Of a stretch of 39,915 bases of DNA, positions 1-39,915 are shown piece by piece. Origin of the DNA: Opitutales bacterium (lineage in GTDB: Bacteria; Verrucomicrobiota; Verrucomicrobiia; Opitutales; JAJFLR01). Both the position numbers and the translations under genes were made by a program. Each line of letters begins with the position of its first letter. Within the stretch, counting starts at the first letter, position 1. Under the pieces are notes generated by a model. That model had not been told where the DNA came from and searched no databases. It saw nothing but the letters and a program-made list of their open reading frames with translations. Location of the stretch: the NCBI GenBank assembly GCA_021772565.1, contig JAJFLR010000002.1, positions 1 to 39,915 of the forward strand. Reading direction: 5' to 3'.

Positions 1-195
1 GTTAAAAATCTGAACAAGAGGTTTATTGATAATCGAAGCACCCTTGATAAGAGATTTTAAGTTATTGATAAAAGCCGTTGGCAACTTTGAGATGTTGGCA
101 AGCGTACGTTTTTTGACCTTACCCAATTGGCGATAGGACTCTCGGATAAGAATACACGGAGGCGAATTACGATTTTTGACAGATTCGATATACAT
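1..195 (-). CDS. IS1634-like transposase, N-terminal part (cut by window edge)
   Basis: An open minus-strand frame runs from an ATG at 193-195 off the left edge, giving 65 codons. The protein begins MYIESVKNRNSPPCILIRES and continues with YRQLGKVKKRTLANISKLP. This is the characteristic start of IS1634-type (IS4-superfamily, DDE) transposases, which typically begin with a short 'RNSPP..LLRESYREGGKVKxRTLANLS' segment. The catalytic domain would lie outside the window, so it cannot be told whether the element is intact. No Shine-Dalgarno sequence precedes the ATG. A TTGACA-like hexamer lies about 30 bases upstream on the minus strand and could be an element promoter. The terminal inverted repeat should fall between about 200 and 330 but I could not delimit it. 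The family call rests on remembered motifs. Confidence 0.72.
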   Translation of the reverse strand, partial: MYIESVKNRNSPPCILIRESYRQLGKVKKRTLANISKLPTAFINNLKSLIKGASIINKPLVQIFN

Positions 196-387
196 GGGCA
201 CTACAAAAGCACATAAAAAGCGAACTGTCAACAAAAAAAGTGAAAAAGCAACAATATTTACATGGCTACACTTTAGTGCTAAAAAGCACCCAAATTCCAG
301 TGTTTATGCGGGCTAACGACGAATTAGGTACCAAACTTCAGCCTAAATATAAGTTATATTTCTCATATACTTTACTTAGTAAATATT

Positions 388-870
388 TTGAACAAGACAA
401 AATACTACACTGCTGGAAATACAGCTATTTTGAAGCAATACAAAATTGCATTTATTTGTTCGCGCACCTGTCCTGCCGGTATTATTTTAAAAACTTATGA
501 CTGGGCATGTGAGCAACGCGAGAAAGGTAATTGCATTATCTCAGGTTTTCATTCTCAAATTGAAAAGGATGTATTTCACTACCTGCTGAAAGGCAAACAA
601 CCGATAATTATGGCTTTGGCACGAGGGTTAAAAAAACGAATAGAGCCGGAAATCCAAAATGCACTGAATGCAAATCGACTGATAATTGTTACTCCATTTG
701 AAGAGTCGATTAAAAGAATAACTATGGAAACCGCATATAAGCGAAATGAATTAATGGTCGAGTTGGCGGATGAAATTTTTGTTGCCCATGCTGCGAGTGG
801 AGGCAATACCGAAAAATTGATACGGGAAAACGCCGGGAAAAAGAGAATAATATTTAACCAATTGAGTTAA
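388..870 (+). CDS. Short DprA/SMF-like Rossmann-fold protein
   Basis: This 160-residue protein resembles the short stand-alone DprA-like family. It has an 'AFICSRTCPAGIILKTYDWA' segment, then 'CVISGFHS'-type (here NCIISGFHSQIEKD), 'PIIMALARGL', 'IIVTPFEES.KRIT.ETAYKRN' and a final 'ADEIFVAHAASGGNTEKL'. DprA binds single-stranded DNA and loads RecA during transformation; for this short form the role is not established, and a nucleotide-binding Rossmann role is the safer statement. The frame opens after a TAG at 325-327 and contains no ATG before the conserved region. TTG at 388 is therefore the likely start, with no clear ribosome binding site. It ends 6 bp from the convergent manC stop. No other competence genes are nearby. 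Confidence 0.7.
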   Translation: MNKTKYYTAGNTAILKQYKIAFICSRTCPAGIILKTYDWACEQREKGNCIISGFHSQIEKDVFHYLLKGKQPIIMALARGLKKRIEPEIQNALNANRLIIVTPFEESIKRITMETAYKRNELMVELADEIFVAHAASGGNTEKLIRENAGKKRIIFNQLS

Positions 871-876
871 ATCATT

Positions 877-1965
877 CTAAATCAAATGCTTTAAATCGTC
901 GGAATTAGTTATTTGCTTCACGACTTTCTTAATTTCTTGAGCTCTATTTTTTGGACAGATCAATGTCGCGTCTGGTGTTTGGACTACTATTAAATCGTCG
1001 ACTCCGATAAGAGCTGTTAAGTGTCCATCTTGATTAATGACTATATTTCCTGAACCCTCATTGATAAGAACTGTTCCCTTTTGGACATTGCCGTTTTCAT
1101 CAGCTGGGAAATGTCTGGCGACGGCAGGCCACTCTCCGACATCGTCCCAGTCAAAAGCGGACTCGATGACTAAAACTTTTTTAGCTTTTTCCATAACAGC
1201 GAAGTCGATGGAAATTTTTTCCAGGCCGGAATAATTTTTTTCTAAAATTTGATCAAGTGATCCGCCGTTTTTTATCCCATCACTAATTTTTAATAACGCA
1301 TCCCATAAAACCGGTGTATGCGTTTTAAGCTCATCAGCGATGGTTGAAGTTTTCCAAATGAACATTCCGGCATTCCAGTAATATTCTCCGGAATCAAGAT
1401 AAGACTGAGCAGTGTCCAAATTTGGTTTTTCAACAAATCGTTTTACCGCATAAACTTTTTGGGAATTAATTTCACACTGAACAGAATCTTTATGAATGTA
1501 GCCATACCCGGTAGCGGGGTAGGTTGGTTTTATGCCGACTGTCACTAAACCATTTTCCTGTTCTGCAGCTTGAAATGCAGTATCGAGAATTTTTTGAAAA
1601 CCGTAACTGTCTTCTATGACATGATCGGCCGGTAAAATTGCATAGACGCCATTTTCACATTTATTTTGAATAATAACTGTTGCTAACCCAACGGCTGCAG
1701 CGGTATCTCGACCAATCGGTTCACCGATAACCTGATCGGCTGTGAGTTGCGGGCAAACCTCAAGCACAGCATCACGTTGTTCTATATTTGTAATGATTAA
1801 TATATTTTCCTTGGGAACTAGATTACCCAAGCGATCCAATGCTTGAACGAGCATTGGCTTGTCGCCGACGATTGGCAGTAAATGCTTTGGTTTTTTTAAT
1901 CGACTTTGAGGCCAGAAACGTTCGCCTCTGCCTCCAGCCATAATTACAATAAATCGATTACTCAT
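877..1965 (-). CDS. manC: Mannose-1-phosphate guanylyltransferase
   Basis: The enzyme makes GDP-mannose from mannose-1-phosphate and GTP, a precursor of polysaccharides. The N terminus carries the nucleotidyltransferase signature GGRGERFWPQSR, followed by KPKHLLPI. Later come 'LPADHVI', 'GYGYIH', 'VKRFVEKP' and 'YYWNAGMFIWK', all family hallmarks in the right order. There is no C-terminal mannose-6-phosphate isomerase domain, so this is the short monofunctional form (362 residues from the chosen start). I chose the ATG at 1963-1965, right before 'RFIVIMAGG'. An upstream in-frame ATG at 2004 would add 13 residues unlike the family start. It is convergent with the DprA-like gene. It probably feeds the exopolysaccharide system encoded at 18-22 kb, which is an inference. 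Confidence 0.88.
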   Translation of the reverse strand: MSNRFIVIMAGGRGERFWPQSRLKKPKHLLPIVGDKPMLVQALDRLGNLVPKENILIITNIEQRDAVLEVCPQLTADQVIGEPIGRDTAAAVGLATVIIQNKCENGVYAILPADHVIEDSYGFQKILDTAFQAAEQENGLVTVGIKPTYPATGYGYIHKDSVQCEINSQKVYAVKRFVEKPNLDTAQSYLDSGEYYWNAGMFIWKTSTIADELKTHTPVLWDALLKISDGIKNGGSLDQILEKNYSGLEKISIDFAVMEKAKKVLVIESAFDWDDVGEWPAVARHFPADENGNVQKGTVLINEGSGNIVINQDGHLTALIGVDDLIVVQTPDATLICPKNRAQEIKKVVKQITNSDDLKHLI

Positions 1966-2064
1966 AGTTTTTTTAATTACTGCAATTCTTAATTTCTGAC
2001 GCATATAGCAAGAAAATTTTAATTTTTGTCAACGTAAGGAATGAAATGATGCGATGGTTTATGA

Positions 2065-2120
2065 CTTTTTTCTACATGGATTGCCACACGCACACTTGTG
2101 AGCTCGCAATGACAATTATT
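2065..2120 (-). repeat. Dispersed 56-nt repeat, copy 1 ('TGTCATTGCGAG' type)
   Basis: Read on the minus strand, this 56-nt unit starts AATAATTGTCATTGCGAG and ends ATGTAGAAAAAAG. It matches the unit at 8819-8874 over its whole length with about six mismatches and no gaps, in opposite orientation. Its core (GTCATTGCGAG ... GGCAATC) belongs to a class of intergenic repeats seen in many bacterial genomes. Here it lies directly upstream of the MoeB-rhodanese remnant, where the lost 5' half of that gene would have been. Confidence 0.8.
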
Positions 2121-2157
2121 AAGATAAAGTCTCTTAGGAGTGAGATTTCGATATTGA

Positions 2158-2953
2158 TTGGAATCGCTATTCAATCTTAACACTGGTTGTGAAATTACTG
2201 AATACTCGGAAAGATTAACACCGGACAATATTCTAGATATATTTTCGACTTTTGACATTATTGTCGCAGGATCTGATAATTTTCCACCGCGCTATTTAGT
2301 CCATAATGCAGCATTTTTTTACAAAATAAACCCATTGTATATTTGATTGTTTATCAATTTGATTGGCAAGTTTCATTAGTTTTAGTCTGTATGCGGGAAA
2401 TGGAAATAATCAATTAATTATGGGAAAAACCCTACTCGATCAATTATTTGTAATTGATGCATTGACGATGCGAAATCGAAGTATAAGAGTAAAAAAGGAT
2501 TATCACTGCCCTTTGTGAGGTTCGACCCCTTAAATTAATAGTATTGTCGCAAAAATTTATGATGATTGTTGTCAGTCAAATATTGGAAAAAATACAAATA
2601 AGATAAGTATGATGAGTAATGATTTAGAGCAAAATTTTGTAGAAATAGATGTGATTGATGCAAAGAAGAAACTTAATTCGAAAAATATTGATTGTCTGAT
2701 TGATGTCAGAGAGCCATTTGAGATTGAAATTTGCAAAATTGACACATCAATTAATTTTCCATTAAAGGATATCCCTGATCGTTATAATGAATTATCAAAA
2801 GAAAAATCAATTTTAGTTTACTGTCATCACGGTATGAGAAGTCAGCGAGCTGCTGAATTTTTAGTCAGCAAAGGATTTAAAAATGTCTATAATTTAAAAG
2901 GTGGAATAGATCAATGGGCTGTGAAAATTAATACGAAATTAAAGCGTTATTAA
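2158..2953 (+). pseudogene. Remnant of a MoeB/ThiF-rhodanese fusion gene
   Basis: Three colinear blocks in three reading frames recall a MoeB/ThiF E1-like adenylyltransferase with a C-terminal rhodanese domain. Block 1 (2158-2346) reads ERLTPDNILDIFSTFD, then GSDNFPPRYLVHNAA. Block 2 (about 2349-2378) reads YQFDWQVSL, matching the usual FDGQVSVF. Block 3 (2420-2953) reads LLDQLFVIDALTMRNRS and YHCPL, where the second zinc cysteine codon has become TGA (2516-2518). It continues GSTP, then TAA (2531-2533), then IN and on in the same frame into the rhodanese domain. The N-terminal half with the ATP-binding GxGxxG and about 40 codons between blocks 2 and 3 are missing. The ancestral protein would have adenylated the C terminus of a MoaD/ThiS-like sulfur carrier. 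Inactivation of the adenylyltransferase part is clear. Confidence 0.8.
2609..2953 (+). CDS. Rhodanese-like domain protein (surviving 3' end of broken fusion)
   Basis: This 114-residue open frame holds a complete rhodanese domain: 'CLIDVREPFEIEI', 'NFPLKDIPDRY' and the active-site loop YCHHGMRSQRAAEFL with the catalytic cysteine, ending 'VYNLKGGIDQWA'. Rhodaneses carry sulfur as a persulfide on that cysteine. The frame is continuous with the decayed MoeB/ThiF frame upstream apart from two stop codons, so it is the tail of a former fusion. Two adjacent ATGs at 2609 and 2612 could start an independent protein, with only a weak purine stretch upstream. All catalytic features are intact, so it may still be made and be selected as a stand-alone sulfurtransferase. 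The lipoprotein gene begins 16 bp after its stop. Confidence 0.75.
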   Translation: MMSNDLEQNFVEIDVIDAKKKLNSKNIDCLIDVREPFEIEICKIDTSINFPLKDIPDRYNELSKEKSILVYCHHGMRSQRAAEFLVSKGFKNVYNLKGGIDQWAVKINTKLKRY

Positions 2954-2969
2954 TTGTGTCAATATTTTT

Positions 2970-5003
2970 ATGAGAAAGTTTAAAGTCAGTTTAATATTCG
3001 TTTATTTAGGAATTCTGTTTTCTAGTGGATGCGGCCCTGTGGATGATTCTGCAGAAAATTCAAATTTGAAGAAAAGAATCGCGCTAAAGTTCAATTGGAA
3101 AAAGAATATTTCAGAAGATAAAGAGAAAACAGAAGATGGAGATGCAGAAATTATCGACAATTGGAAAAACGATTATGACGATACGGAATTAGCGAAACTT
3201 GCAGATCAATTTCATCCATGGAACCGGATGATTACTGGAGGTAAAGGTAATGATAAATATGAAAGAACTAAAAAATCTATAATTAATCAAGCGAAGGAAA
3301 TTATTGGTAAAGGCGTATTTAAGAGGATAGAAAAATTAGAAGATTATGGCCAATACAGAAGTTACATCAGTGGAGGTAAAGAAAAAATAGATGAGTTAAA
3401 AGCTGAATTTAGTGAAGAGTATATTTGGCCAATAGTCAGAGCGGAGTTGGATGTTAATGCGACTAGACAAATTTCTGTTGAATTACCTGTTGTAGCTACA
3501 GCGTTTGTTTTAACTAATGAAAGAAAATTTAAAAGTTTTCTGGTTAAACAATTTTCAACGATGAGGGACTGGTATCCTCTTCAACGATCAGGCTGGAATG
3601 CTAAAAATTTAGCTAAACAAGGAATTGCACCAAGTGATCTGGATGGTTCATGGTTGGCAACCGGTTATGGTATAAGGGCGATTACTGAAACTCTGGAAAT
3701 AATTTCAGATAATAGTGTCCATATGGGTCTTATTGTTATTTTGAAACGGTTATTAAAGAAAGAAGTTTTTAATATGGTCGATGACTGGCGAAGCCAGCGT
3801 CAGAAATTTATAGTAGATAAAGATGTCAATAGTCTGGAATGGGCTTTATACAATGAGGGACTTATTCGAGCGAGTCTCTATCTTGGTTTGAATAATTTTA
3901 ATCATGCATATCTACTCGGAGTAAATAATTTAAAATTATCGCTCGATGCAAACGGTGAAAAAGGTGAGATGGTTAACGGCTTATCTACTAAAAATAATTA
4001 TTTGATATCTATTCTCAATGCATCACGAGTGATGGCTTTAAATAAAGATTTTAGAGCAGTTGATCATTCCTTTTTTAAAAATGTTGGGTTTTGGGTTTTG
4101 AATCAGTTAGATCCAGTTAATTTAAATTCTGAATTAAATAGGGATAAGATGTATGGAGGCTCTCAAATGTTATTAAATGATCTAACTTTTATTGCTGCTG
4201 TTACGGGAAATCAAAATGTAGTCTGGGCACTACAAAACAGATTGGAAAATAATTCGGATACAATACATAAATTATTTTTTCAGAATTTACCAATAGTTGA
4301 TAAAGAATATCTTCCTCCTTTAAATTTAAAATATTCATCATCGACTATGTTAGCCTGGAAAAATAGTTGGGATAATGATGCAACTTCAGTATGGGTTACA
4401 GGCGGAACTGATTCAGTTGGATTGATTAAACAAATTAGAGGTCACATAAATTATGTATATAAGGGAATCCCAATTTTGATTAGTTCAAAAGTTATATCTG
4501 AATTGAATTTAAAAGAGAAAGACAAAATCAATCTTGCTGATTATTATAATGTTTTACAACTCGAAGATGAGATTCCTTTATTGGGTAAAACACATTTAAT
4601 TGTAAGAAAGAATAGTCCAAAAGAATTGGAAGCACGAATTAATTCAACGTTATGCTATGAATCACTTGATCATTGGTATCGTGATATATTTTGGAGCAAG
4701 ACTGAATTTAAGGTTGTTGATGATGTGTCTTTAAAATTGGGTAAACGTAAGAGTATTAGATTTTATTGGAATCTTGCTACACAATCTGAGGTAAAAATTA
4801 AAAAAGTTGACAGAAATTATGTCATATCATGGCCTCAAGCTGATATGGAATTACAGTTTAGTCGTCCTATTGCAATTTCTCAAGAATTGCGTAAAACAAA
4901 ATCCGGTTATCAGAATACGTGTCTGATTATTGACGTGACTGATAAATCCCCGACATTTAGACTGAAAACCCGAATTATTGCCAAAGACCCTGAAAAGGAG
5001 TGA
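2970..5003 (+). CDS. Heparinase II/III-like lipoprotein
   Basis: This 677-residue protein starts with a lipoprotein signal peptide whose lipobox is LFSSGC, so it is probably anchored in a membrane on the periplasmic or surface side. A charged linker (about 25-60) leads into a helical region of about 350 residues with many aromatic positions, consistent with an alpha/alpha toroid. A beta-rich C-terminal half follows, with 'WDNDATSVWVTGGTDSV' and 'GHINYVYKGIPILI'. This order resembles heparinase II/III-type polysaccharide lyases, whose beta-sandwich normally has a 'GxxGHxHxDxG' type segment. Only one histidine (GHIN) is visible here, so catalysis is doubtful. Substrate cannot be inferred. It is followed after 59 bp by metH, with no obvious functional link. 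Confidence 0.55.
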   Translation: MRKFKVSLIFVYLGILFSSGCGPVDDSAENSNLKKRIALKFNWKKNISEDKEKTEDGDAEIIDNWKNDYDDTELAKLADQFHPWNRMITGGKGNDKYERTKKSIINQAKEIIGKGVFKRIEKLEDYGQYRSYISGGKEKIDELKAEFSEEYIWPIVRAELDVNATRQISVELPVVATAFVLTNERKFKSFLVKQFSTMRDWYPLQRSGWNAKNLAKQGIAPSDLDGSWLATGYGIRAITETLEIISDNSVHMGLIVILKRLLKKEVFNMVDDWRSQRQKFIVDKDVNSLEWALYNEGLIRASLYLGLNNFNHAYLLGVNNLKLSLDANGEKGEMVNGLSTKNNYLISILNASRVMALNKDFRAVDHSFFKNVGFWVLNQLDPVNLNSELNRDKMYGGSQMLLNDLTFIAAVTGNQNVVWALQNRLENNSDTIHKLFFQNLPIVDKEYLPPLNLKYSSSTMLAWKNSWDNDATSVWVTGGTDSVGLIKQIRGHINYVYKGIPILISSKVISELNLKEKDKINLADYYNVLQLEDEIPLLGKTHLIVRKNSPKELEARINSTLCYESLDHWYRDIFWSKTEFKVVDDVSLKLGKRKSIRFYWNLATQSEVKIKKVDRNYVISWPQADMELQFSRPIAISQELRKTKSGYQNTCLIIDVTDKSPTFRLKTRIIAKDPEKE

Positions 5004-5062
5004 ACTAAGCTTTGGCGATACCATCGATTTATTATTAACAATAGTTTTAAGTTTAATATTAT

Positions 5063-8000
5063 ATGACACAGCCAAACGACTCAAAAGAATCTTCTTCTTT
5101 TAATGCATTGCGTCAACTTCTTGAGGAACGCGTTGTTATTCTTGATGGTGCAATGGGGACGATGATTCAAAAATGTAAACTTTCCGGAAAAGATTTTAGG
5201 GGTGATCGTTTCAAAGAACACCCGAATGATTTAAAGGGTAATAACGATCTACTCAGTATTACGCGACCTGATGTAATATCCAAGATACATCGACAATTTA
5301 TTAAAGCCGGTGCTGATATAATTGAGACAAACACATTTAACGGTACCAGTATTGCACAATCAGATTACGGGCTCGAATCAATAGTTTATGAGTTAAACAA
5401 GACTGCAGCTGAATTAGCAAAAGGTGTTGCTGCAGAATGTATGGCAGTTAATCCAGATCGGAAAATTTTTGTTGCCGGTGCGATTGGGCCGACAAACCGA
5501 ACGGCTTCTTTATCTCCGGATGTAAATAACCCCGGTTATAGGGCCGTGACATTTGATCAACTTAAAGAAGCCTATTTCGAACAAATTCAAGGCTTGGTAG
5601 CAGGGGGTGTCGATATCCTGATTCCCGAAACTGTATTTGATACATTGAATTTAAAAGCAGCGTTAGTGGCTATTGAAGAATTTTTCGACCAGCATCACGA
5701 AAGACTGCCGGTAATGATTTCGGTAACAATAACGGATGCATCCGGACGAACTTTATCCGGACAAACTGCTGAAGCTTTTTGGAATTCTATTGCTCATGCA
5801 AATCCGATAAGTGTTGGAATTAATTGTGCGTTAGGTGCAGAAGATATGCGACCTTATATAGAGGAACTTTCGGGTATAGCTAACTGTTATACTAGTTGCT
5901 ATCCTAATGCTGGATTGCCCAATGCTTTTGGCGAATATGATGACACTCCGGAACATATGGCATCGATACTGAGTGATTTTGTGTCAGAGGGTTGGTTAAA
6001 TATAATTGGTGGTTGCTGTGGAACGTCACCGGATCACCTAAAAGAAATAGCGGAACAAGTTAAACAACACTCACCGCGTAAAATTCCGGAGATTCCGGTT
6101 TCAATGAGATTGAGTGGTTTGGAGCCGTTTAAAATAATTGGCGATAAAGCACCCTTTGTAATGGTGGGTGAGCGAACTAATGTCACTGGCTCACCTCGCT
6201 TTAAAAAATTAATTATAGCGGATGATTTTGATGCGTGTTTGGAAGTTGCCAGACAACAAGTTGAGAACGGGGCAAATCTAATCGACATTAACTTTGATGA
6301 AGCACTTCTGGATGGCGAGGCTAGTATGACACGGTTTCTCAATCTGATTGCTTCTGAACCAGACATTTCACGTGTGCCAATTATGATCGACAGTTCAAAG
6401 TGGTCTGTCATCGAAGCGGGTCTTAAATGCATACAGGGGAAGGGGGTTGTTAATTCAATAAGTCTAAAAGAGGGTGAAGAAAAGTTTCTTGAATACGCAA
6501 ATAAAATAAAACGTTATGGAGCAGCTACAATCGTTATGGCATTTGATGAAAAAGGTCAGGCTGCAACCAAAGAAGATAAAGTAAAAATATGTCAGAGAGC
6601 CTATAAACTTTTGACTGAAAAAATTAATTTTAATCCTGAAGATATAATTTTTGATTTAAATATTCTAACTGTTGCAACAGGTATTGAAGAGCATAATGAG
6701 TATGCGATAAATTTTATTGAAGCAACGCGCGAAATAAAAAAGCTTTGTCCTCATGCAAGAATAAGTGGGGGTGTCAGTAATATTTCATTTTCGTTTCGAG
6801 GGAATAATGCAGTTCGTGAAGCGATGCATTCAGCATTTTTATATCACGCAATTGAAGCGGGTCTTGATATGGCAATCGTTAATGCTGGCATGCTTGCTGT
6901 TTACGAAGAGATCCCAAAAGATTTGCTCGAGAAAGTAGAAGATGTTCTTTTTAACAGAAATGCTGATGCGACGGACAATTTGATTAACTTTGCGGAAAAA
7001 GTTAAAAGTAAAGGTAAGGTCATTGATGATAAGGAAAAACTAGCCTGGAGAAATGGTACAGTTGAAGAACGTATATCGCACTCTCTTGTTAGAGGAATTA
7101 TAGAATTTATAGTTGAAGATACTACCGAAGCGCATAAAAAATATGAGCGCCCACTGGATGTAATTGAAGGACCCCTAATGGATGGAATGAGAATCGTCGG
7201 AGATTTATTCGGAGCGGGAAAAATGTTTTTACCACAGGTTGTTAAAAGTGCACGTGTAATGAAAAAAGCTGTAGCTTATTTAACACCATTCATGGAAGCT
7301 GAAAAAGCCAAACAAGGAACCAGTAGTAGTCGTGGTGTAATTGTTATGGCTACTGTGAAGGGTGATGTACATGATATAGGTAAAAATATAGTAGGTGTTG
7401 TACTCGCTTGTAATAATTATGAGATTGTCGATCTTGGAGTAATGGTTCCTTGCGATAAAATTTTGCAAAAGGCCAAAGAAGTTGATGCGGTTATAATTGG
7501 ATTAAGTGGATTAATTACACCATCGTTGGACGAGATGGTTCATAACGCATCAGAAATGCAACGTGAAGGATTTAATATCCCATTATTAATCGGAGGTGCC
7601 ACAACGAGTTTAGCTCACACAGCTGTTAAAATCGAACCTAAATATACAAACGGGGTTACTTCTTATGTTCTCGATGCATCAAGGGTGGTAAATGTTTGTA
7701 GCAAGCTGCTAAATCCTGAAACCGTTGAAGGGTATAAGAAAGAAATTCGAGCAAGTAATGCCAAGGCCAGGGATCGTCATGAAAAATCGCTACGCGGTGA
7801 AATTGAGTTTTTATCTTTTGAAGACGCTAACAGTAAAAAGCCAAAAATTGATTGGCCAAAAACTATTATTGAGAAACCTGAACATATCGGATTACAAGTT
7901 TTTGATAACTATCCCTTAAATGAAATTGCTAAATACATTGATTGGTCGCCGTTATTTTGGGCTTGGGAGTTGAAGGGAGTTTTCCCAAAAATTTTGGAAC

Positions 8001-8791
8001 ATAAAAAACATGGAGAACATGCACATGAGCTCTACAATGATGCTCAAAAATTGCTGGTAGAAATTATTGAGAATAAACATTTTCAGGCACGTGCAGTTTT
8101 TGGGATCTGGCCAGCCAATAGTGTGGGCAATGATATTGAAATTTATACTGATGAAAGCCGTAGTGAAATTTTAACCACATTTCATTTTACACGTCAGCAA
8201 AAAGAAAAAATCGGCGATGATGAAAACTATTATTCACTTGCTGACTTTGTTGCGCCAAGAGAAACAGGCATTAGTGATTATCTCGGAGGTTTTGCAGTAA
8301 CAACCGGACATGGGGTTGAAGAGTTTGCCAAAAAATTTGAAAAAAATCACAATGATTATGATGCAATAATGGCAAAGGCATTGGGTGACAGGCTTGCCGA
8401 AGCATTTGCTGAATTGATGCACAAAAAATTTCGTGATCTAGTTGGTTTTGGAAAGGATGAAAAATTATCGCATACTGATTTAATCAAAGAAAAATATCGT
8501 GGTATTAGACCAGCTGCAGGCTATCCGGCATGTCCTGATCATACAGAGAAGCGAATTTTATTTGATCTATTACAAGCTGAGGAAAATACTGGAATTACTT
8601 TGACTGAAAATTATGCAATGTATCCGGCTAGTTCTGTGTCCGGGCTTTATTTTTCCAATCCAAATGCAAAATATTTTAATGTTGGATTGATTGATAAGGA
8701 TCAGGTTACGGATTATGCAAAGCGTAAAAAAATGCCTTTAAATACAATGGAGAAATGGTTATCACCCAATCTTGGTTATGATCCTAAGTAG
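5063..8791 (+). CDS. metH: Cobalamin-dependent methionine synthase
   Basis: MetH transfers a methyl group from 5-methyltetrahydrofolate to homocysteine through B12. All four modules are present in 1242 residues, the normal full length. The homocysteine domain has DGAMGTMIQ and the zinc cysteines in GINCALGA (C255) and GGCCGTS (C318, C319). The pterin domain has [16 protein letters not shown]. The B12 domain has [15 protein letters not shown] with the axial ligand H770. The C-terminal reactivation domain binds S-adenosylmethionine and has [16 protein letters not shown]. No cobalamin riboswitch is visible in the 59 bp upstream. The organism therefore needs B12 from synthesis or uptake. The gene stands between the heparinase-like lipoprotein and a repeat-filled spacer. 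Confidence 0.97.
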
Positions 8792-8818
8792 GCGAAGTCG
8801 GAAGCAAAGTTGATTTAA

Positions 8819-8925
8819 AATAATTGTCATTGCGAGATCACAAATGTGAGCGTGGCAATCTATGTAGATAAAAGAAAAGTGATGGATCGCCGCGTCGCGT
8901 TGCTCCTCGCGATGACAAAATAATT
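8819..8925. repeat. Dispersed repeat copy 2 forming a long inverted repeat
   Basis: The first 56 nt (8819-8874) match the minus-strand unit at 2065-2120 with about six mismatches. The right part (8884-8925: GGATCGCC ... CTCGCGATGACAAAATAATT) is an inverted, diverged arm of the same unit. The whole forms a long imperfect hairpin: GTCATTGCGAG pairs with CTCGCGATGAC at the ends, and GTGGCAATC pairs with GGATCGCC towards the loop. It sits between metH and the DUF423 gene and could serve as a transcription end structure or be a remnant of a miniature mobile element. Confidence 0.75.
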
Positions 8926-8971
8926 ATTAATTCCTTGCTAAATATGTCAGGATTTTAGAATTGAGGTAATA

Positions 8972-9007
8972 ATGAAAAAAGAGCATTATAAATTTGGAAT
9001 ATTGTGA
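8972..9007 (+). CDS. Possible 11-codon leader ORF upstream of the DUF423 gene
   Basis: ATG at 8972 is preceded by a good GAGG ribosome binding site about six bases upstream. It opens an 11-codon frame ending in TGA at 9005-9007, which overlaps the GTG start (9004-9006) of the DUF423 gene. The best ribosome binding site in the region therefore belongs to this mini-ORF rather than to the longer gene. It may be a translationally coupled leader, or it may be the true start of the DUF423 protein separated by a frameshift. The sequence alone does not decide. Confidence 0.35.
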   Translation: MKKEHYKFGIL

Positions 9008-9396
9008 AAGTCAGTGGCAAATGCATTATTAAGTCAGCAGCAACTTTTGGAATTGTTGGAATTATACTAGGAGCGTTTGGAGCTCATGCATTGCAAGAAA
9101 CACTTGTAGCTAATGGGAAATTAGAGGTTTGGAAAACAGCAGTTGATTATCAGATGATTCACTCAGTTGGTTTATTATTTTTAGGATGGGTATTACATAG
9201 TTCTGATATTGATTTAAAAAACAATTGGTTGCAGCGATCATTTTGGTGTTGGGTTATTGGAATTTTTTTATTCAGTGGATCACTGTATGGATTATCAGTA
9301 GGCGGGCCAAAAATATTGGGGCCTATAACACCGATTGGAGGAGTTTTGTTTATATTGGGTTGGGCTTGTATTATTCCGGCAACAAAGAAATTTTGA
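9004..9396 (+). CDS. DUF423 family membrane protein
   Basis: This 130-residue hydrophobic protein has about four predicted membrane segments. It carries the DUF423 hallmark 'GIILGAFGAHAL' near the N terminus, followed by 'WKTAVDYQMIHSVGLLFLG', 'GIFLFSGSLYGL' and a terminal 'LGPITPIGGVLFILGWA'. The biochemical function of the family is unknown. The start shown is GTG at 9004, which has no ribosome binding site of its own and overlaps the stop of an 11-codon frame that does. The stop codon lies inside a hairpin-forming sequence (9380-9417). The neighbours are metH and transaldolase, with no evident link. Confidence 0.85.
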   Translation: MKVSGKCIIKSAATFGIVGIILGAFGAHALQETLVANGKLEVWKTAVDYQMIHSVGLLFLGWVLHSSDIDLKNNWLQRSFWCWVIGIFLFSGSLYGLSVGGPKILGPITPIGGVLFILGWACIIPATKKF

Positions 9397-9417
9397 TGAG
9401 AAAAATTTTCTTTGTTG
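9380..9417 (+). terminator. Hairpin spanning the DUF423 stop codon
   Basis: CAACAAAGAAATTTT (9380-9394) and AAAAATTTTCTTTGTTG (9401-9417) form a near-perfect stem of about 15 bp with a one-base bulge around a 6-nt loop. The stop codon TGA (9394-9396) is at the apex. There is no clean U-tract after the stem, so intrinsic termination is only one possibility; it could also protect the mRNA end. Confidence 0.45.
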
Positions 9418-9497
9418 TAATTAGATTGTAAGGATTTAATGTAGGCCATAAGTAGTTTGTCGGGTAGAATTTTTTAAAATCAAAAAAATTAAGAAAT

Positions 9498-10499
9498 ATG
9501 AATGATAAAGGAAATAATGTGTCAGTGCTAGCTGGAAATCAATTAGATCAATTGAAGAATTTTACGGTGGTTGTTGCCGATACCGGAGATTTTGAATCTA
9601 TCAAAGAATATGAGCCACGTGATGCGACGACAAACCCATCACTTATTTATCAGGCGGTTCAAATGGATGAATACGAACATCTCTTAGAGAAAGCTATTGC
9701 CGATAATACAAACTCAGGTAAAATCGGTGATGAACTAATTGATAAAATTATCGATCATTTGCTGATTCTTTTTGGCAAGGAGATATTAAAAATTATACCA
9801 GGTAGAGTCTCAACTGAAGTTGATGCGCGTTTGTCATTTGATACTGATAAAACTATCAAAAAAGCCAAAGAACTAATTGATCTGTATGAGAGGAATGAAA
9901 TATCCAGGGATCGAGTATTAATAAAAGTAGCATCGACATGGGAGGGAATTCAAGCAGCTAAACAGTTAGAGAAGGAAGGTATTCACTGTAATTTAACTTT
10001 GCTTTTTTCGTTACCACAGGCAATATCATGCGCTGAAGCCAATATTACATTAATCTCACCATTTGTCGGTAGAATCTATGATTGGTATAAATCTAAAACC
10101 GGAGACGAGTATGTGGGAGAAAATGATCCTGGTGTTCAATCTGTTGGCAGTATTTATAAATATTATAAAAAATTTGGTTATAAGACTGAAGTAATGGGAG
10201 CAAGCTTTCGCAATACCGGTCAAATAATTGAATTGGCCGGCTGTGATTTATTAACTATCAGCCCAAATTTATTATCAGAATTATCTAAGTCTGACGTTAA
10301 GATTGAGAAAAAATTATATCCCGAATTGGCAGAAAATGATAATTCAATAACTAAAATAAGTCTTGATGAAAAAACTTTTCGCTGGATGCTCAATGAGGAT
10401 GCAATGGGGACAGAAAAATTATCAGAGGGAATACGAAAATTTGCTGCTGATATCGAAAAACTAGAAGATATAATAGAGAATCAGTTATTGGATAAATAG
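9498..10499 (+). CDS. tal: Transaldolase
   Basis: Transaldolase moves a dihydroxyacetone unit between sugar phosphates in the non-oxidative pentose phosphate pathway, in the cytoplasm. The 333-residue length fits the TalB-type enzyme. Visible signatures are '[11 protein letters not shown]'-like [14 protein letters not shown] near residue 40, '[14 protein letters not shown]', the Schiff-base lysine in [16 protein letters not shown] (K143), '[12 protein letters not shown]', '[12 protein letters not shown]' and '[12 protein letters not shown]'. It starts at an ATG 101 bp after the DUF423 gene and stands alone as a transcription unit as far as can be seen. Confidence 0.96.
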
Positions 10500-10565
10500 A
10501 TTGGTCTTCAAACTTGTATTAATTCAACCATAATTGATTTTTTGTATTAGAATTTACTAAACGTT

Positions 10566-13424
10566 ATGAATTCATTAAATAAAATTAAGAACACTGTATT
10601 AGCATTTGGATTACTGATATTTCACATAGAACTATATTCAACAGATAATCTGATTCATGATTTTACATTACTGTCTCCAAATGATGAAGGTGGTGTTGTT
10701 GAGGGTGTCGATAATGAGCCATCGACCAAAAGTATTTACACAATTGAGAATGATCCCGGCTTAGCTAATGTTCCCGGTATTAATAAGGAAAAAGTTGCAT
10801 CAAGTGTAGGCAAAGTAGAATTTACTGGAGTGAGCCCCGTTTGGTATGAAGTTTTCCCTACACCAATTAATTTTAATAATTTTGATAAAATAGGTTTTTT
10901 TATTAGAGTTGCTACTGATACTGGGCAAGTACCAGTCATTATAAAATCTGGTATTGGAGCAGGGAAACAATCATTAGTAACAATTAATACAACTCATATT
11001 CAAGGAGATACAGCTCTTAGAACAGACTGGAGGTGGATTGAAATTCCAATCACTGATTTTGTTGGCAATGCAGATTTGAGTATTATCAATACTATACAGG
11101 TAGCCAGAGTAAGTAATAGTAGCGGTACATTTTTCACAACAACCTGGAATACTAATTTTTGGATTGATGATTTAATATTGTTGGCGCCTGCATCACAATT
11201 TAATGTTACATTATCAACGCCTGTTGGTTCTAGTTTTATTGTACCTAATGGGACAGCTACAATAAATGTAAAGGCTTCAGTAACTCAAGGAGGTAATGTA
11301 TCTGTGGGTCAAAATATTGATTTTACGATAAAAACAGGAACAGGGCAATTTACCGGAAATACAACTGTAACTACTGATGCTAGTGGAGAAGCAATTGTTA
11401 CTTATCAATCAAGTAAAGCAAATGAAATTGTAGAAGTAGTGGCTACTGTTAATGGTACGCAAAATTCTGGGGCTATATTATTACAGCAGGGAATTATAGA
11501 AAATTTTGAAAATGGTGTTTTATTTAATGGAATAATATCATTTTTCGGTGAAGATGTGGAAGGAACTAAAACCGCGACAGAACGTTTAGTTGATGATATA
11601 CTAACAGCTAATAATAAGATTGCTCTTTTACAAACTGACGCAGATGGATTTGCCGATTCAACTAACAGTCGGGTTATTGGAATATCTAAAAAGTTTTCTC
11701 AACCAATATCTATAAACACAAGTCTGGTTAACGAAGTTAGATATTCTGTTAGAAGTGATAATTTAGATGGTATTCGAACAGTAGCGATTGAACTAGTAAT
11801 AGGAGATGGCGGTGATGATGGAGATGCGAATAACGGTAATGAAACTGGAAGTACATGGATACAAAAATCGGGCCAACAATTATCCTTAATTAATTTAAAT
11901 GGAAAGGAATTTATTGAAAATGCTGTATCATTATTGAATGGATTTGTAGTTTCTAACAGACCTACAGATACGAATACAACAGACAATCAACTTCCAGTAG
12001 CAAATTTTGATTTATCTAATATTAATGGATTTAATATACTGATGATACGGAACTCTGGATCTAGTGGTGAGAGAACATTGTTTGTTGATAATATTATTTT
12101 GGCAAAGTCTCCAGTAACGATTACTACCAACCCCAGTATCATAGTTCCTAATGGACAATCGACTACTGTAGTAAATGCTAATTTGGCTCCTTTTGGCAAT
12201 GCATTAGCTGGGAAGGATGTCATCTTCGAAATTCTAACAGGTGGTGGATTATTTACCCCTGAAAATTCCACACAGACGACAGTAACTAGCGATGCAAGCG
12301 GAAATGTATCTGCAACTTATCAAGCTGGGACTGAACCAGGTGTTGTTGTGATAAAAATTTCAAATACAGAATTTGCACTACAGTCATTAGCATTTATCTA
12401 TCAAGGAGTAATTGAAAATTTTGAAAGCCGTTTGGGGGGAGCGATAGATCTAGCAGGATTTGGTAATGATTTAGGAAGTGGAACCATCAATAGTGATCAA
12501 TCTAGAAGTGGAAATAGTTCATTTCAACTTCAGTTAGATGCAGATGGATTTGAAGCGACTGCATTAAGAGCGATAGGTGTGAGTAAGACCTTTGATTCTG
12601 TAATTGATTTGAGTAATTTTACAGATGTTCAATACTGGGTAAAATCCGATCTAAAAAGTAGCGATGTAACTGAAAAACCTAATGTTATAGATCAGGAAGC
12701 TGTGGTAGTTGCAATTGAGTTAATTGAAGGTGCTGGAGGTGTAAATAATGGAAGTGGCAGTACCTGGAGGCAATTAGCTCTGCGACAGATTGAAAAACAC
12801 TTGACCGGACTGGATAGCAGTAAATTTAATCAAATAAAAATTCCATTTAGTGAATTTTTCAAAGTGCAAGGGGATACTACTGCTACGAGTCTTAACAGTA
12901 CACTATTGTCAAATATTTCTGGAATAAATATTATCGTTAGTAATAATTTAGTTGGGACACCTCAATTCAGTGTTTATATTGATGATATATCGTTTGGTAT
13001 TGGTGGGGGCGATCCATCAAGCCAAATTTCATTTGCTCAATGGAGACTGGAGAATTTTATTCCACAGAGAGTAAATAATGATGCGTTTAGTGGTAGAAAT
13101 TCTGATCCAGATAGTGACTTAATAAGTAACGAAGAAGAATATATATTTGGATCAAAGCCGGACACTCCAGATAGTCCGCCAATTTTATTTAACCGAATTC
13201 TAAATAATAAGTATGAATTATTGTTTAATACGAATGTGCGCGCAGGAGATATTAACAATTTTATTTTAGAGGGAACATTAGACTTTTCAATTTGGACCCC
13301 AGCAGGAATAACACCGTCTTTGGTTTCTGAAAATGATAAATTGAGAAGCTATAAAATTGAAGTTGATGCAGGAAATGACTCTAGTCAGCAAAAGTTTACA
13401 CGATTAAAGTTTAATTTGAATTAG
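10566..13424 (+). CDS. Large modular secreted protein with Ig-like and carbohydrate-binding-like repeats
   Basis: This 952-residue protein has a hydrophobic N-terminal stretch of about 15 residues that probably acts as a signal peptide. A first beta-rich module (about 25-215) ends 'FWIDDLILLAP'. Then an Ig-like module with the invasin/Big-type pattern ('VTTDASGEAIVTYQSS') alternates with a module starting IENFE, and the pair repeats once ('VTSDASGNVSATYQAG', then VIENFE). The IENFE modules share 'DADGF', 'GVSKTF'-type, 'VAIELIEG', 'GSTW' and a terminal 'FVDNIILA/YIDDISFG'. This resembles galactose-binding-like carbohydrate-binding modules. The C terminus has a calcium-loop-like DPDSDLISNEEEYIFGSKP module frequent in Verrucomicrobiota surface proteins. 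No catalytic domain is recognised; binding to polysaccharide or adhesion is an inference. Its last 14 bp overlap the convergent hemH. Confidence 0.6.
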   Translation: MNSLNKIKNTVLAFGLLIFHIELYSTDNLIHDFTLLSPNDEGGVVEGVDNEPSTKSIYTIENDPGLANVPGINKEKVASSVGKVEFTGVSPVWYEVFPTPINFNNFDKIGFFIRVATDTGQVPVIIKSGIGAGKQSLVTINTTHIQGDTALRTDWRWIEIPITDFVGNADLSIINTIQVARVSNSSGTFFTTTWNTNFWIDDLILLAPASQFNVTLSTPVGSSFIVPNGTATINVKASVTQGGNVSVGQNIDFTIKTGTGQFTGNTTVTTDASGEAIVTYQSSKANEIVEVVATVNGTQNSGAILLQQGIIENFENGVLFNGIISFFGEDVEGTKTATERLVDDILTANNKIALLQTDADGFADSTNSRVIGISKKFSQPISINTSLVNEVRYSVRSDNLDGIRTVAIELVIGDGGDDGDANNGNETGSTWIQKSGQQLSLINLNGKEFIENAVSLLNGFVVSNRPTDTNTTDNQLPVANFDLSNINGFNILMIRNSGSSGERTLFVDNIILAKSPVTITTNPSIIVPNGQSTTVVNANLAPFGNALAGKDVIFEILTGGGLFTPENSTQTTVTSDASGNVSATYQAGTEPGVVVIKISNTEFALQSLAFIYQGVIENFESRLGGAIDLAGFGNDLGSGTINSDQSRSGNSSFQLQLDADGFEATALRAIGVSKTFDSVIDLSNFTDVQYWVKSDLKSSDVTEKPNVIDQEAVVVAIELIEGAGGVNNGSGSTWRQLALRQIEKHLTGLDSSKFNQIKIPFSEFFKVQGDTTATSLNSTLLSNISGINIIVSNNLVGTPQFSVYIDDISFGIGGGDPSSQISFAQWRLENFIPQRVNNDAFSGRNSDPDSDLISNEEEYIFGSKPDTPDSPPILFNRILNNKYELLFNTNVRAGDINNFILEGTLDFSIWTPAGITPSLVSENDKLRSYKIEVDAGNDSSQQKFTRLKFNLN

Positions 13425-14439
13425 AGTTTTTAAAATTTTCTATTTGGTTGGATAAATAGTTTATCCAGGAAGGATGATCATTTAGGCATGGAATAAGTTG
13501 ATAATTTTGTCCACCGGCTGATTCGAATATCTCTTTTCCCTCCATGCCTAGTTCTTCAAGAGTTTCAAGGCAGTCAGAAACAAATGCCGGACTGATAATT
13601 AATAATTTTTTAGTTCCTTCTTCTGCAAAACGTTTAAGCTCAAAATCTGTATACGGTTTGAGCCATGGATCTCTTCCGAGTCGAGATTGAAAACTAATGG
13701 CATATTTATCTTTTGGTATATTTGCTTTTGTAACAAAATATTTTACTGTTTGAAAACATTGATGCCTATAGCATGTAGCATGTGCGGGATTAGAAACTTC
13801 GCAACAATTCTCACAAGTTAGACAATGGGAATGTGAAGGATCAGATTTTCTTAGATGTCGCTCAGGAATTCCGTGAAATGAAAAAAGTAATAGATCAAAT
13901 TCATTTTTCAAAAAAGGCTCTGAACGTTTGATAAGTGCATCGATATATTCTGGGTGGTTATAAAAAGGAGGTAAGAATTTTGTCGAAATATTATTTGTTA
14001 ATCTCTTTAGCTCATCATTAACTTTTACTTCAACTGTTTCATAACTGGACATTGCATAATGAGGGTAGAGTGGTATGATGAATAGTTCATTGATGCCATC
14101 ACTCTCAATATCTATTAAAGTTTCAGAGATACTGGGTGACCCATAACGCATTGACAGGTAAATTGGAATATCTGTTTTTTCTTTGAGCAAATGCTGTTGT
14201 TTTTTACTCATTAAAATTAATGGAGAGCCCTCCTTTTCCCAGATTCTAGAGTATGCGTCTGCTGTATTTTTGGGTCGGAATGGCAGAATAAATAAATTTA
14301 AGACTAAAGATCTCATTATGGCTGATGTATCTATAACTCTAGGATCAGATAAAAATTCTTTTAAATACTTACGGACGTCACTTACTTTTGTTGAGTTGGG
14401 TGATCCGAGATTTATTAGTAATACGCCTTTTTTTGACAT
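13411..14439 (-). CDS. hemH: Ferrochelatase
   Basis: Ferrochelatase inserts ferrous iron into protoporphyrin IX, the last step of haem synthesis. The 342 residues begin GVLLINLGSPNS and contain 'FIIPLYPHYAMSSYE', 'LLFSFHGIPERHLRK' with the active-site histidine, 'YAISFQSRLGRDPWL', and 'ISPAFVSDCLETLEELG' with the second conserved acidic/aromatic region. An unusual internal segment (HCLTCENCC ... CYRHQC) supplies six cysteines right after the HGIPERH motif. Some bacterial ferrochelatases carry a [2Fe-2S] cluster on internal cysteines, and this is a candidate. It is the last gene of the minus-strand operon, 7 bp after hemG, and overlaps the convergent secreted-protein gene by 14 bp. Confidence 0.95.
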   Translation of the reverse strand: MSKKGVLLINLGSPNSTKVSDVRKYLKEFLSDPRVIDTSAIMRSLVLNLFILPFRPKNTADAYSRIWEKEGSPLILMSKKQQHLLKEKTDIPIYLSMRYGSPSISETLIDIESDGINELFIIPLYPHYAMSSYETVEVKVNDELKRLTNNISTKFLPPFYNHPEYIDALIKRSEPFLKNEFDLLLFSFHGIPERHLRKSDPSHSHCLTCENCCEVSNPAHATCYRHQCFQTVKYFVTKANIPKDKYAISFQSRLGRDPWLKPYTDFELKRFAEEGTKKLLIISPAFVSDCLETLEELGMEGKEIFESAGGQNYQLIPCLNDHPSWINYLSNQIENFKNSNSN

Positions 14440-14446
14440 CTGATAA

Positions 14447-15802
14447 TTAGTTGAAACTTGTAATAATTTTTTCTGCCGAATTGATACCTGATTGAATGCA
14501 ATTACTAACTGATACTCCGTTTAAGTAATTTCCAGAAAAAAATATTCCAGACAAATTTTTTTCTATATTATTAATTTCTTTTAATATTTCTCCATAGCCA
14601 AAATTGTACTGTGGAATAGCATTGGGCCAATTAATAATTTCAGTTATTAAGGGTGTACCTTTTACTCCTAATAATATTTTTAGATCCTTAAGGACTAGTT
14701 CTTCAAGTTGAGTATTAGATTTTTTATATATTTCAGGATTATTTGTTCCTCCAATAAATGTAGTAATTAAAATATTATTATCGGGGACTCTTCCAGTAAA
14801 TAATGATGAAGAAAATATCGATCCTAGAGTTGAACAATTCTCATTTGATGGGATAAGCATGCCAAAACCATCTAGTGGGTGAGTAATTTGTTCTCGCCTG
14901 AATCCTAAAGCAACTACAGTAATTGGTGCATAATCGATTTCATCTAAAATTTTAAACTGCTTATCTAGATTTTTGTTAGTTGGTAAACTATTAATCTTAT
15001 GTGCGGGTAATGCAAAAATGATTGAGTCAAAGTTTTCCTGAAAAGTTTTATTTTGAGATTTATAAATTAATTTCCACTCGGTTGATGAATCTATATTCTC
15101 AATTTCTATGTTGGTTTTTATATTGTCATCTAGTAGATTTGATAGTGCGTTTGGGAGCTCCTGCATACCATTGATAAATGAATATTGATTTTTTTTTGGA
15201 TGTTTTCCTTTAGATTTTCTCTCTTTATAAAATTTTTTCATGCCTATTAGTATAGATCCATATTTTTGCTCAAAATCCCATAATTTTGGATAAGCATATT
15301 TTACAGATAACTTATTGGGATCTCCTGCATAAATCCCTTTCACCACTGGATCTATTATGTTATCAACCATCTCAGCGGAGATTCTGCGTTCAATAAAATC
15401 TGCGACTGTGGCATCAGAAGATTTAGTTTTAGTAATTAGTGGTTCAATGAGAAGATGAAATTTGCTTTTTAATGATAATAAAGGTGTATTGAATAATTCC
15501 GAAAATGAGAGTGGAACCGAATGTAATTGCTTATTTTTGACGATGAACCGCTTTTTTGATTTATCTAATGGTTTGATAAGTCTGTTTTCTAAATTTATAT
15601 CATTTATCAATTTATTTGAGGTTGAGTCCAATAACATGGAATTTGGTCCTAGTTCTATTAAAAAATCATTGATATATTTTGATTTTATTGAGCCACCACA
15701 ACTAGATGTTGATTCGAAAACAGTAACGTCTATGTTGTTTTTTTTTAAATGATATGCTGCCGCAAGACCAGAAATACCACCTCCTAAGACTGCAACTTTC
15801 AT
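14447..15802 (-). CDS. hemG: Protoporphyrinogen oxidase, HemY-type flavoprotein
   Basis: This FAD enzyme oxidises protoporphyrinogen IX to protoporphyrin IX using oxygen. The N terminus shows the dinucleotide-binding motif VLGGGISGLAAAYHLKK followed by 'VTVFES' and 'GGSIKS'. Later family features are 'ELGPNSMLLD', 'VDNIIDPVVKGIYAGDP', 'FINGMQELPNAL', 'IIFALPAH' and a C-terminal FAD contact 'GIFFSGNYLNGVSVSNCI'. The length (451) is typical of the HemY type rather than the short HemG of enterobacteria. The stop/start of this gene and hemE abut exactly (15802/15803), showing tight operon packing. It requires oxygen, consistent with the oxygen-dependent HemF at the head of the operon. Confidence 0.93.
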   Translation of the reverse strand: MKVAVLGGGISGLAAAYHLKKNNIDVTVFESTSSCGGSIKSKYINDFLIELGPNSMLLDSTSNKLINDINLENRLIKPLDKSKKRFIVKNKQLHSVPLSFSELFNTPLLSLKSKFHLLIEPLITKTKSSDATVADFIERRISAEMVDNIIDPVVKGIYAGDPNKLSVKYAYPKLWDFEQKYGSILIGMKKFYKERKSKGKHPKKNQYSFINGMQELPNALSNLLDDNIKTNIEIENIDSSTEWKLIYKSQNKTFQENFDSIIFALPAHKINSLPTNKNLDKQFKILDEIDYAPITVVALGFRREQITHPLDGFGMLIPSNENCSTLGSIFSSSLFTGRVPDNNILITTFIGGTNNPEIYKKSNTQLEELVLKDLKILLGVKGTPLITEIINWPNAIPQYNFGYGEILKEINNIEKNLSGIFFSGNYLNGVSVSNCIQSGINSAEKIITSFN

Positions 15803-16837
15803 CTATATTTCAATTTTATATTGACGAACTGACTCAACCAACATTTCTACATTTTCTATTTTAGAATTTGGCAATATTCCGTGGCCTAAATTTATCACGT
15901 GACCATGGCAATTGTTCATGGATTTTAAAAAATTTAATGTTTCATTTTCGACAATTTTGGGGTTAGTTAGGAGTATATTGGGATCAAGATTTCCCTGAAC
16001 TGAAATACGGGTTGGAATATTATTATAAACTTCTGGTAAACAAACAGTCCAGTCTAAGCTTAAACATTGAGCACCAGTTTTTAAAAGTGATTTTAAATGA
16101 GATACCATATTTTTTGTATATAAAATAACAGGAAAATTTTCTGGCAATTGAGCAATGATTTTTTGAATCCATTGAAGTGACATATCCCAGTAGTGATCTG
16201 CAGGACATGTGACTCCCCAAGTATCAAATATTTGAATGGCATCAACACCACTTTCAATTTGATATTTAAAGTAAGTGACTAGAGAGCTGCATAATTTATC
16301 CATTATATTATCAAATAGTTTATAATCTTGATAATAGAGAGATTTTAATAATTCAAATGACTTAGAACTTTGTCCTTCGACCATATAAGTTGCTAGTGTC
16401 CAAGGTGAACCACCAAATCCCAAAACTGCCTTTTCTTCACCGACACTATTTTTGACTAATTTTATTGTTTCAAATACATAACTTAATTTTTCTTTTAAAT
16501 TCGATGTATCAAGATCAGAAATTTTTTTTTGAGAATCGACTTTAAATTCCATTTTAATTCCACCACCATCAGCAAATGAATACGATTGGCCTAACGCTTC
16601 CGGGATGACTAGTATATCACTAAAAATGATTGCAGCATCTAAATTAAAACGATCCAACGGTTGAAGTGTAATTTCTGTAGCAAGTTCAGGTGATTTAACT
16701 AGTTTTAAAAAAGAATTCGATTTTCTTAGTTTTTGATATTCTGGTAGATACCTACCAGCTTGTCGCATAATCCAAATTGGTTTACGGTCAATTGGCTGTG
16801 AATTTAGTGCTGCAATGATTCTTTTCTTACTTGTCAT
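15803..16837 (-). CDS. hemE: Uroporphyrinogen decarboxylase
   Basis: HemE removes the four acetate carboxyls of uroporphyrinogen III to give coproporphyrinogen III. The signature RKPIWIMRQAGRYLPEYQ is near the N terminus, followed by 'AAIIFSDILVIPEALG' with the substrate-contacting aspartate, 'GFGGSPWTLATYMVEG', 'AIQIFDTWG' and a C-terminal 'VINLGHGILPN'. The length of 344 is normal. Its start codon lies inside the 3' end of hemF (11-bp overlap), and its stop abuts the hemG start, so translation is probably coupled along hemF-hemE-hemG-hemH. Confidence 0.96.
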   Translation of the reverse strand: MTSKKRIIAALNSQPIDRKPIWIMRQAGRYLPEYQKLRKSNSFLKLVKSPELATEITLQPLDRFNLDAAIIFSDILVIPEALGQSYSFADGGGIKMEFKVDSQKKISDLDTSNLKEKLSYVFETIKLVKNSVGEEKAVLGFGGSPWTLATYMVEGQSSKSFELLKSLYYQDYKLFDNIMDKLCSSLVTYFKYQIESGVDAIQIFDTWGVTCPADHYWDMSLQWIQKIIAQLPENFPVILYTKNMVSHLKSLLKTGAQCLSLDWTVCLPEVYNNIPTRISVQGNLDPNILLTNPKIVENETLNFLKSMNNCHGHVINLGHGILPNSKIENVEMLVESVRQYKIEI

Positions 16838-17741
16838 TTTCGTTTAGCCAATCTCTTGGTTTTAAATAATAATTATATAGATCGTATTCTTTACTGCCGG
16901 GATTTGGTGAGAAATTATATTTCCAGTGAACTATTGGTGGAAGTGACATAAGTATAGACTCTGTTCGACCATTAGTTTGTAAGCCAAATAATGTACCACG
17001 GTCATAAATTAAATTAAATTCTACATACCTTGATCTGCGATAATTTTGAAAACTTCGTTCATTTTCATCATATTTATAATTTTTTCTTCTTTCCACAATA
17101 GGCAAATATCCACTTAAAAAATGGTTGCCGATACTTTTTGTAAGTTCAAAACATTGATCAAAATTAGGTTGATTTAAATCATCAAAAAATAATCCGCCAA
17201 TACCTCGTTGTTCTTTTCTGTGTGGGAGATAAAAATAATTATCACAATTTGATTTAAAATCGTAATAAATATTAGTACCAAACTGTTTGCATGCTTGATA
17301 TGCATTTTTATGCCAGTGTATTGCGTCTTCCTTGAAGCCGTAATAAGGTGTCAGATCAAAGCCACCACCAAACCACCATATTGGGTTGAAATGTTTTTTA
17401 TGAGCAATAAAAAAACGAATATTAAAATGACATGTTGGAACAAATGGATTTCTGGGATGAATGACTAACGATACTCCCATTGCTCTAAACTCTCTACCTT
17501 TCAGGTCTTTTCTAATTGATGTTGAAGATTCAGGTAATTCCAAGCCACTGACATCCGACAAATTCACACAACCTTTTTCTATTATATTCCCATTTTCAAA
17601 CACATTGGAATTTCCACCACCGCCTTCTGATCGATTCCATAAGTCCTTTGTCAATTTAACATCGATATCTAAATTAATAAAATTATTCGTTAATTCTTCA
17701 TGCAAATCAGTGAAATATTTTTTGACAGTTTTAGAGTCCAT
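16827..17741 (-). CDS. hemF: Oxygen-dependent coproporphyrinogen III oxidase
   Basis: HemF converts coproporphyrinogen III to protoporphyrinogen IX with molecular oxygen. Signatures are 'VSLVIHPRNPFVPTCHFNIR', 'WWFGGGFDLTPYYGF', 'HRKEQRGIGGLFFDDLN' and 'RYVEFNLIYDRGTLFGLQT', in the usual order over 304 residues. It is the first gene of the minus-strand haem operon. The 54-bp spacer to the divergent exbD gene must hold promoters for both; on the minus strand a TTGCAT and a TATCTA hexamer are 17 nt apart, a weak candidate. Use of HemF and HemY-type HemG indicates an organism that meets oxygen. No oxygen-independent hemN is in the window. Confidence 0.96.
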   Translation of the reverse strand: MDSKTVKKYFTDLHEELTNNFINLDIDVKLTKDLWNRSEGGGGNSNVFENGNIIEKGCVNLSDVSGLELPESSTSIRKDLKGREFRAMGVSLVIHPRNPFVPTCHFNIRFFIAHKKHFNPIWWFGGGFDLTPYYGFKEDAIHWHKNAYQACKQFGTNIYYDFKSNCDNYFYLPHRKEQRGIGGLFFDDLNQPNFDQCFELTKSIGNHFLSGYLPIVERRKNYKYDENERSFQNYRRSRYVEFNLIYDRGTLFGLQTNGRTESILMSLPPIVHWKYNFSPNPGSKEYDLYNYYLKPRDWLNENDK

Positions 17742-17795
17742 AAATATTAATTTAATTATTTATAATAGATAAATATCTAATCCTTTTTATGCAAT

Positions 17796-18242
17796 ATGCG
17801 AAAATTTAGGCAAAAATCTTACCCAAAAGTATCAATTCCATTAACACCAATGATTGATATTGTATTTTTAATGTTAATTTATTTTTTGGTATCGGCATCA
17901 TTAAATAAACAGGAAGCAGATATAGTATTTCAACTACCTGGGCTATTAGAACAATCTGAAACTCTTGATATACCTGATGATTTAATAATTAATATTACTT
18001 CAGAAGGAAATATAGTAGTAAATGATTTTACATACGACACTATCAAAAACACAAGGTATTCAAAATTAACTCAGATGTTAATTCGACATAAACAATCTTG
18101 TGATGCTAATAAAACAATGACAGGTGTAACAATCGACCCTGCTAGTAATGTAACACACCAAACAATTATTAAAGTAATGGATTGTTGCTCCATTTCTGAG
18201 GTATCTAATGTAAATTTTGCTCTAAAAGATGATACTAACTGA
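17796..18242 (+). CDS. ExbD/TolR-type energy-transducing protein
   Basis: This 148-residue protein has the ExbD/TolR layout: a short basic N terminus, then a single membrane segment beginning 'PLTPMIDIVFLMLIYFLV', with the conserved aspartate that responds to proton-motive force, and a periplasmic domain of about 110 residues. ExbD works with ExbB (or TolR with TolQ) to power outer-membrane transporters or cell-envelope constriction. No exbB/tolQ or tonB partner is within the window, so it is an orphan here. It is divergent from hemF, which might suggest a link with haem or iron uptake, but this is speculation. The periplasmic part has several cysteines ('SCDANK', 'DCCSI') that are unusual for the family. 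Confidence 0.85.
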   Translation: MRKFRQKSYPKVSIPLTPMIDIVFLMLIYFLVSASLNKQEADIVFQLPGLLEQSETLDIPDDLIINITSEGNIVVNDFTYDTIKNTRYSKLTQMLIRHKQSCDANKTMTGVTIDPASNVTHQTIIKVMDCCSISEVSNVNFALKDDTN

Positions 18243-18251
18243 CGTATTATA

Positions 18252-20564
18252 TTAAGTTAATTCTTTTTCTTTCTCTTTGGTATCAATACCTTCTAAGTCA
18301 AAATTATCTTTATCCTGCTCATCACTTGGAGTCTGGATATAATAGTCTCTATATGATCTATCATAATAGTAGTGTGAATAGTAACCAGCAACAACTGTAC
18401 TAATATTATTTAATACCGCACCAAATACTGGTATATCGGAGTCCAGTAATCTTCTGACATTTACTTTAGCAGTAGTACGTTTAACAGCGTTAAATCTGAT
18501 AACAAATATTACACCATCGACTAAAGGTAATATATTTAATGCATCACTTACTGGTGATAAAGGTGGTGTATCGATAATAATTTTATCATATCTCATTCTC
18601 AATTCGTGAATTAAGTTTACAAATTTTTCACTACTAATTATTTGAGTTGGATTCTTTGCTCTACCACCAGCTGCTAAAATATCTAGATTTGGAAACATAT
18701 CCTTAATAATTGCATCCTCTAAAGGTATATCATTTTCAATATGATCAATTAAACCATGTTTTACATCAACTTGAAGTGATTTTGCAACATTAGGTAATCG
18801 TAGGTCACAGTCTACAATAATAGTTTTTTCACCATGATTAGCGTATGTAAAAGAAATATTGGTACTTACAAATGATTTCCCTTCATTTGGTACAGTACTA
18901 TTAGTCATTATTACTTTTGCACTACGACTTTCCTTATTTAAATTTAGTGCTGAATGTATCGATCTAAATGCTTCGATAGCATGTTTATCTCTATGTGTGA
19001 CAACTATTCTAGCTTTGTCTGATGAATCCCTAATCTTTATTCTTGGAATTAATCCAATCAGTGGTAGACCGATTGTTGTTTCAATGTCATATGCAGATTT
19101 TACTTTATCATCTAAATAAGATAGTAAAGCAACAAGGCCTATGCCTACACCAAATCCGAGCATTAACCCAAAGACAAGATTTTTAAATACATTTGGTTTA
19201 AAAGGTGTTAGAGAAGGGTATGCCCTATCAACAATTCGGGCTGACTCGGCTTCATCTGAAGCTTGAGTCATGGTTTGTTGCATTCGAGAATATAAGTAAC
19301 CAAACATGTCTTTAGCCACTGTGAGATTTCGTAACATTGAGTTATATTCAACTTGTATCTTAGCAAAAGCAATAATCTCGTTCTTTTTATCAGTTATTCT
19401 TATATTTGTATTTTGATAATTTTTTTGAGCCCTAATATAGTCAGTATATATTTTTTCTGCGGAATATTCGACAGCTTTTTGTAATTCATTTTTAGTTTCA
19501 CTTATGCCCTTTACTGCAACAATCATTTTAGGATGCCTTTCTTTATATTGCTTACTTAGTTGTGAAATTTGAATTTGATATCCTGAATGCTGTGATAGTA
19601 ATCTAGAAACATGAGTAGTGTTAGCTATAAATCCCAAATCCCATAACGGAGTTCCTTCATCACGAAATCTTTGAATCATCACCCATTGAGTTTCAATTTC
19701 ATCTAGAATTTGTTTATCACTAGTGAGTGCAGTATTGAGCTGAATAAGTGCCTGTGTATCAATATCTGATCTTTTTTCAAATGATACACTTTTATTTTTT
19801 TCTTTAAAGTCAGCTAGTTGCATCTCAATTTCTTCTACTTTTTTTCTCTGTTGATCTGCACGTACTTTTAGTTCTTCAACGGCGCGCATAGATCCTTCAA
19901 TTCTTAAATTTAAATTGTAATTGATATATTCTTCTACAAAAAAGTTTGCAATTTTTGCAGCTAGTTCTCTATCGGGATGCATGAATGTAATTGCAACCAT
20001 TAAGCTACTTCTAATTGGTGTAATGGATCTATTTTTGGCTAAAACTATTTCAGGTGTTAATGGTCCGGTAAATGAGATAGCATCTTCGTACGGTGCAAAA
20101 AATATTCTCTTTTCCTCATCTGTTAATCTATCAGCAACTCTTTTAATTATATTAGAGCTTTCAATAATTTTTATTTGAGTTGTTAATTCTTCTTGATCTT
20201 TAATATTGAGATCAACAACTTCTTCAAATTGTACACTTTTTTCCTGTTTACGCAGTAGTTGAATCATAGAGACAGATTGATAAATCCTTGGAGCTTGAAT
20301 TGTATGTATAACCGTAGCTGTAAAGATGATAAATATTGATAACACTAACCACCAGAATCGTTCTCTAAATAAAATTAGATAATCTTTGATACTGCGGGTA
20401 GCAGTATTATTACTGCCTCGCTCTCCATAACCAGGGTAGCTATCACCATAATAATATCCGCCACCTGAACCATAGCCTCCACCATAATTACCATATTCTC
20501 CGTAACCTCCATAGCCTCCACTATAGCCTCCATAACCACCATAGCCTTTATTTACTTTTTTCAT
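18252..20564 (-). CDS. Exopolysaccharide chain-length regulator / BY-type tyrosine kinase
   Basis: This 770-residue inner-membrane protein combines a Wzz-type chain-length domain with a cytoplasmic bacterial tyrosine kinase (Wzc/CpsD type). Residues 7-47 are a glycine-tyrosine-rich tail with 13 tyrosines. Membrane segment one is about 69-88 (FWWLVLSIFIIFTATVI) and segment two is 'LVFGLMLGFGVGIGLVALL', with a coiled-coil-rich periplasmic part between them. The kinase has Walker A VPNEGKSF (K563), Walker A' IIVDCDLRLP and Walker B IIIDTPPLSPVSDA. The C-terminal tyrosine cluster at 728-742 (YYSHYYYDRSYRDYY) is the expected autophosphorylation site. It follows the Wza-like exporter by 37 bp, forming one export unit. 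The N-terminal Gly-Tyr tail is not a standard part of the family. Confidence 0.9.
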   Translation of the reverse strand: MKKVNKGYGGYGGYSGGYGGYGEYGNYGGGYGSGGGYYYGDSYPGYGERGSNNTATRSIKDYLILFRERFWWLVLSIFIIFTATVIHTIQAPRIYQSVSMIQLLRKQEKSVQFEEVVDLNIKDQEELTTQIKIIESSNIIKRVADRLTDEEKRIFFAPYEDAISFTGPLTPEIVLAKNRSITPIRSSLMVAITFMHPDRELAAKIANFFVEEYINYNLNLRIEGSMRAVEELKVRADQQRKKVEEIEMQLADFKEKNKSVSFEKRSDIDTQALIQLNTALTSDKQILDEIETQWVMIQRFRDEGTPLWDLGFIANTTHVSRLLSQHSGYQIQISQLSKQYKERHPKMIVAVKGISETKNELQKAVEYSAEKIYTDYIRAQKNYQNTNIRITDKKNEIIAFAKIQVEYNSMLRNLTVAKDMFGYLYSRMQQTMTQASDEAESARIVDRAYPSLTPFKPNVFKNLVFGLMLGFGVGIGLVALLSYLDDKVKSAYDIETTIGLPLIGLIPRIKIRDSSDKARIVVTHRDKHAIEAFRSIHSALNLNKESRSAKVIMTNSTVPNEGKSFVSTNISFTYANHGEKTIIVDCDLRLPNVAKSLQVDVKHGLIDHIENDIPLEDAIIKDMFPNLDILAAGGRAKNPTQIISSEKFVNLIHELRMRYDKIIIDTPPLSPVSDALNILPLVDGVIFVIRFNAVKRTTAKVNVRRLLDSDIPVFGAVLNNISTVVAGYYSHYYYDRSYRDYYIQTPSDEQDKDNFDLEGIDTKEKEKELT

Positions 20565-20601
20565 ATTTCAATATAGTAATTAGTTCAATTTAAATATTAA
20601 C

Positions 20602-21222
20602 CTATATTCTTCTTTCAGGCACATAGATAATATCACCTTCCTCGAGTACCCAATCCTCGGCATCAGGATTTTTAATGATTTCATCCACATTTATCTCAAA
20701 TGATTTAGTATCACCGTTATCACTTCTCCGTTTCAATGATACTTTTTTTAGGTTAGCTAAACGAGTATAGCCTGAAGTTGTGATAGCTTGTGAAATTGTG
20801 AATTTTTGTTCAGGCGGTATTTCTAGAGATCCTTGTCTGCCTACTTGTCCATTAATCCAAATTTTCTTTGGTGCATAATCGCTAATAGATAGATATATTT
20901 GAGGATTCACATATATATCTCTCTCATAAAGTGAATATACTACATCGCGTGCTTCTGATAATGTCATACCTGTCACATTTATAGGATTTTCTAAATATGG
21001 TAAGTAAATTAAACCATCAGCAGATACTCTGGTAGCTGTACCAGTATCTTCTTCTCCATATACCTTAAATGCTAGATTATCACCTGGTCCCAAAATGTGA
21101 TTTTCATAATTTAGAGAATTAATGTTCTCCAAATTTTCAAAATTAACATTATTTTCACCATTAATATAATTTGCATAAAATATGCTACATGACATTAATA
21201 ATAACAAAATCTTTATTTTCAT
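20602..21222 (-). CDS. Polysaccharide export outer-membrane protein (Wza-like, SLBB)
   Basis: This 206-residue protein has a signal peptide (MKIKILLLLMSCSIFYANY), then the poly-export domain ('LGPGDNLAFKVYGEEDTGTA', 'VSADGLIYLPYLENPINVTG', 'LYERDIYVNPQIYLSI') and an SLBB domain ('IWINGQVGRQGSLEIP' to 'VLEEGDIIYVPERRI'). Such proteins form the periplasm-spanning, outer-membrane channel for capsule or exopolysaccharide. It is shorter than E. coli Wza and lacks that protein's C-terminal helix, so it may depend on a separate outer-membrane pore, plausibly the beta-barrel encoded just upstream. It precedes the tyrosine kinase gene on the same strand. An intrinsic terminator separates it from the barrel gene. 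Confidence 0.9.
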   Translation of the reverse strand: MKIKILLLLMSCSIFYANYINGENNVNFENLENINSLNYENHILGPGDNLAFKVYGEEDTGTATRVSADGLIYLPYLENPINVTGMTLSEARDVVYSLYERDIYVNPQIYLSISDYAPKKIWINGQVGRQGSLEIPPEQKFTISQAITTSGYTRLANLKKVSLKRRSDNGDTKSFEINVDEIIKNPDAEDWVLEEGDIIYVPERRI

Positions 21223-21245
21223 GAATTACAAAGTATATATAAATG

Positions 21246-21278
21246 AAAAAGAAGGTCAAGTTTTTGACCTTCTTTTTT
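21246..21278 (-). terminator. Intrinsic terminator (bidirectional) between barrel and exporter genes
   Basis: GAAGGTCAA (21251-21259) and TTGACCTTC (21264-21272) form a perfect 9-bp stem around a GTTT loop. The stem is flanked by five A's on the left and six T's on the right, so each strand has a U-tract. It lies 22 bp after the stop of the minus-strand beta-barrel gene and 24 bp before the exporter start. The barrel transcript can end here, giving lower or separate expression of the exporter and kinase. Confidence 0.85.
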
Positions 21279-21299
21279 CATTTAAAATTTAATATAGTT

Positions 21300-22511
21300 T
21301 TAATATTTCAGACTCGCTCTAGCAAATACAGTGTTATTATCATAACTACTACTTGAAATATTTGAGTCATTGTTTTGGTGAGTAAATCCAGCAGAAAATT
21401 TCAGAAATTCATTTGGAGTATAGGTTGCATTTATTCCAGTATGAAATAAATCGTCCTCTCTTGCAGTAGAAGTTTTATGTTCTGTATTTGTGAACTCTAG
21501 AAATCCGGCAATTTGAAATAAAGGAGAAAATGCATTGATCGCAGTAATTTTATATGCAGTCTTTTCAGTAGAATTTCCAGAGCTTGCTTGATTGAAGTCT
21601 TTATCTATACCAAACCTGAACTGAGTTTTTGGTGTAACAGTCCAAGTAAATTTTGTATCTGATGATAAATTAGTTTTGTCTTCATTAATGAGGACTCCGT
21701 TAGATATTAAACCATCACTACTTCTTTTTTGAACACCTACTTTAAAGTCAGCTGTTAATTTTGGCGTTAATTCACCAGTTGCAGTGAAGTGAAAAAAGTG
21801 ATCTTGTCTATCTGGTGTAATCTGTGTTGTAACACCGCCAGTTATATTATCATCAGCATCAGAAGTTCTGTATCTATAGCCAAATCCTAGATCAAGTTTT
21901 GGAGAATATTTATATAATAAGCCAAATGGAACTGCTACACTTTGATTATCTCTACCATCAGCTTGAGTTAAGAATCTAGTATTGTTGTATTGAAATCCTG
22001 TAGTAAATGAGGTTTTTTGACTGAAATTATACCTTATTGCTGATATCACTTTTGCATTTTCTCTTTCATTTAAGCGTCCTGTTGATGGTGTATCAACTAA
22101 AGGAGTATTAGAATCCAATTCACTGAATGTTGTATTCAGTGAGAAAACTAATAGTTCATCATCATAAACAACATTAGCAATTAATGAAGATTTATCATTA
22201 TCAATACCATTTAATTTAGAATAAATAGTAAAATCATTTTTTAAAGTTAGATCAGCACTTCCAGCTGCGCCTGGTCTTCCAAATCTCATATTCAGACCTG
22301 GAGACAATAGATATACTGTGTCATCTTGTGCTCTTGTAGCTACAGTATCGTCACTAGTAACAAATACGTTATCATTATACTTTATCTCAGCAGTTCCTAT
22401 AAAAAAAACGTCTATATTGTCACCAATAGAAACCAGTGGTGCTGCGTGAAGTGTATTACCAGCAACAGCTAGTAGTAATAAAATTGATAGATTTTTGACT
22501 TTTGAAATCAT
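21300..22511 (-). CDS. Outer-membrane beta-barrel protein of the exopolysaccharide locus
   Basis: This 403-residue protein has a signal peptide ending around 'AGNTLHAAP'. It continues with long runs of alternating polar/hydrophobic strands such as 'TAEIKYNDNVFVTSDD', 'KTSFTTGFQYNNTRFL', 'LDLGFGYRYRTSDADD' and 'TPKTQFRFGIDKDFNQ', and ends in an aromatic C terminus (ARASLKY) typical of BAM-inserted barrels. The pattern fits the putative beta-barrel porin-2 family found in exopolysaccharide operons. It is upstream of the exporter and kinase on the same strand with a terminator in between. Exact function is unknown; acting as the outer-membrane pore or secretin-like partner for polysaccharide export is an inference. 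Confidence 0.75.
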   Translation of the reverse strand: MISKVKNLSILLLLAVAGNTLHAAPLVSIGDNIDVFFIGTAEIKYNDNVFVTSDDTVATRAQDDTVYLLSPGLNMRFGRPGAAGSADLTLKNDFTIYSKLNGIDNDKSSLIANVVYDDELLVFSLNTTFSELDSNTPLVDTPSTGRLNERENAKVISAIRYNFSQKTSFTTGFQYNNTRFLTQADGRDNQSVAVPFGLLYKYSPKLDLGFGYRYRTSDADDNITGGVTTQITPDRQDHFFHFTATGELTPKLTADFKVGVQKRSSDGLISNGVLINEDKTNLSSDTKFTWTVTPKTQFRFGIDKDFNQASSGNSTEKTAYKITAINAFSPLFQIAGFLEFTNTEHKTSTAREDDLFHTGINATYTPNEFLKFSAGFTHQNNDSNISSSSYDNNTVFARASLKY

Positions 22512-22837
22512 AAGTCGAATTATTTATTTGGGTTGTTAAATTGATATTATAGTACCTAGAAATAAAAATATTTTTGGCATTTAAGATAAATTACCAGCTA
22601 TTGACAATACTTTTTTTACATTATTTTTTAAGACAGTGTTTAATAAAATTAAATCTATCAAATACTTTATATTATTTTAGTTAATTACAATAATTTTATT
22701 TTAATTGATCTAATTAAATTGAGTAGCGAAATTTGGAGAAAAAAAATTAAATGTTCAATAAAAATATTTGATTAATGTATTAAATACTTACAAATATTAA
22801 CTGAAGAAACTAATTATTACATAAACTTGATCATAGT
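22512..22837. promoter_or_regulatory. AT-rich divergent intergenic region, with TATAAT-like box for the barrel gene
   Basis: This 326-bp spacer separates the minus-strand beta-barrel gene from the plus-strand TPR protein, so it must hold promoters for both. On the minus strand a perfect TATAAT (complement of 22546-22551) lies 34 bp upstream of the barrel ATG; no good -35 is seen. On the plus strand a TTGACA at 22601-22606 is not followed by a convincing -10 box. The rest is very AT-rich with poly-A/T runs and no open frame or repeat that I can identify. Confidence 0.4.
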
Positions 22838-24478
22838 ATGAAATCAAAAACACCAAAGTTCTCAAATAAATCAACAGTATTACTTGGCTTAGCAATTTTA
22901 GTTAAGCTACCTAGTGGAACTATGAAGTTGAAGCCATTATGGGGCAGAATCTTTCTATTATTGGTGTTACTTTTTAACTTAATATGGGTAGGTAAATCAG
23001 TTGGCTTTTATTATTATTTCAAATATCGTAGAAATTTTGAAATAGTTAAGTTTTCAGATATGATTATATTTCCATTTAATAGAGCTGAGCACAGTAAGCT
23101 GACTGGAGACTATTATATAGAAAAAAGCAAAAAAGCACTAAAGGAGGGAAATGGCAGAGCAGCACTCTCTTTAGCCCAAAAGGGCCTGGCTCGATCTAGG
23201 GGTAATATTGAGGGACGTATGATTTATGCCAAATTTTTTCTGTTTCCTGAGATTGGTAGAATTGATAAAGCTATTAAGGTATTGGAAGATGGTATTCGTT
23301 ATGGGCGTAATAATGAAGAATATATAAGTTTTTTTTGCAATGTATTGCTACATTATCAAAAAGATCATAAATTAATTGCTTTAGCAAGGGAGTTGCTTCC
23401 GGAAAATCCTAATATTAATAGTATTAACAAAACTATTGCGATGTCTGCAGCTCAAGCATATTACTTTAGAGGCAAATATGATTTGGCTTTGAAACTTGTG
23501 AATGACTATGAGTTATATAAAAATACTAATGGGGTAATTTTAACTTCTAAAATAGAATGGGAAAAGGGTGATAGAGCATCTTCAATTAAGAAAGTTAGGG
23601 ACTTTATCAATTTAAATCCTAGAGAAGACAGGCTATACTCTTACTTGGGAGATTTATTTAGAAAATCAGGTGACTTTAAAAATGCTATCAAAAATGCTGT
23701 TACCAGATCTGCTAATAATCCCCTAAGCCCATTACCCAGAATTGAGATTATTTATACATATTTTCATTCTGGTAATAAAGCCAGAGCTTTGGAAGAAGTA
23801 GAATCTGTGATAAGGCAATTTAATAATGATGAAAATGCAATGAAAGCGCTAGCTAATTTCGCCGCAGATACAGGTAATGTTAAATTAACCAGGCGTTTAT
23901 ATGAAATTGCACTAGAAAAAGATTTTGGAGTTTCTGATTTTTCACTATTATTCATTGAGTCAACACTTGTATCAAGAAATTATCAAGGGGCAATTGATTT
24001 TGCTGAAGAACTTGCACAAGAAAATCCTTCTTGGTTAAAATCATCTGAAGAAATCCACAATAGTTTATTATCTGTAGCTTATTTTGGGTTGGGAAATGTC
24101 GAATTTGGGGAACTCTATTTAAATAGGTTTTTACAATCAAAAAAAATTGAACCACAGATGATGTTAGCAGTTGCAAAGAGATTTAATGATATAAATGAAA
24201 AACATAAATCTCAACGAATATTGATAAAAGCCAACGAAGCCGAACCAGACAATCAATCAGTATTAAGTAAATTAGTTGAAATTAATTTAAATTTAGGGAA
24301 TTCACAGAATATGGCTGAAAATCTAAGGAAGTTGCTTAATATGAGACAAACATCTAAGAAAATTCTACGAAGAGCTTATAAAGAGATAAGCAGTGATCGT
24401 TTTGTTTTTGAAATTGAGCGTAATAATATTAGATTGGAATTAGCAGAGATACTGAAATTAAATAATCCTAACAGCTAA
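22838..24478 (+). CDS. Membrane-anchored TPR-repeat protein
   Basis: This 546-residue protein has one strong membrane segment at about 36-62 (FLLLVLLFNLIWVGKSVG). A long helical region follows with repeated TPR-like units, for example 'GNGRAALSLAQKGLARSRGN', 'GRIDKAIKVLEDGIRYG', 'DRLYSYLGDLFRKSGDFKNA', 'GNKARALEEVESVIRQ' and 'NVEFGELYLNRFLQS'. TPR domains mediate protein-protein contacts. TPR proteins are common in exopolysaccharide clusters, where they aid assembly or secretion, and the position divergent from the barrel/exporter/kinase genes suggests a similar role. I do not recognise an orthologue. Orientation of the TPR part (periplasmic or cytoplasmic) is not clear from the sequence. Confidence 0.65.
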   Translation: MKSKTPKFSNKSTVLLGLAILVKLPSGTMKLKPLWGRIFLLLVLLFNLIWVGKSVGFYYYFKYRRNFEIVKFSDMIIFPFNRAEHSKLTGDYYIEKSKKALKEGNGRAALSLAQKGLARSRGNIEGRMIYAKFFLFPEIGRIDKAIKVLEDGIRYGRNNEEYISFFCNVLLHYQKDHKLIALARELLPENPNINSINKTIAMSAAQAYYFRGKYDLALKLVNDYELYKNTNGVILTSKIEWEKGDRASSIKKVRDFINLNPREDRLYSYLGDLFRKSGDFKNAIKNAVTRSANNPLSPLPRIEIIYTYFHSGNKARALEEVESVIRQFNNDENAMKALANFAADTGNVKLTRRLYEIALEKDFGVSDFSLLFIESTLVSRNYQGAIDFAEELAQENPSWLKSSEEIHNSLLSVAYFGLGNVEFGELYLNRFLQSKKIEPQMMLAVAKRFNDINEKHKSQRILIKANEAEPDNQSVLSKLVEINLNLGNSQNMAENLRKLLNMRQTSKKILRRAYKEISSDRFVFEIERNNIRLELAEILKLNNPNS

Positions 24479-24572
24479 TTAATTCACAGTTTTTATAAGA
24501 TTGGTTATATATTTTATTAGCGTTTTATTTATATCATGTGATATTCACTTGATTATATATAATATATATTAA

Positions 24573-25181
24573 GTGAATTTGTATCACATAGCTACGGTTT
24601 TTATAATTGGATATTTACTTGGTTCAATACCATTTGCGGTTATAATATCGCGCTATCGTGGAATTAATATCTTTAAGGCAGGAAGTGGAAATCCCGGTGC
24701 AACAAATGTAAAAAGAGTTGTCGGAAAAACTGAGGGAAATATTTGTTTTAGTTTAGATGTTCTGAAGGGATTCATCGCCGCAATTTGGCCAGTTCTAACT
24801 TTTTTTAATTTCAACAATCGCCTAGATTTATGTATCTTTGGACTAGTAGGAGCAATTATTGGGCATAGTTATTCAGTTTTTTTGAGTTTTAGAGGTGGAA
24901 AAGGTGTTGCTGTGACAATGGGTGGTTTGATTGCAATTATGCCCCTGGTATTAATTTCAGGTATAGTTGTTTGGCTGATCGTTTTTTTTACTACTAAATA
25001 TGTTTCACTAGGATCAATTTTTTTTGGGATCAGTTTACCAATAAGTGCTTTTATATTTAATTATTCTACAACGCATCAAATACTGGCAATTTCACTTGCA
25101 CTGATTATCCTTATCCGTCATTTCAAGAACATTCGAAACCTCTTTTTAGGTATCGAAAATAAATTCTATAAAACGAAATAA
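24573..25181 (+). CDS. plsY: Glycerol-3-phosphate acyltransferase PlsY
   Basis: PlsY transfers the acyl chain of acyl-phosphate to glycerol-3-phosphate at the inner membrane, starting phospholipid synthesis. The 202-residue protein shows the hydrophobic layout and three conserved motifs: 'YLLGSIPFAVIISR', 'GSGNPGATNVKRVVGK', and 'GHSYSVFLSFRGGKGVAVTMGG'. The start is GTG at 24573; the upstream region is very AT-rich (a run of TA steps at 24555-24570) and no strong ribosome binding site is present. It is followed after 28 bp by hom, possibly as one transcript. Confidence 0.95.
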   Translation: MNLYHIATVFIIGYLLGSIPFAVIISRYRGINIFKAGSGNPGATNVKRVVGKTEGNICFSLDVLKGFIAAIWPVLTFFNFNNRLDLCIFGLVGAIIGHSYSVFLSFRGGKGVAVTMGGLIAIMPLVLISGIVVWLIVFFTTKYVSLGSIFFGISLPISAFIFNYSTTHQILAISLALIILIRHFKNIRNLFLGIENKFYKTK

Positions 25182-25209
25182 TTACATTATCATAATTGTA
25201 TTAATTTAA

Positions 25210-26532
25210 ATGATTAATAAATCTGTAATTAATATTGGTATTCTTGGATTAGGTGTTGTTGGACAGGGTGTTTGCAAACATTTTGAAAACAATTTTATTA
25301 AATTAAACAAGCGTTTAGGTGTGAAATTAAACATCACACATGTCGCAGCACGTGATATTAAGAAAACTAGAGCAATCAGTCTTGATAATTATATTGTGAC
25401 TGATAATCCGGAATCCATTGTAATAAATCCAGAAATTGATATTATTTGTGAGCTGGTTGGGGGTACGTCGTTTGCTAAAGATCTAACCCTAAAAGCACTT
25501 AAATCAGGCAAAATTGTTGTTACGGCTAATAAAGCATTAATTTGTGAACATGGTGAAGAATTATTTGCGGTAGCTAAAGAGAGTGGAAGTCATTATCTGT
25601 TCGAAGCAAGTGTTGCTGGAGGTATACCTATTATTAAAGTATTGCGTGAAAGCCTGGTAGCCAATCAATTTAAACTAATTTATGGAGTTCTTAATGGCAC
25701 CTGTAATTATATTCTGACCCAGATGCAAAGGAAGCAGGAATCTTATGATGTAATCGTGAATGATGCTAGAAAACTCGGGTATGTAGAATCGGATGAATCA
25801 CTTGATTTAGATGGATGGGATACTGCGCACAAAGCGGTAATTTTAGCATATCTTGCTCACGGGAAATGGATTTCACTCAAAGATATTGCAGTTGAAGGAA
25901 TTCGCAACGTTTCACTCAAAGATATTCAATGGGCTGATGATTTAGGATATAAAATCAAACTATTAGCCCAAATATCTAGAGATTTTGAAAAAAACACACT
26001 TTATGTAAGTGTTCATCCAACGTTAATTGAAAAAAATAATATTTTAGCAAACGTAGATGATGTTTTCAACGGGGTTTGCTTAAATGGTGATATTGTAGGC
26101 GATTCCACACATATTGGTCGCGGAGCAGGGCAGGATCCAACTGCCAGTGCTGTTATAAGCGATATTTGTGATGCGGTTAATTTAATTATTAATAAAAGCA
26201 ATCAATTAAATAATATCCCTGATAACGTTGATACTGGAACTAATCTAAATATAGCATCACCTGGAGATATCACTGGATGCTATTATTTGCGTTTAAACGT
26301 TAATGATAAGCCAGGCGTTTTAGCCGAAACAGCACACATATTGGCCGAATTTAATATCAGTATCGCATCAGTTATTCAATGTCCTGTATTAAATGATCAA
26401 AGTGCTAATTTAATTCTAACGACACATCCAACTAATGAGAAATGCATTCAAAATACTGTTGGGAAACTTACTGATAGTGAATGGGTTCTAAATCCACCTT
26501 TTCTTCTTCATATAGCTAATTTTAATAATTAA
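25210..26532 (+). CDS. hom: Homoserine dehydrogenase
   Basis: The enzyme reduces aspartate-4-semialdehyde to homoserine, leading to threonine and methionine. The 440-residue protein has the NAD(P)-binding motif GILGLGVVGQGV, then 'VTANKALICEHGEELF', 'FEASVAGGIPIIKVLRESL' and 'GVLNGTCNYILTQM' with catalytic residues nearby ('ESDESLDLDGWDTAHKAVIL'). A C-terminal ACT domain (from about 355, 'YYLRLNVNDKPGVLAETAHI') suggests feedback control by an end product such as threonine. It is 40 bp upstream of lysC, which supplies the preceding aspartate-pathway step. Confidence 0.96.
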   Translation: MINKSVINIGILGLGVVGQGVCKHFENNFIKLNKRLGVKLNITHVAARDIKKTRAISLDNYIVTDNPESIVINPEIDIICELVGGTSFAKDLTLKALKSGKIVVTANKALICEHGEELFAVAKESGSHYLFEASVAGGIPIIKVLRESLVANQFKLIYGVLNGTCNYILTQMQRKQESYDVIVNDARKLGYVESDESLDLDGWDTAHKAVILAYLAHGKWISLKDIAVEGIRNVSLKDIQWADDLGYKIKLLAQISRDFEKNTLYVSVHPTLIEKNNILANVDDVFNGVCLNGDIVGDSTHIGRGAGQDPTASAVISDICDAVNLIINKSNQLNNIPDNVDTGTNLNIASPGDITGCYYLRLNVNDKPGVLAETAHILAEFNISIASVIQCPVLNDQSANLILTTHPTNEKCIQNTVGKLTDSEWVLNPPFLLHIANFNN

Positions 26533-26572
26533 TAAATAACTATTGTAGTTCCCATATATATTTAATTTTATT

Positions 26573-27787
26573 ATGGCTTTAATTGTTCAAAAATTTGGAG
26601 GTACTTCAGTTGCTGATCTAGAAAGAATTCGACTAATTTCTGATCGAGTTAAAGAATCATATGATTCCGGTAATAAACTGATCATCGTAGTTTCCGCTAG
26701 AGCTGGGGTAACAAATAGATTAATTGCTGATGCAAAACAACTTAATAAAGATCCCGACAGACGTGAAATGGATATGTTATTGTCTATAGGTGAACAGGAA
26801 ACAATAGCACTGATGGCAATTTCATTACAAGGATTAGGCGTTCCGGCAGTATCACGAACTGGTAGCCAAGCTGGAATTATTACTGATTTCTCACATCAAA
26901 ATGCTAGAATCATAGATATTAGTGGTGGAGATATTCTTGAGCAACTCGATGAAGGTAAAGTAGTTATAGTTGCTGGTTTTCAAGGTGCGAACAGTAAAGG
27001 ACAAATAACTACTTTTGGCCGTGGAGGATCTGATTTAACTGCAGTTGCTTTAGCTGCTAACTTAAAAGCTGATTATTGCCAAATATTTACAGATGTAGAG
27101 GGTGTTTATACTGCCGATCCAAAAATCGTACCTGATGCAAAAAAAATTGACGAAATTACTTATGATGAAATGCTGGAACTTGCCAGTCTTGGAGCAAAAG
27201 TTATGCAATCTAGATCAGTGGAATTTGCTAAAAAGCAAAGTGTGAATTTTGAGGTCCGTTCAAGTTTTAATAATAAACCAGGTACTATTGTGAAAGAAGA
27301 AATAAAATCGATGGAAGATGTTGTTGTCCGCGGTGTTGCGGTTGATAAAAATCAAGTTAAAGTTGTTGTGGGTGATCTTCCTGATAAGCCTGGTACTGCT
27401 GCTCAAATATTTAAATCTCTCGATGCGGCTAATGTGAATGTCGATATGATTATTCAAAATATTGGTCGTGAAGGTTCTGCCAATCTCACATTCACTGTTG
27501 CCGCTGATGATGCTGATAGGGCTGAAAAAGCGATGAATGATACACTAAGTGTTCTTGGGTGTGGTAGAGTTAATGTTGCCGACAGAATTGCAAAAATTTC
27601 AATTGTCGGAGTTGGAATGCGCAGTCATTCTGGAGTCGCTTCAAAAATGTTTTCAACTTTAGCTGATCTCGGAGTTAATATTCAGCTAATCAGCACATCA
27701 GAAATTAAAATCTCGATAGCCATTGACGTGGAAAAAGCCGAAGTGGTTACGCGTGCTATTCATAATGCTTTTGAGCTGGAAAAATAA
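26573..27787 (+). CDS. lysC: Aspartate kinase
   Basis: Aspartate kinase phosphorylates aspartate, the first step to lysine, threonine and methionine. The protein starts [16 protein letters not shown], with the kinase domain continuing through '[15 protein letters not shown]', '[20 protein letters not shown]' and '[15 protein letters not shown]'. Two ACT domains follow (about 265-400), with '[20 protein letters not shown]' in the first and '[20 protein letters not shown]' in the second. Length (404) fits the monofunctional, lysine/threonine-regulated type. It forms a hom-lysC pair and ends 11 bp before a tRNA gene on the opposite strand. Confidence 0.96.
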
Positions 27788-27798
27788 ATTAACAAAAG

Positions 27799-27881
27799 TA
27801 CCCGGGGAGGGACTTGAACCCTCACGTCCTTGCGGACAACGGATTTTAAGTCCGCAGCGTCTACCATTCCGCCACCCGGGC
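27799..27881 (-). tRNA. tRNA-Leu (anticodon UAA)
   Basis: The minus strand folds as an 83-nt tRNA with a long variable arm. The acceptor stem is GCCCGGG paired with CCCGGGT (first pair a G-U wobble). The D-arm is TGGCGGAATGGTAGACGC, the anticodon stem is CGGAC/ATCCG with loop CTTAAAA (anticodon TAA), and the T-arm includes GGTTCAAGTCC. The extra arm (TGTCCGCAAGGACGT) marks a class II leucine tRNA. The CCA end is not encoded. It decodes UUA/UUG, which should be frequent in this AT-rich genome. Confidence 0.95.
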
Positions 27882-28126
27882 AGGTGAAATTCAAAACGTT
27901 CTAGGTGACCCACAAAATAAGTAAATCAAAAAATCGAATTAATTATTATTATTTTTTTTAAATAAAGTAATTTTAGAGTTAATTGCAGATTTATGGTCAT
28001 CAATCATTTATTAAATTAAAAATATATTTATCCTCTTTAAATTAGCTATTGAACTTGACTTGAATTGGTAAGCGAACATGCTCTGGCGACTTTAATTTTA
28101 GTAGGGTCAAAAGCAATTTTTTATAT

Positions 28127-30916
28127 ATGTCTAATGATTTCAAAAATACCCTCAATTTGCCAAAAACAGATTTTCCGATGCGAGCGAATTTGGCAAATCG
28201 TGAACCGGAGCGTTTAAAACATTGGGAATCTTTTCGAATTTATCAGGAAGTTTTAAAGAAAAATTCCGAAGGGATTCCATTTGTTCTACATGATGGGCCA
28301 CCGTATGCTAATGGAAATATTCATCTCGGGCACGCATTAAATAAGGTTCTCAAGGATATTATTATTCGATATAAATCTATGCGTGGCTATCGAGCTCCTT
28401 ATGTGCCAGGCTGGGATTGTCACGGTTTACCAATTGAGCAACAGGTATTAAAAAAAGTAGGATCAAAAATTCACGAAATGGAACCAGTTGATTTAAGACG
28501 TTTATGTCATGATTATGCTGAGAAATTTGTTAATCTTCAAAAAGATCAATTCAAACGTTTAGGAATTAACGGTGATTGGGATGAACCTTATTTGACTTTT
28601 AATCCAAAATTTGAAGCGGGAATTTTAAGCTGCTTAAAAGATCTTGTATCCAATGGTCTCGTGAAAAAAGGGTTTCGTTGTGTTCATTGGGATACTACAT
28701 TTAGAACTGCACTGGCTGAGGCTGAAATTGAACATAAGGCTCATACATCTGATTCAATTTATGTTCGTTTTCCATTGATCGATTCTGAAAAATTTTCTGA
28801 GCTAGAGGGCTTAAGTAACATATCGTTTGTTATTTGGACAACTACACCTTGGACTCTACCTGCTAATTTAGGAGTTTCACTCAACCCAAATTTAAAATAT
28901 GTCGCCATTGAGCATGATGGACAAACATCTATAGTTGCCGAAGAATTAGCTCAATCATTTCAGGAAAATTGCAAAATCAAAGAGGGTAAAATTGTAGCGA
29001 CTTTTAATGTAGAAAACTTTGATCGCGCACGCTGTTGTCACCCTATTTTTGGAAACAAAACCAGTTTAATAATGTTGGGTGAACATGTTACGTTAGAGCA
29101 GGGGACAGGTTGTGTTCACACAGCACCCGGGCATGGCGCTGATGATTTTAATATTGGGAAAAAATATGGATTACCAGTTTTAGTTCCAGTTGATGAGAGA
29201 GGATGTTTTACCTCCGATTATCCAGATATGGAAGGTGTGCATGTTTTTAGTGCTAATCCTAAAATTATTGAAATTCTTGAGGAAAACAAATTGCTCTTAT
29301 CTGCTACAAAAGTAACACATGAATATCCCTACAGCTGGCGCAGCCATAAACCGATAATTTTTCGCGCTACTGAACAATGGTTTTTTGAATTAAATATTGG
29401 AGATGTTAAAAACAAAGCTATAAATGCAATTGATAATGACGTTCAATGGATTCCGCGCTGGGGCTATGAGCGTATTCACTCAATGGTTGAAAACAGACCC
29501 GATTGGTGCTTGTCTCGTCAACGTTCATGGGGTGTTCCAATTCCTTCAATTCGCTCTAAAAAAAGTGGAGAGTCTTTCCTTAACATTCAAATAATAAATA
29601 AATTTATTGAAAAAGTTAAGAGGCAAGGAAGCAATTGTTGGTATACAGATTCTCTTGAAGATTTTTGGTCTGAGGGGATTGTTTATGAGCCAACAGGTGA
29701 ATCTCATCCTGATGATTTTGAAAAAGAATTTGATATTCTCGATGTTTGGTTTGATTCTGGTGCGAGTCATATCGCCTGCCTGGAGCAAGATGAACGTTTG
29801 TCTTCACCGGCTGATTTATATTTAGAAGGAAGTGATCAGCATCGTGGTTGGTTTCAGAGTGCGCTTCTAACATCAATAGGTTCGCGTGATCGGGCACCTT
29901 ATAAAGCAGTATTAACTCACGGTTTTGTTCTTGATGGCAAAGGAAAAGCAATGAGCAAATCTGCCGGCAATGTTATTTCACCAAAACAATTAATTGATAA
30001 ACTTGGTGCAGATGTAGTTCGACTTTGGGTGAGTAGCGAAGATTATCGTAACGATCTAAAAGTTTCTGATGAAATTATTGATAGAATTGCAGAAACATAC
30101 CGTTTGTTTAGAAATACTTTACGTTTTCAAATTTCTAATCTTTTCGATTTTATTTACGAAAATGATGCTATTGCGTTAGAAAAATTAAGACCCTTGGATA
30201 AGTGGGCACTTCACCAATTGTCCGAATTAATAGAGTCAGTTACAGCTGCATATGATTCTTATGAATTTCATAAAGTTTATCAAATTTGCAATAAGTATTG
30301 TGCTGTTACTTTATCAGCACTTTACCATGACATGCTAAAAGATCGATTATATACATTTGATTCAGAATCGAGCGATAGAAGATCTGCTCAAACAGTTGTA
30401 TATCATTCTTTGAAAACACTTATGAGGTTGATGGCACCTATATTGGTTTTTACTTCTGACGAAGCTTTTTCATTTAATGAAGAAAACAAAAATTTAATTA
30501 ATGATTCGGTTCACCTTCAGAGTTGGCCGGAAATTCCGAAAAATTGGTTAAATTCAGAGATAGCAAAAGATGTGAGCCAATTACTGAAAATTCGAAGTTT
30601 GGCCTATGAAAAATTAGAAGTATTAAGACAAAATAAAGAAATTGGCCAATCGTTAGAAGCCCAAATTACTATTTCGGGAAATCCCAATAATTCTGATTTT
30701 GAACTTTTGTTGAAATATGAAGAAATGCTAACTGAATTATTTATTGCATCAAAAGTAATACTAGTTGAAAACTCAAATGTCAGCGAAACAAGTATTGAAT
30801 TTCATACTAAACATGCAAGTGGTGAGCGTTGTCCTCGATGCTGGTATTGGATAGATTCAAACAATGGATGTAGCCGAAGTTCAGAGTGTCCAATGGTCAA
30901 GCAAGAATGTACGTAA
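28127..30916 (+). CDS. ileS: Isoleucyl-tRNA synthetase
   Basis: This 929-residue enzyme charges tRNA-Ile. Class I signatures are the HIGH-like 'GNIHLGHALNK' (HLGH near residue 67) and the KMSKS-like loop GKAMSKSAGN (MSKS at 609-612). The CP1 editing domain has 'WTTTPWTLPANLG' and 'GTGCVHTAPGHGADDF'. The C terminus carries the zinc-binding segment 'GERCPRCWYWIDSNNGC...ECP'. Start ATG at 28127 agrees with the family start ('NTLNLPKTDFPMRANLANREP'). No T-box leader is visible in the 245 bp upstream. It is followed by the AT-hook/DksA protein and lspA, an order that I associate with Verrucomicrobiota. Confidence 0.97.
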   Translation: MSNDFKNTLNLPKTDFPMRANLANREPERLKHWESFRIYQEVLKKNSEGIPFVLHDGPPYANGNIHLGHALNKVLKDIIIRYKSMRGYRAPYVPGWDCHGLPIEQQVLKKVGSKIHEMEPVDLRRLCHDYAEKFVNLQKDQFKRLGINGDWDEPYLTFNPKFEAGILSCLKDLVSNGLVKKGFRCVHWDTTFRTALAEAEIEHKAHTSDSIYVRFPLIDSEKFSELEGLSNISFVIWTTTPWTLPANLGVSLNPNLKYVAIEHDGQTSIVAEELAQSFQENCKIKEGKIVATFNVENFDRARCCHPIFGNKTSLIMLGEHVTLEQGTGCVHTAPGHGADDFNIGKKYGLPVLVPVDERGCFTSDYPDMEGVHVFSANPKIIEILEENKLLLSATKVTHEYPYSWRSHKPIIFRATEQWFFELNIGDVKNKAINAIDNDVQWIPRWGYERIHSMVENRPDWCLSRQRSWGVPIPSIRSKKSGESFLNIQIINKFIEKVKRQGSNCWYTDSLEDFWSEGIVYEPTGESHPDDFEKEFDILDVWFDSGASHIACLEQDERLSSPADLYLEGSDQHRGWFQSALLTSIGSRDRAPYKAVLTHGFVLDGKGKAMSKSAGNVISPKQLIDKLGADVVRLWVSSEDYRNDLKVSDEIIDRIAETYRLFRNTLRFQISNLFDFIYENDAIALEKLRPLDKWALHQLSELIESVTAAYDSYEFHKVYQICNKYCAVTLSALYHDMLKDRLYTFDSESSDRRSAQTVVYHSLKTLMRLMAPILVFTSDEAFSFNEENKNLINDSVHLQSWPEIPKNWLNSEIAKDVSQLLKIRSLAYEKLEVLRQNKEIGQSLEAQITISGNPNNSDFELLLKYEEMLTELFIASKVILVENSNVSETSIEFHTKHASGERCPRCWYWIDSNNGCSRSSECPMVKQECT

Positions 30917-30943
30917 ACTTAAATATAATTAATACTCAAAGTT

Positions 30944-32374
30944 ATGAGAAAATCAAAGATTATGTCTAATAGTAAAATTAGTGATGTAAAGGGGGAAGTG
31001 AAAAGAGGCAGAGGTAGACCACCAAAAAGTGCTCAAAGTTCAACAACAGCAATATCTAACAAGATAAATAAAATATCTGATGATTTTAAAGATGATACAT
31101 CAACTCCGAGAAAAAGAGGCAGACCCCCAAAAAATTTGGTAGAATCACCAAGAGGCCGTGGCAGACCTCCTAAAGAAGCAATTAAAGTTAGTAGAGGTCG
31201 GGGTAGACCACCCAAGGAAGATTCTTCAACTGTCGTTAAAAGAGGTCGGGGTAGGCCACCAAAAATAACTGTTGAAGAGGTAATGAATGAGACTCCGAGA
31301 GGACGCGGCAGGCCTCGGAAAACTGAAGTTGTTGTGAAAAGGGGTAGGGGCAGGCCACCCAAGAATATTGTTGATAATGTTTTGACTGGTGCTCGAAGGG
31401 GAAGAGGAAGGCCACGTAAAGATGCCACAGTTATCACTGGGCGTCCAGCGAATGAGTTTCCTGATGTTCCTGTAAAAAGAGGGCGAGGGCGACCCCGAAA
31501 AAATCAAACTGATAACTACATTCAGCGTGAAACAATTCCCAATAGAGTTGAAGCATATGTGAATGAAAAAATAGCTCAAAGAGAAGCAGCTTTACCACAA
31601 GCGGCAATGAAAGTTTTAAAGGGCAAGAAGAAACATACACCAGCTGTTTTTAAATTACCTTCCAAGAAACAGACTCCGATTGTATTTTCACTTGAGGATG
31701 TTAAGCACGTTATTGATACACGTAAAAAGGAAAAGAGTATTCAGGAAGCTCAGGTAATTGCGGAAAAGCAAATTATTAAAGCTAAAGAGCTGGAGAAGAT
31801 TAAAGAAATTGAGCAGAAAGAAAAAATTCTTCAAGAATTTAAAGCGGCCTCAATTGCAGATATTCTTGGATACAATCCTAAAACTGAAAAACAATCGGGA
31901 GGTGATGACATCAATAAAGTTCCAAATAAATTTCTTAAATATTATAAGAATTTGGTGCAACTTCGTGATCACGTTAGAAGTGGGTTGGATTTACATACTC
32001 AAGATACCCTTAAGAGATCAAATAAAATTGACTCTACTGTTCAGAGTAGCAACGTTGAACCACTTACTGATGTTGGAGAAGATAACTTTGATCGTGATTT
32101 TGCCCTCAGTCTAGTTTCTAACGATCAAGAATTATTAGTTGAAATTGATGAGGCTATTAAACGAATTTATAATAATACTTACGGGGTTTGTGAAATTACA
32201 GGAAAATTAATTAATCGAGAACGTTTGGAAGCAGTGCCATTTACTCGTTATTCCGTAGAAGGACAAAGAGAGCAGGAAACCGGTAATTTTAGAAAAGTCG
32301 ATCGCAGTGCGGCATTTCTCGATGTGAGTCCTGAAGATTCTGTTCAATTTAGCAGTGACGATTCTGAAGACTGA
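30944..32374 (+). CDS. DksA/TraR-like protein with nine AT-hook repeats
   Basis: This 476-residue protein has two parts. Residues 1-190 hold nine AT-hook motifs (R-G-R-P cores at about 21, 56, 70, 84, 100, 119, 133, 152 and 179), which bind the minor groove of AT-rich DNA. After a basic, glutamate-rich linker, the C-terminal part resembles DksA/TraR ('DNFDRDFALSLVSNDQELLV', 'EIDEAIKRI', 'YGVCEITGKLINRERLEAVP', 'FTRYSVEGQ'). DksA enters the RNA polymerase secondary channel. Only one of the four usual zinc cysteines remains (C416); the others are T, S and G/Q. ATGs at 30944 and 30962 are both possible starts. Its end overlaps lspA by 20 bp. It could be an AT-rich-DNA-targeted transcription or nucleoid factor; that is an inference. 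Confidence 0.8.
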   Translation: MRKSKIMSNSKISDVKGEVKRGRGRPPKSAQSSTTAISNKINKISDDFKDDTSTPRKRGRPPKNLVESPRGRGRPPKEAIKVSRGRGRPPKEDSSTVVKRGRGRPPKITVEEVMNETPRGRGRPRKTEVVVKRGRGRPPKNIVDNVLTGARRGRGRPRKDATVITGRPANEFPDVPVKRGRGRPRKNQTDNYIQRETIPNRVEAYVNEKIAQREAALPQAAMKVLKGKKKHTPAVFKLPSKKQTPIVFSLEDVKHVIDTRKKEKSIQEAQVIAEKQIIKAKELEKIKEIEQKEKILQEFKAASIADILGYNPKTEKQSGGDDINKVPNKFLKYYKNLVQLRDHVRSGLDLHTQDTLKRSNKIDSTVQSSNVEPLTDVGEDNFDRDFALSLVSNDQELLVEIDEAIKRIYNNTYGVCEITGKLINRERLEAVPFTRYSVEGQREQETGNFRKVDRSAAFLDVSPEDSVQFSSDDSED

Positions 32375-32900
32375 ACCATTACAACATCCCGAGAATTCAA
32401 TAAAGGATAACCTTTTAGTATACCGCAAATTATTTGCGGTGAGTATCCTTATTGTAATCATCGATCAGATTACAAAATACTGGATTCATCATTTATCAGA
32501 TTTACCACTTCATTTATACCCACCCAATGGCGGTTTAGTAATAATTCCCGGCATATTTAATATTATATTCACTGTAAATAAAGGTGCAGCCTGGGGTATT
32601 TTGTCGGACTATAGCTTCCTGCTTACATCAATGGCCTTTATTGCATTAGGTCTCATATTTTTCTTTCGAAATCAAATAAGACTATCACAACCAATTAAAC
32701 AGGTCTGTTTTGGTTTATTAATTGGGGGGATAATCGGAAATTTAATCGATAGGTTGATTTATAGTTATGTAATTGATTTTCTTGATGTTCATTTTAAGAA
32801 TTATCATTGGCCAACATTTAACATTGCTGACAGTGCAATATGTGTTGGCACTGGTATCTATATGATTTTAAGTTTTTTTGAAAAAGAAGAAGAAAAATAG
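32355..32900 (+). CDS. lspA: Lipoprotein signal peptidase II
   Basis: LspA cleaves the signal peptide of diacylglyceryl-modified prolipoproteins in the inner membrane. The 181-residue protein has four membrane segments and the catalytic aspartates in GNLIDRLIY and FNIADSAICVG. The first conserved block is VIIDQITKYWI and the second FTVNKGAAWGIL. The start shown is GTG at 32355, within the 3' end of the DksA-like gene, so translation is probably coupled; a later start nearer 'LLVYRKLFAVS' is possible. The lipoprotein at 2970 is a likely substrate. Confidence 0.94.
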   Translation: MTILKTEPLQHPENSIKDNLLVYRKLFAVSILIVIIDQITKYWIHHLSDLPLHLYPPNGGLVIIPGIFNIIFTVNKGAAWGILSDYSFLLTSMAFIALGLIFFFRNQIRLSQPIKQVCFGLLIGGIIGNLIDRLIYSYVIDFLDVHFKNYHWPTFNIADSAICVGTGIYMILSFFEKEEEK

Positions 32901-32941
32901 TCAGATAATTGTCCTGGTTTTAACACACAACATTTTTTATT

Positions 32942-34057
32942 ATGGATCCAAGATATACTAAATTAGCAAATGTTCTAGTTGAGCATTCAACAAATCTCGC
33001 TAAAGATGAAAAAGTTTTAATCTCTGCATATGATGTGCCGGATGATATTGTTATAGCAATTATTAGAGCTGTTCGCTCCAGGGGTGCTGTGCCATACGTC
33101 CAATTAAATCGTGAGCGAATTAGCAGAGAACTTCTTTATCATGCAAATAAGGTCCAATATTCTATTGAGTCCGAGATTGAGTTGGCACGCATGAAAAAGA
33201 TGGATGCCTATATTGCCCTTAGAGGTTCTCATAATATTTTTGAGTCATCGGATATTCCTTCAGATAAAATGAAACTGGCAAACAGTTTATTTAAAGCGGT
33301 ACTCGACTGGAGAGTTCAAAAAACTAAATGGGTGGTTTTACGCTGGCCAACCCCTGCGATGGCTCAACAAGCTATGTGCAGTACGGAAGAGTTCGAAGAG
33401 TTTTTCTTCAAAGTTTGTACGCTTAACTACTCTAGAATGAGTAATGGGATGAATGCTCTTAAGCGTTTGATGGATAAGACAGATAAAGTGAAAATTACAG
33501 GACCGGGTACTAATTTAAGTTTTTCTATCAAAGGAATTGACGCAATATGTTGCGGGGGTGATCGAAATATTCCTGATGGAGAAGTTTTTTCTTGTCCCGT
33601 TAGAGATAGCGTTGAAGGCGAAGTTACTTATAATACGCCAACGGTTTATCAGGGTGTTTCTTTCGACAATATTTATTTAAAATTTAAAAAGGGAAAAATC
33701 GTCGAAGCGATATCAAATAACAATAATCAGAAGTTAAATGAAATATTTAATTCTGATCCCGGTGCACGATATATTGGAGAATTTGCTTTAGGGTTTAACC
33801 CACATATTTTGGAACCGATGCGTGATATATTGTTTGACGAAAAAATTGCCGGCTCATTTCATTTTACACCGGGTCAGGCATATGAAATGGCAGATAACGG
33901 CAATCGATCTCAAATACATTGGGACTTAGTTTGCATCCAAAGACCAGACTACGGCGGCGGAGAGATTTATTTTGATGATAAACTGATACGCAAAGATGGA
34001 CTGTTTGTACCTAAATCGTTACAGAAATTAAATCCGGATTATCTGCTGGATGATTAA
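32942..34057 (+). CDS. M29 family aminopeptidase
   Basis: The 371-residue protein matches the M29 (AmpS/AmpII/thermophilic) metalloaminopeptidase family. It begins '[18 protein letters not shown]', the usual 'YAxLLVxxSxxL' type start. Metal-ligand regions are all present: '[11 protein letters not shown]' (E), '[11 protein letters not shown]' (E), '[12 protein letters not shown]' (H) and 'QIHWDLVCI' (H and D). These enzymes remove N-terminal residues from peptides using two divalent metals in the cytoplasm. It is 41 bp after lspA and the last of the housekeeping run before the accessory region. Confidence 0.9.
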
Positions 34058-34322
34058 TAGTGTGTTTGTTTTCTTTAGCTCAATATTGAATAATTTTTTT
34101 GCTAGTACGACTATTGAAATTTTATTGATAGATTTCTTTTTTTAATTCCATAAATTTTAATAGTACTTAATTTTATTAAGCATTTGATGGGAAATATATA
34201 ACCAATTTAAAAATCTGTGTTTAATCAGTGTTTCATTGTTATGTTTGATGTCACTTCGTTCGGTACTCGTTTCACTCGTTGAGGTGTCGGAACAAGTTCC
34301 TCGGTAGTGGCAAACTAGTAAT
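34058..34322. repeat. Intergenic region with environmental-type repeat motifs
   Basis: This 265-bp spacer begins with plain AT-rich sequence. At 34209-34230 it has AAAAATCTGTGTTTAATCAGTG, a variant of the 'AATCTGTGTTAATCTGTG' intergenic repeat often seen in environmental bacteria. At 34247-34315 there is a GC-richer patch with two close copies of an 'ACTCGTTTCACTCGTT / CACTTCGTTCGGTACTCG' pattern and a short GGAACAAGTTCC palindrome. This patch is unlike its surroundings in base use and may be a degenerate mobile or palindromic repeat. No protein frame is supported. Confidence 0.4.
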
Positions 34323-34940
34323 ATGAAAATTGAATACACACTATTAATTATTTACGTTATTGTATTTATCATGTGTGGCATTTCACCACACGATCGTTCG
34401 GTATGGTTTGCTGAAAATATACCTATCGTAGTGCTCGTTTCATTCGTTTGTTTTGCATCCCGAAATTTTCAATTTTCAAAATTGAGCTATATTTTTATGA
34501 TTGTATTACCGGTGTTGCACACAATAGGAGGGCATTATACATTTGAACGTGTCCCATTTGATTTTATTACAAATCATTTTGGTTTTGAGCGTAATCATTA
34601 CGATCGAATCGCACATTTTAGTGTTGGATTCTATGCTTTTCCAATCGCTGAATATGTTATTTCAAAAGGGCTGGTTTTAAATAAAATCTTAGCAAGCCTA
34701 TTTGCCATTTGTATAATATTTACAGTTGCCAGCACTTACGAAATTTTTGAATGGATTTATGCGATCAGTGCAGATCCAAGTTCGGGGATAGCAGTACTGG
34801 GATCACAAGGTGATATTTGGGATGCCCAAAAAGATATGTTAGCTGACGGTATGGGGGCAATGTTTTCTATAGTTGTATTTAATATTTACTTCAGTAAATA
34901 TACTGAAGTGAACGAATCCAAACATTCCAATATTAATTAA
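34323..34940 (+). CDS. DUF2238 (YjdF-like) membrane protein
   Basis: This 205-residue protein has about six membrane segments and the DUF2238 hallmarks: 'LPVLHTIGGHYTFERVPFD' with conserved histidines, 'YDRIAHFSVGFYAFPIAEY', 'STYEIFEWIYA' and 'QGDIWDAQKDMLADGMGAM'. The conserved acidic and histidine residues suggest a membrane enzyme or metal site, but no function is established. It stands alone, bounded on both sides by environmental-type repeats (about 34209 and 34944), which suggests acquisition or a rearranged region. Confidence 0.85.
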   Translation: MKIEYTLLIIYVIVFIMCGISPHDRSVWFAENIPIVVLVSFVCFASRNFQFSKLSYIFMIVLPVLHTIGGHYTFERVPFDFITNHFGFERNHYDRIAHFSVGFYAFPIAEYVISKGLVLNKILASLFAICIIFTVASTYEIFEWIYAISADPSSGIAVLGSQGDIWDAQKDMLADGMGAMFSIVVFNIYFSKYTEVNESKHSNIN

Positions 34941-34943
34941 TAG

Positions 34944-34968
34944 TTTTTGACAGGATTAACAGGATGAA
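34944..34968 (+). repeat. 'GACAGGATTAACAGGATG' type intergenic repeat
   Basis: TTTTTGACAGGATTAACAGG (34944-34963) followed by ATGAA matches a widely dispersed intergenic repeat of environmental bacteria with the half-periodic ACAGGATTTACAGGAT theme. It lies just before the nucleotidyltransferase gene, where such repeats commonly occur. Confidence 0.55.
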
Positions 34969-34986
34969 TATTTTCAATGTTTAGAA

Positions 34987-35451
34987 ATGGAACTTTTTAG
35001 AGAATTTTTTAAGATCATTGAAAGCATAAATAATTCAGGAGTTGAATATGCTGTTGTGGGTGGTGTTGCTCTCGCATTTCATGCAAATCCTCGACTTACA
35101 AAGGATATTGATATTCTTGCAAATCCTGATGACTTAATAATTTACGAGAGTATATTTACTAAGCTTGGTTATCTTAAAAGTGCTTCACCTATAACATTTA
35201 AGAATACGAATATGACACTGCATCGGTTTGTTAAACCAAGCGATATCATTGAAAGTGAATTAATCATTATAGATCTTCTACTTGGGAATGAAGCGATACA
35301 TAGGGAAATTATCAAACGGAGTATTGTCGATGATTCATACATTGGCAAGGTTAGTGTTGCAACAAAGAGTGATTTAATAATGATGAAGAAAATTAGAAAT
35401 AGCCAGCAGGACAAAGCCGATATAGAAAACTTGGAGAGTAACGATGAGTAA
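34987..35451 (+). CDS. AbiEii/MNT-like nucleotidyltransferase
   Basis: This 154-residue protein belongs to the pol-beta-fold nucleotidyltransferases used in toxin-antitoxin and abortive-infection systems. The N-terminal motif YAVVGGVALAFHANPRLTKD leads into DIDILA (G25-G26, D40 and D42 being the expected metal aspartates). A third acidic strand is present in 'ELIIIDLLLGN'. The C terminus 'ATKSDLIMMKKIRNSQQDKADIE' matches the family's helical end. Such enzymes can modify tRNA or a partner protein. Its last four codons overlap a 42-codon ORF (ATG at 35444), suggesting a two-gene module. Toxin or antitoxin role is inferred from the family only. Confidence 0.75.
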   Translation: MELFREFFKIIESINNSGVEYAVVGGVALAFHANPRLTKDIDILANPDDLIIYESIFTKLGYLKSASPITFKNTNMTLHRFVKPSDIIESELIIIDLLLGNEAIHREIIKRSIVDDSYIGKVSVATKSDLIMMKKIRNSQQDKADIENLESNDE

Positions 35452-35572
35452 GATTGAAAAGACTATGATGATACTGAGCGATCTTTGGGAGTTTTATGTC
35501 AGGCTACAGGCCAGGAATATTGATCCCAAATCTTCTACTAATAACGATTCTATAGATACTCTTTCAGGGTAA
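35444..35572 (+). CDS. Small 42-residue ORF coupled to the nucleotidyltransferase
   Basis: ATG at 35444 overlaps the end of the nucleotidyltransferase gene (whose TAA is at 35449-35451). It opens 42 codons with the sequence MSKIEKTMMILSDLWEFYVR in the first half and a polar tail, stopping at 35572. An AGAG purine stretch about ten bases upstream may serve as ribosome binding site. The overlap and amphipathic N-terminal helix suggest a partner protein, as in small two-gene toxin-antitoxin modules. I recognise no family, and it could be a truncated remnant. Confidence 0.5.
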   Translation: MSKIEKTMMILSDLWEFYVRLQARNIDPKSSTNNDSIDTLSG

Positions 35573-35784
35573 GCGATTGCTGATCTTTGAGAAATTATTG
35601 ACGAACTAGCTATGGCATAGCTGATGTGATTTTATTATCGAAATATATCCTCGACCCAATCAGCCAATCATAATCTAATTCGCACTATTGTTATTTTCGA
35701 TAATCATAACTTTAATAATTGAATAATGATATGGCCAAAGCTGAATGTGCTATTTCCATTACGATTAGATATTAATTAGTAACT

Positions 35785-38700
35785 ATGCAAATAATTGATA
35801 ACATTAATTCATTATGGGGTGACGATTTAAAACAATCAATTAAGTCTGGGGCAAAACTGAAAATTGCGGCATCCTGTTTCTCAATCTATGCTTATGAAGC
35901 GTTGAAAAAAGAGTTGGAAAAAGTTGAGTCATTGGAATTTATTTTTACTGCACCCGCTTTTGTGCCAAATGAAGTTTCAGATAAAATCTCGAAGGAGCGA
36001 AAGGAGTTTCATATTCCTAAACAGCAACGTGAAAGAAGCCTTTATGGAAGTGATTTTGAAATTCAGCTGAAAAATAAACTGACACAAAGAGCCATTGCCA
36101 AAGAGTGTGCTGAGTGGATTCGGCGAAAAGCTAAATTTCGATCAAATAATACTAAAGCATCTATGCAGCAGTTTGCCTGTTTGAACACCAAAGGTTCAAA
36201 AACTGCTTATACACCCCTACATGGGTTTACAGCAGTCGATCTTGGTTACCAGCAAGGAGATGCTGTTTCAAACTTTATCAATAAATTTGACGATGCATCG
36301 TCTGCAGCAACTTACCTGCAATTGTTTGAGCAAATTTGGAATGACGGCTCTATGCTTTAAGAGGTAACGGAGAATATCTGTTCTCATATTGATTCAGTCT
36401 ATCAGGAAAACTCGCCAGAAAGGATTTATTTTTTAATGCTTTATAATATCTTTAGTGAATTTCTTGAGGATTTGAATGAGGATGTTCTTCCCAATGATCT
36501 GACGGGATATCAAGGCAGTACTATATGGAATAAACTATATAATTTCCAGCGTGATGCGGCAATCGGTATTATCAATAAACTTGAAAGTTATAATGGCTGT
36601 ATTTTGGCAGATAGTGTTGGCTTGGGAAAAACTTTCACTGCACTTGCAGTTATTAAATACTACGAACTGAGAAACCGATCCGTATTAGTTCTTTGCCCGA
36701 AAAAGCTCGCCGATAACTGGCTTAATTATAACCGGAATTTAAAGACTAATATTTTGGCCAAGGATCGTTTGAATTATGAAGTGCTCTGCCACACAGATTT
36801 GCAACGAACAAAAGGTGAATCATTTGGTACTCCCCTCAATAGAATAAACTGGGGAAACTATGATCTCGTCGTTATTGACGAATCTCACAACTTTCGTAAT
36901 AATGACGCCTACAAGGATAAAGAGACTCGTTATAAAAAACTGATGAATGCGGTTATCCGCGAGGGCGTTAAAACCAAAGTTCTTATGCTTTCAGCAACAC
37001 CGGTAAACAATCGTTTTAATGATCTGAGAAATCAACTTGCCTTTGCCTATGAGGGAGAATCAGAAAATCTGAATGTAAAGCTACGTACAGGCAAAAGCGT
37101 TGAAGAAATATTCCGGAGTGCTCAGGCTGCATTTAATCAATGGTCGAGGTTGGCTCCTGAAGAACGTACTGCACAAGCAATTCTTAAATCACTCGATTTT
37201 GATTTCTTCGAACTCCTGGACAGCGTAACTATTGCCCGATCCCGGAGGCACATTGAAACTTTTTACGATACCGAGGAAATTGGAAAGTTTCCTGTAAGAC
37301 TAAAGCCGCTGTCCTACAGATGTCCATTAACAATGCGTGAGGACGTTATGAATTTCAATGAAATCTATCATCAGTTATCACTGCTGAAGCTCTCAATATA
37401 CGCTCCGGTTAGTTATATTTTGCCAAGTAGGTTAAAGAAATATGAGGATATTTATGACACGGATGTTGAAGGCGGAAGGGGAAAACTACGGCAGGCCGAC
37501 CGTGAAAAGAGCCTGCAATCATTGATGACCACCAATTTGCTTAAACGTTTGGAGAGCTCTGTTGAATCGTTCAGGAAGACGCTTGGATATTTAGAAGAGA
37601 ATCATAAGAGTATGCTCACTAATATTGAACGTTTCAAACAATCGGGGACAGATTTTACTATCAATGATCTTACGGATTCTTTGGGAAATCTTGAAGCCGA
37701 GGATGATGATTTTTCAGACTTAGGTGAATTTAAGACCGGAGGCAAAGTTCAGGTTGATTTAGCGGATATGGATTTGCCTTCATGGGAGCATGATTTAAAA
37801 TTGGATTTGCAGGTAATTTCCGATTTGTTAATTGAGATGCTCAAGGTTACTCCGGAAGACGATGCAAAACTTCAACACCTTAAGGCACACATCGAGAAAA
37901 AGATCACTGCGCCAATCAATCGGGATAATAAGAAGGTTATTATCTTTACCGCCTTTGCCGACACAGCAAATTATCTCTATGAGAATTTGGCGTTGGAACT
38001 TTTAAAATTGGGTGTTCATTCCGGCAAGGTAACAGGAAAAGATGCACCTAAAACAACACTGAAAAAAAGATATGACTTTCAGGAACTGCTCACGCTGTTT
38101 TCTCCTCGCTCAAAAGAGAAGGCACTGATTCTAAATGATACAATTCAAATGGTGAATTACTGGCCGGATATTTCATTGGATGAATACATTAATTTAAAAG
38201 AACGTGTTGAAAATCGGATGATGATTGTCGATGTCACAGCTTCCGGTGATGATAACGTCCTTACAGCAAAATCAAATGATATATCATATCGCAAGGAACA
38301 ACTCCGGCGTTTGCAGGAAGAAGTTATAGAACTTGAAGACCTGAAAACAGGAGTGAATATCACCGATCTTGGGCTTAATGAATTTCGGATGGACTTGCTC
38401 AACTATCTGAAAACAAACGATGATCTATCCAATGTTCCCAGTGGTATGCATGCCGTTGTTCCAGCCAAACCGGAATTGGGTCTCTTGCCCGGAGTGATCT
38501 TTACTCTGCGCAATCGACATGCAGGAGTGAATATCAATCAGCATAATCGACTGCATCCTTATTATCTGATTTATATCAGTAACGTTGGTGAAGTAATCAC
38601 CGATCATACCAAAGTGAAACAATTACTGGATTTAGTCAGAGGCGGTTGCAAGGGATTGGACAACCCTGTAAGTAAAGTTTGCCAAATCTTTAATTCTGAA

Positions 38701-38886
38701 ACAAACGATGGCCGTGATATGAAGCGTTACTCTGATCTGTTAAGTCAGGTTATTCAATCCATCATCGAGCTTAAGGAAGATAAGGATTTGGATAGCTTGT
38801 TTACCGGCAGAAGAACGACTGCATTGTCGGACACGATTGCCGGGTTGGATGATTTTGAATTGATCACATTTTTGGTGATCAAATGA
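35785..38886 (+). pseudogene. PLD/SNF2-type helicase, broken by a stop codon and an internal deletion
   Basis: One reading frame from ATG 35785 to TGA 38884-38886 encodes a large PLD-domain/SNF2-like helicase of defence islands. Residues 1-191 are the N-terminal PLD-like domain. An in-frame TAA at 36358-36360 then interrupts it, and the same frame continues directly with EVTENICSHIDSVYQENSPE. The second part has Walker A DSVGLGKTFTAL, a DEAH-type box VVIDESHNF and motif III LSATPVNN. Motif IV is 'VIIFTAFADTANYLYENL'. Near 38131-38139 the sequence jumps from 'SKEKALIL' to 'NDTIQMVNYWPDISLDEYI'. The intervening segment with motifs V and VI (GTDxxSEGxNLQ, QRxGRxDRIGS) is absent, an in-frame loss of roughly 50-60 codons. 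An internal ATG at 36436 could restart translation, but the ATPase would lack its arginine finger. Confidence 0.85.
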
Positions 38887-39578
38887 TGAGAGTTATGAAG
38901 CGTGAATGTCAGAACAGCAGTATCCTTTACAAATTCCCAGAGAGTGCAGCCTATGGCCGAGTTTTGCCCAAAAGTAAAATTTATGAAAACGCATCTCCCG
39001 GTTCGAAGGTTAAAGAATTTTTTGTTCGTGAAGTCGAAAAAATTATCTGGTCCTACAAACTTTCGCCCGAAACAATTAACTTACCTGCTAAAGGCAGCGT
39101 AAGGGAAATTCAGGTAATCACCATAATTCTTAAAACAGGTACTTTGAAATTAGAAGTGCTTCATGCAATTGACAAGGCGGTGGCTTCACAGATAATTTTT
39201 GTTTTAAGTTATAAATCTAAATTGCGTTATGTTTTAACCTATAAACGACCAAGTGAATCAAACAAAAATAAATCCGTTCAAAGTGATTATTTTGAAACAA
39301 GTTGGATGCCTGAAAATGCTGAATGTGTTGATTTGCCGGTTGTGCTGGATATGCAGTCACTTTATCAGTCACTTTTAAAAAATATCATATCACTTCCTTC
39401 CCTGAAAAATGAGACGATTGATGAACTTGTAAATCAGATGGATAAACTGAAAAGTAAAGAGCGGGAAGCCGCCCGTTTGGAAGCTCGATTGAAAAATGAA
39501 AAACAGTTTAATCGTAAAGTGGAGATTAATACGGAACTCCAAAATATTACAAAAGAAATTACGGCTTTAAAAAGATGA
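38883..39578 (+). CDS. DUF4391 domain protein of the helicase operon
   Basis: This 231-residue protein matches DUF4391: an N-terminal 'ILYKFPESAAYGRVLPKSKIYE', then 'KEFFVREVEKIIWSYKLSPETINLPA', 'VLHAIDKAVASQIIFVL', 'YFETSWMP' and a charged coiled-coil C terminus ('REAARLEARLKNEKQFNRKV'). DUF4391 proteins accompany helicases and methyltransferases in restriction-like defence loci; their activity is not established to my knowledge. Its ATG overlaps the helicase TGA (ATGA), and its own TGA overlaps the next ATG, giving an operon. The frame is intact although its helicase partner is broken. Confidence 0.8.
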   Translation: MMRVMKRECQNSSILYKFPESAAYGRVLPKSKIYENASPGSKVKEFFVREVEKIIWSYKLSPETINLPAKGSVREIQVITIILKTGTLKLEVLHAIDKAVASQIIFVLSYKSKLRYVLTYKRPSESNKNKSVQSDYFETSWMPENAECVDLPVVLDMQSLYQSLLKNIISLPSLKNETIDELVNQMDKLKSKEREAARLEARLKNEKQFNRKVEINTELQNITKEITALKR

Positions 39579-39787
39579 ACCACGAAGTACACGAAAGAAA
39601 CGAAAAAATTCTTTATAAGAATGAGTGTTATGCTGTTCAGGGAGCAATCTTTGATGTTTATCGAGAGATGGGCTGTGGTTTTCTGGAGGGTGTTTATCAG
39701 GAATGTCTTGAGAAAGAGTTAAAGAATAGAAATATTGCATTTGTTTCCCAACAGGAATTAAAACTTAAAAATCAAGTAACTACATAG
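39575..39787 (+). pseudogene. Truncated GxxExxY protein
   Basis: The 70-residue frame has the start of the GxxExxY family (PD-(D/E)XK-like fold): 'ILYKNECYAVQGAIFDVYRE' then 'MGCGFLEGVYQECLEKELK' containing the namesake GFLEGVY. Family members are usually about 125-130 residues; the nuclease-like 'KPDF...EIKA' half is missing here. The frame runs into unrelated residues (NQVTT) and a stop, then a palindromic repeat. The N-terminal codons (MNHEVHERNE) derive from the common 'AACCACGAAGTACACGAA' repeat. It overlaps the DUF4391 stop (ATGA). Confidence 0.78.
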
Positions 39788-39836
39788 CATGACAAAAATG
39801 TTTAATTCAGCTCGCTATCAGCATGGTGAAGCCGTG

Positions 39837-39884
39837 CGGTTATCGGTATCGGTATCGAATGATCGATTGCGATACCGATAACCG
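39837..39884. repeat. Perfect 15-bp palindrome at the window end
   Basis: CGGTTATCGGTATCG (39837-39851) and CGATACCGATAACCG (39870-39884) are perfect inverted repeats around an 18-nt loop. Further 'TATCGG' and 'GATACCGATAA' units follow at 39890-39902. The structure lies just after the truncated GxxExxY frame and may be the edge of an inserted repeat element. Confidence 0.8.
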
Positions 39885-39915
39885 TTTCACTGATACCGAT
39901 AAATATCATTTTTTT

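Follow-up and report, generated by a model that had tools for sequence, protein, structure and literature searches.

The window analysed here is the whole of contig C2 (39,915 nucleotides) of the 3.57-Mb draft genome of an Opitutales bacterium, the only member of its genus and of its family in our genome comparison. Close to its start it carries manC and, divergent from it, the remains of a MoeB/ThiF-type gene whose last block continues in frame into an intact rhodanese gene. The features are listed below; residue numbers refer to the intact MoeB-rhodanese fusion resident elsewhere in the same genome.

877–2004, minus strand: manC, mannose-1-phosphate guanylyltransferase (Pfam NTP_transferase, 7.5e-40, and ManC beta-helix); an alternative start is possible at 1965.
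2023–2120, no strand assigned: dispersed repeat, occupying the place where the promoter and the first codons of the fusion would be expected.
2161–2316, plus strand: fossil ThiF/MoeB block 1, resident residues 92–143 (Pfam ThiF, tblastn and HMM).
2316–2378, plus strand: fossil ThiF/MoeB block 2, resident residues 143–163, in a different frame, with the break at a T run.
2379–2419, plus strand: internal-deletion junction, 41 bases in place of 53 resident codons (residues 164–216, including the CYRC motif).
2420–2608, plus strand: fossil ThiF/MoeB block 3 and linker, in the third frame, with stops TGA (2516–2518) and TAA (2531–2533).
2609–2953, plus strand: intact single-domain rhodanese of 114 aa, start ATG at 2609 or 2612 (Pfam Rhodanese, 2.5e-22).
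2970–5003, plus strand: downstream gene for a predicted lipoprotein of 677 aa that has no Pfam match, part of the surroundings and outside the fusion.

The dispersed repeat is abundant: comparison of window positions 2005–2165 with the genome itself returned 48 matching places (including itself), mainly over query bases 19–116, and a copy of the same repeat was also noted at 8819–8874 of the window. Structured RNA was not found in the upstream repeat, whose fold is no better than that of shuffled sequences (z 0.35). The lipoprotein gene, which begins 16 bases past the rhodanese stop, was considered as a synteny marker and rejected; its homologues occur in 10 of 273 genomes of the order (own genome counted), and lipoprotein loci fetched from other genomes with 1.5-kb flanks contained no rhodanese, manC or MoeB match. 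Elsewhere in the window, a 160-aa ORF near the contig end (388–870) matches the DprA family (Pfam PF02481, 5.3e-9), a length that is short for DprA, and a 952-aa protein (10566–13424) contains a bacterial Ig-like domain (Big_1, 7.5e-12) along with a weak invasin D3 match that lies under its cut-off.

A preliminary description of this DNA had read ThiF/MoeB-like blocks in three frames, ending at a TGA in place of the second zinc cysteine of a CPxC motif, followed by an intact rhodanese domain in the frame of the last block and with ATGs of its own. Our analyses bear out this reading. The ORF at 2158–2346 has a Pfam ThiF match (E = 3.3e-10), and the ORF at 2363–2518 by itself has no Pfam match. 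When the resident fusion was used as a tblastn query, residues 92–143 aligned to block 1 (54% identity, 1e-15), residues 143–163 to block 2 in the second frame (48% identity, 5e-4), and residues 217–391 to positions 2420–2950 in the third frame, through the linker and into the rhodanese, interrupted by the TGA and the TAA. The TGA aligns at resident residue 249. With an HMM built from 72 intact fusions, blocks 1, 2 and 3 score 52.1, 8.8 and 19.3 bits, in the correct order and on the plus strand; all three are significant against a null of 300 random sequences generated with a first-order Markov model fitted to the region, among which the highest score was 6.1 bits. Judged by these alignments, the blocks are a true fossil of a MoeB/ThiF gene, with homology to the ThiF/E1 domain of MoeB confined to the fossil blocks. 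A tree of fusions of at least 350 aa that carry a family label places the fossil among the MoeBR rows, apart from a MoeZR-like clade. A viral origin and a plasmid source were considered and rejected; there is no relative in viral contigs, and the only plasmid matches are below 60% identity.

The rhodanese that follows is complete by its Pfam match, by structure prediction and by fold comparison. It retains the active-site cysteine (Cys72, codon 2822–2824) in the loop CHHGMRS, as expected for the C-terminal rhodanese of MoeBR, and every one of the 17 invariant columns of a 16-row alignment in which fused domains are combined with standalone ones. An AlphaFold2 model of the 114 residues (pLDDT 92.3, pTM 0.84) predicts a complete rhodanese fold encoded by a free ORF; its best Foldseek matches include the rhodanese of human MOCS3 as well as GlpE from E. 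coli, with E 2.1e-08 and a query-length TM-score of 0.78 to 1gmx. In named genomes, most of its best matches come from Verrucomicrobiota (Opitutales, Cerasicoccus, Puniceicoccaceae). Placement by a rhodanese-domain tree alone was tried and gave no resolved position, with 110 columns for 150 rows. Translation would begin at 2609 or 2612, which roughly matches the start of standalone relatives. A simple motif test found no Shine-Dalgarno motif upstream of this ATG; of the 27 starts listed for the window, just one has a Shine-Dalgarno-like motif by the same test, so that this lineage may initiate without one and an ATG by itself may suffice here.

The divergent neighbour manC provides a marker of the ancestral locus. 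We collected 146 rhodanese loci, named records included, after collapsing those identical in their last 60 residues; since they were drawn from part of the 181 genomes with hits, the counts are to be read as at least the numbers given. manC lies within 2.5 kb in 41 of these loci and is divergent in all 41. Twenty of the manC-linked loci carry a MoeB-rhodanese fusion and 21 a standalone rhodanese, the latter 77–177 bases from manC, and the order manC, fossil, rhodanese in the window is the same arrangement.

Together, these observations make it quite probable, in our judgement, that an intact MoeBR divergent from manC lost its E1 half to decay here and that the rhodanese half was kept as a free gene. 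The ancestral state would have been an intact fusion of the MoeBR type at 2161–2953, with manC as its divergent neighbour, an arrangement found in many Opitutales. Another MoeBR, on contig C20, would have rendered the E1 (adenylyltransferase) half redundant; this implies that the C20 copy was present before the decay and was the cause of the redundancy. The E1 half would then have decayed through deletions, a frameshift and stops, with the rhodanese half staying under purifying selection, and the outcome would be a free 114-aa GlpE-like sulfurtransferase with its own ATG.

The preliminary description had left it to be seen whether the genome holds another moeB and a moaD, and it holds both. 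The fusion on contig C20 is intact (391 aa), with both CXXC motifs and its own rhodanese with an active-site cysteine. It adjoins NapG- and NapH-like ferredoxin genes, and in the tree it stands beside f5 copies sited at manC (SH-aLRT 88). A moaC-mobA-moaD-moaE cluster is present as well. On contig C20 (L096) we also observed three related ORFs in tandem (8161–8922, 8960–9697 and 10304–11026) with a common N-terminus and a tail that we take to be PEP-CTERM-like.

Among manC-linked loci, a second strong MoeB was found in 16 of 21 standalone genomes versus 1 of 17 fused genomes; once relatedness is corrected for, 4 independent pairs are left and the association does not reach significance (median p 0.25). 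The search covered 17 of the 20 fused genomes, three named Cerasicoccus being set aside, and the cut-off for a strong MoeB (E<1e-60) was picked after a gap in the E-values had been seen. MoaE was searched for in 39 genomes, 25 of which had a match. It was found in 15 of 16 manC-linked standalone genomes with a second MoeB and in 8 of 9 fused genomes, and in none of the 11 genomes that have a standalone rhodanese and no strong MoeB hit (5 manC-linked, 6 not). Exceptions to the pattern are one fused genome (G023) and one standalone genome (G021) that have MoeB and no MoaE; G110, which is 75% complete, has no MoaE either. The search for MoeB brought up short ThiF-family genes with one stop within the match in G098 (contig C301), G230 (contig C116) and G049 (contig C2), possibly more pseudogenes. 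We also noticed two longer ORFs, L129 (G153, 501 aa) and L128 (G055, 573 aa), whose translations read as MoaE followed by MoeB and a rhodanese-like tail; they would be triple fusions of molybdopterin-synthesis parts, and the MoaE profile matches the 501-aa frame in G153.

These distributions bear on what the free rhodanese does. The fission could be real and the rhodanese could nevertheless feed sulfur in trans to the resident MoeB and MoaD, a role that we regard as unlikely but not far-fetched, given that the rhodanese domains of MOCS3 and MoeBR are described as sulfurating MoaD-type carriers (PMC3227635, PMC5372717) and that moaD and moaE are present in the window's genome. The resident MoeBR, however, has a rhodanese of its own with an active-site cysteine, and the standalone gene is kept in the 11 genomes that were tested and gave no strong MoeB hit. 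With MoaE absent from all 11, the standalone rhodanese is seen to outlive the molybdenum-cofactor pathway, and the kept rhodanese probably works outside molybdenum-cofactor synthesis. Because the standalone gene is kept in relatives without moaE, we infer that the free rhodanese bears a persulfide on Cys72 and passes its sulfur on to an acceptor that is not MoaD.

The preliminary description had further seen in this locus a fusion in decay of which one domain may be kept, and the contrast between the two halves supports this. We defined near-invariant columns on 72 intact fusions (MoeZR-like rows, L152 and L105 set aside), with the tested row excluded. At the 95% level, departures are seen in 7 of 16 ThiF columns of the fossil and in 0 of 19 columns of the rhodanese (Fisher p = 0.0017), as fission by loss of one domain predicts when the lost domain decays and the kept one is constrained; the contrast is similar at the 98% level (6 of 14 vs 0 of 15, p = 0.006) and at the 90% level (10 of 25 vs 2 of 23, p = 0.019). 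Intact fusions have at most 2 ThiF departures at the 95% level, and none reaches the number seen in the fossil. On this contrast, selection appears to have preserved the rhodanese. Mean identities do not decide the matter: the window rhodanese is rather diverged (mean identity as low in only 6 of the 72 intact fusions), and the identity difference between the halves is not unusual (as low in 15 of the 72). What supports retention is therefore the set of invariant sites, together with the evidence from relatives. For four pairs of relatives with a standalone copy at this locus, dN and dS were 0.017 and 0.41, 0.10 and 0.40, 0.13 and 0.53, and 0.04 and 0.49, giving, with dS unsaturated, dN/dS ratios of about 0.04, 0.26, 0.24 and 0.08. 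By this measure, the standalone copies at the manC locus are under purifying selection.

The same data bear on the idea that the whole gene is a young pseudogene, in which the rhodanese is no longer selected and has merely not been hit so far. The small number of disabling lesions, the moderate divergence of the rhodanese and its 2 departures at the 90% level would all fit. A pseudogene of equal age throughout, however, predicts rhodanese losses near the ThiF rate, where none was seen, and standalone rhodanese genes are kept at the same locus in relatives; we therefore consider this account improbable.

The order of events can also be turned around, with a standalone rhodanese being older at manC and the fossil MoeB representing a later fusion or insertion that failed. 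We built a manC tree of 41 rows, using 40 of the 41 loci (the fused L201, whose manC is partial, was set aside). On this unrooted tree, fused and standalone states change into one another 5 times, at least 4 of them on supported branches, and the window manC groups with five standalone rows of family f8 (support 89/89). Such counts cannot by themselves separate gain from loss, and some families have standalone copies only (for example f10, with 33 loci), which gives this order some footing. Fused copies, on the other hand, occur at the manC locus in family codes f3, f5, f13, f20 and f24, most of them at equal spacing from manC, and a fused copy is also found in G156 of f21 (L027, L056). What lies in the window is a complete fusion in decay, whose block 3 reads on across the linker and into the rhodanese without a change of frame. 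A standalone origin thus seems very improbable to us, and it is because of the fossil that we read the direction as loss rather than gain. Most likely, the MoeB half has been lost several times at the manC locus in this order, and the window represents one case in progress.

The nature of the damage leaves even less room for the remaining explanations. An assembly or sequencing error is conceivable in a draft genome of 124 contigs, and the first frame break does fall at a T run (2313–2319), but an error would have to account for the loss of two segments, for two stops and for changes at six or seven near-invariant positions within less than 500 bases, with the neighbouring genes intact, and is hardly credible. 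The first of the lost segments, residues 1–91, adjoins the dispersed repeat; neither it nor residues 164–216 have a counterpart in the fossil. In place of the single open frame of a MoeBR, the fossil has two frame changes and two stops, and its N-terminus is gone; of the two CXXC zinc motifs, the first falls in the lost segment and the second has its second cysteine replaced by a stop. Recoding, by which the TGA would be read as selenocysteine or frameshifting would yield one product, is practically negligible: the TGA stands exactly at an expected cysteine, but the genome has no SelB above cut-off, the TAA follows 15 bases on, and both the N-terminus and the segment with CYRC are gone, a combination of deletions, substitutions and stops that points to a broken gene and not to recoding.

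We tentatively suggest, as an idea that is plausible but falls short of probable, that the Opitutales fusion has two jobs, as an E1 for MoaD and in a cofactor-independent sulfur transfer by the rhodanese, of which the latter is more strongly kept. The E1 half could then be shed whenever a genome gains another E1 or abandons the molybdenum cofactor, with the rhodanese staying at manC. If true, the fusion would not be solely a device for MoaD sulfuration, and rhodanese domains of the MoeBR/Uba4 type elsewhere may have free-standing substrates. The locus also points to a further function of the rhodanese domain in a cofactor enzyme that is itself well known.

Literature searches returned no description of this locus in Verrucomicrobiota and no record joining rhodanese, Verrucomicrobi and MoeB. 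The protein families themselves are known. MoeBR and MoeZR of mycobacteria, like MOCS3/Uba4, are described as fusions of a MoeB-type E1 with a C-terminal rhodanese (PMC3227635), and the Opitutales genes resemble MoeBR in their domain order, in the two CXXC motifs that MoeBR has and in a rhodanese with an active-site cysteine. The genome also resembles those of mycobacteria in carrying an extra copy, which in mycobacteria is reported as gained by horizontal transfer (PMC3227635). Unlike in MoeBR and MOCS3, one copy here has a broken E1 half, and its rhodanese stands alone. In this it is like the single-domain rhodaneses GlpE and PspE of E. coli (PMC2593051), with one rhodanese domain of about 110 aa, the cysteine in a loop and the same fold. 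It differs from GlpE in scoring 64.2 bits against the equivalog cut-off of 102 (NCBIfam NF001195) and in a sequence that is like the rhodanese half of MoeBR (C-terminal RY, CHHG loop); the MoeBR-like sequence therefore marks it as a descendant of the fusion and not as a GlpE orthologue.

Fission of genes by loss of a component domain is likewise a known process, with folB-folK-folP of eukaryotes as an example (PMC4224340). For the most part, the fission of fusion genes is deduced from its end states. The present order has intact fusions, an intermediate in decay and clean standalone genes; with all three stages at one locus, the order of the steps can be read and the question of which half is indispensable is answered. 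The window shows gene fission through loss of a domain at its half-way stage, a clear new instance in which the readable intermediate, the fixed locus and the repeated outcome are what is new. As described for folB-folK-folP (PMC4224340), one fusion gene has been split repeatedly, partly by loss of a component domain; unlike that system, the present one is bacterial, lies at one fixed locus, and includes a decaying intermediate that can still be read.

Follow-up and report, generated by a model that had tools for sequence, protein, structure and literature searches.

An AT-hook array in place of a lysine-rich tail on a DksA-like protein of Opitutales, a putative DNA-tethered regulator of RNA polymerase

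What might a bacterial protein do with an array of AT-hooks at one end and a DksA-like domain at the other, and how did it come by both? The gene that raises this question lies in a 39,915-nucleotide stretch of DNA from an Opitutales bacterium, referred to here as the window. Its open reading frame occupies positions 30944..32374 on the plus strand, as the preliminary description had it, and encodes 476 amino acids. An alternative ATG start is present at 30962, and neither start has a strong Shine-Dalgarno sequence. Upstream on the same strand, after a gap of 27 bases, is ileS (isoleucyl-tRNA synthetase, 28127..30916), with which the gene is probably co-transcribed. Downstream, lspA (signal peptidase II, 32355..32900, plus strand) overlaps the 3' end of the coding sequence as called, although its start is uncertain. 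Both neighbors were identified from their sequences and homologs, which are conserved for ileS. The GC content of the window is 34.5%, which bears out the earlier description of an AT-rich genome.

The nine AT-hooks (31001..31513, plus strand) have their RGRP cores at residues 23, 58, 72, 86, 102, 121, 135, 154 and 181. The array spans residues 23–184, in agreement with the nine motifs that had been claimed for the first 190 residues. All nine read RGRP[PR]K and follow one another at intervals of 14–35 amino acids; a tenth GRP, at residue 166, has no flanking basic residues. In 20,000 composition-preserving shuffles of residues 1–200, RGRP occurred 0.06 times on average and at most twice. The Pfam AT_hook model (PF02178) matched eight stretches (E = 1.1e-18, 65.2 bits vs. 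a cut-off of 17.4), with both the R-G-R-P core and the flanking basic residues in place, and a genome-wide scan for AT-hooks, which also counted nine here, matched this gene only. By these sequence measures, the AT-hooks are genuine. The tail is rich in arginine, with the highest R/(R+K) ratio of 132 sequences. Its composition suggests that it is disordered, and a charge–hydropathy plot placed both the tail and the DksA-like domain on the disordered side without separating them.

Synonymous codons vary among the nine hooks, and a search of the array for a tandem repeat at the DNA level found none. These two observations rule out fresh slippage or a recent tandem duplication as the source of the hooks, and selection therefore appears to act on the protein. 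Local GC content was 0.45 in the hook array, 0.36 in the C-terminal domain and 0.39 in the whole coding sequence, compared with 0.345 in the window. Since hook codons are GC-rich, base composition opposes hooks in genomes as AT-rich as this one.

The gene is not peculiar to this genome. Matches were found in 50 of the 52 order-mates sampled (the window's own genome counted), and the named matches belong to Opitutales/Opitutia. A search of the phylum gave matches in 368 of 387 genomes, not all of which need be this gene. The order ileS–X–lspA was present in all 28 order-mates (Opitutales) with readable loci in a first set, and the same flanks were found in most of 79 parsed named loci; the two sets overlap in some genomes, and several contigs end too early. 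On this evidence from sequence and gene order, the window gene is the Opitutales version of a Verrucomicrobiota DksA-like gene sited between ileS and lspA. The tails of its orthologs differ widely in length and sequence across the order. Nearly all are lysine-rich and H1-like, typically with 15–33% lysine and a net charge of up to +95, and RGRP was found in none of the 28 and 79 order loci. As judged from the aligned sequences, one lineage has naturally swapped an H1-like tail for AT-hooks at the same operon position.

The replacement is confined to the segment before a TPAVF...FSLEDV motif that the window protein has in common with its relatives. This conserved linear motif, TPAVFKLPSKKQTPIVFSLEDVKHVI, covers residues 232–257 (31637..31714, plus strand), and its FSLEDV-like core was found in 102 of 108 parsed order loci and in none of the 20 non-Opitutales loci. 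A second conserved motif, AASIADILG, lies at residues 301–309 (31844..31870, plus strand); a matching pattern was present in 99 of the 108 order loci and in none outside the order. The motif that bounds the replacement, HTPAVFKLPSKKQTPIVFSLEDV, is identical in the window protein and in two other loci (L006 and L007). The TPxVFSLEDVR-like and AASxxDILG motifs are thus order-specific, strongly conserved short stretches between tail and domain, and are possibly partner-binding sites.

Among approximately 136 sequences examined, the hook array was found only in that of the window, so the array is known from one genome. Four members of the f2 family of the order (L147, L148, L149 and L151) have one RGRP each in an otherwise H1-like tail, and most of these single-RGRP members also carry RGRKP-like pieces. 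In the tree, the window sequence falls outside f2 (support 100/99), while the f2 hook bearers are nested among hookless relatives. Hooks were therefore probably gained two or more times, as read from this tree. A single origin is disfavored; one gain followed by losses is still compatible with the tree, in which the window's branch is long. The hook-bearing loci rank with the lowest in GC content, at 0.345–0.401 vs. a median of 0.578 for the 131 others (Mann–Whitney p = 9e-7, with relatives that are not independent); this association is confounded by phylogeny, since near relatives make up four of the five hook bearers. Across the order, a degenerate DNA pattern for RGRPRK matched about as often as its reversed control and was uninformative.

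The C-terminal part of the protein (residues ~326–450; 31919..32293, plus strand) is laid out as an antiparallel coiled coil (328–365 and 377–410), a zinc-finger-like globular part and a C-terminal helix. Pfam zf-dskA_traR (PF01258) matched residues 412–445 with E = 1.6e-6 and 28.4 bits, which passes its cut-off of 24.9. The cut-offs of the NCBIfam DksA equivalogs were not reached (TIGR02420, 41.6 vs. 115.5 bits; NF033459, 46.9 vs. 105 bits). The best NCBIfam match, at residues 333–456, was the YteA family known from Bacillus (TIGR02890), again below the family cut-off (61.4 vs. 134.4 bits). An AlphaFold2 model built on 27 aligned orthologs had a mean pLDDT of only 70.5. Values were about 80–90 over most of both long helices and of the globular part, and the tip and the C-terminal tail scored low. 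In a Foldseek search with this model, the only significant matches were DksA proteins, led by DksA2 of Pseudomonas aeruginosa (E = 3.5e-6) and including Escherichia coli DksA both with and without RNA polymerase. VIA-align gave Z scores of 11.7 for DksA2 (rmsd 2.7, 115 aligned), 10.9 for E. coli DksA and 10.3 for RNA polymerase-bound DksA, which are only modestly above the 9–10 obtained for unrelated coiled coils (starting at 9.9). The sequence profile matched Dks of Chlamydia (6ptg) with E = 2.8e-25, and a DxGTDxFDR motif is common to both. Taken together, the predicted fold matches and the profile firmly support a DksA-like fold, as the preliminary description had supposed for this end of the protein.

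The coiled-coil tip (32039..32071, plus strand) has diverged. The consensus of the order, SGDLSSYxQHxADAGTD, is degenerate in the window protein (STVQSSNVEPLTDVGED), which keeps the Asp and Gly of DxG. Relative to the tip residues D71, D74 and A76 of E. coli DksA, one Asp (in TDVG) lies near D74 by counting and the remainder of the tip is degenerate. The FDRD, YGxC and RLxAVPF motifs are kept. Since the tip is critical in E. coli DksA, control of RNA polymerase may be altered or lost.

The sole cysteine of the whole protein is C416, in the sequence YGVC, so that one of four zinc cysteines is indeed retained, as had been noted; the order-mates likewise fall short of the four that define a C4 zinc finger. 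This excludes the label of C4 zinc finger but not membership in the DksA/TraR superfamily, in which zinc-free members such as DksA2 exist. The P. aeruginosa DksA2 has two cysteines and no zinc and can replace DksA1, so zinc is dispensable for DksA function (PMC9213440). The YGxC cysteine was present in all order loci read (28 and 79), with a second cysteine in the domain of a few. Among loci of other classes and orders with the same tail and DksA-like domain, there were four cysteines in L242, L243, L248 and L255, two in others (e.g., L238, L245, L247 and L252) and one in L236, L239 and L254. Cysteine loss is thus lineage-wide in the Opitutales sequences, while four-cysteine homologs are found in other classes, and the loss has probably been repeated. 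The nearly cysteine-free zinc region singled out in the preliminary description is real but is not special to this protein, being order-wide and seen also in Chlamydia Dks. A copy that is simply mutated is ruled out, because the single-cysteine state is common to the whole order. The same genome has a separate 111-codon DksA/TraR open reading frame with four cysteines (L001; G000:C58:5642-5734, minus strand).

Of the solved relatives, the closest by sequence profile, C. trachomatis Dks (CT407, PDB 6ptg), comes from a related phylum and resembles the window protein in the AD-G-T-D-F-DR tip motif and in having, within the aligned region, a single cysteine that falls at YGIC, but its PDB entry has 132 residues and no AT-hook tail. 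We looked for synteny of Dks with lspA in Chlamydia and could not confirm it. DksA2 (PDB 4ijj), the top fold match, is similar in its reduced cysteines and lack of zinc; it is proteobacterial, has no tail and is made during zinc starvation. E. coli DksA (PDB 1tjl and 7khi) has the same coiled coil, globular domain and C-terminal helix but differs in its four cysteines with zinc and in having no DNA-binding tail, and the window protein falls short of the DksA cut-offs of NCBIfam.

We consider it reasonably probable that the protein regulates RNA polymerase through its secondary channel while an HMGA-like tail tethers the regulator to AT-rich DNA. Binding to RNA polymerase, binding to DNA and an effect on transcription are all predicted here. 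The zinc-less DksA fold would insert its coiled coil into the secondary channel, and the long N-terminal tail would serve as a disordered, nucleic acid-binding tether. In nearly all relatives, the H1-like, lysine-rich tether would bind DNA independently of sequence; the nine HMGA-type hooks would instead make multivalent contacts with the minor groove of A/T tracts. They would thereby be expected to concentrate the regulator, and hence RNA polymerase, on the nucleoid and on AT-rich upstream DNA, and so to tune initiation. The coupling of nucleoid binding to RNA polymerase control proposed in the preliminary description thus stands as the best, still putative, reading: the fold and the hooks fit it, and its main weakness is the degenerate tip.

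The nearest known parallel is CarD of Myxococcus xanthus, in which H1 and HMGA tails have proved experimentally interchangeable (PMC8156234). In both proteins, a domain of the RNA polymerase-interacting type is joined to a disordered AT-hook tail, and H1-like and HMGA-like tails alternate at one place, by experiment in CarD and by natural variation here. They differ in the folded domain, which is CarD_CdnL_TRCF in CarD and DksA-like in the window protein, and in the hooks, of which CarD has four, C-terminal behind an acidic segment, whereas the window protein has nine at its N-terminus. CarD has been reported from myxobacteria only, and in the genome data then available the HMGA domain was found only in CarD-containing myxobacteria (PMC4374960). 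A Pfam search of the window protein for CarD_CdnL_TRCF (PF02559) gave no match at E ≤ 1, so any likeness in how the two work is one of analogy, not membership. If the regulatory reading is right, the protein would be a counterpart of CarD that evolved independently, on an unrelated RNA polymerase-binding fold. In the literature searched, no paper contained both "AT-hook" and "Verrucomicrobia", and the sole paper with "AT-hook" and "DksA" was a review of M. xanthus carotenogenesis describing CarD. What we see resembles a natural CarD tail swap, in one orthologous gene at the same operon position, where almost all members have an H1-like tail and a single AT-rich lineage has the hook array. Such an evolutionary series could be used to ask what role basic disordered tails play in bacterial regulators of RNA polymerase, and it suggests a way in which the transcription machinery of these bacteria may be attached to DNA.

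Other readings of the tail and domain must be weighed. The protein could be mainly nucleoid-structuring, in the manner of histone H1 or HMGA, with RNA polymerase control lost and the DksA-like domain reduced to a dimerization or scaffold module. Nine hooks are many, the tip no longer has the SGDLSSY...QH motif typical of the order and the separate four-cysteine DksA/TraR protein could serve RNA polymerase. We nonetheless think this unlikely, as the tip retains its Asp and Gly, the domain retains the motifs FDRD, YGxC and RLxAVPF and is conserved through most of the phylum, and the layout of tail and domain recurs in four-cysteine relatives. The earlier suggestion of a histone-like protein that merely borrowed the DksA fold loses ground for a similar reason, namely that the domain is the conserved part and the tail the variable one.

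The tail might also have a target other than the minor groove of DNA. RG repeats are able to bind RNA, and as an RGG-like or AlgP-like polycation the tail would bind RNA or polyphosphate and link transcription to nascent RNA or condensates. The lysine-rich tails of relatives are unspecific polycations, and there is a precedent in the H1-like protein AlgP, which acts on polyphosphate granules (PMC9239181). In every repeat, however, the core RGRP precedes [PR]K, as it does in HMGA, and the repeats pass the Pfam AT_hook model, while RGG boxes do not need the proline; we regard RNA or polyphosphate binding as improbable to a marked degree. Improbable to the point of being hard to credit is that the hooks are near-neutral, any basic disordered tail being sufficient and the array a product of drift and repeat expansion with function unchanged. 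The interchangeable tails of CarD (PMC8156234) and the wide variation of order tails in length and sequence would agree with this. Against it, RGRP[PR]K is kept in nine hooks despite differing codons, and the array is richer in GC (0.45) than its coding sequence (0.39) and the window (0.345), which together point to selection on the protein. The hook bearers are, moreover, AT-rich genomes, in which the cheap option would be lysine encoded by AAA.

Basic tails are not limited to the DksA-like protein. An AT-hook scan of the order genomes gave matches in 17 of 372. It is conceivable, though we would sooner doubt it, that in Opitutales, and perhaps in all Verrucomicrobiota, interchangeable H1-like and HMGA-like tails on the DksA-like protein, RpoD and Rho anchor the transcription apparatus to the nucleoid, with the choice of tail following genome base composition. 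That RpoD and Rho carry tails too suggests a chromatin-like layer in a phylum whose transcription has hardly been studied. The literature searched contained nothing direct on H1-like tails of Verrucomicrobia sigma factors or DksA. RpoD proteins were identified with the NCBIfam model, and L130, L132 and L144 by reading their sequences. The Rho termination factors L132, L144, L268 (family f16), L260 and L265 have one to three AT-hook-like motifs in N-terminal extensions, those of L260 and L265 being single hooks; the N-terminus of the window genome's own Rho (L256) is rich in Asn, Lys and Arg and has no hooks. One Opitutales primary sigma factor, RpoD L130 (G051:C103), has a lysine-rich N-terminal extension with four RGRP motifs. 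About two-thirds of the Opitutales RpoD proteins read (L206–L235) have a lysine-rich, H1-like N-terminal extension, and the RpoD of the window's own genome (L233, G000:C19) also has a lysine-rich one.
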